Shown here one piece after another: positions 1 to 49,735 of a stretch of 49,735 nucleotides of DNA. Both the position numbers and the translations under genes were made by a program. The DNA comes from an uncultured Holophagaceae bacterium (lineage in GTDB: Bacteria > Acidobacteriota > Holophagae > Holophagales > Holophagaceae): the NCBI GenBank assembly GCA_903913215.1, contig CAIWKE010000006.1, forward strand, positions 1 through 49,735. The letters are read 5' to 3'. Below the pieces are notes generated by a model. The model was not told the DNA's origin and did no database searches. It saw only the letters and a program-made list of their open reading frames with translations. Positions within the stretch are counted from its first letter, which is position 1; every line of letters begins with the position of its first letter.

Positions 1-361
<361 letters not shown>

Positions 362-495
362 CATTCTGAACTCTTGCTCCTCAGGACTCGCGCCCCTTGG
401 ATTAAATGTTCTGGTCGAAAAAAATTGTTCTGAATTCTGACCGGTATCCTTAAGACACCAACCAGAACCCTCAAAGGCTTCCTATCTTCTATCCG

Positions 496-507
496 GTTTT
501 CAAAGAC
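496..507 (-). promoter_or_regulatory. boxA-like element in rRNA leader
   Basis: On the minus strand, about 135 nt upstream of the 16S 5' end, the leader reads GTCTTTGAAAAC. This resembles the boxA/leader motif (CTTTGAAAAC) found before many bacterial 16S genes, where the NusB/NusE antitermination complex assembles. The position and strand fit; the assignment is by motif similarity only. Confidence 0.5.
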
Positions 508-597
508 GCTCGTAAGTTACCTCGGCCTGAACCGCGTAACCCGATTGGAACCAGCCTTTCAGCCCCTTCCAACACCCCGCAGCCTCAACCGCGCAGA

Positions 598-630
598 CAT
601 TTAGACTACCACTCCACAGCATCAACGCAA
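598..630 (-). promoter_or_regulatory. possible rRNA promoter
   Basis: The 380 nt between the 16S 5' end and trmFO contain no convincing gene. The best minus-strand promoter candidate is TTGCGT-N16-TAGTCT, or in an overlapping register TTGATG-N16-TAAATG. It is preceded by an AAATTTT tract that could act as an UP element. Neither register is a strong sigma-70 match. Transcription from here would give a leader of roughly 240 nt that includes the boxA-like site. Confidence 0.3.
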
Positions 631-741
631 GGGAAAATTTGTGAAGTGGGCCTCTGGAACCCAGAATCACCTGATGGATACTGCCTCTGGGCAGATCGAC
701 CTCTTCTGGGATGGGGCTAGAATCAGCCACCTGGAGGGTGC

Positions 742-2082
742 GTGATCCACATCATTGGTGCAGGCCTGGCGGGCTCGGAGGCCGCTTGGCAACTCGCCAG
801 CCGAGGCCATCAGGTCCAACTCACGGAAATGCGTCCCGGCCGTACCACCCCCGCCCACACCACGGAACGCGCCGCGGAGATGGTCTGCTCCAACTCCTTC
901 AAGAGTGATGATCCCAATTCCGCCACCGGCATCCTGAAGGCCGAACTGCGCCGCATGGACTCCCTGATCCTGCGCTGCGCTGAAACCACACGCGTTCCCG
1001 CCGGAACCAGCCTGGCGGTGGATCGGGAGGCCTTCTCCAACATGGTCACCCAGGCCCTGCGTAGCCACCCCAACATCCAGTGGGTTGAAGCGGAAGAAGT
1101 GGCGCCTGCACTGGAGGAGCCGACCATTCTCGCCACGGGACCACTCACCTCTGAGCCCCTTGCGAACTGGCTCGCCACCCGCACCGGCAGTGGTTGTCTC
1201 CACTTCTATGACGCCATCGCCCCCATCGTCGAGCGCGAGAGCATCGATATGAACATTGCGTGGATGGCTGCCCGCTATGACAAGGGCGGCGCAGACTTCA
1301 TCAACTGCCCCCTGGACAAGGCCGAGTACGAGGCCTTCCTGGACGCCCTGATCGCCGCCGAACCCGTTCCCCTGCATGATGTCGATACGCCCTACTTCGA
1401 GGCCTGCCTGCCCATCGAGGTCATGGCCGAACGCGGCCGCGAAACCCTGCGCCACGGCCCCATGAAGCCCGTGGGCCTCGACAATCCCCGCACCGGTCGC
1501 TGGCCCCACGCGGTGGTGCAGCTGCGCCAGGATACGGTGGCCGGCGACCACTTCAACCTAGTGGGCTGCCAGACCCGCCTGAAGTGGGGTGCCCAGCAAG
1601 AAGTCTTCCGTCTGATTCCGGGCCTTGGCCACGCGGAATTCGCCCGCCTGGGGAGCATCCACCGCAACACCTACCTGGAGGCTCCTTCCCTTCTAGATGC
1701 GACACTGGCTGTCAAATCCATTCCCAACCTGTGGATCGCCGGCCAGCTCTCAGGTGTCGAGGGGTACCTCGAATCCGCCGCAGGCGGCCTTGCTGCTGCG
1801 TTGTCCGTGGACAGGCTCAGGCGCGGCGAGGCACCTCGGCCCTTCCCCATCGATACCGTCCTGGGCAGCCTCCTCCATTATCTGGCCCATGCGTCCAGCA
1901 AGGACTTCGGCCCCACCAATGCCATGCTGGGATTACTCCCGCCTCTGCCAGAAGGACTGCTGGACCTGCGCGCCCTGAAGCGGGCCGGTGGCACCAAGGC
2001 GGTCAAGGCCGCCAAGGGTGCCGTGCATCGCCAGCGGGCCCTCGCCTCCCTTGAGACTTTCCTTCAGGTTCAGCCCAGGTAG
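742..2082 (+). CDS. trmFO: Methylenetetrahydrofolate--tRNA-(uracil-54-C5)-methyltransferase TrmFO
   Basis: This 446-residue FAD enzyme makes ribothymidine at position 54 of tRNA, using methylenetetrahydrofolate as carbon donor. The N-terminus has the FAD dinucleotide-binding motif (GAGLAGSEAAW, residues 6-16). The family motif around the first catalytic cysteine (CSNSFKSD, Cys49) and the later CLPIEVMAERG segment with the second conserved cysteine are both present. Length matches the family. The start is GTG at 742, with GGAGGG a few bases upstream. It is divergent from the rRNA operon and its 3' end overlaps flgL by 13 bp in a convergent arrangement. Confidence 0.96.
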   Translation: MIHIIGAGLAGSEAAWQLASRGHQVQLTEMRPGRTTPAHTTERAAEMVCSNSFKSDDPNSATGILKAELRRMDSLILRCAETTRVPAGTSLAVDREAFSNMVTQALRSHPNIQWVEAEEVAPALEEPTILATGPLTSEPLANWLATRTGSGCLHFYDAIAPIVERESIDMNIAWMAARYDKGGADFINCPLDKAEYEAFLDALIAAEPVPLHDVDTPYFEACLPIEVMAERGRETLRHGPMKPVGLDNPRTGRWPHAVVQLRQDTVAGDHFNLVGCQTRLKWGAQQEVFRLIPGLGHAEFARLGSIHRNTYLEAPSLLDATLAVKSIPNLWIAGQLSGVEGYLESAAGGLAAALSVDRLRRGEAPRPFPIDTVLGSLLHYLAHASSKDFGPTNAMLGLLPPLPEGLLDLRALKRAGGTKAVKAAKGAVHRQRALASLETFLQVQPR

Positions 2083-2981
2083 TCGAAGAGGTTGGCCTTG
2101 GAGACCTTGGACATGGCACTCAGCGTGGCTGACTGGATCGTCTGGTCATTGCTGAACTGGGTCATGGTCCCTGGGTAGTCCGTGGCCTGCAGGTTGTCCT
2201 GCAGCCCCTGGAGCGTGACATTCAAGCCCGACAGCGTGGTTTGCATGTCGTTGAGGCCCGCCTGACGACCGCCGACTGTGGCCAGCATCTTGTTCAGGTT
2301 GTCGAGGATGCCTGAAAGGTTGGCGCCTGCGGACTGGACCAGGGCCTGGTTGTTCGTGGAGAGCCCAGTGCTGAGGTCCGTGACCGTCTTGAAGAGGTCC
2401 GTGGAGGAACCCTGACCACCGGCCCCGAAAAATACCGTGTCGCCATTGAGGTTGGTAACCACGTTGGCCTGGGCCGAGATTCCCACGGAGATGGAACCCG
2501 AGTTGCCCGCATAGCTGATCGTGTTCGTGGGTAGCCCTGCATCCACGAAGGGCACCGTCTGGGTTTTGGTGCCCGCGAAGATGTATTTTCCCTGCACCTG
2601 CGTGTTGCCCAGAGAGAGCAGGCTGGACCGGATGGCATCAACTTCAGGTGCGACGGCCGCCGTGCTGTTTGCGTTGGAACCGCTGGCCGCCGGCATCAGT
2701 TCCATGAGCCGCGTGACATCGTTGACCGCCGTGTTGAGGGCTGATTCTGTAGACGTCAGGTAGTTGGTGGCGGCGCCGGCCTGCCTCAGGAACTGGGTAT
2801 TCGCGCCGATGGAAGTCCCGAAATCCAGGATCATGGCAGAGGCCGACGGATCGTCCCCCGGGCTCGTGAGTCGGTTGCCCGAACTAATGCGCTGGGCATT
2901 CTCTGTCAATCGCGATTGGGTCCTCTGCAGGTCGAGGAGGCTCTGGCGGGACTGGGTGGTGCTGGCGGTTCTCAGGGACAT
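2070..2981 (-). CDS. flgL: Flagellar hook-filament junction protein FlgL (HAP3)
   Basis: 303-residue hook-associated protein that joins the hook/FlgK zone to the flagellin filament; exported by the flagellar type III system. The N-terminal third is a flagellin-type helical domain (QSLLDLQRTQSRLTENAQRI, then SGNRLTSPGDDPSAS), and the C-terminus returns to the paired helical D0/D1 pattern. It is the last gene of the minus-strand flagellar run, 19 nt after flgK. The end overlaps trmFO, so termination must occur inside or beyond the neighbouring coding region. Confidence 0.94.
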   Translation of the reverse strand: MSLRTASTTQSRQSLLDLQRTQSRLTENAQRISSGNRLTSPGDDPSASAMILDFGTSIGANTQFLRQAGAATNYLTSTESALNTAVNDVTRLMELMPAASGSNANSTAAVAPEVDAIRSSLLSLGNTQVQGKYIFAGTKTQTVPFVDAGLPTNTISYAGNSGSISVGISAQANVVTNLNGDTVFFGAGGQGSSTDLFKTVTDLSTGLSTNNQALVQSAGANLSGILDNLNKMLATVGGRQAGLNDMQTTLSGLNVTLQGLQDNLQATDYPGTMTQFSNDQTIQSATLSAMSKVSKANLFDYLG

Positions 2982-3000
2982 GTTTCACCTGCCTTCAAGG

Positions 3001-4488
3001 TCATTGGCCAAACTGGCTCACCAGTTGTTCGGTCAGCGTGTTGATCACGTTGATGAAGCGGGCGGAGGCCTGGTAGCCGCGCTGCAGGTTCATCATGTTG
3101 GCGGCCTCCTCGTCCAGGTTCACCCCGGAGACTTGGTCGCGTTGGTTCTGCAGGGCCGCCACCAGATTCTGCTGCGTGGTGCTCTGAGTCTGGTACTTCT
3201 GCACCTGAGTGCCCAGGTCACCGACGAGGCTGGCGATGCTGCTACTGAAGGGGCCCGAATCGCCCACCCCGTTCCCGTTGGTGTCCACGGTGTTGGTTGC
3301 GCTCTGGAGGTTGGCAATGGCGTTGGCGTTCGTATTGTCACCGATGGCACCGGCCGCCCCGGCTGTGGCGATAAGGGATGGATCCCCGAGGATGGTCGAA
3401 TTCACAGAGAGGGAACTCACCATACCCTTGTAGAAGGTGGCGGCTGTGATGCTTGGCGGAAGCCCATTGACACCATTGGCCACGGAGGTCTGGAAGAAGT
3501 CCGTGCCGTGATTGGCTGCGCTCAGGGTATTAATGCCATAGCCAGTCTGGTGAATCAGGTTTACCTGGCTGGAGATGCCCGCTGCGACCTGGTCCAGTTG
3601 CTGTTGGAATCCCGAGAGGAGGTTGTCCCGGATATCGAGCTGCGCTCCCAATTGGCCATTCTTGATCCCCGCGGTCACATCCGTGGCCGTGGGTCCCATA
3701 TTGGACATCACGGCGGACATGCCGCCCGGCCCAGCCCCCTGTGCGGCAGTGAGCGTATAGGCATGACTCCCGCTTACCAGGGTGGCGGATCCAGAATCGA
3801 TCGTGATCTGGTATTCGCCCTTGGAACCCTCGAAGACATTGATGCCCACCAGGCTGGACAGCTTGTCCGTGAGAGCCTTCCGCTGGTCGATGGCGTCATT
3901 GTTGGACCCGACGGGGACCGTGCTGGTGATCTGATCGTTCAACTTGGCGATCTGGCTGGTGAGCGAATTCACCTGGGCGACCAGATCTCCCACGCTCTGA
4001 TCTGCACTGCGCCTCTGATCATCCAGCATGCTGTACTGGGTCTTGAGGGACGTGATCATGGTCTGGGCTTTGCCGACGACATTGGTGCGCAGGGCCGTGC
4101 TCTCCGGGGATGCCGCCAGATCCTGGAAGCTCTGGAAGAAGGACTGGATCTGAGCCCCCAGGCCAGAGCTGCTGGTGTCCCCCAGGCTGGTAGCAATGGC
4201 GTTCACCGTCGAATAGCGCTGGTCGGCGCCAGTCTGGACAGCTGTTTCCTTGTAAATCTGAAGGTCCAGGAACTTGTCCCGGATGCCGCTGATCGAATTG
4301 AGGGAAACACCGGTGCCGAAGTAGACCTGCCCCTGGGCCGAGGCGACATTGCTCGATAGGTCCGCCCGCTGCCGGGTATATCCAGGGGTGTTGACGTTCG
4401 CGATGTTGTGGCCCACCACGTTCAGAGCCGACTGCGAGGCACTCAGTCCCGTAAGGCCGATGTAAAGGGAGGAATTCAGGCCGGGCAT
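3001..4488 (-). CDS. flgK: Flagellar hook-associated protein FlgK (HAP1)
   Basis: 495-residue hook-filament junction protein. The N-terminus (LYIGLTGLSASQSALNVVGH, then NIANVNTPGYTRQR) is the rod/hook family signature. The C-terminus (DEEAANMMNLQRGYQASARF) is the matching helix typical of FlgK. The middle is a low-complexity Ser/Thr/Asn-rich exposed region. It begins 2 nt after the upstream FlgN-like gene, whose product is a plausible export chaperone for FlgK/FlgL. Confidence 0.96.
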   Translation of the reverse strand: MPGLNSSLYIGLTGLSASQSALNVVGHNIANVNTPGYTRQRADLSSNVASAQGQVYFGTGVSLNSISGIRDKFLDLQIYKETAVQTGADQRYSTVNAIATSLGDTSSSGLGAQIQSFFQSFQDLAASPESTALRTNVVGKAQTMITSLKTQYSMLDDQRRSADQSVGDLVAQVNSLTSQIAKLNDQITSTVPVGSNNDAIDQRKALTDKLSSLVGINVFEGSKGEYQITIDSGSATLVSGSHAYTLTAAQGAGPGGMSAVMSNMGPTATDVTAGIKNGQLGAQLDIRDNLLSGFQQQLDQVAAGISSQVNLIHQTGYGINTLSAANHGTDFFQTSVANGVNGLPPSITAATFYKGMVSSLSVNSTILGDPSLIATAGAAGAIGDNTNANAIANLQSATNTVDTNGNGVGDSGPFSSSIASLVGDLGTQVQKYQTQSTTQQNLVAALQNQRDQVSGVNLDEEAANMMNLQRGYQASARFINVINTLTEQLVSQFGQ

Positions 4489-4490
4489 GG

Positions 4491-4787
4491 CTAGACCTTT
4501 CCTCGGAGCCTGGGGGCCACCTGAGGCGCCTCGGCGCGGATGCCGTCCCGGCCGTAGACCGGATTCCCAGAAAGGGCCACCAACGTGGCGCGCAGGGGCG
4601 ACTGCAGCCCCATGATCACCGACTGGATGGCGGCCAGACGCTGCTTCAGGGCCCTGGCCCCGGACTGATCTTCAGGCCAGCCCACCAGCTCGGACAGGCG
4701 GATGCCAGCCAGGAGGCTGGCGGGATCGCCGCCTTCCAGCAGCCTCGTCTCGAGCGCGTCGAGAAGTTCAGGCACCGCATGCAGCAT
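4491..4787 (-). CDS. Small flagellar-operon protein, possible FlgN-like chaperone
   Basis: 98 residues, helical and leucine-rich in the first half (HAVPELLDALETRLLEGGDP), with a basic tail (APRLRGKV). I cannot assign it by motif. Its place immediately before flgK is where flgN, the FlgK/FlgL export chaperone, sits in many genomes, but FlgN proteins are usually about 140 residues, so this would be short. Start is ATG with GGAGG 6-7 nt upstream. The gene is real on context (tight operon spacing, good ribosome-binding site); the function is inferred. Confidence 0.6.
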   Translation of the reverse strand: MLHAVPELLDALETRLLEGGDPASLLAGIRLSELVGWPEDQSGARALKQRLAAIQSVIMGLQSPLRATLVALSGNPVYGRDGIRAEAPQVAPRLRGKV

Positions 4788-4819
4788 GGAAGACCTCCTG
4801 GACCTTCTACCGGCAAGGC

Positions 4820-5131
4820 TCAGGCCAAGAAGTCCAGGTGTGGCTCGGCAGGGCCTGCCGGGGTGCCATCTGGATTGGTTTCAGGAGACTCTTCGGATGC
4901 CCCGGTGCCGTGCTGCCGGGAGCCCTGGTCTCGGGGGGCCTGGTTCCCCAGCTTCAAGCCGTCGGACTCCCCCACATCCGGGACCTCTTTTTGGGCCTCC
5001 GCCAGTTTGGCGTCGAAGGCCTGGCGACGGGCCTGCTCCCGCTGCACCTGGAAGCTGCCATCCATGGCCAGCCGAACCGTCTCGACTGCTGCGGTCTGAA
5101 GAATCTGGCGCTGTCCAAGTGGACTGATCAT
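4820..5131 (-). CDS. Hypothetical protein of the flagellar operon
   Basis: 103 residues with no family I recognise. The first 50 residues are predicted helical with many charged residues (QREQARRQAFDAKLAEAQKE). The rest is a disordered Gly/Pro/Ser/Glu-rich tail. No signal peptide or membrane segment. It lies 21 nt after flgM and 32 nt before the FlgN-like gene on the same strand, so it is probably co-transcribed. Possible roles are assembly or export accessory functions; nothing in the sequence decides. Confidence 0.5.
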   Translation of the reverse strand: MISPLGQRQILQTAAVETVRLAMDGSFQVQREQARRQAFDAKLAEAQKEVPDVGESDGLKLGNQAPRDQGSRQHGTGASEESPETNPDGTPAGPAEPHLDFLA

Positions 5132-5152
5132 GCCCTCACACGGGCCTCGGGG

Positions 5153-5458
5153 CTAGGAATGGCGGGGTTGCGCCATGTGTTCCTTGATGAGCCCTGCGGC
5201 AACGGCCTCTCCATCGGGGTTGTAAGCGTCTGCATCGATCTGGCTCTTGATGGCTTCCACCTTGTCCGTCCGGATGTCCGGCACCGCAGCCAGGGCCTCC
5301 TGGGCCACGGCGACCAGCCGGGCGGCAGAAGAAACCTGGACGGCGTCGGAGCCGGCGGTGGCGCCGACCGGGGCCGGCGAGGCGGTTCCCGAGGACTTGG
5401 TCCCCGAAGACACGCTCTGGGTGCTGCCAACACCGCTCGATTTGCCACTGACACGCAT
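5153..5458 (-). CDS. flgM: Anti-sigma-28 factor FlgM
   Basis: About 101 residues. FlgM binds the flagellar sigma factor FliA until the hook is complete and is then exported. The Ser/Gly/Thr-rich, unfolded N-terminal half and the C-terminal helical region (VQVSSAARLVAVAQEALAAV, then DIRTDKVEAIKSQIDADAYN) match the family, including the spacing of the sigma-binding helices. The start is taken as ATG at 5458 because GAGGTG lies 3 nt upstream; a GTG two codons earlier is also possible. A sigma-28-type promoter lies just upstream, which fits autoregulated late expression. Confidence 0.85.
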   Translation of the reverse strand: MRVSGKSSGVGSTQSVSSGTKSSGTASPAPVGATAGSDAVQVSSAARLVAVAQEALAAVPDIRTDKVEAIKSQIDADAYNPDGEAVAAGLIKEHMAQPRHS

Positions 5459-5476
5459 ATTCACCTCGACAAAGCT

Positions 5477-5503
5477 CTATCGGCAGTTTGCCAAGAATCT
5501 TCA
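5477..5503 (-). promoter_or_regulatory. Sigma-28 (FliA) promoter before flgM
   Basis: Minus strand: TGAA, exactly 15 nt, then GCCGATAG. The consensus is TAAA-N15-GCCGATAA, so the -10 matches 7 of 8 and the -35 matches 3 of 4 with ideal spacing. The predicted start is about 12 nt before the flgM ATG, leaving room for GAGGTG. This would make flgM and the downstream flgK-flgL unit a late class even though flgH-I-J lie upstream on the same strand. Confidence 0.65.
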
Positions 5504-5514
5504 GCGTGATGAGC

Positions 5515-5877
5515 TTACATTTCCTCTTTGATGCCCGGGGCCTTGGCCTGGGCACCTGGTTTCACCTGAGCCTGGGACTTGGACTTGGACCAGGCGGCTT
5601 CGAGCTTTGCCGCCAACCCCCAACCCCGCCCGGCCGACACAGCCTTATCCACTACCGCCTGGTCCATTAGGTACTCATAGGTGGAGCGGGAGCTACCGGA
5701 ATCGCCCAACAGCTTGGAATGTTCCACGGTCTTCCGCATGCCCTGGAAGAGCAGGTTCATGAGGAGACCCTCGAACTGCTGGGCAGCCTTCGCCGTCTTC
5801 TCCTTGGAGTCCGGCAAGGCCGTGGCTCCCTGGGCCTGGCCCAGGGCATCCACGGTGGGAAGCGCGGTGAGGCCCAT
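5515..5877 (-). CDS. flgJ: FlgJ-type rod-binding protein (rod-capping domain only)
   Basis: 120 residues corresponding to the N-terminal rod-binding domain of FlgJ (KAAQQFEGLLMNLLFQGMRK, later a YEYLMDQAVVDKAVSAGRGW stretch). The C-terminal muramidase half found in enterobacterial FlgJ is absent, as in many other phyla, so peptidoglycan opening must depend on another enzyme. The start overlaps the flgI stop by one base (TGATG), indicating translational coupling. The tail is Lys/Ala/Gln-rich. Confidence 0.85.
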   Translation of the reverse strand: MGLTALPTVDALGQAQGATALPDSKEKTAKAAQQFEGLLMNLLFQGMRKTVEHSKLLGDSGSSRSTYEYLMDQAVVDKAVSAGRGWGLAAKLEAAWSKSKSQAQVKPGAQAKAPGIKEEM

Positions 5878-6986
5878 CAGAGGATCCTCAGTTCGGCCTG
5901 TAGTGCACCAGCTTCCTTGATGGCCTGCAGGATGGCCACCATATCCCGGGGACTGACGCCCATGCCGTTCAGCATTTCGGCCAGTTTGCCGACACTGACC
6001 CCCGGCTCCACGTTGATGGTCTTGGGCTTCTCCTCCACGGCGGTCACATCCTTCTTGGCGGCAGTGACAGTTTTGCCCTGGCTCAGGGGTGCCGGCTGGC
6101 TCACGAGGGGCTTGGAGCTGACCACGATGCTGAGCCCGCCCTGCACAATGCTCACGGCGCCAATGCGGACCTCGGCCCCCAGGATCACAGTACCGGTGCG
6201 CTCGTTCACCACCACCCGAGCCCGGGGCTGCAGCTGCACGCTGAGGTTCTCCAAGCGCGCCACCAGCTCCACGGCCCGGCCCAGGTACTCCTTGGGGATC
6301 TGCAGCTCAACGGTGCGGGAGTCCAGGGGCTGGGCCAGCTTTTCGCCCAGTTCCTCGTTGATGGCATGCACCACCCGCATGGCCGTGGTGAAATCGTCCT
6401 CCATGAGGGAGTAGCGCAGGGAGCCCCGGGCATTGAAGGTACCCCCCACTTCCCGCTCGATGATGGCGCCATCCGGCACCCGGCCTACAGTGGGATGGTT
6501 CTTGGTGACGGAATTCCCACCAGAGGAGGCGCTGAATCCTCCCACCAGGAGGGGGCCCTGGGCCACCGCATAGGTCTGGCCATCGGGCCCCTGCAAGGGG
6601 GTCATGAGCAGGATGCCGCCCGCCAGCGACTTGGCGTCGCCAGTGCTGGAGACAGTCACATCCAGGCGGGAGCCCGAGCGCCCGAAGGCCGGCAGTTCCG
6701 CCGTCACCATCACCGCAGCCACATTCTTCACCTTGATGGTGGCCGCAGCCACGGTCAGGCCCTGGCGTACCAGCATGTTGGCCAGAGACTGGGTGGTGAA
6801 CTTGGTCTGGTCCTTGTCCCCGGTTCCATCCAGGCCCACCACCATGCCGAAGCCCATGAGCTGGTTGCCCCGGACGCCTTGGAGGTGCGCCACATCGCGC
6901 AGCTTGGACTCGATCTTCTTCTCGACCGGCACGATCTCCGCCCCCATCAGGGTCAGGGCCGCCAGACACATCAACAGCAGGCGCAT
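5877..6986 (-). CDS. flgI: Flagellar P-ring protein FlgI
   Basis: 369 residues with an N-terminal Sec signal peptide (MRLLLMCLAALTLMGA). FlgI polymerises into the periplasmic P-ring bushing around the flagellar rod. Family motifs are clear: LQGVRGNQLMGFGMVVGLDG, GTGDKDQTKFT, and the C-terminal GVSPRDMVAILQAIKEAGAL. Length is normal. It is 9 nt after flgH and coupled to flgJ. Confidence 0.97.
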   Translation of the reverse strand: MRLLLMCLAALTLMGAEIVPVEKKIESKLRDVAHLQGVRGNQLMGFGMVVGLDGTGDKDQTKFTTQSLANMLVRQGLTVAAATIKVKNVAAVMVTAELPAFGRSGSRLDVTVSSTGDAKSLAGGILLMTPLQGPDGQTYAVAQGPLLVGGFSASSGGNSVTKNHPTVGRVPDGAIIEREVGGTFNARGSLRYSLMEDDFTTAMRVVHAINEELGEKLAQPLDSRTVELQIPKEYLGRAVELVARLENLSVQLQPRARVVVNERTGTVILGAEVRIGAVSIVQGGLSIVVSSKPLVSQPAPLSQGKTVTAAKKDVTAVEEKPKTINVEPGVSVGKLAEMLNGMGVSPRDMVAILQAIKEAGALQAELRIL

Positions 6987-6995
6987 GGTCGACTC

Positions 6996-7667
6996 CTAGA
7001 AGGGCCAGATGAAGTTGAGCAGGCGGCTGATGTAGCCCGGCTTCAGGGTCTCGTCCACCACACCCTGACCACCGTAGCCAATGCGGAGCTCGGCCACCTG
7101 GGAGGAGACGATGGTGTTGGTGCTGTCGAGGCGCTGGGGGTCGATCATGCCGGCCACATAGAGCCGCTGGGTCTCATTGTTCAGCTGGATGTCCCGGTAG
7201 CCCTCGAAGATCAGGTTCCCGTTGCCCACCACCTTCACCACCCGGGCCGTCACCGAGGTGGTGAAGGTCGCGCTGCGGCCGGTGGTGCCCGTGCCCGCGT
7301 ATTTGTTGGTGTTCGAGGTGGATTTGTCGGAGTTGCTGCTGCCGATGCCCACCGCAGCCAAGGCGCTGAAGAGGTTCGGGCTGCTCCACTTGTTGCTGCC
7401 AGCCCGGTTGGTGGTCACGTCGGCCTTGCTGATGGCGCTGGTGCTTTCCGTGATCTTCAAGGTCACCAGGTCGTTCAGCCGGTAGGCGCGGAGATCCGCC
7501 AGCAGGGGCCGGTCCCGCCACAGGCTGCCCTCACTCAGAGGTGCTGCGACTGGAGCCTCCTCCACATAGGGAATGGCAGGCTTCTTGGCCAGGTCCGCGT
7601 CATGCCGCTTCGGAATGGAGCAGCCGACCCCAGCGACCAGCAGGATCATGGGCAGCATTTTCCGCAT
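6996..7667 (-). CDS. flgH: Flagellar L-ring protein FlgH
   Basis: 223-residue outer-membrane lipoprotein forming the L-ring. The N-terminus is a lipoprotein-type signal (LLVAGVGCS; the -3 position is glycine, a weak lipobox). Family segments are LWRDRPLLADLRAYRLNDLV, ITESTSAISKAD and the C-terminal AELRIGYGGQGVVDE. The internal Ser/Asn/Thr-rich stretch (about residues 100-130) is more variable. The start has GGAGGTGCTCT before ATG. It is the first gene of this flagellar run in the window, downstream of prmC and a sigma-54-like site. Confidence 0.95.
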   Translation of the reverse strand: MRKMLPMILLVAGVGCSIPKRHDADLAKKPAIPYVEEAPVAAPLSEGSLWRDRPLLADLRAYRLNDLVTLKITESTSAISKADVTTNRAGSNKWSSPNLFSALAAVGIGSSNSDKSTSNTNKYAGTGTTGRSATFTTSVTARVVKVVGNGNLIFEGYRDIQLNNETQRLYVAGMIDPQRLDSTNTIVSSQVAELRIGYGGQGVVDETLKPGYISRLLNFIWPF

Positions 7668-7691
7668 AGAGCACCTCCACCCAGGGACAGG

Positions 7692-7706
7692 GCGAAGATG
7701 GTGCCA
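7692..7706 (-). promoter_or_regulatory. Sigma-54-like promoter before flgH
   Basis: Minus strand: TGGCAC-N5-TCGC in the 43-nt gap between prmC and flgH. The invariant GG (-24) and GC (-12) dinucleotides have canonical spacing; the -12 block is one base off TTGC. The predicted start is about 12 nt before the flgH ribosome-binding site. Sigma-54 control of rod/ring/hook genes is common in other flagellated bacteria. No bound activator site was identified. Confidence 0.45.
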
Positions 7707-7710
7707 AGCG

Positions 7711-8541
7711 CTATCTCAGGGCCACCAGGATTCGGTCATGGCCCGCAAAATCCTGGTGGATCATGGCTTTGCTCCAGCCAAGCCCCAGAGCCCGGCGGCA
7801 TAACTCGCCGCCCTGCCCGGCTCCGATCTCCAAGAGGCAGGCCGGGGCCCGCCGCTCCCGGGCCTGGGCCAGGAGGGCCTGGGACAGGGCCAGCCCCCGC
7901 TCCGGGGCGAAGAGGGCCGAGGCCGGCTCGAAGGCCAGCTCCCGCTGAAGGCCCGGCTGGTCCGCCGGGTCCACGTAGGGCAGGTTTGCCACTACCAGCT
8001 CCAGGGGCTCTGGCACCGGATCCAGGAGGCTGCCCTCATGGAAGGTGATGCGGGCACCCAGGGTCTCGGCGTTCTCCCGAGCCACGGCCAGGGCCCCGGG
8101 GCTCAGGTCCGAAGCGGAGACCTCCCAGTTCGTCTCCAGGGCCAGGCTGACAGCGATGATGCCGCTGCCCGTGCCCACGTCCACACAGCGACCCACATTC
8201 AGCCGCTTGCCGATATCCAGGGCCGCCTCCACCAACAGTTCCGTCTCCGGCCTTGGAATGAGCGTGGCGGGGCTGACCTTGAAGCGGCGGTCCCGGAACA
8301 GGGTCCAGCCCAGGATGTAAGCCCAGGGCTCGCCAGTGCGGCGGCGCTGGAGCCAAACCTCCACCTGAGTTACCACTTCGGGCGGGACCAAACCCCCTTG
8401 ATGCACGGCCATCCAGCTGCGGGAGCAGCCGAGGCCGTCCTCGAACCAGAGCCCTGCTTCAGCGTGGGCCTCCTCGGGTTCCAGGAAGCCCGCCAGGGCC
8501 GCAGCCAGGTCGAGGCGGAGCTGCTGAAAGGTCTGAGGCAT
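7711..8541 (-). CDS. prmC: Peptide chain release factor N5-glutamine methyltransferase PrmC
   Basis: 276 residues. PrmC methylates the glutamine of the GGQ motif in release factors RF1/RF2. It has an N-terminal helical domain, then a SAM-dependent methyltransferase domain with VDVGTGSGIIAVSLA (about residues 140-154) and the IPRPETELLVE motif. The catalytic motif reads NLPYVDPA where most PrmC proteins have NPPY, so the first proline is leucine. The start codon sits in a perfect 15-bp inverted repeat. It follows the fumarase genes and precedes the flagellar operon on the same strand. Confidence 0.9.
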   Translation of the reverse strand: MPQTFQQLRLDLAAALAGFLEPEEAHAEAGLWFEDGLGCSRSWMAVHQGGLVPPEVVTQVEVWLQRRRTGEPWAYILGWTLFRDRRFKVSPATLIPRPETELLVEAALDIGKRLNVGRCVDVGTGSGIIAVSLALETNWEVSASDLSPGALAVARENAETLGARITFHEGSLLDPVPEPLELVVANLPYVDPADQPGLQRELAFEPASALFAPERGLALSQALLAQARERRAPACLLEIGAGQGGELCRRALGLGWSKAMIHQDFAGHDRILVALR

Positions 8542-8569
8542 CCCCTCAGATTACAGGGGATGCCTCAGA
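8532..8569 (-). terminator. 15-bp perfect hairpin overlapping the prmC start
   Basis: Arms 8532-8546 and 8555-8569 are perfect inverted complements (core GGCATCCCCT/AGGGGATGCC) around an 8-nt loop. It begins about 30 nt downstream of the fumarase beta stop, so it may end that transcript, although no T-run follows on the minus strand. The prmC ATG (8541-8539) and the purine-rich GAGGGG before it are inside the second arm as transcribed. Confidence 0.6.
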
Positions 8570-8599
8570 AATGGGGCGCTTCGAACTGGGGCGTGGACT

Positions 8600-9178
8600 T
8601 CAGACGGTCAGAGCCTTGGCGCGGTCCTGGCTCTGCTGGAGCACGAGTTCGTGGAGACTGCCGCCGTGGCTGTCCATGGTGACCACCAGGGGGAAGTCCT
8701 CGACTTCGATGATCCAGAAGGCCTCGGGACTGCCGAACTCCTCCAGCATCTTCACATCCACCACGCGCTTCACGCGCTCGGCCAGGAGGCTGCCGGCCCC
8801 GCCCGTGGCATGGAGGTAGACGGCGCCGGTCTTCTGGAGCCCTTCGCTGGTCTTCTTGCCCATGCCGCCCTTGCCGATGACACCACGCACCTTGTAGGTC
8901 TCGATGACGTCCGCTTGGTAGGGCTCCTCGCGGATGCTGGTGGTGGGGCCCGCGGCCACGAAGGACCAGGTGCCGTCCTCGTTCTTCTTCACCACGGGAC
9001 CGCAGTGGTAGATGACCATGTTTTCGAGGATGGGCTTCAGCCACTCGGGCTTCTGCTCTTTCATGAACTTGTGGCCGATGTCGCGGCTGAGGACGACGCG
9101 GCCGTTCAGCAACACCTCATCGCCCACCTTGAGCGTGCGGATCTGTTCCTCGGTGATGGGGGTGGTCAGTCGGATCAT
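8600..9178 (-). CDS. Class I fumarate hydratase, beta subunit (C-terminal domain)
   Basis: 192 residues equivalent to the C-terminal half of the iron-sulfur fumarases FumA/FumB. In the two-subunit form it pairs with the alpha subunit to hydrate fumarate to L-malate in the TCA cycle. Recognisable blocks: LNGRVVLSRDIGHK, YHCGPVVKK, SFVAAGPTTSIRE, VRGVIGKGGMG and FWIIEVEDFPLVVTMDSHG. It starts 7 nt after the alpha gene. A tartrate dehydratase subunit is a formal alternative from the same family; fumarase is favoured as a single-copy housekeeping pair. Confidence 0.9.
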   Translation of the reverse strand: MIRLTTPITEEQIRTLKVGDEVLLNGRVVLSRDIGHKFMKEQKPEWLKPILENMVIYHCGPVVKKNEDGTWSFVAAGPTTSIREEPYQADVIETYKVRGVIGKGGMGKKTSEGLQKTGAVYLHATGGAGSLLAERVKRVVDVKMLEEFGSPEAFWIIEVEDFPLVVTMDSHGGSLHELVLQQSQDRAKALTV

Positions 9179-9185
9179 GGGAGCC

Positions 9186-10169
9186 TCACAGATCGTAGGA
9201 AGGCTGGCTGTTGGCCGCGAGGCTCAGAGTGCCGCGCCGACTGCTCCAGCACATGTAGCTGATGGAGACGTAGAAGCTGGCAGGGTGGCGGTACATCTCC
9301 TCGGCCATGATGCCGAGCACCGTAGTGCTGCCGCCGTAGCCCATGGGGCCGATGCCCAGGGTGTTGAGGTCTTTGGTGAGCTCCTGCTCGAAGGCGTCCA
9401 TCTTGGGGTCGGCGTTGGCCGTGCCCAGCTTGCGCAGGATCAGCTCCTTGCTCTTCTCGTAGCCCGTGACCCGGTCGCCGCCAATGGCCACGCCCAAGAT
9501 CCCGGGGCTGCAGCCCTGGCCCTGGGCCTTCACCACCGCGTCAATGATGCATTTGCGGACACCCTTGATGTCGCGCCCCGCACCCAGTGCAGCGTCCGGC
9601 AGGCGGTACTGGGCCCCCACGTTCTCGCAGCCCCCGCCCTTCTGCATGACTGAGACTTCCACTTCCGGCTTATCCCACTCCTCGAAGTGGATGGCCGGGT
9701 GGTGCTCGTGGAAGGGGTCCATGTTGGTCCCGCTGTTCTTGCCACTCAGAGATTCCACGCAATTGGGGCGAAGCCAGGAGCGTTTGGTCGCTTCGACCAC
9801 TGCAGCACGAATCTGGGCCTTGGTGGCTTTCTGGCTGAGCCCAAAGGGATGGCGCACCCAGAAGATCACGGAGCCTGTGTCCTGGCAGAGGGGGGTCACC
9901 TGGCCATCGGCGAGGTTGATGTTGCGCACCATGTCGTTGAGGGTATTGAAGGCCCGGCTGCCCACTTCCTCGGCGTCGCGCCCCTTCACGATGGCCTGGA
10001 TCACATCCTGGGGCAGGCGACTGGTGGTGCGCCGCAGCAGCTCCATCACGGGCAGTGATAGGTCCAGGTTCTTGAGGTCCGCGAGGTCCGCCTTCCAACC
10101 CGCAGGCAGGACGGACTTGGACGCCACCACCTCGTTGGAGGTCAGGTTGGGAATGACGCACTCAGACAT
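9186..10169 (-). CDS. Class I fumarate hydratase, alpha subunit ([4Fe-4S])
   Basis: 327 residues carrying the labile [4Fe-4S] cluster that acts as Lewis acid in fumarate hydration. Three cysteines fit the cluster ligands: Cys95 in PLCQDTGSVIFW, Cys220 in GQGCSPGILGVAIGGDR and Cys307 in SYMCWSSRRGTL. It forms a translationally tight pair with the beta subunit. ATG is preceded by CCGGAGGACAA, a strong ribosome-binding site. Such oxygen-sensitive fumarases are typical of anaerobes and microaerophiles. Confidence 0.92.
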   Translation of the reverse strand: MSECVIPNLTSNEVVASKSVLPAGWKADLADLKNLDLSLPVMELLRRTTSRLPQDVIQAIVKGRDAEEVGSRAFNTLNDMVRNINLADGQVTPLCQDTGSVIFWVRHPFGLSQKATKAQIRAAVVEATKRSWLRPNCVESLSGKNSGTNMDPFHEHHPAIHFEEWDKPEVEVSVMQKGGGCENVGAQYRLPDAALGAGRDIKGVRKCIIDAVVKAQGQGCSPGILGVAIGGDRVTGYEKSKELILRKLGTANADPKMDAFEQELTKDLNTLGIGPMGYGGSTTVLGIMAEEMYRHPASFYVSISYMCWSSRRGTLSLAANSQPSYDL

Positions 10170-10242
10170 TTGTCCTCCGGGTTGCAGACCCCCATGATCC
10201 GCCCAGCGAAGCTTAGGCTCAAGTGATCAAAGCCCGGTTCGC

Positions 10243-10258
10243 CCTGGATCGATCCAGG
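10243..10258. repeat. 16-bp perfect palindrome
   Basis: CCTGGATC followed directly by GATCCAGG, in the 97-nt gap between holA (ending at 10267) and the fumarase alpha gene (starting at 10169). It lies 85-90 bp upstream of the fumarase start and 9 bp beyond the holA stop. It could act as a weak terminator for holA or as an operator for the fumarase pair; there is no T-run on the minus strand. No clear -35/-10 pair was found in the gap. Confidence 0.4.
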
Positions 10259-10266
10259 CAATTTTA

Positions 10267-11289
10267 TTAACGCCCCCACGCGCGACAAAGGGCCAGGGTG
10301 AGATCCAGAAGGGGTGCCTCGCTGCGGGAAAGAGCCATGCCCTTGATGTCTTTTTCACACTGGTTCACTCGGGTGAGGAGCCCCTTGACGCCCTTGGCCT
10401 TTACCTTGTTCAGAGCTCCCTTGTAGCCATCCAAGAGAAAGGCCTGCCGAGGAGATAGGCCCAGGGCACTCAGCACTTCCGGCCCTTTGAGGCCGGCAGC
10501 CTCGGCCTCAAACAGCCTCACAAGGCGGTCCACCTCGCGTCGGGCCTGGCCCAGCAACATGAGCGGCTCGTCCCCGTCCTCCAGAGCCCCCTTGAGGGCC
10601 TTGATGGCATTGGCCACGTCGCCCTTCTGCCAGGCACCGGACCAGGCAAAGGCTTTCTGCTCCGCCAACCGGAAGGTCACCTGGTCCACCATGGCTTCCG
10701 AAACCTGGTGATTGTCCGCCAGCAGGTCCAGGACCTCCAGGGCCCGCTTGATGAGGCCGGGGTGGCCGCCCTGGCGCTGAGCCAGCAGGCTCACCGCCGA
10801 GCCCTGAAGGCTCAGCCCCATGCGCCGGGCCTCCGCCTCGATGAAGCCGGGGATGTCCCCCGCCTCCATGGCTCCCACCTTGAGGATCCGCCCAGCCTTG
10901 GCCCAGTCAGTCCAGGGCTTGGCGCCCAGGGCCTTGCCAGGGGCCGCCGGCAGGCTGGTCCAGGCCACCAGCAGTAGCTTCAGGCCCGCAGGCGGCTTTT
11001 CCAGGAGTGTCTTGACCGGGGCGGGCAGATCCTTGGTGCGGGTGAACAGATTGTCCGCCGCGGGCACCAGCACCGTGCGGGCCTCAGCGCCCAGGGGCGA
11101 GGCCTCCTGGAGGGCCGACAGCACCTCGGGCCAGGGGCAGCCCTCGGAGCAGATCGTGAGGGAGAAGTCCGCCCATTCGGGATCCACATGCTTGCGTTTC
11201 CAGCCCTCCACCGCCTCCCGCCGGCCATCGCCATCCTCGCCATGGACCAGGGCGAAATCGTGGTTGAGCCAGGCTGCGGGGGCCGCCAT
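10267..11289 (-). CDS. holA: DNA polymerase III delta subunit HolA
   Basis: 340 residues of the clamp-loader delta type. Family hallmarks are the region after residue 100 (LPAPVKTLLEKPPAGLKLLL), the AEARRMGLSLQGSAVSLLAQ and GGHPGLIKRALEVLDLLAD helices of domain II, and the C-terminal collar domain (KGDVANAIKALKGALEDGDE, MLLGQARREVDRLVRLFEAE). The N-terminal ATPase-like domain is divergent. It overlaps the lptE stop by one base (TGATG). The lptE-holA adjacency is widespread in Gram-negatives and supports both calls. Confidence 0.82.
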   Translation of the reverse strand: MAAPAAWLNHDFALVHGEDGDGRREAVEGWKRKHVDPEWADFSLTICSEGCPWPEVLSALQEASPLGAEARTVLVPAADNLFTRTKDLPAPVKTLLEKPPAGLKLLLVAWTSLPAAPGKALGAKPWTDWAKAGRILKVGAMEAGDIPGFIEAEARRMGLSLQGSAVSLLAQRQGGHPGLIKRALEVLDLLADNHQVSEAMVDQVTFRLAEQKAFAWSGAWQKGDVANAIKALKGALEDGDEPLMLLGQARREVDRLVRLFEAEAAGLKGPEVLSALGLSPRQAFLLDGYKGALNKVKAKGVKGLLTRVNQCEKDIKGMALSRSEAPLLDLTLALCRAWGR

Positions 11290-11867
11290 CAGTCGGTACC
11301 TTGAAGCAGTTGGGTCAGGAAGCTCTCAGCGAAATCATCCGCGAGGCTCTCCAGAACCTGAAGTTCCCGGCTATCGAAGCTGGCGAAATTCTGGTCCACC
11401 CGGTACTGGTTGGAGAAGGTGAGGCCCCGCCGCGACAGCACCACAGCCCCGGTCTGGCCGTCCAGCAACTCCACGCTGGCCACCACCACCACCTCCACGC
11501 GGGAGGCGGTGCCGGCGCTGGCGGGAATGCCAACCTTGGTGGTCCCGCTGCCCAGGGTGAGGCCGATGGCCTTGGAGCTGTACGATTCCAGGGTGCCCTG
11601 CAGCACCCAGCGAGAGCCTTCCCCCTGGGCCACCAGCCGCCAGGGACTGGCCGCCACCACCCGGTTCTCCAGAGCCCGCGTGAACCGGTCCTCCAACCCC
11701 AGGCGGGGCGTGAGGTTACGGAACCGTGCCAGGCGGATCGTCTCGCCCTTTTTCGCCCAAGCTGTCGTCCGCTGCTGCAGATCCAGACGGTGGTACCCGC
11801 AGCCTGAACAAGCGGCGACAATCAGGGCTACAAGGAAACAGCGGAACACAGAGGGCACAGCGATCAC
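11289..11867 (-). CDS. lptE: LPS-assembly lipoprotein LptE
   Basis: About 190 residues. LptE plugs the LptD barrel that inserts lipopolysaccharide into the outer leaflet. It has a lipoprotein signal ending in SGCGYH, the usual LptE sequence around the lipidated cysteine, followed by family-like ETIRLARFRNLTPRLGLEDR and ALENRVVAASPWRLVA. No ATG start is available. In-frame GTG codons occur at 11915, 11867, 11858 and 11849, none with a good ribosome-binding site. I chose 11867, which gives a normal signal length and avoids overlapping hpt. The 5' end lies in a GTG-rich repeated stretch. Confidence 0.8.
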   Translation of the reverse strand: MIAVPSVFRCFLVALIVAACSGCGYHRLDLQQRTTAWAKKGETIRLARFRNLTPRLGLEDRFTRALENRVVAASPWRLVAQGEGSRWVLQGTLESYSSKAIGLTLGSGTTKVGIPASAGTASRVEVVVVASVELLDGQTGAVVLSRRGLTFSNQYRVDQNFASFDSRELQVLESLADDFAESFLTQLLQGTD

Positions 11868-11890
11868 ACCGAGGTCACAGAGAAACGGAG
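11838..11890 (-). repeat. Degenerate CTCTGTG-type repeat at the lptE 5' end
   Basis: Read on the minus strand, this segment is a run of near copies of CTCTGTG / CTCGGTGTGATC / GCTGTG / CCTCTGTG with 8-10 nt periodicity. Similar CTCTGTGATCTCTG-like strings are familiar as degenerate intergenic repeats in several environmental bacteria. A related string is in the gatC 3' spacer near 27905-27945. It supplies the alternative GTG starts of lptE. Confidence 0.4.
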
Positions 11891-11898
11891 ATAGACAT

Positions 11899-12420
11899 TC
11901 ATGGGTGGTACACACCCACGTAGGGCAGGTTCCTCAGCTTGCCATCGAGGTCCAGGCCATAACCCACGACGAAGTGGTCCTCGATCGTGAAGCCCACGTA
12001 GTCCACGGGAACCTGGACCTTGCGGCGGCTGGGCTTGTCCAGGAGGGTGGCGATCTTGAGGCTCTGGGGCTCGCGGTCCTTGAGCAGGTTGCTGACCTTG
12101 AACAGGGTGAGCCCCGTGTCCACGATGTCTTCCACCACCAGGGCGTGGCGCCCACGGATGCTGCGGTCCAGGTCCTTGAGGATGTGCACCTCGCCCGTGC
12201 TCTCCAGGCCGCCACCGTAGCTGGCGACCTGCATGAAGCTCACGTCGAAGTCGATGTCCATGGCCCGCACCAGATCTGCGAAAAAGGGGAAGACGCCATT
12301 GAGCAGGCCCACCACCACCAGATCCTTCCCTGCATAGTCCTTCGCCAGTTGGGCGCCCAGCTCCCGCACCCGGACCTGGATTTCGGCTTCGCTGAGAAGG
12401 GGGGTGATGCGATCGCGCAC
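11899..12420 (-). CDS. hpt: Hypoxanthine phosphoribosyltransferase
   Basis: 173 residues. Salvages hypoxanthine/guanine to IMP/GMP with PRPP. The PRPP-binding loop VVVEDIVDTGLTL (ALVVEDIVDTG) is canonical. LVVVGLLNGVFPFFADLVRA and the C-terminal VGYGLDLDGKLRNLPYVGVY also match the family. The open frame extends upstream to 12504, but GTG at 12420 is preceded by AGGAG with a 5-nt spacer and gives the standard length, so I use it. It lies upstream of lptE-holA on the same strand and is divergent from the sigma-factor operon. Confidence 0.93.
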   Translation of the reverse strand: MRDRITPLLSEAEIQVRVRELGAQLAKDYAGKDLVVVGLLNGVFPFFADLVRAMDIDFDVSFMQVASYGGGLESTGEVHILKDLDRSIRGRHALVVEDIVDTGLTLFKVSNLLKDREPQSLKIATLLDKPSRRKVQVPVDYVGFTIEDHFVVGYGLDLDGKLRNLPYVGVYHP

Positions 12421-12549
12421 AGGGACTCCTGGAAGTTCAACGAGGGGATGTAGCATGAAGACTGAAGACTTACATTCAACCCCAGGATGGCTTACCGGGT
12501 CCATCTGAGGACGGCGAAATCTCGTTCACCCCCGACGCCGGAGCAGAAG

Positions 12550-13200
12550 ATGATGGCGTCAATCAGCTTGAGTGAGCCCTTCATGACCCAGACGGCCTCC
12601 CCGACCGCCGATCGGACCCCCGATCCGGGCTCGCCGTACCATACCGCCGAGGTGCTGAGCTGGGTGGAGTCCGCCCAACAGGGGGACCAGGCGGCCTTCA
12701 GCTCCCTGGTCCAGCTCTTTTCCCGGGACGTCTATGGCAAGGCCTTTTCCATCTTGAAGAACCACCAGGACGCCGACGATGTGGTGCAGGAAACCTTCAT
12801 CCGGGTCTTCCGCGCCCTGCCCGGCTTCCGCTTCGAGTCCTCCTTCCGCACCTGGCTCATCACCATCGCCACCCGCCAGGCCCTGAACTACCGGGAGCGG
12901 GTCGCCAAGGACCACGACAGCCTTGAAGGCCCCGAAGGCACCACCCTCGAGCACCCGGCCCTGCGGGTGGAAGAAACCCAGGTCGCCGCCGTTCTGGACC
13001 TGGAGGCCAGACGCCTGCTGCGCGAGGCCCTGCCGAACCTGCCCAGGCGCCAGAAGGAAGCCCTCACCCTGAAGCTCCAGCACGACTGGAAGTACGAACA
13101 GATCGCCCAGGCCATGGGCACCTCCGTGGGGAGCGTGAAGGCCCACATCTTCCATGCCATCCAGAATCTGACCCGCCAAGTGAAAGGAGGCCGCCGATGA
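12550..13200 (+). CDS. ECF-type RNA polymerase sigma factor (sigma-E/RpoE-like)
   Basis: 216 residues with sigma region 2 (DDVVQETFIRVFRALPGFRF, then ESSFRTWLITIATRQALNYR) and region 4 helix-turn-helix (LPRRQKEALTLKLQHDWKYE, then IAQAMGTSVGSVKAHIFHAI). The first 30 residues are a Pro/Thr/Ser-rich extension. The start is ATG at 12550 with GGAG 6 nt upstream; ATG 12553 is equally possible and 12583 has no good site. The stop overlaps the anti-sigma start (ATGA), the usual coupling of an ECF factor to its regulator. The target regulon is unknown. Confidence 0.92.
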   Translation: MMASISLSEPFMTQTASPTADRTPDPGSPYHTAEVLSWVESAQQGDQAAFSSLVQLFSRDVYGKAFSILKNHQDADDVVQETFIRVFRALPGFRFESSFRTWLITIATRQALNYRERVAKDHDSLEGPEGTTLEHPALRVEETQVAAVLDLEARRLLREALPNLPRRQKEALTLKLQHDWKYEQIAQAMGTSVGSVKAHIFHAIQNLTRQVKGGRR

Positions 13201-13697
13201 CCGAGGCCCTTTTTCCCGTCCCCGAAGCCTGCGCCACCACCCTAGAAGCCCTGCTGCTGGATCCACTGGATCCGGGCCGCCCCGCCGAGGCACACCTGCG
13301 GGCCTGCCCTGCCTGTGCCGAGGCCCGCGTGACCTATCTGGCCCAGGAGGAGGTTCCAGTGGTCCTGACCCCGGCAGGCTACTTCGAGCGCCTGCCAGAG
13401 CGCCTGCTGCGTAAGCTCCCAGCCCGCCCCGCCCTGCACCACCGCTTCCGTCCCTTCACCTGGGCCGTGGCCGCAACCCTGTTGCTGGCCGTGGGCGCCG
13501 GGGCCTTCTGGGCCGGCCAGGCCAACCGCACCCCCCTGGTGGAGGCAGCGCTGCCCCATCCCGCCGAACTGACGGAGCCTGCCGATGTCCCCTTCCAGGA
13601 TCATGAGGAGGAAGCCGCCCAGCTCCAGACTCTGAACCCGGAAGAAATGTCCGCTCTCCTGAAGCGCCTCGACACCCCTTCCGCCCCCACCCGGTGA
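13197..13697 (+). CDS. Zinc-type anti-sigma factor, single-pass membrane protein
   Basis: 166 residues. The N-terminal domain has HLRACPAC (HxxxCxxC), the zinc-containing anti-sigma signature, with a Cys at residue 11 and His/Cys ligands near 33-40. One membrane helix follows (FTWAVAATLLLAVGAGAFWA), then a short periplasmic acidic region. By family it would hold the upstream sigma factor at the membrane and release it on an envelope signal. It is translationally coupled to the sigma gene by a 4-nt overlap. Confidence 0.85.
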   Translation: MTEALFPVPEACATTLEALLLDPLDPGRPAEAHLRACPACAEARVTYLAQEEVPVVLTPAGYFERLPERLLRKLPARPALHHRFRPFTWAVAATLLLAVGAGAFWAGQANRTPLVEAALPHPAELTEPADVPFQDHEEEAAQLQTLNPEEMSALLKRLDTPSAPTR

Positions 13698-13710
13698 TTC
13701 CGAGGCTGCC

Positions 13711-14205
13711 ATGATCCGTCCCCTGCTTCTGCTGTCCCTGCTGGCCATGGCCACCCTGCCTGCCTGGGCCCAGGCGGACGAGGGCCAGCCCCTGGCCCGG
13801 TTCCGCATGGATCAGCTGCAGCAGACCGTGGGACTCCCAGAGCCCCAGGCTCGGCTCGTGGTGGAGCGCTGGTCGCGCTACGACAGGGAGCTCTTCGACA
13901 AGACCCACCAGATCCAGGCCATCCGGCGCCAGTTCAGCGACATCCTCCTGGGCCCCGGTACCGAGGAGGACAAGAGCCTGAAGGTACGCCCCCTGCTGGA
14001 CCAGTTCGTGGACCTGAGGCGCCAGCAGGTGGAGCTGAAGCAGAAATTCGAGGACGACATCCGGGCTCGGCTCAGCCCCTCCCAGCAAGTCCGCCTCATC
14101 CTCAAAGTGGAGGAGATGCAGCGGCGCATGCTGGAGGCCCTGCGCCAGGGCAACACGGAGCGGACGGAGCGCAAAGCCATTCGTCGCGGACGACAACAGC
14201 CCTAG
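13711..14205 (+). CDS. CpxP/Spy-like periplasmic protein
   Basis: 164 residues with a Sec signal peptide (LLLLSLLAMATLPAWAQA). The mature part is almost wholly helical and highly charged, with two helix-rich blocks separated by a short loop (RRQFSDILLGPGTEEDKSLK) and an LSPSQQVRL element reminiscent of the LTxxQ repeats of Spy/CpxP chaperone-like proteins. The tail is basic (RKAIRRGRQQP). It is 13 nt after the anti-sigma gene, so likely the third gene of an envelope-stress operon. The exact function is inferred from fold resemblance only. The end overlaps the RNase J stop by 4 nt. Confidence 0.6.
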   Translation: MIRPLLLLSLLAMATLPAWAQADEGQPLARFRMDQLQQTVGLPEPQARLVVERWSRYDRELFDKTHQIQAIRRQFSDILLGPGTEEDKSLKVRPLLDQFVDLRRQQVELKQKFEDDIRARLSPSQQVRLILKVEEMQRRMLEALRQGNTERTERKAIRRGRQQP

Positions 14206-15920
14206 CCCTGGGGCGCTTCCAAGATCACGGGGATGACCAGGGGCCTGGCCTGGGTGGTCTTGCGGACAATCCGACGCAGGGCGAGGCGGACGGCATCTCG
14301 GAGGGCCTCTGGGTCCTTTCGGAGGGCCGGAGGCACCTCTTCGTAGGCTTTCCGCGCCACACCCGCCAGGAGGTCCCCGTAGGATTCATCGTCTGAAAGC
14401 ATGACGAAGCCCCGGCTGAGGATGGTCGGGTCCGCCGCCAAATCTCCCGTCTGGGCATCCACCAGCAAGGTGGCGAAGACGACGCCATCTTCCTGGAGGA
14501 TGAGCCGGTCCTGCACCACCCGGGCATCCACCATGTGATCCACACCTTCGTGCACGAAGCACTTGCCCACAGGCACGGTGCCAGGCATGTCCACCTTGCC
14601 GTTGGTGAAGAGGCGCAGGCAGAGACCGCCGTCCAGGAGGGAGATGCGATCCGCCTTCCAGCCCAGCTCCGCGGCCAGCTTGCCGTGGGCACGCAGGTTT
14701 CGGTAGGTGCCATGGACCGGCACCATCTGCTTGGGCCGCACAGCCTTGATGAGGTCTGCCAGTTCTTCACGGCTGCCGTGCCCCGAGGCGTGAACCGGGC
14801 CCAGCCCCTCGGAAGAGGTTTCGGCACCCAGGCGTTCCGCCACATCCAGCATGCGGGAGATGGCCACCTCGTTGCCGGGGATGGCCCGGGCGCTCACCAC
14901 CAGTCGATCGCCGGGGCTCATGGGCAGGCCCTTGACCTCCCGACGCAGCAGGCGGGCCAGGCCGCTCATGGGCTCACCCTGGCTGCCCGTGCAGAGCACC
15001 ACCAGATCCCTGGAATCGAAGAGGTGGGCGTCCTTGACGTCGACGAGGATGTCGTCGGGCAGGTCCAGGAGCTTCAGGGATCTGGCCAAGTTGATGTTCC
15101 GGTCCAGGCTGCGGCCCAATACCACCACGTGGCGGCGGAACTCCCAGGCCAGGTCGATGATCTGCTGGAGCCGGTGGATGTTGGAGCTGAAGGTGGTGAT
15201 GAAGAGGCGGCCCTTGGTCTGCTCGAAGGCGGCCTCCAGTCCCTCGCGGCACACGGATTCGGAAGGCGAGCGCCCAGGACGGCCCACGTTGGTGGAATCC
15301 GCCATGAGCAGGCGCACGCCCGCATCGCCCAGTTCCGTCAGGCGCGCCATGCCCGTGAAACGACCATCCAGGGGATCCGGATCCAGCTTGAAATCGCCGG
15401 AGTGCACCAGCACCCCCTGGGGCGTGTGGAGCACCAGGGCACAGGCGTCCGGCAGGCTGTGGGTGACCGGAATCCACTCGGCCTCGATTTCTCCGTCACC
15501 CACCTTGACCCGGCCATAGTCCTTGACCTGGTGCAGCAGGGAGAGGTCCAGGTCATGCTCCCGGAGCTTGCCTTCCAGGATTCCCAGAGTGAAGGCCGTG
15601 CCATAGACCGGCACAGGCCAGCGGCGCAGGAAGTAGGGCAGCGCCCCAATGTGGTCCTCATGTCCGTGGGTGAGCAGCACCGCCTGGATGCGGTCCGCGA
15701 AGGGCTCCAGGTAGGCGAAGTCCGGCACGATGGAGTCGATGCCCGGCTGATCGTCCGAGGGGAAGAGCTGGCCGCAGTCCACGAGGAAGAGGCTCCGGGC
15801 GCTGTGCACCACCAGGGCGTTCATGCCGAACTCCCCCAGACCTCCGATGGGAATGAGCCGCAGCTCGTCTTTGGCGGGCGCCTGTTCCCAGGCTTTGAAT
15901 TCAGGCAGGACGGACATCAC
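14202..15920 (-). CDS. rnj: Ribonuclease J
   Basis: 572 residues of the metallo-beta-lactamase/beta-CASP family, with both endo- and 5'-3' exoribonuclease activity in mRNA decay and rRNA maturation. The metal site THGHEDHIGALPYFL has His85, His87, Asp89 and His90. Further ligands are in LVHSGDFKLDPDPLDG. The beta-CASP region has STNVGRPGRSPSE and ASGHGSREELADLI, and a C-terminal domain follows. The start is GTG at 15920 (GTGA overlap with the rsmA stop) or ATG one codon later. Confidence 0.96.
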   Translation of the reverse strand: MMSVLPEFKAWEQAPAKDELRLIPIGGLGEFGMNALVVHSARSLFLVDCGQLFPSDDQPGIDSIVPDFAYLEPFADRIQAVLLTHGHEDHIGALPYFLRRWPVPVYGTAFTLGILEGKLREHDLDLSLLHQVKDYGRVKVGDGEIEAEWIPVTHSLPDACALVLHTPQGVLVHSGDFKLDPDPLDGRFTGMARLTELGDAGVRLLMADSTNVGRPGRSPSESVCREGLEAAFEQTKGRLFITTFSSNIHRLQQIIDLAWEFRRHVVVLGRSLDRNINLARSLKLLDLPDDILVDVKDAHLFDSRDLVVLCTGSQGEPMSGLARLLRREVKGLPMSPGDRLVVSARAIPGNEVAISRMLDVAERLGAETSSEGLGPVHASGHGSREELADLIKAVRPKQMVPVHGTYRNLRAHGKLAAELGWKADRISLLDGGLCLRLFTNGKVDMPGTVPVGKCFVHEGVDHMVDARVVQDRLILQEDGVVFATLLVDAQTGDLAADPTILSRGFVMLSDDESYGDLLAGVARKAYEEVPPALRKDPEALRDAVRLALRRIVRKTTQARPLVIPVILEAPQG

Positions 15921-16741
15921 GATGGGAACACCTCCGGGTGTTGAATCAATAGCAAACGGGTCGCTTCAAGCCACGCCGCAGGCGCGACAACTTCGGCCCG
16001 CAGGGCCGAAGCCAGCCCCACGTTCGTGAGTGCCTCCGCCCCCAAAGTCCCCTGCCAGTTGTTGGCCAGGGTCTTGCGGCGATGGGCGAAGGAGCGGTGG
16101 AGCACCAGCAGCAGGGCCCGCCGCTCCAGGAGGCTGGGCGCATCGGCCCGGGGCTCGAACTGGACTACAGCCGAGTCCACCTTGGGGGCGGGACGGAAGG
16201 AGCCCGGTCCCAGCTTCACCAGGCGCGTGAGCTTGGCACAGAGCTGGGCCAGCACCGAGAGAGGACCATAGGCCTTGGTGCCCGGCACGCCCATGAGCTT
16301 CTGGGCCACCTCCAGTTGGAACATGAGCACCATGCGGTCCCAGGCCAGGCCCTCAGTGAGCAACCGGGCCAGGATGGGCGTGGCGGCGTTGTAGGGCAGG
16401 TTGCCGATGACAGACCAGGGCTCCCCCGGCGGCAGTGGGATCCGCACGGCGTCACCCTGGAGCAGGTGGAAGTGAGCTTGGTTTCCGAAACGGTCCGTAA
16501 GCAGCCCACACGCCTCGGGATCCAAATCCACGGCCCAGAGGGGGCGGCCATCCGCCAGCAGGCGCTCCGTGAGTACGCCGGGCCCCGGGCCGATCTCCAG
16601 CAAACGCGGAGCCGGGGCCGCCAGGGCCGCAGCCACGATGGTGGAGATGGCTCCCTCGTTCACCAGGAAGTTCTGTCCGAAGGCCTTTTTAGGGCGAAGG
16701 CGGGCGATGGGGGAAGGATCTGACACACCCCAGGGTACCAC
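15917..16741 (-). CDS. rsmA: 16S rRNA (adenine-1518/1519-N6)-dimethyltransferase RsmA
   Basis: About 270 residues. KsgA/RsmA dimethylates two adjacent adenines in helix 45 of 16S rRNA. Motifs: KKAFGQNFLVNEGAI at the N-terminus, SAM site LLEIGPGPGVLTERLL, AVDLDPEA and the catalytic NLPYNAATPIL. Two GTG starts are possible (16741 or 16726); the better spaced GGAGG is 13 nt before the second and abuts the first, so the start is uncertain by five codons. It is coupled to rnj by a GTGA overlap. Confidence 0.93.
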   Translation of the reverse strand: MVPWGVSDPSPIARLRPKKAFGQNFLVNEGAISTIVAAALAAPAPRLLEIGPGPGVLTERLLADGRPLWAVDLDPEACGLLTDRFGNQAHFHLLQGDAVRIPLPPGEPWSVIGNLPYNAATPILARLLTEGLAWDRMVLMFQLEVAQKLMGVPGTKAYGPLSVLAQLCAKLTRLVKLGPGSFRPAPKVDSAVVQFEPRADAPSLLERRALLLVLHRSFAHRRKTLANNWQGTLGAEALTNVGLASALRAEVVAPAAWLEATRLLLIQHPEVFPS

Positions 16742-16759
16742 CTCCGCCCTCAGCCCACG

Positions 16760-16782
16760 AAAAGGGGCCCTTGCGGGCCCCT
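16760..16782 (-). terminator. Rho-independent terminator after pilY1
   Basis: Minus strand: an 8-bp perfect stem, AGGGGCCC with GGGCCCCT around a 4-nt loop, followed by TTTT. It lies 24-47 nt downstream of the pilY1 stop and would end the minor-pilin operon before rsmA. It also separates pilY1 transcription from rsmA-rnj on the same strand. Confidence 0.8.
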
Positions 16783-16806
16783 GAGTGATTTGGAAGATCG
16801 GACCGC

Positions 16807-19800
16807 TCAGCGCACTATGCGCCAGCTGCGGGGGGCGAAGGCCGTGGTGCCGCCGGGCATGACATAGCTGCCGATCTTCACGTTCCCGACCGCGCTTCCG
16901 GCTGCGGCTCCTGGATCCTGGCCGCTCTGGAGGATGAGGCGGCTACCCACGGCCGTGAGGTCCCCGGCGAGATTGGCCCAGGTGAACACGGAGCCGCTGC
17001 AGCCGGCGGAGCTGGTGTCGTCGGAGGTGGACGACTTGCCACCTCCGAATACGGGGGCCAGCGCATCGCACATGCGGTAGGTCGTGGTGGTGCCGGATCC
17101 CGCGCAGCTTGAGTTGCTGCCCGTCGTCAGCGGAGTGAAGCAGGAGAAGACCAGGCCCCCGTTCACCACGAGGGGGGACAGGTAGGCCTTGGGGTAGAGC
17201 ATGTGCGTGCCAAGGTTGGGATCCACGTTCGGCCCGCCGAAACGCAAGTAGTAGCCAAGGTAAGCGTTACTCCCCAGGTAGCTGGTGGTGCCGACCAGGG
17301 TCGTGGAGGTCTGGTCCGAAAGCAGGCTATCGGTGACGGGGCTAGTATCCACGTTGCTCGGCAGGGGCGTCGGCAGATCGGCGCTGTCCTGGCGGTCGAA
17401 GACCATGACCTGGCGCAGGGAGGCGCTGGCCGCAGTCTTGGTGGTTCCCAGGTCCATGGGATCGTTGCGGTCGCCGGTGCCGAAGGTGACGCCCACCACG
17501 GGGGGAATCATATTCGGGGCATTGGTGGACGAGGAGGGTCGGCGGAACTCAGGAATGGCCTTGGGAACCCGGAAGGCCACCGGGGGTGCGGTGATGGGGG
17601 AAGCCGACGTGACCAGGCCCGAGGTGAGGGTCGTGGCCCCCCTGTAGATCCACCGGATGCCCGGGTGGGCGGGCTGATTGCCGGTGTCGGCGCTGCCGTC
17701 GGTGGTCCACTGGTCGATGTTGGAGCTATCCACCCGCCAGTTCACGGGTGAGGAGGTCAGCTTCTTCATGGAGCCCAGGGCATAGACCCCGCCGAACTGG
17801 TCACTGAAGTAGACCCGCTGGGCCCGACTGGTTCCGGTAAGGAACTGGAAGGGGAAGGCGCCTGATGTAATGGAACCGATGTTCGGGAAGGCCGTGGCCA
17901 GGGCCGGCGTGTTAATGAAGTCGTACTTCTTGACGATGGCCCCGGTGAGGACATCCAAGGCCAGGAGCGACCGTCCCAGCTTGACGTTCAGGCTGCCCGT
18001 GATGTTCTTCGAGTCGAGGATGTTATCGCTGTAGCCGCCACCCAGGATCACGACATCCTGAACCGTGGGGGGGGTGGTGGCGCCCACTTCCACCGCGGCC
18101 AGGCTAATGGAGGAGGTGGCCAGGCCCATGGTCTTGATGGTGGCATCCGTCGAGGTATTGGGATTCAGCACCCAGGCCAGCCTGGGGGCAAAGGGATTCA
18201 TGGTGTCGAAGGCATAGTAGCTCCGACCCCCCTTGCGCAATCCAACGATGACCCGAACCTTGTCGGCGCTATCCACTCTGAAGTTGCCCACCCCACCAGA
18301 AACGGGTGCGTCATTGAAATAGATCATGGGACTGCCGTCCACGGTATAGAGGTGCAGGGTTTTATCCCCAGTCTGCAACTGGGACAGCTTCGTGATGTTG
18401 GGACCAGCGGGTGGATTCAGGAATTCCGAGGGCAGGAAGGCCCAGAGTTCCTCCATCTGGGCGTGAAGCACTCCGGTGCTGTCCAGGCCGCTGATCACGC
18501 CAAAGGCGTGAAAGAGACCCTGGTTATCGCCCACAAAAACCACGTGGAAGCGGGCATCGGTGGCATAGGCCTGACCCGAGGCGTAGGAGCCATTCCAAGC
18601 GGCTGGCAACAAGCTAGTGGATGACCCCGCCAACGAGCCCAGTAGCAGGGAAGAATCATATTCCACGGCTGCGGGGGAACTGTTAATGATGTCTCCCATG
18701 ATGTCGGAGCGCATATCAGTCTTCGTGGTTGGGTGCGTGGTGTCGGCCTGGGCGTAGGTACCCGCCCCCTGCAGGAACCGGATAAGCGTGTAGGCAGTTT
18801 GCGCATCCGGTGTCCCCATGACGGTGTTTGTGAGGCCCGGATTTGACTCTGTGAGGCGTGTAGAAATGTTGGTCGTGAGGTCCAGCCCAGCCCCGCCAAG
18901 GAGAGGCTCGTTTCCGGGAATGACTGTGTAGATCTTCCGCGCCGCCCAGGGATAGGCCACGTTGTGAATCGTGTTGTAGGCCGAGGCTACGGCATTGTCT
19001 TTGTTGATGTCTGTGGCCCAGGCCCCGGAACTAGTCTTGAAGCCCACCGTGCCATTACCTTGGATGCCCAGGCCTGCCATCAGCAGGTCACCTTTCCAGA
19101 TGGAGCCGCCACCCTGGGCGTCATTCCAAGTTTCGAAGCGCCCCAGGAAGGCCCGACTGCCGAGGCTCAACCCCACCAGCGGCGCCGAGGGGGCCGTGAT
19201 ACCCGCATTGCCGGAAACCACGCGAGCCATGATGGTGTTGAGACTCTTCACCAGATTGCCAGGAGACGCGGCATCAAAGAAGTTGGTGGGAGACCCACCG
19301 GTGGTGACGCCGTAGGCCACAGCTTTGGTGATATCAAGGCCGCTTTTCAGTGATGGATCCCCGAAGTAGGCGGCCTTGAGGAGAGCAGACTTCCCGCCAG
19401 CGGCATCCGTACTGGTGCCACCCAGACAAAGGCCCACAGTCATGGTGGTGATATAGCGCGCGGGGCTGGCATTACGTCCAGTCACCCGGAAGGGTGCGAA
19501 GGAAGACGGGTTCACGCCAGTTGAACTCGAGGTAGTGCTGGCAGAGCCAGCCCCATGGGCCGCTGTGGCGGCGAAGCTCCAGATGTTCCAGTTGGTACCG
19601 CCGGCATTCAAATTGCCATAGGTGCTTGGATTAAGGTCCGCCTGGATGGCCACCTCCGAGGTCCAGGCACCGCCCCCAGAACTTGGCATTGGGGTTTCAT
19701 TGGCCACACCATCGGTGAAGAGGATGATCCAAGAGCTGCGGCATGGAGGCGGATTCTCACCAGGCCCCAGACCACTGGGGGGCACGGTCTTGGCTGTACT

Positions 19801-20994
19801 GGCTGAATCAAAAATACTGGTGCCGGTTTCCGCCATCTGAGCCAGGCAGTTGGACATGGCTGCGGTAAGCGGGGTGCCACCACTGGGCACGCGGTTCTGG
19901 AGGTTGGTCACCGAGGGGTCCGAGGCCCCCGAACTGAGCGCCTTCTTGAGGAGGGTCAGCTCACGGTTGGTGTGGGTACCCCAGGTGCCATAGTTGGTGG
20001 ACGTTGGTTTGGCAGAATTGTTTTCATTGTCATCCAGGAAGCGGTAGGCCCACCAGACCCGGTCGCGATTGCCGAACCAGGCCGAAAGCACGGCCTTCTT
20101 CAGCGTGCTGGCGCGAGTGCCCGTAGGAAGTCCGTTGGCGAAGACCGTGGCGCTGTTGGTGCCAGGAATGATGAATTTACCCGCCGCGAGAGACTTGCCA
20201 GCATCATCGAAATAAACCCCCGTGGCGCCGCCCGTATTGTCGTTACCCGAGGCGCCCTTGGTGTCCGTGCCCCAGAAGATCCAATAGAGATAGTCAGTGT
20301 TGTACTTCACAAGGGGGTCACCGGTGTTGTTGATGGCACTCACGAAATTGGTGAGGGTCGTGTAGGTCTTGTAGGCCGTGTCGTAGGGGATGTAGTTGTT
20401 GGTGGCCCCGATGTCGGGATCAATGACGCAATCGATGAAGGTCGGCGTTCCTAGGTTGGTGGTGGTGGGCGCCAAGGTGGGGTTCTTGTGGATGGTCCAG
20501 GAGAAGGGGAGGTCGATGGTGCGGGTGTAGGAGACGCTGCTGATGGTCTTGGTCCAGGTCATGCGCGCATGGGTGGCCGTCTGGATCGAGGCCAGGGTAA
20601 GCGGCGCGGCGAGCTTGGTGCCGGTGTAGTCCACCAGGAAACCCGAAATGGTGCCGAGGTTGGTGGAGGTGTAGCCCGTGTAGGGCGCAATGGTGACGGT
20701 GTTGGTGTTGGCCGTCACCTGGAAGACCTGATCGTCATTGTCCTTCTGGGTGATGGACGCAAGGTGGGTGTTGTAGCCCACGTTGGTCCAGAACTTGGTA
20801 TGCCAGAAGAGCGCGGACATGGAGCCGGAGAAATCGAACATAGTGATGATTTCCGGCCTCACGGCGCCACTCTTGTAGACGTCGAGAACGTCTGTGGCGG
20901 TGGCCAGGTTGGGGTCCACCTGGGCCTGCAGAGCGACGACGGACAGGAGACTGAGGAACAGGCTCTTCACCCGCTGCATGGACCTAATTCGCAT
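16807..20994 (-). CDS. pilY1: PilY1-like type IV pilus tip adhesin/assembly protein
   Basis: 1395 residues. A Sec signal peptide (VKSLFLSLLSVVALQAQ) is followed by a von Willebrand A-type domain with the metal-ion site FDFSGSMS (Asp54, Ser56, Ser58) and the later IILFTDGVANE. The C-terminal half is the PilY1/PilC beta-propeller (DARFHVVFVGDNQGLFHAFG, QRVYFSDQFGGVYALGSM). The start is ATG at 20994, with GGGAGGATTTC directly upstream. PilY1 acts with minor pilins to prime pilus assembly and may sit at the pilus tip. The Ca-binding Asp loop usually found before the VYxxD propeller strand is not apparent. It is the last gene of the operon. Confidence 0.88.
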   Translation of the reverse strand: MRIRSMQRVKSLFLSLLSVVALQAQVDPNLATATDVLDVYKSGAVRPEIITMFDFSGSMSALFWHTKFWTNVGYNTHLASITQKDNDDQVFQVTANTNTVTIAPYTGYTSTNLGTISGFLVDYTGTKLAAPLTLASIQTATHARMTWTKTISSVSYTRTIDLPFSWTIHKNPTLAPTTTNLGTPTFIDCVIDPDIGATNNYIPYDTAYKTYTTLTNFVSAINNTGDPLVKYNTDYLYWIFWGTDTKGASGNDNTGGATGVYFDDAGKSLAAGKFIIPGTNSATVFANGLPTGTRASTLKKAVLSAWFGNRDRVWWAYRFLDDNENNSAKPTSTNYGTWGTHTNRELTLLKKALSSGASDPSVTNLQNRVPSGGTPLTAAMSNCLAQMAETGTSIFDSASTAKTVPPSGLGPGENPPPCRSSWIILFTDGVANETPMPSSGGGAWTSEVAIQADLNPSTYGNLNAGGTNWNIWSFAATAAHGAGSASTTSSSTGVNPSSFAPFRVTGRNASPARYITTMTVGLCLGGTSTDAAGGKSALLKAAYFGDPSLKSGLDITKAVAYGVTTGGSPTNFFDAASPGNLVKSLNTIMARVVSGNAGITAPSAPLVGLSLGSRAFLGRFETWNDAQGGGSIWKGDLLMAGLGIQGNGTVGFKTSSGAWATDINKDNAVASAYNTIHNVAYPWAARKIYTVIPGNEPLLGGAGLDLTTNISTRLTESNPGLTNTVMGTPDAQTAYTLIRFLQGAGTYAQADTTHPTTKTDMRSDIMGDIINSSPAAVEYDSSLLLGSLAGSSTSLLPAAWNGSYASGQAYATDARFHVVFVGDNQGLFHAFGVISGLDSTGVLHAQMEELWAFLPSEFLNPPAGPNITKLSQLQTGDKTLHLYTVDGSPMIYFNDAPVSGGVGNFRVDSADKVRVIVGLRKGGRSYYAFDTMNPFAPRLAWVLNPNTSTDATIKTMGLATSSISLAAVEVGATTPPTVQDVVILGGGYSDNILDSKNITGSLNVKLGRSLLALDVLTGAIVKKYDFINTPALATAFPNIGSITSGAFPFQFLTGTSRAQRVYFSDQFGGVYALGSMKKLTSSPVNWRVDSSNIDQWTTDGSADTGNQPAHPGIRWIYRGATTLTSGLVTSASPITAPPVAFRVPKAIPEFRRPSSSTNAPNMIPPVVGVTFGTGDRNDPMDLGTTKTAASASLRQVMVFDRQDSADLPTPLPSNVDTSPVTDSLLSDQTSTTLVGTTSYLGSNAYLGYYLRFGGPNVDPNLGTHMLYPKAYLSPLVVNGGLVFSCFTPLTTGSNSSCAGSGTTTTYRMCDALAPVFGGGKSSTSDDTSSAGCSGSVFTWANLAGDLTAVGSRLILQSGQDPGAAAGSAVGNVKIGSYVMPGGTTAFAPRSWRIVR

Positions 20995-21065
20995 GAAATC
21001 CTCCCGAGAAGGGAATGAAAAATCGAAGACCTGTTGAATGATTCGTTCGCGCCGTGGCATCCCGC

Positions 21066-21683
21066 TCAGTTCGGGAAGGTGGCGATCAGTTCCCGCTGGG
21101 CCTGATAGGTCTGGGCCAGTGGAGCCGTGGGCGTGGCCTTACCGGTGGCCAGCACCCGCCAACCCACAGCACTGCTCGCTCCAGCGCCGCCCTTTTTGTA
21201 ACCAGAGGCGGCATTGTTGTCTGAGGAGGCACCGCCGGTGCTGGAGTTGCCCCAGCCCGGTCCCAGATAGCGGAGCTCCAGATCGAACTGCTGGGTGGAG
21301 TTGGCGCTGCCCCCATTGTTGAGGGTCATGGTGGAATCCGTGCCCGCCAGGATGGTGATGGGAAGCCCGGTGTTCACGCCGGTCATGGCACTGGTGATGC
21401 CATTGACCAGGGTGGTTTGTCCTCCGGTCGGAGCAGCCCCCGCATAGCTGACGCTGTTCAGGTAGCCCTGGCCCCACACCACAACCCAGTCCAGTCCGGC
21501 ATCCGCAGCCGCCGAGGCCTTCTCGCCCTGCACGACCGTGCCGCCCATGGAGAGTTCGCGGATCACGTTGCGGCTCATGCTGAAGGTGGCGGCACCCATG
21601 ACGGACACCAGGATCAGGGCCAGCAGGATGGTCAAACCACCCTGCTCACTGGGACGGCCATTCGCGGAAGGAACTTTGAGCAT
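21066..21683 (-). CDS. pilX: PilX-like minor pilin assembly protein
   Basis: 205 residues. The N-terminus GGLTILLALILVSVMGAATF is a hydrophobic helix like that of PilX/PilW accessory proteins. The rest is Gly/Ser/Thr-rich with EKASAAADAGLDWVV, as expected for the PilX N-terminal domain. No canonical GFxxxE prepilin site is visible (EQGGLTIL). The start is ATG at 21683 with GAGG 7-8 nt upstream; an open frame continues upstream but overlaps pilW. Probably membrane-anchored and part of the minor pilin complex with PilV/W and PilY1. Confidence 0.78.
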   Translation of the reverse strand: MLKVPSANGRPSEQGGLTILLALILVSVMGAATFSMSRNVIRELSMGGTVVQGEKASAAADAGLDWVVVWGQGYLNSVSYAGAAPTGGQTTLVNGITSAMTGVNTGLPITILAGTDSTMTLNNGGSANSTQQFDLELRYLGPGWGNSSTGGASSDNNAASGYKKGGAGASSAVGWRVLATGKATPTAPLAQTYQAQRELIATFPN

Positions 21684-21694
21684 GCTGGGCCTCA

Positions 21695-22870
21695 CTATGA
21701 ATATCCGAGATTTCTGGGCGTCACCATCAGGGTCTGGGTGCGGCGGACGTAGCCGGCAGTCCCATTGGTGGTGCTCTCGGTGCGGGGGGCCGGGGAGCGC
21801 GATGTCACATCCATCCGGACCAGGAAGGGGTAAGTCCTGAACCAAAGAGGATTGGTGGCATTTCGGGCCGGCGTACCTGCGGCGCCCAGGGGCGCCAGGG
21901 CGGTGCTGATGTTGGTTACGATGCCATCCCAGTTGGCGGCGGCGGTCCTCCGCCAGTTCGTCCCGCTATCAAAGCTCAGGTCGATGCGGAGCCCATCGAT
22001 ATTCTCGGCGATGATCTGGAAGGGGATGGCAGGAACGGCCTGGCCGGGGGCCACCACCCAGGTGATCAGCCCACCGCCAACGGGGTACGGCGTCTGCTGG
22101 CGTACCAGGCAGGGAACCTTGATTGCCGCGTTGGCTGGGTCCGTGGCCAGGGGCTGGATGGAATAGCGGGTGACGACACTGGGACGATAAAAGGCCAGGG
22201 GAACCCCGGCGACATGGGTCTTGGTGCCGGGGAGGATGACTTGGTAGATCCCACCGGCATTCTGGGCCGTGACGGTGGCGGTCAGGTCAGCCACCACGGT
22301 GGTTCCGGCGGCACTGGCGATGATGAACTGTTCAAAATTTCCGTCGAGAATGGCCACGATGTCGCCGGCCTGAACATCTGTGAGCGTCCCGCTCAACATG
22401 GACAGGGTCAACGTCGTGGTATTGAGGGAAGTCAGGGTGGCCTGGATGGGCAGGGACAGGTCACTCACGTACTGCAACTCATCGGGACTGATCTGAGTGG
22501 TCACCAGGGCCCCAGCTGGATTGCTGGGATCGGGTCCCGTGATGTTCAGGGCCGATGGACTGGGCAGGATCATGAAGGGTTCCTGGGTGCCCGAAGTCAC
22601 GGAGAAGGAGCCCCAGGCGGGGTTGTTGAATCCGACGAAAGCAAAATAACCGATGGAGGCCACGTCGTCCTGCAGCGTGGTCAGGGCCCAACGCCCCTGC
22701 CGCTGGGTGGAGATGGAGTCATTCACCCGCTGGAACCCGGCCAGGTTGGAGGAATAAACCCGCAGCATCCCTGCCGATAGGATGCCAATGAACAGCATGG
22801 CGACCAGCATCTCGAGGAGCGAAAAGCCCCTGGAGGCCATGGTCTTCCGCCTGAAGGTTCGAAGCGACAT
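21695..22870 (-). CDS. pilW: PilW-like minor pilin
   Basis: 391 residues with a type IV prepilin leader: MASRG then FSLLEMLVAMLFIGILSAGM, with cleavage expected after Gly and Glu at +5. The globular part is long for PilW and ends in a basic, proline-containing segment. AGGAG lies 7 nt before ATG 22870. It follows pilV by 10 nt. The family is recognised by position, leader and the RQGRWALTTLQDDVASIGYF segment typical of PilW. Confidence 0.85.
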   Translation of the reverse strand: MSLRTFRRKTMASRGFSLLEMLVAMLFIGILSAGMLRVYSSNLAGFQRVNDSISTQRQGRWALTTLQDDVASIGYFAFVGFNNPAWGSFSVTSGTQEPFMILPSPSALNITGPDPSNPAGALVTTQISPDELQYVSDLSLPIQATLTSLNTTTLTLSMLSGTLTDVQAGDIVAILDGNFEQFIIASAAGTTVVADLTATVTAQNAGGIYQVILPGTKTHVAGVPLAFYRPSVVTRYSIQPLATDPANAAIKVPCLVRQQTPYPVGGGLITWVVAPGQAVPAIPFQIIAENIDGLRIDLSFDSGTNWRRTAAANWDGIVTNISTALAPLGAAGTPARNATNPLWFRTYPFLVRMDVTSRSPAPRTESTTNGTAGYVRRTQTLMVTPRNLGYS

Positions 22871-22880
22871 GGCAGGACTC

Positions 22881-23414
22881 CTAATACCGGATCAGGCGGC
22901 TCAAGGACATGGTCGACTGGGGCACGGCGACCCCGGCCGCATTCGTGGCCTGGTCCTGCCAACTCACAGTCACCACAAATTCCCTGAGATTCATGTTGGT
23001 GATGGGCGTTTTAGTCCCAGGCCCACTGGCGACGGCGCCGTTCCGTGTCCAGGCCACGGTGAAGACCGTGGCGGGGTCGTTGAGGACCAGGGGCAGCCCG
23101 TTGACGTCAAAGCTGCCGAAACTCCCAGTCGCAGTGGCGCCAGTGTAATTCCGGGTGACGGGGTAGGTCGGGTTGGCCGTGGTGCCAAGGATGCCAGCCG
23201 CGTAATTCCAGGAAGTGCTCCCCTCGGCTTGGATGGCGCTCATGCAGCCCTCAGCCAGAGACGTGGCCGTGAAGCGGTTCCGGCCACCGGTATTGCTACG
23301 CAGGGTGGAGACCTGAAGGGCAGCCAAGCCCAGGAGGCCAACCCCGAAAATGAAGGCGGTCATCATCAGTTCGACCAGGGAGAAGCCATTTTGACGAGCG
23401 GCTCGGGATCGCAT
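22881..23414 (-). CDS. pilV: PilV-like minor pilin
   Basis: 177 residues. The prepilin leader RQNG-FSLVELMMTAFIFGVGLLG has Glu at +5, and the LLGLAALQVSTLRSN stretch is characteristic of PilV. The C-terminus has VAWTRNGAV and REFVVTVSWQDQ, which fits PilV minor pilins. ATG 23414 is preceded by AGGAGACCCC. It is 8 nt after the fimT-like gene. Confidence 0.87.
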   Translation of the reverse strand: MRSRAARQNGFSLVELMMTAFIFGVGLLGLAALQVSTLRSNTGGRNRFTATSLAEGCMSAIQAEGSTSWNYAAGILGTTANPTYPVTRNYTGATATGSFGSFDVNGLPLVLNDPATVFTVAWTRNGAVASGPGTKTPITNMNLREFVVTVSWQDQATNAAGVAVPQSTMSLSRLIRY

Positions 23415-23422
23415 GGGGTCTC

Positions 23423-24088
23423 CTAGAGCCGCTGCCAGGCGGAGGTGGCATCGCCGGCGTTGGCCTTGTAGAAGGCATGAATGCCATTGGCCCGGGTCAC
23501 GATCACCAGCCCCACGGGGGCGCTGGCATAGCCCGCGCCATTGCGCATGCCGCCGACGTACACGTAAAAATCCCCATTAGGCCGCCCGGTGGAATCGAAA
23601 AAAATGATGGGGTGGGCCGTGCCTTGGAAGACGTTTCCGGTCGCGCCCGGCGGGGTGTTGTTGGTGAAGAGGCTCCTGATGGCAGGCACTCCGCCAGCCA
23701 GGGCATCCGGGTTTGGTGCGGTTTGGGCGTAGACGGGCCAACCGGCATTGTCGATGCCAGAATAGTGAGTGGCGTCCTTCCCGGCCGCCATGCGCTCCCA
23801 CGTGGTGAAGGCCTGATTGGCTGGAGCGGGAATGACATCGCCCTGGGTCGGGAAACTGATGGTGAGGGTGCCCTGGGTTCCCGTGGTCTTGAGCGTCACT
23901 GTCCGTCCAGTGGCCCGGGCCGTGGAGCGGGCATCCGAGAATACGCCCACCAGGCTGTTGAGGGTGCCCTTGACGGAAGCGGCTTGGGAGGGGCTGTACC
24001 AGGCCCCGGTAGCAGCCGCGACGATGCCGACGATGACCAGCACCACCATCAACTCCAATAGGGAAAACCCTCGGGCAGAGCGGGTCAT
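23423..24088 (-). CDS. fimT: FimT/GspH-like minor pseudopilin
   Basis: 221 residues. TRSARG-FSLLELMVVLVIVGIVAAAT is a class III signal peptide with conserved Glu5. The region SLVGVFSDARSTARATGRTV is typical of FimT/GspH. The start at ATG 24088 is preceded by GGGAGATTGCCA; an upstream extension to 24127 lacks such a site. It is the first gene of the minor-pilin operon, downstream of the AT-rich spacer. FimT has been linked to DNA uptake in other bacteria; that role here is inference. Confidence 0.85.
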   Translation of the reverse strand: MTRSARGFSLLELMVVLVIVGIVAAATGAWYSPSQAASVKGTLNSLVGVFSDARSTARATGRTVTLKTTGTQGTLTISFPTQGDVIPAPANQAFTTWERMAAGKDATHYSGIDNAGWPVYAQTAPNPDALAGGVPAIRSLFTNNTPPGATGNVFQGTAHPIIFFDSTGRPNGDFYVYVGGMRNGAGYASAPVGLVIVTRANGIHAFYKANAGDATSAWQRL

Positions 24089-24127
24089 TGGCAATCTCCC
24101 AGGAACGACCCCCATAGAATCGGCCAT

Positions 24128-24233
24128 TCCCAGGTTAAATAAAATTCTATCTAATTATTGATATATATTTTGTTAAATAATTTGCTTTGAAAAATTTTGA
24201 AAGAATTTGTGATAATTGTGTACTTTTTATACA
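24128..24233 (-). promoter_or_regulatory. AT-rich upstream region of the minor-pilin operon
   Basis: About 106 nt, strikingly AT-rich against a GC-rich background, between the priA stop and the pilin operon. It contains long A/T runs (TTTTTCAAAG, AACAAAATATATATC on the minus strand). A loose -35/-10 pair (TTAACA-N17-TAGATA) can be read but is weak, and several registers fit. No sigma-54 consensus was found. The composition suggests intrinsic curvature or nucleoid-protein binding. Confidence 0.45.
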
Positions 24234-26504
24234 CTACCCGAACTGGAGGGGATCCCGATCCACCTGGATGAGCCCAGAGGACGGCAGGGGATGGCGGGCC
24301 AGGACTTCGCTCAGGGCGCCCCGGCCCCCCTTCAGCAGCAGGTGCATCCGCCAGCGGTCCTTCACCCTGGGCACCGGCGCCTCCAGGGGGCCTAGCACCC
24401 GCAGCCCCGGCACCGAGAGCCGCTGCCGAAAATCCTCCAGGGCTGCCCTGGCTTCGGGCAGGGTGTCGGCCTCAGCCCGGTAGAGGGACAGGGCTGTGAA
24501 GGGGGGATAGCCCAGGCCTTCACGGAAGGGCAGCTCTGAGGCGGCGAAGCCCTCGAAGTCCTGGCCCAGGGCGTGGGTGATGGCGGGATGGTCAGGCGAG
24601 TAGGTCTGTAAAATCACCCGGCCCGGCCACTCAGCTCGGCCGGCGCGGCCCGCCACCTGCGTGAGAAGCTGGAAGGTGCGTTCGGAGGCCCGGAAGTCAG
24701 CCACCTTGAGCCCCTGATCAGCGTTGAGAACCCCCACCAGGGTCAGGCGCGGGAAGGTGTGGCCCTTGGCCAGCATTTGCGTGCCCACAAGGATGTCCAC
24801 CTCGCCCAGTTCCGCCGCCAAAAGGCCCGCCTCCAGAGAGCCCCGCCGCCGAGTGGTGTCCCGGTCCAGGCGCAGGATGCGGGCCGTGGGGAAGAGCCGG
24901 TTCAGGTGCTCCTCCACCTGCTCCGTGCCTTCGCCCACACCCCGGAGATGCTCGGCGCCACAGTCCGGGCAGGCCTCGGGGGGCACGGTCTCGTGGGCAC
25001 AGAGGTGACAGCGCAGGCGGAAGTCACCCCGGTGGTAGGTGAGCGAGATCGCGCAATGGGGACAGCCCAGGGTCTTGCCACAGGCCCGGCACATCCAGAA
25101 GTTCTCATAACCTCGACGGTTCAGCAGCAGCAGGGACTGCTCGCCCCGGGCCAGGACGCCCGTGAGGGCCTCCAAGAGCACCGGCGAGAGGATCACCTTC
25201 TTCCGCAGCAGACGATACACGTCCCGCAGGTCCACCACCTCGACCGAGGGGAGCGACACACCCACGGGCCGCAGCCTCAGCTGCAGCAGCCGGTACCGGC
25301 CCGCCTTGGCGGCCTGCCAGCTCTCCAGGCTGGGCGTGGCGCTACCCAGCACGATGGGGCAGCCCTCCAGCTGGGCCCGTTTGATGGCCAGGTCCCGGGC
25401 ATGGATGCGGGGGTGCTCTTCAGACTTGTACGAGCCCTCGTGTTCTTCATCGACGATGATGAGGCCGATGTCCCGCAGGGGCGCCATCACCGCGTTCCGC
25501 ACGCCCACAAAGAGGTCCGCCCCGTTGAAGAGGAGCCGCACCACGTCGCCGTGCTTCTCCCCAGCGTTGAGTCCCGCATGCCCCACGGCCACCCTGCCCG
25601 GGAATCGGGCCTCCAGGCGGTCCAGCAGGCGCCCTGTGAGGCCGATCTCCGGCACCAGCCACAGCACTCGCTTGCCCGCAGCCAGCACCTGCTCCGCCAG
25701 GGCCAAGTAGACCTCGGTCTTGCCCGACCCCGTGACACCCTGGAGCAGGTGCACTGCGAAGGCTCCCAGGGCCACAGACTCGAAGGCCGCCTGCTGTTCA
25801 TCGCTGAACACCACGGTGCGGTCCACGCCAGCCTCACGCTGCTGGGCGAGCAGGTCCACCCGCTTCAGGCGCTGGACCAGCCCCCGTTTTTCCAGAGTCC
25901 CCAGGACAGAGGTGCCCACGCCCGCAGCTTCCAGAAGTTCAGGCTCCATGAGGGAACCGCCCGCCTCTTCCAGCGCCAGCAGCAACTTGGCCTGCGCGGG
26001 TGTCACCCGTGGCGGATGGGGCGCCCCCGTGAGGCGCACCTCCGTGAAACCTGCTCCCCGGATCATGGTGCGGTGCAGGAGGGTCGGTAGCAGGCTGGGA
26101 TCCCGGTGCCAGGCCTCACCTAGCTCCGCCAGCACGTCCCAGGCGCCCCGCTCCCGATGGAAGGACAGCTTCTGGCCATCCTCATCCGCCTCCCAGTGAG
26201 GCAGCAAGGCCTGGGGCAGGCTCAGGGGCAGCAGGTGGGCTTCCAGGCAACCGTAGTACCGGGCCGCAAAGGCCTGCAGTTCGCGCAGCTTGGCAGGCAG
26301 CAGCGGAAACGGGTCGATGACCGCGTCGATGGGCCGCAGCTTCGCCGACGGGGGCGTGGGTTCCAGGCCCATGCACAGCCCCACGGCCAGGCTGTTTCGC
26401 ACCCGCACCCGCACCCGCACGCCTGCGGGGAGGCCCTCCGGCGCCAGGTAGGTGAGGGGAGGCAGGGGGCGGTTCAGCTGGATACGGGTGGGGACGAGGT
26501 TCAT
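24234..26504 (-). CDS. priA: Primosomal replication restart helicase PriA
   Basis: 756 residues. PriA recognises stalled forks and reloads the replisome. Helicase motifs: Walker A GVTGSGKTEVYLAL, DEEHEGSYKSEEHPRIHARD (DEEH) and a C-terminal RecA-like domain with LVGTQMLAKGHTFPRLTLVG and QVAGRAGRAEWPGRV. The paired zinc-binding cysteines are intact (CRACGKTLGCPHC, CHLCAHE, CPDCGAEH). The start is ATG at 26504; the open frame upstream is antisense to tsaD and gatC. The N-terminal fork-binding domain contains an odd RVRVRVRNS run. It is divergent from tsaD, with only 24 nt between starts. Confidence 0.94.
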   Translation of the reverse strand: MNLVPTRIQLNRPLPPLTYLAPEGLPAGVRVRVRVRNSLAVGLCMGLEPTPPSAKLRPIDAVIDPFPLLPAKLRELQAFAARYYGCLEAHLLPLSLPQALLPHWEADEDGQKLSFHRERGAWDVLAELGEAWHRDPSLLPTLLHRTMIRGAGFTEVRLTGAPHPPRVTPAQAKLLLALEEAGGSLMEPELLEAAGVGTSVLGTLEKRGLVQRLKRVDLLAQQREAGVDRTVVFSDEQQAAFESVALGAFAVHLLQGVTGSGKTEVYLALAEQVLAAGKRVLWLVPEIGLTGRLLDRLEARFPGRVAVGHAGLNAGEKHGDVVRLLFNGADLFVGVRNAVMAPLRDIGLIIVDEEHEGSYKSEEHPRIHARDLAIKRAQLEGCPIVLGSATPSLESWQAAKAGRYRLLQLRLRPVGVSLPSVEVVDLRDVYRLLRKKVILSPVLLEALTGVLARGEQSLLLLNRRGYENFWMCRACGKTLGCPHCAISLTYHRGDFRLRCHLCAHETVPPEACPDCGAEHLRGVGEGTEQVEEHLNRLFPTARILRLDRDTTRRRGSLEAGLLAAELGEVDILVGTQMLAKGHTFPRLTLVGVLNADQGLKVADFRASERTFQLLTQVAGRAGRAEWPGRVILQTYSPDHPAITHALGQDFEGFAASELPFREGLGYPPFTALSLYRAEADTLPEARAALEDFRQRLSVPGLRVLGPLEAPVPRVKDRWRMHLLLKGGRGALSEVLARHPLPSSGLIQVDRDPLQFG

Positions 26505-26528
26505 CAGTGGCCAGGATACACTTGGCGG

Positions 26529-27551
26529 ATGCTGGTCCTGGGCCTTGAATCCTCCTGCGACGACTGCTCCGCCGCCGTGGTGGAGGAGACGGCCTCTGGT
26601 CCGATCCTCCGCTCCCTGGTGCGGGAGAGCCAGGACGCCATCCACGGCCCCTTTGGTGGCGTGGTGCCCGAACTGGCCGCCCGGGAACACCTGCTGCAGG
26701 TGCGGGCCACCATGGCAGGAGCCCTGGCCCAGGCGGGCCTGGGCCTGCAGGACCTGGATCGCATCGCCGTGACTCGGGGCCCCGGCCTGGTGGGCAGCCT
26801 GCTCGCCACCTTCAGCGCCGCCAAGGCCATGGCCTGGCACCAGGGCCTGCCCTGGGTGGGCGTCCACCACCTGCTGGGCCACCTGAATGCTGCCCGCTTT
26901 GGCGCCCCGGACCTGCCCTTCCCGGCCCTGGTGCTGCTGGTCTCCGGTGGCCATACCCATCTGTACTTGGCCCAGAACTGGACCTCCCTCCAGCTGCTGC
27001 AAAAGACCCGGGACGACGCCGCTGGCGAGGCCTTCGACAAGACCGCCCGCATGCTGAACCTTGGCTACCCCGGCGGTCCGCTGGTGGACGCCTGCGCCCG
27101 GAGCGCGGCCCGCCGCGCCGAGCCCTTCACGCCCCCGAAATTCCGGGACGGCAGGGCCTCCTGGAGCTTCTCGGGCCTCAAGACCGGCGTGAAGCTCCGG
27201 GTGGAGCGCAACCCCCGCCTGGCCCAGGCTGGGGCAGCAGACCCTGAAGTCCAGGGCCTCTGCCGCAGCCTCCAGGAGGCCATTTCCGCCTGGCTGCTCA
27301 AACCTGTAGCCGCCCTGGCCTCTGAGCACGGCGCCCGCAGCCTCATCATCAGCGGCGGCGTGGCCTGCAACAGCACCCTGCGCGAGGATGCGGCCCTGCT
27401 GGCCCAGCGCCTGGGCCTCCGCCTGGCCCTGCCCGAGCCCCGACTCTGCACCGACAACGGCGCCATGATCGGTGCTGCCGGCGCCCTGCTCCCCGTCGAG
27501 ACCGATCCCTGGGGGCAGAACGCCGACTCGGACCTGAAGCTCGGAGGTTGA
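26529..27551 (+). CDS. tsaD: tRNA N6-adenosine threonylcarbamoyltransferase TsaD
   Basis: 340 residues of the Kae1/Gcp family. It transfers the threonylcarbamoyl group to A37 of ANN-decoding tRNAs. Visible: LGLESSCDDCSAAVVEE at the N-terminus, the metal-binding HHLLGHLNAA (HxxxH), SGGHTHLYL and the C-terminal SGGVACNSTLRE and DNGAMIGAAGALL. The start is ATG at 26529; a frame open to 26157 upstream is antisense to priA. It is coupled to gatC, one base after its stop. Confidence 0.96.
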   Translation: MLVLGLESSCDDCSAAVVEETASGPILRSLVRESQDAIHGPFGGVVPELAAREHLLQVRATMAGALAQAGLGLQDLDRIAVTRGPGLVGSLLATFSAAKAMAWHQGLPWVGVHHLLGHLNAARFGAPDLPFPALVLLVSGGHTHLYLAQNWTSLQLLQKTRDDAAGEAFDKTARMLNLGYPGGPLVDACARSAARRAEPFTPPKFRDGRASWSFSGLKTGVKLRVERNPRLAQAGAADPEVQGLCRSLQEAISAWLLKPVAALASEHGARSLIISGGVACNSTLREDAALLAQRLGLRLALPEPRLCTDNGAMIGAAGALLPVETDPWGQNADSDLKLGG

Positions 27552-27552
27552 C

Positions 27553-27837
27553 ATGGAAGTGACCCGCGAAGACGTTCTCCGCTGCGCGCGCCTGGCCCAC
27601 CTGAGCCTGCGCGAGGATGAGGTCGAGCCCATGCGCGAGGCCATGGCCCGCATGCTGAGCCACGCGGCCAGCCTGGACGAGCTGCCCCTGGATGGCGTGG
27701 AACCCATGCTCATGGGCCTGGATCGCCCCCTGCCCCGTCGCGAGGATGAACCCCACAGCACCTTCACTCAGACCGAGGCCCTGGCCAACGCGCCTCAGCA
27801 GGAACGCGGGCAGTTTGTGGTGCCGAAGGTACTCTAA
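27553..27837 (+). CDS. gatC: Asp/Glu-tRNA amidotransferase subunit C
   Basis: 94 residues with the family pattern VTREDVLRCARLAHLSLRED, EVEPMREAMARMLSHAASLD and the late PLPRREDEP (the usual LRxDEP motif). GatC tethers GatA to GatB in the GatCAB enzyme, which amidates misacylated tRNA. gatA and gatB are not in the window and would have to lie elsewhere, since the next gene is convergent. Confidence 0.92.
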   Translation: MEVTREDVLRCARLAHLSLREDEVEPMREAMARMLSHAASLDELPLDGVEPMLMGLDRPLPRREDEPHSTFTQTEALANAPQQERGQFVVPKVL

Positions 27838-27873
27838 AGAACACGACAATCGCAGAGCTTCATGAGGAAATAA

Positions 27874-27909
27874 AGAGCGCTTAGAAGAACCTTCTCTTCT
27901 CAGCGCTCT
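27874..27909. terminator. Convergent hairpin between gatC and the TonB receptor gene
   Basis: Arms 27874-27887 and 27896-27909 pair at 13 of 14 positions (AGAGCGCT..AGAAG with its complement) around an 8-nt loop. It sits midway in the 108-nt spacer between the converging genes and may stop transcription both ways, though no strong T-run follows on either strand. The rest of the spacer holds only a CTCTG-type degenerate repeat. Confidence 0.6.
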
Positions 27910-27945
27910 CTGTTATTTCAGTGATCTCTGCGAAATTCGTTGCCC

Positions 27946-30726
27946 TTAGAAACTGTACCGGATGCCCACTCGTACGGAGCGCGGGGCCTGGAAGTAGAAG
28001 CCGTGTTTGTAGTTGGGGTTGGTCTGGCCGATGTCGCCCTGGGCGAAGTTGAAGCGCTGGTCCACCACGGTGGCGGTCTGGGAGTCCAAGAGGTTGGTCA
28101 CCTCAAGGACGAAGTGGAGGCTCTGCTTCTTGGTCACTTTCAGGGCGTAGGCCAGATTCACATCCAGGCGGGTGGTGTTGGGCGACCAGCCCTCGGTGCC
28201 CCGGTCCTTGAGGAAAAGTTCATAGCGGCCATAGCCGTTGTGGTAGCCCAGGCGGCTGATGGGCGTGCCGCTCTGGAAGACAAAATTGGCACCCAGGCTG
28301 ACACCGGAATCCCACTCGTAGGAGCCGTTGGCCTTGAACTGGTGGGTGCGGTCGCCGCTCAGGAGGCCGTAGCTGTTCACAATGAACTCGGGCAGATCGA
28401 AGGCGGCATTGATGTTGGGATCCAGCTGTCCCGTGCCATCAGCCCCGCCGATGCCCTGGAAGGCGCCTTCGTAGTTGCCCTTCAGTTCGCTCCAGAGGTA
28501 GCTGAGCTGCCAGGTGTAGTGGTCCGAGAGGCGCCGCTGAGCCGTGTATTCGAAGCCCGTGTAGTCACGAATGGCCTGGGGATAGGTGACACCGGCAGGA
28601 CTGCTCTGACCTGGATTCATGATGAAGTAGTCGCCCAGGGGCGAGTTCACATCCAGGCCATCCTCGATGGCGCGGCCCAGGTAACGGCGGATGTATTTGG
28701 CGCCGAACACGTAGAGGTTGTTGTAGGTGGTCTCGACACCGAGGATGATCTCATCCGAATAGGAGCCCTTCAGGTTCTTGTCCACGGGCTCGACGTAGGA
28801 ACCCACGATGGAAGATGGCGTGCCCAGGGCCGCTTCAGCAGCGGCATTGGGCGCGTAGGCCGTGGCGCTGAAGTTGTAGGTGGTGGGATTGCGCTCCACG
28901 CTGAAGGAGCGGATCACCAGGTCCAGGGGCACCTGCTCGTAGTAGCGGGAGAAGCTGCCGTAGACCTTGTCCTGGCCATTGCCCTTGAAGTCGTAGATGA
29001 AGCCCAGCCGGGGCGCGAACTCGTTCTTGAGCGTGAAGGCCGTGACTCCGAACTGGTCCTTCACGGCCGTGTTGTCCACCCGCGCGCCCAGGTTGATGTT
29101 CAGGCGGTTGGTGGGGCTCCACTTGTCCTGGATGAAAAAGGAGTTGCTCTCGTGCTTCGGCTTGGAGGCGAAGATGATGCTGGGAGCATTGAAGGTGGGG
29201 TCCACCTGGCCATCGGCCGTGGTCCACCAGTAGTGGGAGTAGATCTTGGAGGTGGGGGTTCCCAGGCCGTCATCCGAAAGCAGCGTGACCTGCTGGCCTC
29301 CGGTGTAGCTTCGGTGGATATCCGCCTTGTCGGCCTGGATGTCAAAGCCCACCTTGAATTCGTGGTCGCCGAAGAAGCTGGCGAAGGCGGTGATGGAGCC
29401 CGTGATGTTGGTCCGGGTGAACTTCTTGTCATCCCAGCGCCCGAAGCCACCGCTCGCGGAGCCGCCAAGGGTCTGGTCGATGAGCTGGATGTCATTGGCA
29501 CCGATGCCAGGAAGGGTTGAGTTGGTCTCGGCGTGCTGGCTGTACTGCACCTGACCGAACCACTTGTCCCCGGAGATCTCGTAGCGGAGGCTGTAGTCGG
29601 TGCCACCGATCTTCTTCTTGCCATCCCAGGTCCCTTTAGTGCCCTGGGGCGTGACCACGGCGCCAGTGATGGTCTCAGGATCACCCACCACGGAGGCGAT
29701 GAGGCTGTGGCCGTCCAGGGGATGCCAGGTCAACTTCATCGCGAAGAGGTCGCGGGTGGAGTCGGTGGGCGCCTGGATCCCATTGACCGTGGGATCCGCG
29801 GAGCGGATCAGGTTGTTCTGGTTGTTGGTGCGCCGGTCGAAGGCCACGAAATACCAGAGCTTGTCCTTGATGATGGGGCCGCCCGCATCGAAGCCCATTT
29901 CCAGTGTCTTGTTGTCCAGGAGCTGGGGCTTGGTGAGGTTGCCCTCGTTCTGGTGCTTGTTGGTGGACTTGAGGAAGGCTCCCTCGGAGTAGGCGAAGAG
30001 ATCCCCGGTGAACTCGTTGCCACCGGACTTGGTGATCACGTTGATGATGCCGCCCAGGGCCTTGCCGTATTCGGCCTCGTAGCCGCCAGTCTTGACCTGG
30101 AATTCCTGGATGAACTCCATGGGGATGCGCTTGCCCTGAGTGCCGAACTCCACGTTGGTGGCGTTCACACCGTCCACCACGTAGTTGTTCTCGGCGCCGG
30201 AAGCCCCGTAGATCTTCATGCCCTGGTTGCCGCCAGGAAGGTTGCCCTCGGTGGTGACGCCGGGCGCCAGGAGGGCGATGTTCGCGAAGTCCCGCGAGAC
30301 ATTCAGCTTCGAGATGGCCTCGGCGGTGTAGTTGCCGCCCACGGTGGTGGCCTTCATGTCCACCACCGTGCTGGTGTCCGTGACCTCCACGGTGGCCGTG
30401 GCCAAGCCGGCCATCTTGAGGTCCACAGTGGCGGTCTTGTCCAGGCCCACCTGCACCTGGGCCTTGGCGGCATTGAGCCCCTCCTTGGTGGCCGTCACCG
30501 AGACCAGCCCCGGCGGCAGCAGGCCCACGCGGTAGGCCCCGGAGGCATCGGTGATGGAGGAGCGCTCGCCTTGCACCCCCGCGCCGCTGACGGTCACCTT
30601 GGCACCGGCCACGGGATTCCCCTTCGGGCCCAGCACGCGCCCCTGCAGGGAACCCGTGGTCTGGGCCGAGAGGACAGCCCCGGACACCAGGACGAAGGAC
30701 AGGTAACGCAAGCGACGGCTCAACAT
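27946..30726 (-). CDS. TonB-dependent outer-membrane receptor with carboxypeptidase-regulatory-like domain
   Basis: 926 residues. Signal peptide (RYLSFVLVSGAVLSAQ), then a carboxypeptidase-regulatory-like Ig domain (about 27-105: GSLQGRVLGPKGNPVAGAKV), a plug domain (about 130-230: GGNQGMKIYGASGAENNYVV, IQEFQVKTGGYEAEYGKALG) and a 22-strand-type barrel ending in VRVGIRYSF with terminal Phe. This architecture is abundant in Acidobacteriota. The substrate cannot be read; no transporter or hydrolase genes flank it. A hairpin and a sigma-70-like promoter lie upstream. Confidence 0.9.
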   Translation of the reverse strand: MLSRRLRYLSFVLVSGAVLSAQTTGSLQGRVLGPKGNPVAGAKVTVSGAGVQGERSSITDASGAYRVGLLPPGLVSVTATKEGLNAAKAQVQVGLDKTATVDLKMAGLATATVEVTDTSTVVDMKATTVGGNYTAEAISKLNVSRDFANIALLAPGVTTEGNLPGGNQGMKIYGASGAENNYVVDGVNATNVEFGTQGKRIPMEFIQEFQVKTGGYEAEYGKALGGIINVITKSGGNEFTGDLFAYSEGAFLKSTNKHQNEGNLTKPQLLDNKTLEMGFDAGGPIIKDKLWYFVAFDRRTNNQNNLIRSADPTVNGIQAPTDSTRDLFAMKLTWHPLDGHSLIASVVGDPETITGAVVTPQGTKGTWDGKKKIGGTDYSLRYEISGDKWFGQVQYSQHAETNSTLPGIGANDIQLIDQTLGGSASGGFGRWDDKKFTRTNITGSITAFASFFGDHEFKVGFDIQADKADIHRSYTGGQQVTLLSDDGLGTPTSKIYSHYWWTTADGQVDPTFNAPSIIFASKPKHESNSFFIQDKWSPTNRLNINLGARVDNTAVKDQFGVTAFTLKNEFAPRLGFIYDFKGNGQDKVYGSFSRYYEQVPLDLVIRSFSVERNPTTYNFSATAYAPNAAAEAALGTPSSIVGSYVEPVDKNLKGSYSDEIILGVETTYNNLYVFGAKYIRRYLGRAIEDGLDVNSPLGDYFIMNPGQSSPAGVTYPQAIRDYTGFEYTAQRRLSDHYTWQLSYLWSELKGNYEGAFQGIGGADGTGQLDPNINAAFDLPEFIVNSYGLLSGDRTHQFKANGSYEWDSGVSLGANFVFQSGTPISRLGYHNGYGRYELFLKDRGTEGWSPNTTRLDVNLAYALKVTKKQSLHFVLEVTNLLDSQTATVVDQRFNFAQGDIGQTNPNYKHGFYFQAPRSVRVGIRYSF

Positions 30727-30831
30727 GGCCGCTCCATTGAAATGGTCACCATCGGATGACCAGCAGGGAAAGAAGTGGTCCCATCATGGACAGTCCCTGC
30801 CAGGAAGCAATGCTAAATGCCCTGAAGACAA

Positions 30832-30860
30832 ATGATGAGTGCAGTATCGCCTTTAGTCAA
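30832..30860 (-). promoter_or_regulatory. Likely sigma-70-type promoter of the TonB receptor gene
   Basis: Minus strand TTGACT (30860-30855), 17 nt, CATCAT (30837-30832): 5 of 6 and 4 of 6 consensus matches with ideal spacing. It implies a 5' leader of about 100 nt. The -35 hexamer abuts the 25-bp inverted repeat at 30860-30915. Confidence 0.5.
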
Positions 30861-30915
30861 AACCTCCGAAACCACCTTGATTCAGGAACTTGAATCAAGG
30901 TGGTTTCGGGGGTTT
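30860..30915 (-). repeat. 25-bp near-perfect inverted repeat
   Basis: Arms 30860-30884 and 30891-30915 are complementary at 24 of 25 positions (the exception can be a G-T wobble), with a 6-nt loop; weaker pairing extends outward. The core half reads CGAAACCACCTTGATTCA. It lies 88 nt beyond the stop of the zinc-ribbon gene (same strand) and ends in TTTTGAC on the minus strand. It could be that gene's terminator, an operator or a mobile palindromic element. Confidence 0.85.
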
Positions 30916-31002
30916 GAGTCAAAAGTTGAAGCAACTTAGGCTGGCAAGTGTGTACTTTTCTTTGCAAACGGATTGGCAATAAAAATCAGCCTCCAGCTGC
31001 CC

Positions 31003-31602
31003 TTACCAGTCCCCGCCGCCACCCGAGTCCCCACCACCGGAATCACCACCGGAATCCCCCCAGTCACTGGAGTTTGACTCGCCCCAGTCGCTCGAGGACT
31101 TGTCGGAGGATCCAGAGTTGGAACCGGAGCCCGAGCCCCAATCATCGGTGTCATTGGAGTCGTGGTGGTGGCGCTCGCCGCCGCCCATCATGTTGCCGAT
31201 CATCATGCCCGTGAGCAGGCCGCCCATGCCGCCACCGCCCTGCTGGCCGTAGCCCCCCGGCTGCATGGGCATGTTGCCTTGCATCGGGGCGTCCAAGCCC
31301 AGCCGCTGCCGCGCGGAAGGGGGCAGCTCCTCGTCCTTCAGTGCCTGCACACCAGCCACCGCATTGCAGTAGCCGCAGGACCACTTCACGGAGCGCAGAC
31401 CATCCCATGCCTGCTTCATGCCGTCTCCGCTGGCACCACAGGTGGGGCACTTGGGATAGGGACAGGGGAAGGTGTGGGGTTCCACGGAGCCTGTCGGGAG
31501 GGCGCGCCGCGAGGCCCCCAGCTGCTCAGGGTTGTCCCGTTTGCCGCGCATGGCGAAATAGATCACGGCGCCGATGATGAGAAGGATGATTACGGTGGTC
31601 AT
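31003..31602 (-). CDS. Membrane-anchored zinc-ribbon protein with Ser/Gly/Asp-rich tail
   Basis: 199 residues. An N-terminal membrane helix (TVIILLIIGAVIYFAM) is followed by a possible zinc ribbon using CPTCGASG and CGYCNAVAG (two CxxC pairs, residues about 53-80; a further Cys-Pro pair precedes). Then comes a Met/Gly-rich hydrophobic stretch (GGLLTGMMIGNMMGGG), HHH, and a 50-residue repetitive tail of SDWG/SGGGDSG units. I do not recognise a named family. Glycine/serine tails of this kind occur on TPM/YgcG-like membrane proteins, but the rest does not match. Confidence 0.65.
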   Translation of the reverse strand: MTTVIILLIIGAVIYFAMRGKRDNPEQLGASRRALPTGSVEPHTFPCPYPKCPTCGASGDGMKQAWDGLRSVKWSCGYCNAVAGVQALKDEELPPSARQRLGLDAPMQGNMPMQPGGYGQQGGGGMGGLLTGMMIGNMMGGGERHHHDSNDTDDWGSGSGSNSGSSDKSSSDWGESNSSDWGDSGGDSGGGDSGGGGDW

Positions 31603-31673
31603 GGTTGGGTCCTCGACGCCCCAAGGGTAGCCGGAACCGGCGGTCCGGGGTACTTCCTGGCATGATCAGCTGC

Positions 31674-32795
31674 ATGCGACCCCGCATTCCGCTCCCCCTG
31701 GACCGCCCCTGGCGCGCCCTCGGCCTCATGTCGGGCACCAGTGCCGACGGGGTGGACGTGGTGGCCATCGAAGTGGAGCCAGGCGGCTTTAAGCAAGGTC
31801 GTCCCTTCCGCTCCCTCCTGGGACACCAGGTCAGCCCTTATCCAGATCCGATCCGAGATCTGGTCCTGAAAGCCGCTTCCAATCAGCTGGATCCCGCAGG
31901 GCTCTGCGTCCTCCAGCGACGCCTGGGGGACCACCACGCCCAGGCGGCCCGATCCCTTTGTGAAAGGCTACAGCTCCAGCCGGACCTGGCCTCCCTCCAC
32001 GGCCAGACTGTGCAGCACCATCCAGACCAGGGCGCGAGTCTCCAGCTGGCGGACCCCTACGTCCTGGCCGAAGCCCTGCAGTGCCCCGTGGTCTGGGACC
32101 TGCGCCGCCGGGACCTGGCCCTGGGCGGCCAGGGGGCACCTCTGGTGCCCCTCGCCGAGCGCTGGCTCCACGGGGTCAAGCCCTGGCTGGCCCTCAACAT
32201 TGGCGGCATCGCTAACCTCACCCTCTGGGATGGACAGCAGACCCAAGCCTGGGACACGGGCCCTGGCATGTCCCTCCTGGACCTGGCGGCCCGGCGCTGG
32301 CTCGGCCTGCCCTTCGATCCCGAGGGAGCCCATGCCTCGGGGATGGTCCACGAGGATCTGCTGGCGGGTTGGCTGCAGCACCCCTACTTTCTGCAGGCGC
32401 CGCCCAAGTCCACGGGCCGAGAGGTCTTCGGCGAGGCCTGGCTCCACCAGCAGGACCCAGCCCTGGAGCCCCTCCCCCTGCCCGACCGCCTAGCCAGCCT
32501 GGCGGCCTTCACGGCGGCCTCGGTGGCCCTGGAGGCGGAGCGGGCACGCCCCTGGCCCCCGGGCCTCCTGGCCCTGGTCAGCGGTGGCGGAGCCCGACAC
32601 GGACGCGTTCGCGCGGAACTGGAGGCCCGCCTCAAGCTGGCCTTGGCAGATGATGTCGCCTTCCCCACCGGAGCCCGGGAGGCCGTGAGCTGGGCCCTGC
32701 TTGGGTCCGCCAGTGCCCTGGGTCTGCCCGGGAATCTGCCCGAGGTCACCGGCGCCAGCCGGGCCGTGGCCCTGGGGAGCTGGGTGTGGCCTTGA
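31674..32795 (+). CDS. anmK: Anhydro-N-acetylmuramic acid kinase AnmK
   Basis: 373 residues. AnmK opens and phosphorylates 1,6-anhydro-MurNAc to MurNAc-6-phosphate in cell-wall recycling. Motifs: ALGLMSGTSADGVDVVAIEV (nucleotide site), NIGGIANLTL, WDTGPGMSLLDL and LVSGGGARHGRV. Two ATG starts (31662, 31674) are possible and neither has a clear ribosome-binding site; the shorter fits the family length better. It is divergent from the zinc-ribbon gene. Its last 10 nt overlap the transglutaminase gene. Confidence 0.93.
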   Translation: MRPRIPLPLDRPWRALGLMSGTSADGVDVVAIEVEPGGFKQGRPFRSLLGHQVSPYPDPIRDLVLKAASNQLDPAGLCVLQRRLGDHHAQAARSLCERLQLQPDLASLHGQTVQHHPDQGASLQLADPYVLAEALQCPVVWDLRRRDLALGGQGAPLVPLAERWLHGVKPWLALNIGGIANLTLWDGQQTQAWDTGPGMSLLDLAARRWLGLPFDPEGAHASGMVHEDLLAGWLQHPYFLQAPPKSTGREVFGEAWLHQQDPALEPLPLPDRLASLAAFTAASVALEAERARPWPPGLLALVSGGGARHGRVRAELEARLKLALADDVAFPTGAREAVSWALLGSASALGLPGNLPEVTGASRAVALGSWVWP

Positions 32796-34750
32796 AATGG
32801 AGCCGCTGGGGCGACCACCTGCCAGTCTGGGTGGCCTGGGGCGCCACGGCCTCCACCGGCCAGGAGCCTGGAGACCTGCTCCTCATGGCCCTTCCGCTGC
32901 TGGCAGCCCTCCTGGTGGAAGGCCTCCGCCGGGACATCAGCGGCCTCCACCGCTGGTTGGAGGTCGGCGCCCTCCTGTTCTTCCTCGGCGACCTCGCCCG
33001 GGGCCAGGGCGTGCTGGCCGTGGCCCTGCACACCCTCTTCCTGTTGGCAGGCCTGCGCCTGGCCCTGCCCCGGGAAATCACCCAGCGGCGCCAGCTCCTG
33101 CTCATCAGCTTTCTCCTCTTCCTGGCCACGGCCATCGGCACCACGGACCTGCTCTTCCTGCTCTGGGCCCTGCTCTGGGCCGGGGTGGCCACCATGGCCC
33201 TGCTCCAACAGAGCTGGGAGGCCTCCGCCACCCTGCGACGCGGCGCCAGCACCCCGCCCCCCTACGCCCGGGTGCCCCTTTGGATCGCCGCCGCCCTGGT
33301 CTTCGGGATCGGCTTCTTTGTCATCATGCCCCGCCTGAGCCTAGGCCTGCGGGGTGGGGTGGCCTTCGGGGCCCTGCGGGGGATGGGCCAGGCGGGCCTG
33401 GGGGAGCAGCTGGACCTTTCCACGGGTGGCCCCATCGAACCCAACCCCGAGGTGGCGCTGCGAATCGAGCCGTCCCCCGGCACCCACTCGGCTGCGAATC
33501 CCCAATGGGCCGCCGGACTTGAGCTGCTGCGGGGCATCACCTTGGAATCCGTGCGTGGCCTCCGGTGGGAGCCTTCGGACTTCACACCACCCATCCGGCC
33601 CTATCCGGCCCAGACAAAGTGGGTAAGGCAAGCGGATTTTCTCTACACCCCAAGCCCCCACGGCATTCTGGTGCTGCCCACGGGGGTCGCCCGCTGGGAT
33701 CCGCCGGAACTGCAGGTCTTCAGGGGCCCCGGCTCCAGCCTCCGCTGGCGGTTCCCCAGGGCCCGCACCGTGCCAGTCACCGTCTTCTGGAGCCCCCAGG
33801 TCGCAGGAACACCGGAACCCCAGCTGTACCGCCAGCGCCTGGCCAACCTCACCCGCCTCGAACCTGAGCATGAAGCCGCGCGCCGGGCCAGCTTCCGCTT
33901 TGCCCCGGGCATCCTGCCGACACCCCAGCTGGTATTGGCGCTCGAAACCGGCCTGCGGGGCTTCGCCTACACCTTGGACAATCCTTCAGGGAAAGCCCCG
34001 AACCCGCTCCAGGACTTCCTGGAGCGCAGCCAGGCGGGCCACTGCGAATACTTCGCCTCGGCCATGGCCCTCATGCTCCGCGCTCGGGGCATCCCCGCCC
34101 GGGTCGTGAACGGTTACCGCCTGGGCCCCTGGATCCCCGAGGGCGGCTACTTCCGCGTCAGCCAGAACGAGGCCCACAGCTGGGTGGAGTACTGGAGCGA
34201 GGGCCGCTGGTTCACCTCGGATCCCACGCCCACCGGCTCTAGCCTGGCAAGCACCGGGGTCTCCAACATGGGCGTCCTGGGCCGCTGGCTGGACACCCTT
34301 CGGTTCCGCTGGGACCGTTACGTGGTGCGCTTCTCGGACCAGGACCAACTGGGGGGCCTCTCCTGGCTCCAGACTCATCTCCAGGGCTGGGAATGGAAGT
34401 GGAAAGCGCCCCCACGCCAGTTGTCCTTTCTGCTCGCCACCCTGGCCCTGGCCTGGGCGCTCTGGCGCACGCGCCACCTCTGGCGGCCAGTTCCCGAGGG
34501 GCCCGGGCGCATTCGCGCCCTGGCGCCCCTCCTGGCCCGCACCCGGCGCACGGCACCGCCTCTGGGGGGTGAAACAGCCCGGGCCTGGCTGCTGCGTCTG
34601 GCCAGCCTCCGACCCGAGCGGCATGAGGCCCTGAACCGCCTCGCTCAGGCCATCGACCGGGAGGCCTATGGCCAGGAACGTGGCGAAGCCTCCTCCCTGG
34701 CTAGGGCGGAAGCTTCGGCCTGGCGCGGCTGGAGACCTACTTCGCCGTGA
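32786..34750 (+). CDS. TgpA-like membrane transglutaminase (DUF3488 + transglutaminase core)
   Basis: 654 residues. The N-terminal part has about six membrane helices (LLLMALPLLAALLVEGL to VPLWIAAALVFGIGFFVIMP). A periplasmic transglutaminase-like domain carries the Cys-His-Asp triad: GHCEYFASAMALMLR, NEAHSWVEYW, TSDPTPTGS. A further membrane helix (LSFLLATLALAWALW) and a cytosolic tail end the protein. Start is GTG 32786 with GGGGAG upstream, overlapping anmK. Related proteins are essential in Pseudomonas, but substrate and role are unknown; linkage to AnmK suggests envelope work. Confidence 0.87.
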   Translation: MALKWSRWGDHLPVWVAWGATASTGQEPGDLLLMALPLLAALLVEGLRRDISGLHRWLEVGALLFFLGDLARGQGVLAVALHTLFLLAGLRLALPREITQRRQLLLISFLLFLATAIGTTDLLFLLWALLWAGVATMALLQQSWEASATLRRGASTPPPYARVPLWIAAALVFGIGFFVIMPRLSLGLRGGVAFGALRGMGQAGLGEQLDLSTGGPIEPNPEVALRIEPSPGTHSAANPQWAAGLELLRGITLESVRGLRWEPSDFTPPIRPYPAQTKWVRQADFLYTPSPHGILVLPTGVARWDPPELQVFRGPGSSLRWRFPRARTVPVTVFWSPQVAGTPEPQLYRQRLANLTRLEPEHEAARRASFRFAPGILPTPQLVLALETGLRGFAYTLDNPSGKAPNPLQDFLERSQAGHCEYFASAMALMLRARGIPARVVNGYRLGPWIPEGGYFRVSQNEAHSWVEYWSEGRWFTSDPTPTGSSLASTGVSNMGVLGRWLDTLRFRWDRYVVRFSDQDQLGGLSWLQTHLQGWEWKWKAPPRQLSFLLATLALAWALWRTRHLWRPVPEGPGRIRALAPLLARTRRTAPPLGGETARAWLLRLASLRPERHEALNRLAQAIDREAYGQERGEASSLARAEASAWRGWRPTSP

Positions 34751-35507
34751 ACTTCTCGAAGGCCTTCATGAGTTCCATGGGCAGCGGGAAGACGATGGTG
34801 CTGTTCTTCTCCACGGCGATCTCTGTGAGTGTCTGGAGGTAACGCATCTGAATGGCCGTGGGGTTCTGGCTGATCTTGTTGGCCGCTTCCAGCAGCTGCT
34901 CTGAGGCCAGGAGTTCCCCCTCGGCGGCGATGACCTTGGCCCGCTTTTCACGCTCGGCCTCGGCCTGCTTGCCCATGGCGCGCTGGATCTGCTCAGGCAG
35001 ATCCACACTCTTCAATTCCACGCTGCTCACTTCCACACCCCAGGGCTCAGTGGAGCGGTCGATGATCTCCCGCAGGCGGGCGCTGAGCTTCTCGCGGTCC
35101 GCCAGCAGCTCGTCCAGGCTCACCTCGCCCAGGATGGAGCGCAGGGTGGTCTGAGCGATTTGGCTGGTGGCGTAGTAGTAGTTCTCCACGCCGATGATGG
35201 CCTGCTTGGGATCCAGCACCCGGGAATAGACCACGGCGCTGACCTTGAGGCTCACGTTGTCGCGGGTGATGACGTCCTGACTGGGGACCTCCAGCACGCC
35301 AGTGCGGAGGCTGACGGTGGTAGCGGTCTGGAAAGGGCGCCACACGAAGCAGAGACCGGGCCCCTTGGGCTTTTCCTCAACCTTGCCCAGGGTGAATACC
35401 ACCAGGCGCTCGTACTCGTTCACCACCTTGAGGCAGGAGAAGAGGTAGACGACCACAAAGACTGCAATCGGGCCAAGGCAGCCGAGGGAAGCAAAAAAGG
35501 GTTCCAT
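34737..35507 (-). CDS. Slipin/stomatin-like SPFH (band 7) membrane protein
   Basis: 256 residues. An N-terminal hydrophobic hairpin (GCLGPIAVFVVVYLFS) leads into the SPFH domain (VNEYERLVVFTLGKVEEKPKG, VPSQDVITRDNVSLKVSAVV, TLRSILGEVSLDELLADREK). A helical C-terminus follows (KQAEAEREKRAKVIAAEGEL). By family it oligomerises in membrane microdomains and often acts with a NfeD protease-like partner; none is next to it here. ATG is preceded by GGAGGTCATCT. It is convergent with the transglutaminase gene, overlapping it by 14 nt. Confidence 0.93.
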   Translation of the reverse strand: MEPFFASLGCLGPIAVFVVVYLFSCLKVVNEYERLVVFTLGKVEEKPKGPGLCFVWRPFQTATTVSLRTGVLEVPSQDVITRDNVSLKVSAVVYSRVLDPKQAIIGVENYYYATSQIAQTTLRSILGEVSLDELLADREKLSARLREIIDRSTEPWGVEVSSVELKSVDLPEQIQRAMGKQAEAEREKRAKVIAAEGELLASEQLLEAANKISQNPTAIQMRYLQTLTEIAVEKNSTIVFPLPMELMKAFEKFTAK

Positions 35508-35556
35508 AGATGACCTCCGGTGAAGCGACGCCCCAGTCTACGCCCTAAGTCCTCAA

Positions 35557-36180
35557 CTAACCGCGGACGTAGGGATTGGTGCGAATCTCCTCCCCGATGG
35601 TGGTGGCAGGCCCATGGCCAGGAATCACGAGGGTGGCACCATCCAGGGTGTAAAGTTCCCGTCGGATGCTGGCTTCCAGGGACTCGAAGTTGCCGCCCCA
35701 GAGATCCGTGCGGCCCACCCCGCCCTGGAAAAGGGTGTCCCCCGCCAGCACGACCTTACCCTTGGCGAAGTCGCCGTGGAAGCAGCAGGAGCCGGGCGTG
35801 TGACCGGGAGTATGCAGGGTCGTGAGGTCCAGGTGGCGGTCCCCGGCGTTCAAGTCCGCCATGCTTGGCTGGGGGATGGGCGGCATCCCGAAACGGACGG
35901 TCTGCTGGGACAGAGCCTCAATGAGGAAGGTGTCATCACCGTGCAGGTGGGCCGGGCATTGCCAGAGATCCTGCAACTCCCGGGTGGCGCCCACGTGGTC
36001 GAAGTGGGCGTGGGTGTGCAGCAGGGCCGTCACCTTGAAGCCCAGGGTCTCAACCCGCTTGCGGATCTTGGCGCCGTCCCCGCCGGGGTCCACCACCAGG
36101 CCCAGCCCTGTACTGGGATCCCAAAGCAGGGAGCAGTTGCAGCCCAGGGGGCCCACCGGGAAGGATTCGAGGTTCAGCAT
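35557..36180 (-). CDS. MBL-fold metallo-hydrolase (glyoxalase II-like)
   Basis: 207 residues. Metal-binding HTHAHFDHVGA is the HxHxDH motif, with further ligands in LHTPGHTPGSCCF and LAGDTLFQGGVGRTDL, and GHGPATTIGEE at the C-terminus. The small size and missing C-terminal hydroxyacylglutathione domain point to a YcbL-type thioesterase/hydrolase rather than GloB. The cellular substrate is not evident. Confidence 0.88.
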   Translation of the reverse strand: MLNLESFPVGPLGCNCSLLWDPSTGLGLVVDPGGDGAKIRKRVETLGFKVTALLHTHAHFDHVGATRELQDLWQCPAHLHGDDTFLIEALSQQTVRFGMPPIPQPSMADLNAGDRHLDLTTLHTPGHTPGSCCFHGDFAKGKVVLAGDTLFQGGVGRTDLWGGNFESLEASIRRELYTLDGATLVIPGHGPATTIGEEIRTNPYVRG

Positions 36181-36236
36181 CCTTCCAGTGTGCCGGGAGC
36201 GGCGGTAGATTGGGAGCCTGCCCTGTGAAGGAACCC

Positions 36237-36353
36237 ATGCCCGACCTGCTCGTCATCGCCCTCCTCATCATCGGTCCCCTGGGGATCTGGGCCCTCATGC
36301 GATTCCTGAACAAGCCGTCGAAGAGCGGTCCCTCCACGCCGCCCGGGGCCTAG
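36237..36353 (+). CDS. Small single-helix membrane protein upstream of uvrC
   Basis: 38 residues: an N-terminal hydrophobic helix (LLVIALLIIGPLGIWALMRF) and a basic, Pro/Ser-rich tail (NKPSKSG..TPPGA). ATG 36237 has AAGGA 5 nt upstream, a proper ribosome-binding site, and the stop is 10 nt before uvrC, so it is probably co-transcribed with it. I know of no named family. It is too short for most gene finders. It could be a real small membrane protein or just an uvrC leader peptide. Confidence 0.5.
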   Translation: MPDLLVIALLIIGPLGIWALMRFLNKPSKSGPSTPPGA

Positions 36354-36363
36354 CCGAACTCCA

Positions 36364-38178
36364 ATGGCGGCCATCCGCACCAACCTGGAGAAGTCCCCCT
36401 TCCTGAAGCGGAAGCTGGGGGATCTGCCCCTGCGGCCCGGCTGCTACCTCTACCGGGACGAAGGCGGCAACCTGCTCTACGTGGGCAAGGCCAAGGTGCT
36501 GCGCAACCGCGTGAAGTCCTACTTCCAGCAGAAGCGCCTGGACGCCAAGACCCGGCGCCTGGTGGCCCGCATCTGGGACATCGAGCTCATCGTCTGCGAC
36601 ACGGAGCTGGAAGCCCTGGTGCTGGAGAACAACCTCATCAAGGAGCACTGGCCGCCCTTCAACATCCTGCTCAAGGATGACAAGAGCTATCCCTACGTGA
36701 AGCTCACCTGGAAGGAGGCCTTTCCCAAGGTCTTTGTGACGCGCAAGGTGCGCAAGGACGGCAGCCTCTACTTCGGCCCCTTCTTTCCCGCCAGCACCGC
36801 CTACCGCACAGCGGAGCTGGTCTACCGCTTCTTCCAGATCCGGGACTGCGACATCGACATTGATGGCAAGCGGGGCCGGGCCTGCTTGAAATACCAGCTG
36901 CACCGCTGCACCGCCCCCTGCATTGCCGCCGTGGGTCAGGAGGCCTACCGGGAGCAGGCCAAGGAGGCCCGTCTCTTCCTGGAAGGCAAGCGGGATGAAT
37001 TGAAGGCTCGCCTGGAGGCGGCCATGTGGAAAGCCTCCGAAGCCGCGGCTTTTGAGCAGGCCACCCAGCACCGGGACGCCCTGCAGCAGGTGGACGCCTG
37101 GTTCACCCGCCAGAAGGCCGCCAGCGCGGATCTGGAGGACACGGACGTCTACGGCAGCGCCGTCCTCGACGGCCGGGCCTGCGTGCATCGGCTCATGCTA
37201 AGAGATGGGCGCATGGTGGGCCGCCAGGAATACGTGCTGGAGGATGTGGAGGCCTTTGACGGCCCCGTCCTGGCCCAGGTGCTCCAGCGGGTCTACAGCG
37301 CCGACCCCGCGCCCGCCAGGATTCTCGCCGAGATCCAGCCGGAGGATGCCGATCTGCTCTGCGAGTGGATGGGCTCCCTGCGTGGCACCAAGGTCCGCCT
37401 GCATGTGCCTCAGATGGGCGAGAAGATGGACCTGCTGGCCATGGCCCAGGAGAACGCCCGCCTGGCCCTGGAACGCAAGTTCGAGCCCGCCCGCCTCAAT
37501 GAGGCCGTGCTGGAGGGCCTGCAGGCCTTCCTGGGCCTCGCCCACCTGCCCCGCCGCCTGGAGTGCTTCGACATCAGCCACGGCCAGGGCCGCGAGGTGG
37601 TCGCCAGCTGTGTGGTTTTCACGGACGGCGTACCGGACAAGGCCCGCTACCGCCGCTTCAAGATGACCAATGAGCAGAATGATGACTTCGCGAATATGCA
37701 TGAGGCTGTGACGCGTCGTTACCGGCGCATCCAGGAAGAGAAAAAGGATTTTCCTGACCTGGTGCTGATTGATGGGGGACTGGGGCAGTTGCACGCGGCG
37801 GAAGCGGCGCTGAAGGAGCTGGGACTGGAGCAGCTGGAACTGGGCAGTCTGGCCAAGAAGGAGGAGCTGGTCTTCCGGCCTGGGTCCAGCACAGCCCTGA
37901 AGATCCCCAAGTCCTCTCCGGTCCTGCAGCTGCTGCAGCGCATCCGGGACGAGGCCCACCGCTTCGCCATCACCTACCACCGCGCTCTGCGCGCCAAGCG
38001 CACCCTTCAGACTGAGCTGACCCAGATCCCCGGGGTGGGTCCCGCCACGGCCAGGAAGCTGTTGCAGACCTTCGGCAGCGCCACCCAAGTTCGGGAAGCC
38101 GAGGAGTCCACCCTCGTCGCCGCTGTGGGCAAGGCTGCGGCGGCCAAGGTGGTGACCTGGCGGACCCCCAGGCCCTGA
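36364..38178 (+). CDS. uvrC: Excinuclease ABC subunit UvrC
   Basis: 604 residues. Makes both incisions in nucleotide excision repair. The N-terminal GIY-YIG nuclease domain has LPLRPGCYLYRDEGGNLLYV and GKAKVLRNRVKSYFQ; a UVR-type helical pair lies near residues 200-240; the RNase H-like endonuclease has LECFDISHGQGREVVASCVV and LVLIDGGLGQLHAAE; C-terminal helix-hairpin-helix motifs are IPGVGPATARKLLQTFGSA. All key segments are intact. Confidence 0.97.
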   Translation: MAAIRTNLEKSPFLKRKLGDLPLRPGCYLYRDEGGNLLYVGKAKVLRNRVKSYFQQKRLDAKTRRLVARIWDIELIVCDTELEALVLENNLIKEHWPPFNILLKDDKSYPYVKLTWKEAFPKVFVTRKVRKDGSLYFGPFFPASTAYRTAELVYRFFQIRDCDIDIDGKRGRACLKYQLHRCTAPCIAAVGQEAYREQAKEARLFLEGKRDELKARLEAAMWKASEAAAFEQATQHRDALQQVDAWFTRQKAASADLEDTDVYGSAVLDGRACVHRLMLRDGRMVGRQEYVLEDVEAFDGPVLAQVLQRVYSADPAPARILAEIQPEDADLLCEWMGSLRGTKVRLHVPQMGEKMDLLAMAQENARLALERKFEPARLNEAVLEGLQAFLGLAHLPRRLECFDISHGQGREVVASCVVFTDGVPDKARYRRFKMTNEQNDDFANMHEAVTRRYRRIQEEKKDFPDLVLIDGGLGQLHAAEAALKELGLEQLELGSLAKKEELVFRPGSSTALKIPKSSPVLQLLQRIRDEAHRFAITYHRALRAKRTLQTELTQIPGVGPATARKLLQTFGSATQVREAEESTLVAAVGKAAAAKVVTWRTPRP

Positions 38179-38180
38179 GC

Positions 38181-38939
38181 CTATTTTCCCGCCGCCTCCA
38201 GCTGAGCCAACTCAGCCTTGGCGGTCGCGCTGCCCTTCTCGGCGGCCCGTCGGTACCAGTAGAGACCCTTCTCCCGATCCTGGGGCACGTTGAGGCCGTT
38301 GTAATACATGACCCCCAGCATGCGCATGGCATTGGCATCGCCAGCCTTGGCCTGGTCCAGGTAGAGCCGGGCGCCTTCGGGGGCGGCCTCGGGGGCCGTG
38401 GCGGGGGTCCGGGCCGTCGTGGGAGCCGCGGCCCGATTCAGGTAGAGGTAGGCCGCAGCACCACCACCGACCAGGGCCAGCAGGAGCAGAGCCAAGGGCA
38501 GCTTCCACGGGAAGCCAGCAGCCTGAAGCTGGGGCTTGGGCTGGAGCGATTCGGATTCCACCGCCAAGGGCAGGGGCGGCTCCTCCAGGACTGGACGCTC
38601 GAAGCGCTGGGTCTGCTCCGCAGGGACAGCAAGATCCGGCAGCGGCATCCTGAGGGTGCTTTCCACCTGCTGGGTCCGCTCCGCGGGGACAGCGAATTCC
38701 GGCAGGGGCATCTTGAGGGTGCTGCCGGCTTGAAGCTCGGGGGCGGCGGGCTGCTGGGTCTGCTCCGTCGGGACGCTGAGCTCCGGCAGGGGCATTTTGA
38801 GGGTGCCCTCGGCCAGCAGCTTGGGAATGCTCAGCCGCTGTGTGCTGAAAGGACTCGGCGGCTCCCCGGCGGCGAAGCGCTGGGTGGCGTCCGAAGCGGA
38901 TTGGGGGTTCTTCGGCTCGCTGGATTCTGGCTCGCTCAC
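38181..38939 (-). CDS. Single-pass membrane protein with TQ-motif repeats and a Sel1-like C-terminal domain
   Basis: 252 residues. Three near-identical 18-residue repeats of the form TL[KR]MPLP[ED]xxVPxE[QR]TQ[QR] occur at about 46-63, 74-91 and 95-112. Two more TQR motifs (19-22 and 33-36) precede them. A membrane helix follows (KLPLALLLLALVGGGAAAYL, about 146-165). The C-terminus is a Sel1-type repeat (AKAGDANAMRMLGVMYYNGL, then a second partial repeat). I infer a cytoplasmic, phosphorylatable repeat tail with the Sel1 part outside, but topology is unproved. It is convergent with uvrC. Confidence 0.7.
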   Translation of the reverse strand: MSEPESSEPKNPQSASDATQRFAAGEPPSPFSTQRLSIPKLLAEGTLKMPLPELSVPTEQTQQPAAPELQAGSTLKMPLPEFAVPAERTQQVESTLRMPLPDLAVPAEQTQRFERPVLEEPPLPLAVESESLQPKPQLQAAGFPWKLPLALLLLALVGGGAAAYLYLNRAAAPTTARTPATAPEAAPEGARLYLDQAKAGDANAMRMLGVMYYNGLNVPQDREKGLYWYRRAAEKGSATAKAELAQLEAAGK

Positions 38940-38986
38940 ACACCCTCCTGGGCGCTGGGGACCCTCAGGATACCCCCGAGCCGGGC

Positions 38987-39442
38987 TCAGCTCTCGAGGG
39001 CCTTCATCCAGCGGTCCAGCCGGGGAACCAGCCCCAGGAAAAGCACCGGCGTAAGGAGGATGAAACCCCAGGCGTGGCGCGGAGACAGGGCTCCCACCAG
39101 GAGCCAGTAGACCAGGCCGAGGAGACTGCTGAGTTCAAAGACCGCCGCACCCAGCAGGCATTCCCGCAGGACCACGGCAGGTCGCCGGGCTTCGGGCAGA
39201 CCCTTGAAGCCCTGGAGCACCTGAGCCATGCGCCCCCAGATCCAGGCGGCGGACAGGAACACAAAGCCCGTGAAGAGGTAGCCCACCTGCAGGACGGGGC
39301 CTTCCAGAGGTTGACTCCCCGCAGGAACCACCTTCAGTAGGAGCAGGACGGCCAAGACGCCGGGCGTGCCCAGGCAAAGCCCCAGCCCCAGGCTCCAGGC
39401 ACGGCGATGCGCCGCGCGAATCGCATCGAGGTTGCTGATCAT
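38987..39442 (-). CDS. Small integral membrane protein, function unknown
   Basis: 151 residues with four predicted membrane helices (LGLGLCLGTPGVLAVLLLLK, QVGYLFTGFVFLSAAWIWG, CLLGAAVFELSSLLGLVYWL, WGFILLTPVLFLGLV). No family recognised. ATG 39442 overlaps the scpA stop (ATGA) and has GAGG 5 nt upstream, so the two are translationally coupled; an open frame extending to 39910 upstream is antisense-phase noise over scpA. scpB, the usual partner of scpA, is not next to it. Confidence 0.65.
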   Translation of the reverse strand: MISNLDAIRAAHRRAWSLGLGLCLGTPGVLAVLLLLKVVPAGSQPLEGPVLQVGYLFTGFVFLSAAWIWGRMAQVLQGFKGLPEARRPAVVLRECLLGAAVFELSSLLGLVYWLLVGALSPRHAWGFILLTPVLFLGLVPRLDRWMKALES

Positions 39443-40254
39443 GCGGCCTCGGAGGCCTTGATACGTATCTCGCCAAAGGTTTCGCCCTGCACCAGAGAGA
39501 TCCGGCCCGTGCGGACCAACTCCAACAGAGCCAAGAAGGTAAGCACCAGTTCCTCGCGGCTCCGGGCCTGGCCCAGCAGCCCCTGGAACGGCTTCCAGAG
39601 ACCGTCCTGCAGGTCCCGAAGGACCTCCATGACCCGCTGCTCCAGCGACTTGGGCTGAGTGCGGACCTGCACGGGCGGCGGCGGAATCAGGCGCTTGAGG
39701 GCATCGCGGTAGGCGCCCAGCAAGTCGAAGAGGGTGGCCCGGATGGGTTCCTCCTCCACCCGCTTGTGGTCCTCCAGGTCCAGGCCTGGGGCGAAGGCGA
39801 TCTTCTGCCAATCGGATTCGCGCTCGGACAGGATCACGGCAGCTGCCTTCACCTGCTGATAGTCCAGGAGTCGCTGGACCAGGGCTTCGCGGGGATCCTC
39901 CTCGCCGCAATCCTGGGGGGGCCGGGGCAGCATGAGCCGCGATTTGATCTGGAGCAGCTGGGCCGCCATGGCCACGAATTCTGCGGCGATCTCGAGGTTC
40001 AGTTCCTCCATGAGCTTCAGATAGTCCATGTACTGGCGGGTCACATCGGCCATGGGCAGATTCAGGAGGTCGAGTTTCTGCTCGTGGATGAGGTGGAGGA
40101 GCAGGTCCAGGGGACCATCGAAGGCTGCCAAGTGGAGAGCCAGCCCCCGGAACTTCGTTTCAAAGCCCTTGGGGGCCTCGAAGATTCTGGGCGCCGGTCC
40201 TTCGACAGGGACCGCTTCCATGGCGGCGGGGACAGGTTCAGGTGTGCTGCTCAT
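39439..40254 (-). CDS. scpA: Segregation and condensation protein ScpA (kleisin)
   Basis: 271 residues. ScpA bridges the SMC ATPase heads with ScpB in chromosome condensation. The N-terminal kleisin motif is LAAFDGPLDLLLHLIHEQKL, then DLLNLPMADVTRQYMDY, with EFVAMAAQLLQIKSRLMLP and the C-terminal winged-helix FLALLELVRTGRISLVQGET. A 30-residue Pro/Glu-rich N-terminal extension is unusual. The start is ATG 40254 or GTG 40260; no clear ribosome-binding site was found. Confidence 0.93.
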   Translation of the reverse strand: MSSTPEPVPAAMEAVPVEGPAPRIFEAPKGFETKFRGLALHLAAFDGPLDLLLHLIHEQKLDLLNLPMADVTRQYMDYLKLMEELNLEIAAEFVAMAAQLLQIKSRLMLPRPPQDCGEEDPREALVQRLLDYQQVKAAAVILSERESDWQKIAFAPGLDLEDHKRVEEEPIRATLFDLLGAYRDALKRLIPPPPVQVRTQPKSLEQRVMEVLRDLQDGLWKPFQGLLGQARSREELVLTFLALLELVRTGRISLVQGETFGEIRIKASEAA

Positions 40255-40260
40255 AGACAC

Positions 40261-40461
40261 ATTCTAACGGGTAGCAGTGAGCGGGGGCACGGGGAAGCCG
40301 AATTAGAAAAATTCGATCACAACGGTATTATCTTAATTTTCTTATTCGAACATTCCTTATTTTTTCTTGGTGATCGATCGATACACCTTCAACGGCGCTG
40401 TGACAAAAGTCACATGCCCAGCTCCAAGCCCGCCCCGCCACCTTCACAGGGAAAGGACCTC
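40261..40461 (+). promoter_or_regulatory. Intergenic region with a CRP/FNR-type palindrome before the porin
   Basis: About 200 nt between scpA and the porin gene, divergent and AT-rich in its first half. It includes TGTGA-CAAAAG-TCACA at 40399-40414, a perfect match to the CRP-family consensus TGTGA-N6-TCACA, 48 nt before the porin ATG. A possible -10 (TATTAT, 40326-40331) lies upstream of it; no convincing -10 was found downstream, so the regulated promoter and sign of control are open. GATCGATCGAT near 40374 adds another small palindrome. Confidence 0.6.
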
Positions 40462-41586
40462 ATGACCACCCTCCACCGCCCCCGCCTCCTGCCAGCCTTG
40501 GCCCTTGCCCTGTTGGCCGCACCCGCCGCATTGGCGGAGGACGGCTTCCCGGCTGTGAAGTTCAGCGGTTTTGCCTCCATCGTGGCCGGTCAGATCGTGA
40601 ACCATGCCGCGCCGGGTTCCGATCCAGAGCCAGGCAAGTCCGGTCCCATCTACCTCGCCGACTGGTCCAACTGGGGTGCTTATTCCAAGACCCTCTCCCT
40701 GCAGCCCGAAAGTCGGGCCGGCGCCCAAGCGGTGGTCTCCTTCAGCGAGAGCCTCCGCTTCACGGGCCAGATGGTGGTGCGCGGCACGGACAGTACCCCG
40801 GCCCTCACCTGGGCCTATGTGGCCTATGATCTCTCCCCCGAGTGGGAACTGCAGGTGGGCCGCAAGCGCATTCCGCTCTATTACTACTCCGATTTCCAGG
40901 ACATCGGCTTCTCCTACCCATGGGTCTCGCCCCCGCCCGAAGTCTATGGCTGGGACGCCACCAACTACAACGGCGCCAGCCTCCGCTACAAGACGGTCCT
41001 GGGCAGCACCACCGTCGCGGCCAGTGTCTTTGGCGGTAAAGAGACGGTCAAGGAATCCCGCTACATGATCTCTGCCGGCCTCTCCAAGGCCGACGTAACC
41101 TGGAGCAACATCCAGGGGGGCGACCTGGAGGTCACCAAGGACTGGCTTACGGTGCGCGGTGTCTTCATCCAGGCCGATCCCTCCGTGGTGGACCGGCTGA
41201 ACTCGGCGAACAACTACCAGCAGAAGATGACTGCCTACGGCTTGGCTGCCAACGGGGATTTTGGCAACCTCTTCGTCCTCACGGAGTTCGCCCAGAACAA
41301 CCGCACCAGTGCAGGCTACGAAACCAAGGCCCCCTGCTACACCGTCGGCCTCGGATACCGCCTGGGCAAGTGGACCCCATTCCTCAATTTCGCGGAATAC
41401 CGGGAGACCACCACGAACCCCTCCTATGCGCCCGTGAGCTACATGCGCCCCTCGCTGACGCTCAGATATGACGTGGCTTCCAGCGCTTCGCTCAAGCTGC
41501 AGGTGGACCGTTACCTGGAATACCGTGGGACGGCCTTCACCACGGATTCGACCGTGGTTCGCCTGGCCCTCGACGTGGTGTTCTGA
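40462..41586 (+). CDS. Outer-membrane porin
   Basis: 374 residues. Signal peptide (LLPALALALLAAPAALAED), then a beta-strand-rich barrel with alternating hydrophobic residues, as in KFSGFASIVAGQIVN, WELQVGRKRIPLYYYSD and VRLALDVVF, ending in the terminal Phe of outer-membrane proteins. ATG 40462 is preceded by AGGGAAAGGACC. The upstream frame is antisense to scpA. The pore specificity is unknown; the next gene encodes a PstS-like binding protein, so a phosphate or anion role is one possibility. Confidence 0.75.
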   Translation: MTTLHRPRLLPALALALLAAPAALAEDGFPAVKFSGFASIVAGQIVNHAAPGSDPEPGKSGPIYLADWSNWGAYSKTLSLQPESRAGAQAVVSFSESLRFTGQMVVRGTDSTPALTWAYVAYDLSPEWELQVGRKRIPLYYYSDFQDIGFSYPWVSPPPEVYGWDATNYNGASLRYKTVLGSTTVAASVFGGKETVKESRYMISAGLSKADVTWSNIQGGDLEVTKDWLTVRGVFIQADPSVVDRLNSANNYQQKMTAYGLAANGDFGNLFVLTEFAQNNRTSAGYETKAPCYTVGLGYRLGKWTPFLNFAEYRETTTNPSYAPVSYMRPSLTLRYDVASSASLKLQVDRYLEYRGTAFTTDSTVVRLALDVVF

Positions 41587-41661
41587 GACCCCGACCTCCC
41601 CATGTTCCGACCTGACCCCATCCCGAACCCGACCCTCGATCCCGACACCATGGAGTGGACG

Positions 41662-42090
41662 ATGACTGTCCATGCAAGCCTCAGAAATGCCCTACTCCTA
41701 CTCCTGCTGCTGGGTGGGGCTTCGGTCCAGGCCCAGACCGTGGTGATCGTCTCCACCAAGAATCCGGTCTCCAAACTCACTGCGGACCAGCTCTCCCAGC
41801 TCTTCCTGGGCCAGGCCACCACCTACTATTCGGGCGGCCGGGCAGAGCCCCTGGACCAGCCGGAAGGCACCAGCTCCCGTCAGGAGTTCTATGGGAAATA
41901 CCTCAACAAGTCCCAGGCTCAGATGAAAGCCTACTGGTCCAAGCTGGCCTTTTCGGGCAAAGGCATGAGCCCGATGGTCCTGGCCAACAGCTCCGAGGTC
42001 GTCCGCAAAGTTGCGGAAAACCCCAAATACATCAGCTATGTGGACAAGTCCGCCGTGGATGCCAGCGTCAAGGTGCTCACCATCCAGTAG
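41662..42090 (+). CDS. Periplasmic PstS-like substrate-binding protein
   Basis: 142 residues with a Sec signal peptide (LLLLLLLGGASVQAQ). The mature part fits one lobe-type fold of small phosphate-binding (PBP-like) domain proteins (IVSTKNPVSKLTADQLSQLF, GQATTYYSGGRAEPLDQPEG, AKPKYISYVDK-like end). It is much shorter than PstS (about 320) and lacks a linked pst transporter. ATG 41662 has TGGAG 6-7 nt upstream. It follows the porin by 75 nt, same strand. Confidence 0.7.
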   Translation: MTVHASLRNALLLLLLLGGASVQAQTVVIVSTKNPVSKLTADQLSQLFLGQATTYYSGGRAEPLDQPEGTSSRQEFYGKYLNKSQAQMKAYWSKLAFSGKGMSPMVLANSSEVVRKVAENPKYISYVDKSAVDASVKVLTIQ

Positions 42091-42142
42091 CGGGGTCAGG
42101 GATCTCGATGGCCCCGACTGGCCTTGGCCTCACAATGGGGTC

Positions 42143-43042
42143 ATGGCCCGTCCTCCCGTCCTCCCCGGTCCCCGCCCCGCCTGGTTGAAGATCCGCGTCC
42201 CAGCCCCGGAAGTGGTGGCCGAGGTCGAGGGCCTCATGCGGGAGCAGCGCCTCGTCACGGTCTGCGAGGAGGCCCGCTGCCCCAACCTCCATGAGTGCTG
42301 GGGGGTGCACCGCACGGCGACCTTCATGCTCCTGGGCGACATCTGCACTCGCCACTGCGGGTTCTGCAATGTGGGCAAGGGCCGCCCCGGCGCGCTGGAC
42401 CCAGGAGAGCCTCAGCGGGTGGCCGAGGCCGTGGCCCGGCTGGGCCTGCGTTTCGCCGTGGTCACTTCCGTCAACCGCGACGACCTGCCAGACGGCGGCG
42501 CCGACCACTTTGCCAAGACCATCCAATGGATCCGCAGCCTCTCTCCCCACTGCGGCGTGGAGGTGCTCATCCCCGACTTCCGGGGCCGGGAGGCGGACTT
42601 GCTCACCGTGCTGGAAGCCCGCCCCGATGTGCTCAACCACAACGTGGAGACCGTGGCTCATCTCTACCGGCGGGTGCGGCCCGATGCGGACTATGCCCAG
42701 AGCCTGGAGCTGCTGCGCCGCGCCGCCCAGTGGCGGGACCAGCATGCACCCGGACTGAAGGTGAAGAGCGGGATCATGGTGGGCCTGGGCGAGACCCCGG
42801 AACAAGTGCTCGAGCTCATGGGCCACTGGCGGGAGAGTCGCGTGGACATCGCCACCATCGGCCAGTATCTTCCACCTTCGGCCCTGCACCTGCCCCTGGA
42901 CCGTTACGTGGAACCTGCAGAGTTCGATAGCTACCGCCTACGAGGCCTAGAGATGGGCTTCCTGCGGGTGGAGTCTGCGCCCCTGGTGCGCTCCAGCTAC
43001 CATGCCGGAGATGGCTTCGGAAAAGGAATCGGGGGCAGCTAG
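42143..43042 (+). CDS. lipA: Lipoyl synthase LipA
   Basis: 299 residues. A radical-SAM enzyme that inserts two sulfurs into octanoyl groups on lipoyl domains. The auxiliary cluster motif CEEARCPNLHEC and the radical-SAM CTRHCGFCNVGKG (CxxxCxxC) are both present, with EVLIPDFRGRE, NHNVETVAHLYRRVRPDADY and the C-terminal VRSSYHAGD. ATG 42143 is the only good start; an upstream frame is not conserved. The stop codon sits inside a 22-bp palindrome. The next gene, on the opposite strand, encodes a GcvH-like domain, probably a coincidence. Confidence 0.95.
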   Translation: MARPPVLPGPRPAWLKIRVPAPEVVAEVEGLMREQRLVTVCEEARCPNLHECWGVHRTATFMLLGDICTRHCGFCNVGKGRPGALDPGEPQRVAEAVARLGLRFAVVTSVNRDDLPDGGADHFAKTIQWIRSLSPHCGVEVLIPDFRGREADLLTVLEARPDVLNHNVETVAHLYRRVRPDADYAQSLELLRRAAQWRDQHAPGLKVKSGIMVGLGETPEQVLELMGHWRESRVDIATIGQYLPPSALHLPLDRYVEPAEFDSYRLRGLEMGFLRVESAPLVRSSYHAGDGFGKGIGGS

Positions 43043-43051
43043 CTGCCCCCG
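43030..43051. terminator. 22-bp perfect palindrome at the lipA stop
   Basis: Perfect palindrome of 11-bp arms (CGGGGGCAGCT and its complement) spanning the lipA stop (43040-43042), with partial pairing extending on both sides. It lies between two converging genes and likely works as a bidirectional terminator; no T-run follows. Confidence 0.65.
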
Positions 43052-43075
43052 AGGTTCCATCACACTGCACTCAGA

Positions 43076-44197
43076 TCAGGCGTGGGCGGCAGTCTTGGCG
43101 CCCAGGAACTGCTGCTCGAAAGCACTCCAGTCCAGGCTACCCGTGGCCTGGGGCCCGTTTTCAGCCCGCAGGCGGGTTATCTCGTCCTGGTACCAGTCGA
43201 TGACGGGCTGGCCGATCTTCAGGGTGGACAGTTCCCCAGCCAGATCGCTGGGAGTCAGCAGGCAGACCCAGCCGCGGTCGTAGGGGCTGTGGGTCAGCTC
43301 GCCAGGATTTGACACCAGACTGCCATTGTCATGATCCACCTTCCCAGACATGGGGGAGGCCACCTGCACGGTGCCAGTGGCGCCCTTGAGGGTGAAGAGC
43401 GTGTCGCCCCGCTTGATGACAGTGCCCCGCTGGGGCAGGGTCACGCTGGTGATCGTGCCCAGCGCCTTGCGGATGAAGTCATCGATGCCGATGCGGACCT
43501 GGCCCTCGGGCTCGATGCGCACCCAGGCGTGGCCGGGGGAGATGAAGGCTCCGCCGGGAACGCAGAACTCGCCACTGGGGATCACATCGGCCATCTCAGG
43601 AGCCACCACACGGACACTGGGGCGCTTGGCGGCCTCGATGCGCGCCTGACGCTTAATGAGCAGCTTCTTGGCGAACTCTCCCAACTCGTCCGCGGTGAAG
43701 GGCTTCTGCACGTATTCGCAGGCGCCGAACTGGAGCGCCTGGACGGCGGTCTCGATGCTGCCATAGCCGGTGATGACGACCACGTCCACGTCCGGGCGCA
43801 GGTGCTTCACGGCCTTCACCACGTCCACGCCGTCCATGTCGGGCATCTTGAGGTCGGTGAAGAGGAAGTCATAGTCATGGCGCTGCACCAGACCCAGGGC
43901 CTCGGGTCCGTGCTCGACGGTATCCACACTGAAGCCTTCCAAAACCAGGATGCGTCGGAAGGAATCCAGCACCACACCCTCATCGTCCACGGCCAGGATG
44001 CGGGCCTTGGGATTGGGCACTTCGACCCGCTTGAGGCTCTTGGCCTCGTGGGTGAAGTCCAGGCGAATGGAGGTATTCAGCACGGCCTCGCGGGCCTCGC
44101 GCTCCTGCTTCTCACGGGCCTTGCGCAGGGTCGTCCGAACCAGGTAGTCCGTGCCGACAAAGGCCAGGAACATGAAGAGAATCAGCACGGCGGTCAT
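43076..44197 (-). CDS. Membrane-tethered receiver protein with GcvH-like output domain (no lipoyl lysine)
   Basis: 373 residues. An N-terminal membrane helix (VLILFMFLAFVGTDYLV) and charged linker are followed by a receiver domain (ILAVDDEGVVLDSFRRILVL; phospho-acceptor Asp115 in FTDLKMPDMDG; QKPF Lys165). A domain aligning residue by residue with the glycine-cleavage H protein comes next (GHAWVRIEPEGQVRIGIDDF, IKRGDTLFTLKGATGTVQVA, SPMSGKVDHDNG, SPYDRGWVCLLTPSD). The lipoylated lysine of GcvH is Thr (residue 274). No DNA-binding output is present. ATG 44197 has AGGAGG overlapping the kinase stop, so the two are coupled. Confidence 0.85.
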   Translation of the reverse strand: MTAVLILFMFLAFVGTDYLVRTTLRKAREKQEREAREAVLNTSIRLDFTHEAKSLKRVEVPNPKARILAVDDEGVVLDSFRRILVLEGFSVDTVEHGPEALGLVQRHDYDFLFTDLKMPDMDGVDVVKAVKHLRPDVDVVVITGYGSIETAVQALQFGACEYVQKPFTADELGEFAKKLLIKRQARIEAAKRPSVRVVAPEMADVIPSGEFCVPGGAFISPGHAWVRIEPEGQVRIGIDDFIRKALGTITSVTLPQRGTVIKRGDTLFTLKGATGTVQVASPMSGKVDHDNGSLVSNPGELTHSPYDRGWVCLLTPSDLAGELSTLKIGQPVIDWYQDEITRLRAENGPQATGSLDWSAFEQQFLGAKTAAHA

Positions 44198-44206
44198 GAC
44201 CACCTC

Positions 44207-45733
<1,527 letters not shown>

Positions 45734-45788
45734 GGCTCAGGCTCCCCGTTGACCGGAAAAGGCGCACCCAAAAAGGATGTTCCTGGTT

Positions 45789-45855
45789 GAAGGATCCACC
45801 CTGCCTGAAGCATAGTCAACCCAAAGGTGTTTAATTATTGAGGCCGATGTTGTCA
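45789..45855 (-). promoter_or_regulatory. Shared regulatory element, copy A (before the kinase gene)
   Basis: Minus strand: TGACAACA, 22 nt, CCTTTGGG, TTGACTATGCT, then GGATCCTTC. The same arrangement recurs upstream of the ferredoxin gene. TTGACT-N17-GATCCT can be read as -35/-10, or TATGCT as an activator-dependent -10 with TGACAACA near -45. It lies entirely in the gap between the nrfD stop and the kinase start. Confidence 0.6.
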
Positions 45856-45858
45856 TTT

Positions 45859-46992
45859 TCAAGAATGCGTGGATGTGGCATTGGTCGGCGCGAAGATGGG
45901 CAGGTACCGGGCAATCAGGGTGAAGGCAGTGAAGCCGATGGCCGCGATGCCGGTGGTGATGAGGATTTCCATCAGGGAGGGGAAGTAGGTCTGGGAGGGC
46001 CAGGTCTCCATGCCCGTGATGGCAGTGTTCATGCGGTTGGCCGCGAAGCCAGCCAGCACCAGGAGGGCCGACAGGTAGAGGCCCCTCCGAGAGAAGCGGA
46101 CGCGCTCGAACATGAGGAGGATGAAAGGCACCACGAAGCCGATGAGGATCTCGGCCCAGAAGGCGAGGCTGTGGTAGCTGAGGGTCCGCATTTCATGCCA
46201 GGCGCCCCGGGAAAGGAGATCCTGAATACGCACCACCAGGTAGATGGCGAGGGCCACGGCGCTCATCTTGGCCAGGTTGGCCATCAGGACCGGGGACAGG
46301 AGGACGCGGCCGTTCCGGGACAGGATGAGGGTCTCCACAATGACCATGGAGATGCCCGAAGCGATGCAGGAGATGAAAAAGAGCACCGGCAGCAGCGGCG
46401 TGTACCAGAGGGCGTGCAGGCGGGTGGGGACGATCAGGTAGAGGGAGCCGAAGGAGGACTGGTGCAGCGTGGACAGCAGCACCCCCACGATCATGAAGGG
46501 CAGCGAGACGTTGTGGATCATCTTGATGGGCGCATGCATGTTGAACTTCTCAAGCACGATGGGCGCGAATTCCAGGCTCAGCACCGTGGTGTAGAGGATG
46601 ACGCACCAGGTGATCTCGAACATGACGGAATGGGGGTTCCACATCACCAGTGGGTGCCAGAAGTTTTCGGGGCGGCCGAGGTCGATGACCAGCACCAGCA
46701 CCACCAGCAGGTAGCCGATGAAAGCCGTGAGAATGGCGGGCCGGACAATGGGTTCGTACTCGTGGGCGTGAAAGAGGTTCACGGCGGCCACGATGGTGAA
46801 GCCCGCCGCGGCGAGGCCGATGCCTAGGAAGTCGAAGCCGATCCAGAGGCCCCAGGGGAAGAGGTCGTTGAGGTGCGTGGTGGCACCCAGGCCCAGGCGG
46901 AACCGGGCGATGGCTGAGACCACGCCCGCTCCGATCAGTAGGATGGCGATGACCTTCCAGACGGTGATGCGGAAGATGGGATAGGGTTTCAT
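45859..46992 (-). CDS. NrfD/HybB-like quinone-interacting membrane subunit
   Basis: 377 residues with about ten membrane helices (from FRITVWKVIAILLIGAGVVS to ILITTGIAAIGFTAFTLIAR). PWGLWIGFDFLGIGLAAAGF and LVLVIDLGRPENFWHPLVMW match the NrfD/PsrC/HybB family, which exchanges electrons between an iron-sulfur partner and the quinone pool. The start is ATG at 46992, overlapping the ferredoxin stop by one base (TGATG). Length is close to HybB. No catalytic subunit is encoded nearby. Confidence 0.9.
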   Translation of the reverse strand: MKPYPIFRITVWKVIAILLIGAGVVSAIARFRLGLGATTHLNDLFPWGLWIGFDFLGIGLAAAGFTIVAAVNLFHAHEYEPIVRPAILTAFIGYLLVVLVLVIDLGRPENFWHPLVMWNPHSVMFEITWCVILYTTVLSLEFAPIVLEKFNMHAPIKMIHNVSLPFMIVGVLLSTLHQSSFGSLYLIVPTRLHALWYTPLLPVLFFISCIASGISMVIVETLILSRNGRVLLSPVLMANLAKMSAVALAIYLVVRIQDLLSRGAWHEMRTLSYHSLAFWAEILIGFVVPFILLMFERVRFSRRGLYLSALLVLAGFAANRMNTAITGMETWPSQTYFPSLMEILITTGIAAIGFTAFTLIARYLPIFAPTNATSTHS

Positions 46993-47762
46993 CACTTGTC
47001 CTCGTTCTGGGAATGCCCGTTCTGCTTCTGGGAGGCTTCGTACTGCTGCACTTCGGCACGCCGGTTCGTGATCCACCAGATGCCTGCCAGCAGGACGCTC
47101 CCTACCGTGACCACGTTGGGAATCTTGGACATTGCGTTGTTGGTCAGCAGGGGCATGGGGAACTTGTCCAGCCGGGTATCGAAGCCCAGCTTCTCGAAGG
47201 GCACGTGGGTGATGTAAAGGATCGAGGTGCCACCGACGGTGTCGCTGCCGTAGATCCTTGCCACGTACTTGTCCGGCTCCGCCTCGATGCGGCCCGCGGC
47301 TTCTTCAAGCAGCTCGCTCCGGATCCCAAACTTCGTGGCTCCCGTGGGGCAGGCCTCGGCACATGCGGGCTGCAGCCCCTTCGCGAGCCGCGGTGCACAG
47401 AAAATGCACTTCTGTACCCTGGGCTTGGTGCTGGCCCACTCGTAGCGGGGGGCCCGGAAGGGGCAGGCCTGCATGCAGTAGCGGCAACCGATGCACTTGT
47501 TGGCGTCATAGAGAACGGGGCCTTCGGCGGTCTTGGTGAAGGCTGCCACGGGGCAAACGGACACGCAGGTGGGCACTTCGCAGTGCTGGCACATATGGCG
47601 GACGAAGACCCCATCGTGCTCGCTCAGGGCTGTATAAGCAGTCGGTGAGAGGCGCTTCTCCTCCCCAGTCGCGAGCTTATTCTCAACCTTGCACCCGTCC
47701 TGGCAGGCGTTGCAGCCGATGCATTGCGTGATATCGATCAACATCGCTTTTTTTTGATTCAT
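46992..47762 (-). CDS. HybA-like ferredoxin with four [4Fe-4S] sites and a C-terminal membrane anchor
   Basis: 256 residues. Four cysteine clusters: CIGCNACQDGC, CQHCEVPTCVSVC, CIGCRYCMQAC and CIFC...CAEAC, the DMSO reductase B/HybA pattern. A C-terminal hydrophobic helix (VVTVGSVLLAGIWWITN) anchors it. No Tat or Sec signal is present, so location depends on a partner. ATG has GGAG 6-7 nt upstream. Codons 3-5 form a run of eight A bases. It is coupled to the nrfD gene and preceded by a 250-nt leader and element B. Confidence 0.92.
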   Translation of the reverse strand: MNQKKAMLIDITQCIGCNACQDGCKVENKLATGEEKRLSPTAYTALSEHDGVFVRHMCQHCEVPTCVSVCPVAAFTKTAEGPVLYDANKCIGCRYCMQACPFRAPRYEWASTKPRVQKCIFCAPRLAKGLQPACAEACPTGATKFGIRSELLEEAAGRIEAEPDKYVARIYGSDTVGGTSILYITHVPFEKLGFDTRLDKFPMPLLTNNAMSKIPNVVTVGSVLLAGIWWITNRRAEVQQYEASQKQNGHSQNEDK

Positions 47763-48004
47763 GGATCGCTCCGAGCATGGAAGGGGGGAAGCATTGATGG
47801 GTGATCAGGAGGAGCAGACGAAGCCCAGCCCCCGGCAGAGACCGATGGCAGGACAGGGCTTCCGGAGTGGCTGGCGAGTACGGCAGGACAGAGGGAACTC
47901 ATGCCACCCAGGGTGGTGGTTTTGGAAAAGGCCCGCCGGATCATCCGTGCACATGGCTTCCTACCCTGCTGATCGTCTCCGAGCGAATCCAGAGGCGTCA
48001 GAGG
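47763..48004 (-). other. Leader between element B and the ferredoxin gene; no gene seen
   Basis: About 240 nt transcribed if element B is the promoter. It holds no convincing reading frame: a 49-codon frame at 47805-47954 is Cys/Pro/Arg-rich, lacks haem or family motifs and was rejected. A short CCACC/GGTGG hairpin near 47908-47922 is the only structure noted. Confidence 0.5.
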
Positions 48005-48070
48005 GAAGCATCCGCCTCGCGGCGAGCATAGTCAACCCTTTGGTAGCAATTAAAAATGACTTTGTTGTCA
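48005..48070 (-). promoter_or_regulatory. Shared regulatory element, copy B (before the ferredoxin operon)
   Basis: Minus strand: TGACAACA, 21 nt, CCAAAGGG, TTGACTATGCT, then GGATGCTTC. It is aligned with copy A at 45789-45855 over about 66 bp, with identical TGACAACA and GGGTTGACTATGCT blocks. TGACAACAAAGTCA also contains a TGAC-N6-GTCA inverted repeat here, which copy A lacks. Confidence 0.6.
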
Positions 48071-48211
48071 CCATTAAGACAAACCCCCTCCTGGTCCCCC
48101 AGATTTGGGGATAGAGAAGTGGAATTTGCCCACCTCTCCCGTGGATTCATCGGCGCCAGGACCCGGGGCTCTTTACGAAGTGTCAGCTTCCACACCCCCC
48201 CCAGAAACGAG

Positions 48212-48237
48212 GAAGGCCCCGCAGATGCGGGGCCTTC
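48212..48237 (-). terminator. Terminator after groL
   Basis: Perfect 11-bp stem (GAAGGCCCCGC and its complement) around the loop AGAT, 29 nt beyond the groL stop on the minus strand. It is followed by TCCTCGTTT, only a weak T-rich tail. It separates groL from the element B promoter. The remaining stretch 48071-48211 shows no gene; it contains an 8-C run near 48195. Confidence 0.75.
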
Positions 48238-48266
48238 GCCGTGCCTGAAGGTTGAGCCGTCAGGGA

Positions 48267-49735
48267 TTAATACATGTCTTCCATGCCGCCCATGCCGGGG
48301 CCAGCGGGGGCCGCGGACTTGGGCTCGGGGAGCTCGGTGATGATGGCTTCGGTGGTCAGCATCATGGAGGCAACAGAGGCGGCATTGCGCAGGGCGGACT
48401 TGGTCACCTTGGCGGGATCGACCACGCCGAAACCGACCATGTCGCCATAGGTGTTGGTCGCAGCGTTGTAACCGAAGTTGCCCTTGCCCTCACGGACAGT
48501 GTTGACGACCACGGAACCCTCGACACCGGCATTGTTGGCGATCTGGCGGAGGGGCTCCTCCAGGGACTTGCGGACGATCTCGATGCCCGTCTTCTGGTCA
48601 CCGGTGGCGTTCAGCTCGGTCAGGGAAGTGAGGGCGCGCAGCAGGGCGACGCCGCCGCCAGCCACGATGCCATCCTCAACGGCGGCCTTGGTGGCGTGCA
48701 TCGCATCTTCGACGCGAGCCTTCTTCTCCTTCATTTCGGTCTCGGAAGCCGCGCCCACCTTGATGACGGCGACGCCACCCACGAGCTTGGCCAGACGCTC
48801 CTGGAGCTTTTCCTTGTCGTAGTCGCTGGTGGAGGCCTCGACCTGCGAGCGGATCTGCTTCACGCGGCCCTGGATGGCCTCGGTGCTGCCAGCGCCCTCG
48901 ACGATGGTGGTGTTCTCCTTGTCGATGACGATCTTCTTGGCGCTGCCGAGATCAGCCAGCGTGAGGTTCTCGAGCTTGAGGCCGAGGTCCTCGCTGATGG
49001 CTTTGCCGCCGGTCAGAGTGGCGATGTCTTCCAGCATGGCCTTGCGGCGATCCCCGAAGCCGGGGGCCTTCACGGCGGCCACGTTCAGAGTGCCGCGGAT
49101 CTTGTTCACCACCAGGGTGGCCAGCGCCTCGCCGTCCACGTCCTCGGCGATGATCAGCAGGGGGCGGCGGCTGTTGACGACCTGCTCCAGGAGGGGCAGG
49201 AGGTCGCGCATGTTGGAGACCTTCTTCTCGTAGGCGAGAATGTAGGGGTTCTCCAACTCGACCTTCATCTGGTCGGGGTTGGTCACGAAGTAGGGGCTGA
49301 GGTAGCCACGATCGAACTGCATGCCCTCGACCACGGTCAGCTCGGTCTCACGACCCTTGGCTTCTTCCACGGTGATGACGCCGTCCTTGCCGACCTTGCC
49401 CATGGCTTCGGCAATGATGCGGCCGATCTCTTCGTCGCCGTTGGCCGAGATGGTGCCGACCTGGGCGATGGCGTTGCCTTCGACGGGCTTCTTGATCGCG
49501 TCGATGGCCTTCACGACGGTCTCGACGGCAAGGTCGATGCCCTTCTTGATTTCCATGGTGTTGGCGCCGCTCACGACGGCCTTGATGCCCTCGCGGTAGA
49601 TGGCGCGGGCCAGCACGGTGGCGGTGGTGGTGCCGTCGCCGGCAATGTCGGAGGTCTTGGAGGCGACCTCACGAACGAGCTGGGCGCCCATGTTCTCGTG
49701 CTTGTCCTTGAGCTCGATCTCCTTGGCGACGGTGA
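48267..49735 (-). CDS. groL: Chaperonin GroEL, 5' end beyond the window
   Basis: About 489 codons of the 60-kDa chaperonin; roughly the first 55 residues lie outside. Family sequence is unmistakable: [46 protein letters not shown]-type [17 protein letters not shown] and [20 protein letters not shown]. The C-terminus ends [10 protein letters not shown], a short Gly-Met tail. groS would be expected just upstream, outside the window. Confidence 0.98.

Follow-up and report, generated by a model that had tools for sequence, protein, structure and literature searches.

A membrane-anchored receiver with a lysine-less GcvH-like domain, encoded beside a putative haem kinase and a HybA–NrfD pair, as a candidate regulator of a quinone module

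Most response regulators have DNA, second messengers or the flagellar motor as their targets. What, then, might be the target of a response regulator that is predicted to sit in the membrane and that carries a GcvH-like domain as its output? The question is raised by a gene in a 49,735-nt stretch of a contig from an uncultured Holophagaceae bacterium (CAIWKE010000006.1; the whole stretch is referred to here as the window), the relevant features of which are listed in Table 1. The answer that we favour, and to which we give a probability of about one half, is that the neighbouring haem kinase phosphorylates this membrane H-like subunit, which would then tune the HybA–NrfD quinone module by contact. 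The original prediction, made from the sequence of the window, stated that no role is known to have been described for a receiver joined to GcvH, and this agrees with the literature searched (which took in few subscription papers), where neither a receiver–GcvH protein nor a GcvH with NrfD or HybA was found to be described; the main text of a survey of response-regulator domains (PMC4558063) contains neither ‘GcvH’ nor ‘glycine’.

Table 1. Positions in the window of the genes, domains and motifs discussed in the text.
Feature	Position	Strand	Remarks
lipA	42143..43042	(+)	convergent neighbour; taken as synteny of nearer relatives, outside the system
Membrane-anchored receiver–GcvH-like protein	43076..44197	(-)	373 aa from ATG 44197; 375 aa from GTG 44203
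Lysine-less GcvH-like domain	43169..43570	(-)	lipoyl-site position is Thr276, codon 43376-43378
Receiver domain	43658..44002	(-)	Pfam and invariant residues; phospho-acceptor D117, codon 43853-43855
N-terminal membrane helix, then Arg/Lys-rich stretch	44138..44203	(-)	topology predicted (hydropathy, positive-inside rule)
Membrane histidine kinase	44207..45733	(-)	periplasmic sensor with CYACH (45380-45394) and CSTADCH (45245-45265), putative c-haem motifs
Promoter-like motif GGGTTGACTATGCT	45809..45822	(-)	upstream of the kinase–regulator pair
NrfD/HybB/HmcC-type integral membrane quinone subunit	45859..46992	(-)	
HybA/HmcB-type iron-sulfur protein	46992..47762	(-)	hydrophobic C-tail; no Tat motif before first cluster motif
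Same promoter-like motif	48025..48038	(-)	upstream of HybA–NrfD

The start codon assumed in the original prediction, ATG 44197, is preferable to GTG 44203, as AGGAGG lies just upstream of it and 10 of 16 relatives have an MTA start. The joining of receiver, GcvH fold and membrane anchor in one protein was borne out by Pfam, by the predicted fold and by hydropathy: the N-terminal helix is single and hydrophobic (mean hydropathy 2.15 across 19 residues), the C-terminal part is predicted by the positive-inside rule to be cytoplasmic, and the receiver (Pfam Response_reg, residues 69-175, E 3.9e-28, well above the Pfam cut-off) has an intact pocket in which D73, D74, E75, D117, T145 and K167 are invariant among 17 aligned sequences. 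The nearest named relatives belong to Geothrix and other Holophagaceae. By its receiver the protein is a two-component response regulator, and gene adjacency suggests phosphorylation by the neighbouring kinase, whose gene lies directly before it in transcription order and is itself preceded by NrfD and the HybA-like gene. A Pfam scan of the protein found no DNA-binding domain and no catalytic domain, and no further receiver adjoins the kinase in the window, both of which would fit a phosphate sink or kinase anchor without effector function of its own; we consider this very improbable, however, as conservation of the GcvH-like domain extends to distant relatives and its link with NrfD holds even where there is no receiver.

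The output domain is matched by Pfam GCV_H (PF01597) at residues 225-324 (E 1.3e-17, 64.2 bits against a cut-off of 22.2). It had been predicted to align with GcvH without gaps and to have lost the lipoylated lysine, and both points hold against the genome's own GcvH (L080), a separate and ordinary protein in which the lysine is present: the gap-free alignment runs from GHAWVRIE to CLLT with 24 of 94 residues identical, and KGATGTV lies over ESVKTVS, so that the lysine is replaced by Thr276. AlphaFold2 gave a mean pLDDT of 82.8 for the whole protein and 89.7 for the GcvH-like domain alone, Foldseek matched the predicted model to the H-protein fold with E-values from 2e-12, and comparison with the E. 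coli apo-H-protein (3a7l) gave a Z-score of 22.2 and an rmsd of 1.1 Å with 128 of 128 residues aligned, which is a GcvH fold. On the sequence and this model the domain is thus an H-protein by fold and, by the defining lysine, not a functional GcvH. It has the whole GcvH fold and about 25–31% identity, but differs from GcvH in having no lipoyl lysine, in its fusion to a receiver and a membrane anchor and in falling below the cut-offs of the NCBIfam GcvH models (59.6 of 115.85 and 61.7 of 117 bits). GcvH-like proteins that are tied to a redox system and not to glycine cleavage are represented by the LbpA lipoate-binding proteins of the sHdr sulfur pathway; as presented in the text of PMC6067878, the lysine is common to all 95 of the LbpA sequences aligned, whereas it is lost in the window's family, and the partners differ.

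The retention of the H-protein fold, together with the presence of lipA nearby in 38 of the 48 loci L001-L048, might be taken to mean that the pseudo-H-protein acts on lipoylation or glycine cleavage by competing with GcvH for LipA, the ligase, GcvT or GcvP. This we regard as highly improbable: no match to lipA was obtained in L037-L042, L044, L045, L047, L092-L111 or L127-L186, and no other glycine-cleavage component was found among the five window proteins scanned. A link to lipoate metabolism through lipA was accordingly set aside as synteny.

The loss of the lysine is a property of the whole lysine-less family, which consists of long GcvH-like proteins that are mostly membrane-anchored or receiver-fused. 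The original prediction had asked whether the lysine is always lost in receiver–GcvH proteins, and in these the motif [ED][SA]xK occurs in none of 85 distinct domains (0/52 from membrane-anchored receiver forms and 0/33 from soluble receiver forms, where the membrane class is defined by a hydropathy cut-off and contigs cut at the gene start, L036 and L046, are counted as soluble). It is likewise absent from all 43 distinct membrane forms that have no receiver and present in 32 of 32 distinct short GcvH proteins, and among other long frames it is kept in 1 of 14, itself an ordinary GcvH encoded in a long frame, giving 1 in 142 distinct long domains overall; in a few rows, at places of uncertain alignment, a lysine stands in or beside the lipoyl column but the motif is missing. 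Long-frame ordinary GcvH proteins that keep the lysine (L136, L153, L154, L156 and L199-L207) were dropped from the lysine-less list. In a tree built from few columns, one branch splits lysine-less from ordinary rows (support 94, not starred) and the membrane receiver group falls inside the lysine-less side (support 86, not starred).

A profile search of 247 Acidobacteriota genomes brought out many membrane-anchored lysine-less GcvH proteins that have no receiver, mostly of about 220–310 residues and also bearing the conserved C-terminal tail, and these widen the finding beyond the receiver-fused form of the original prediction. Eight such relatives match NCBIfam TIGR03077 (‘not_gcvH’) and NF045810 (‘GcvH_rel_desulf’) weakly, with scores that fall far short of the cut-offs: no more than 40.2 bits for the first (cut-off 144) and 47 bits for the second (cut-off 150). 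Receiver-fused membrane forms are also found in a Spirochaetia MAG and a Gammaproteobacteria MAG, each of which has a second, soluble receiver–GcvH; no more receiver-fused forms came to light at E <= 1e-24 and 1e-25 among 149 and 299 genomes sampled from the phyla of these two MAGs. Three lysine-less GcvH proteins (L102, L103 and L107) have a Cys-rich N-terminal part, and in L103 and L107 they lie near a kinase and a receiver protein, the L103 kinase having an N-terminus that looks ferredoxin-like by eye.

The original prediction had also proposed a test of whether receiver–GcvH fusions always co-occur with haem kinases and HybA/NrfD genes. HybA and NrfD are both present in 38 of the 48 loci L001-L048; of the ten loci without the pair, nine have less than 4 kb of upstream DNA and the other is L045. 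In two further sets of Acidobacteriota loci the pair is present in 9 of 20 and in 17 of 30, the second set including four loci with an ordinary GcvH only, while the pair was found beside ordinary gcvH in 0 of 20 control loci. The recurrence of the association thus stands, with its gcvH control, but it is not general, as soluble receiver–GcvH proteins in Nitrospirota have other neighbours. Across the 247 Acidobacteriota genomes, 57 have both a lysine-less GcvH-like protein and an HmcC/HybB-type NrfD, 6 the GcvH-like protein alone, 12 NrfD alone and 172 neither (Fisher, 8e-37), that is, NrfD in 57 of 63 genomes with the GcvH-like family against 12 of 184 without, at cut-offs that were set after the lists had been seen (GcvH-like, E <= 1e-23 and a frame of at least 180; NrfD, E <= 1e-120). 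The corresponding figures are 36, 6, 12 and 171 when the window's own family is removed and 59, 4, 19 and 165 with NrfD at E <= 1e-100, although it should be noted that many of the loci and genomes counted are close relatives and are not independent events. Genome G124 (GcvH-like, 4e-21) was added to the holders after its sequence was read, and four genomes with soluble receiver–GcvH proteins (G162, G194, G016 and G154) were left out of them; sequence was fetched for 52 of the 63 holders, the other 11, all of the window's family, being assigned by score alone. As GcvH-like matches were listed to E of about 1e-20, weak members may be missing and some of the genomes with NrfD only may hold one.

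Outside L001-L048, 20 of the 46 Acidobacteriota loci with a lysine-less protein show no HybA–NrfD pair in the DNA retrieved, which was short for some of them, and this counts against our preferred reading. In five genomes (G132, G078, G207, G239 and G029) the GcvH-like gene stood without the pair in the first stretch, and a pair was present either at another place in the genome or beyond that stretch on the same contig. Three holders (G022, G035 and G048) gave no match to NrfD at E <= 1e-50. A second, solitary membrane receiver–GcvH gene (L045:7992-9125) comes from the same MAG as L042, with no kinase and no HybA–NrfD matched in its locus.

The window's HybA and NrfD are 80 and 79% identical to those of L005 and 70 and 76% identical to those of L042, and 36 of 38 HybA and 38 of 40 NrfD sequences compared are 52% or less identical to the window's. 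The receiver, by comparison, is 93–95% and the GcvH-like domain 76–77% identical to those of both L005 and L002, the latter of which has the other HybA/NrfD type. The pair in the window (45859-47762) belongs to a subfamily other than that of most Geothrix relatives and was apparently exchanged in place, and as HybA and NrfD diverge while the receiver and GcvH-like domains are conserved, the association has outlived a change of partner. Two observations on NrfD neighbourhoods in relatives may be added: the gap between NrfD and the kinase in L013 (6186-6470) resembles, by eye, a small insertion bounded by inverted terminal repeats, and the NrfD frames at L135:8468-10042 and L140:8426-10102 have three CxxCH motifs, perhaps representing a fusion of NrfD with a tri-haem part.

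Within the window the two gene pairs share a promoter-like motif. Its exact form, ACCNNNGGGTTGACTATG, has just two occurrences in the 3.9-Mb assembly, one ahead of HybA and one ahead of the kinase. In 31 of 38 related loci the DNA upstream of HybA contains a looser form, the pattern for which admitted a loose 10-base core; allowing up to two mismatches gave 6 matches against 12 for the reversed pattern, and as this search was no better than the reversed pattern the two exact occurrences alone were used.

Two c-haem motifs, CxxCH and Cx4CH, are present in 84 of 91 distinct sensors, and also in that of the window. The company kept by these kinases differs with the form of the GcvH-like protein. 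Where the GcvH-like proteins of a kinase locus lack a receiver, 18 of 18 loci encode a receiver protein that has a GAFTGA-type (sigma-54 activator) motif, in 16 directly beside the kinase, whereas in loci with the receiver-fused form the receiver–GcvH gene adjoins the kinase in 45 of 45 and a GAFTGA-type regulator is in the locus in 1 of 45 (short or repeated loci, L080-L091, L112-L126 and L187-L194, were left out of this count, and any receiver frame with a GAFTGA-type motif was taken as a sigma-54-type regulator). This contrast suggests that one kinase family is wired either to transcription or straight to a membrane H-like protein, although many of the 45 loci are close kin and the exchange of outputs is a pattern of few events.

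In the two-component system that we propose, the output would be a membrane-tethered ‘pseudo-H-protein’. The kinase would sense the redox or ligand state of the periplasm with two c-haems, presumed to be attached at its motifs, and would pass phosphate within the pair to D117 of the receiver, and phosphorylation may then bring the GcvH-like domain into another position or oligomeric state. Unable to carry lipoate at the usual site, this domain could act as a docking module on the cytoplasmic face of HybA–NrfD, in contact with NrfD or its complex, and docking would adjust electron transfer or the assembly of HybA–NrfD. The original prediction had likewise suggested signalling by protein contact, perhaps to the NrfD/ferredoxin module. 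Contact with the ferredoxin as a general rule is less likely, because 13 of 64 HybA-like partners bear a Tat-type motif and would be periplasmic, and a cytoplasmic HybA as general contact partner was weakened as a candidate for the same reason, which leaves NrfD as the common candidate. Tail-anchored ferredoxin/NrfD-type quinol oxidase modules have been described that include a variant without signal peptide, probably exported with its partner (PMC10924467), so a missing signal is no proof of a cytoplasmic place. These modules are of the same gene-pair type as that in the window, but no kinase or GcvH-like protein is mentioned with them and ‘GcvH’ is absent from the main text of that paper.

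A further system for comparison is the Hmc complex of Desulfovibrio, one regulator of which, Rrf1, is a lone receiver. The complex consists of HmcA-F, with rrf1/rrf2 as regulators of hmc expression, according to the text of PMC10924467. The window resembles this system in its HmcB/HmcC-type pair, and in one relative (L106) the anchor scores 34.0 bits with the NCBIfam model of the Hmc subunit HmcD, just reaching its cut-off of 34; the window proteins, however, fall under the HmcB (245.2 of 420 bits) and HmcC (263.1 of 550 bits) cut-offs. No HmcE or HmcF was found among the five window proteins scanned, and no frame of at least 80 aa in the window has more than one CxxCH, as a multihaem HmcA would, though a distant gene is possible; a multihaem frame lies within 6 kb in 2 of the 37 HybA rows of the membrane receiver group. 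HmcD was also tried as an identity for the window's own anchor, which gave no match.

The Hmc resemblance hints at a subunit-like role, and it is here that the strongest competing explanation arises, namely that the lysine-less H-like proteins are permanent accessory subunits of the HmcD kind, by which a cytoplasmic electron partner is kept on the HybA–NrfD complex, with the receiver mainly placing the kinase at the complex or setting its assembly. Besides the L106 anchor, it would account for the two or three paralogues found in several clusters and for the 42 holder genomes outside the window's family, of which 39 have the receiver-less form and three the receiver-fused membrane form, and which still track NrfD. 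The invariant receiver residues, and the fused receiver standing in for a separate regulator, point instead to regulated use, and we think a purely structural role rather unlikely.

If phospho-dependent tuning of HybA–NrfD is correct, a two-component system controls respiration directly and post-translationally, through a dead carrier protein on a quinone module, and this would offer a handle on the tuning of electron flow in Geothrix-like bacteria. The lysine-less GcvH branch, members of which may well go under the name of glycine cleavage protein H in automatic annotation, would also gain a testable role. A broader and tentative proposal, in which our confidence is lower, is that lysine-less membrane-anchored H-proteins form an unrecognised class of HybA–NrfD subunit in Acidobacteriota, that receiver fusion turned haem sensing that acted on transcription into direct phospho-gating of respiratory electron flow, and that Nitrospirota might use the same trick on a NuoEF/formate-dehydrogenase-like complex, with receivers on the H-like protein and on NuoE.

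The Nitrospirota receiver–GcvH proteins are soluble and have as neighbours a receiver–NuoE fusion (in 27 of 28 loci), NuoF (25) and an FdhA-like gene (22), not HybA/NrfD; as L058 and L177 are the same contig and L075 and L077 encode the same protein, the set comprises 26 distinct proteins. The presence of receiver–GcvH beside a different complex counts against our preferred reading as it stands for HybA–NrfD. Because these loci pair receiver–GcvH with receiver–NuoE, NuoF and the FdhA-like gene, the common theme is the placing of a receiver on parts of electron-transfer complexes. In L058 the frame at 8815-9741, beside the receiver–GcvH gene, encodes a receiver fused to a NuoE-type 2Fe-2S thioredoxin domain.
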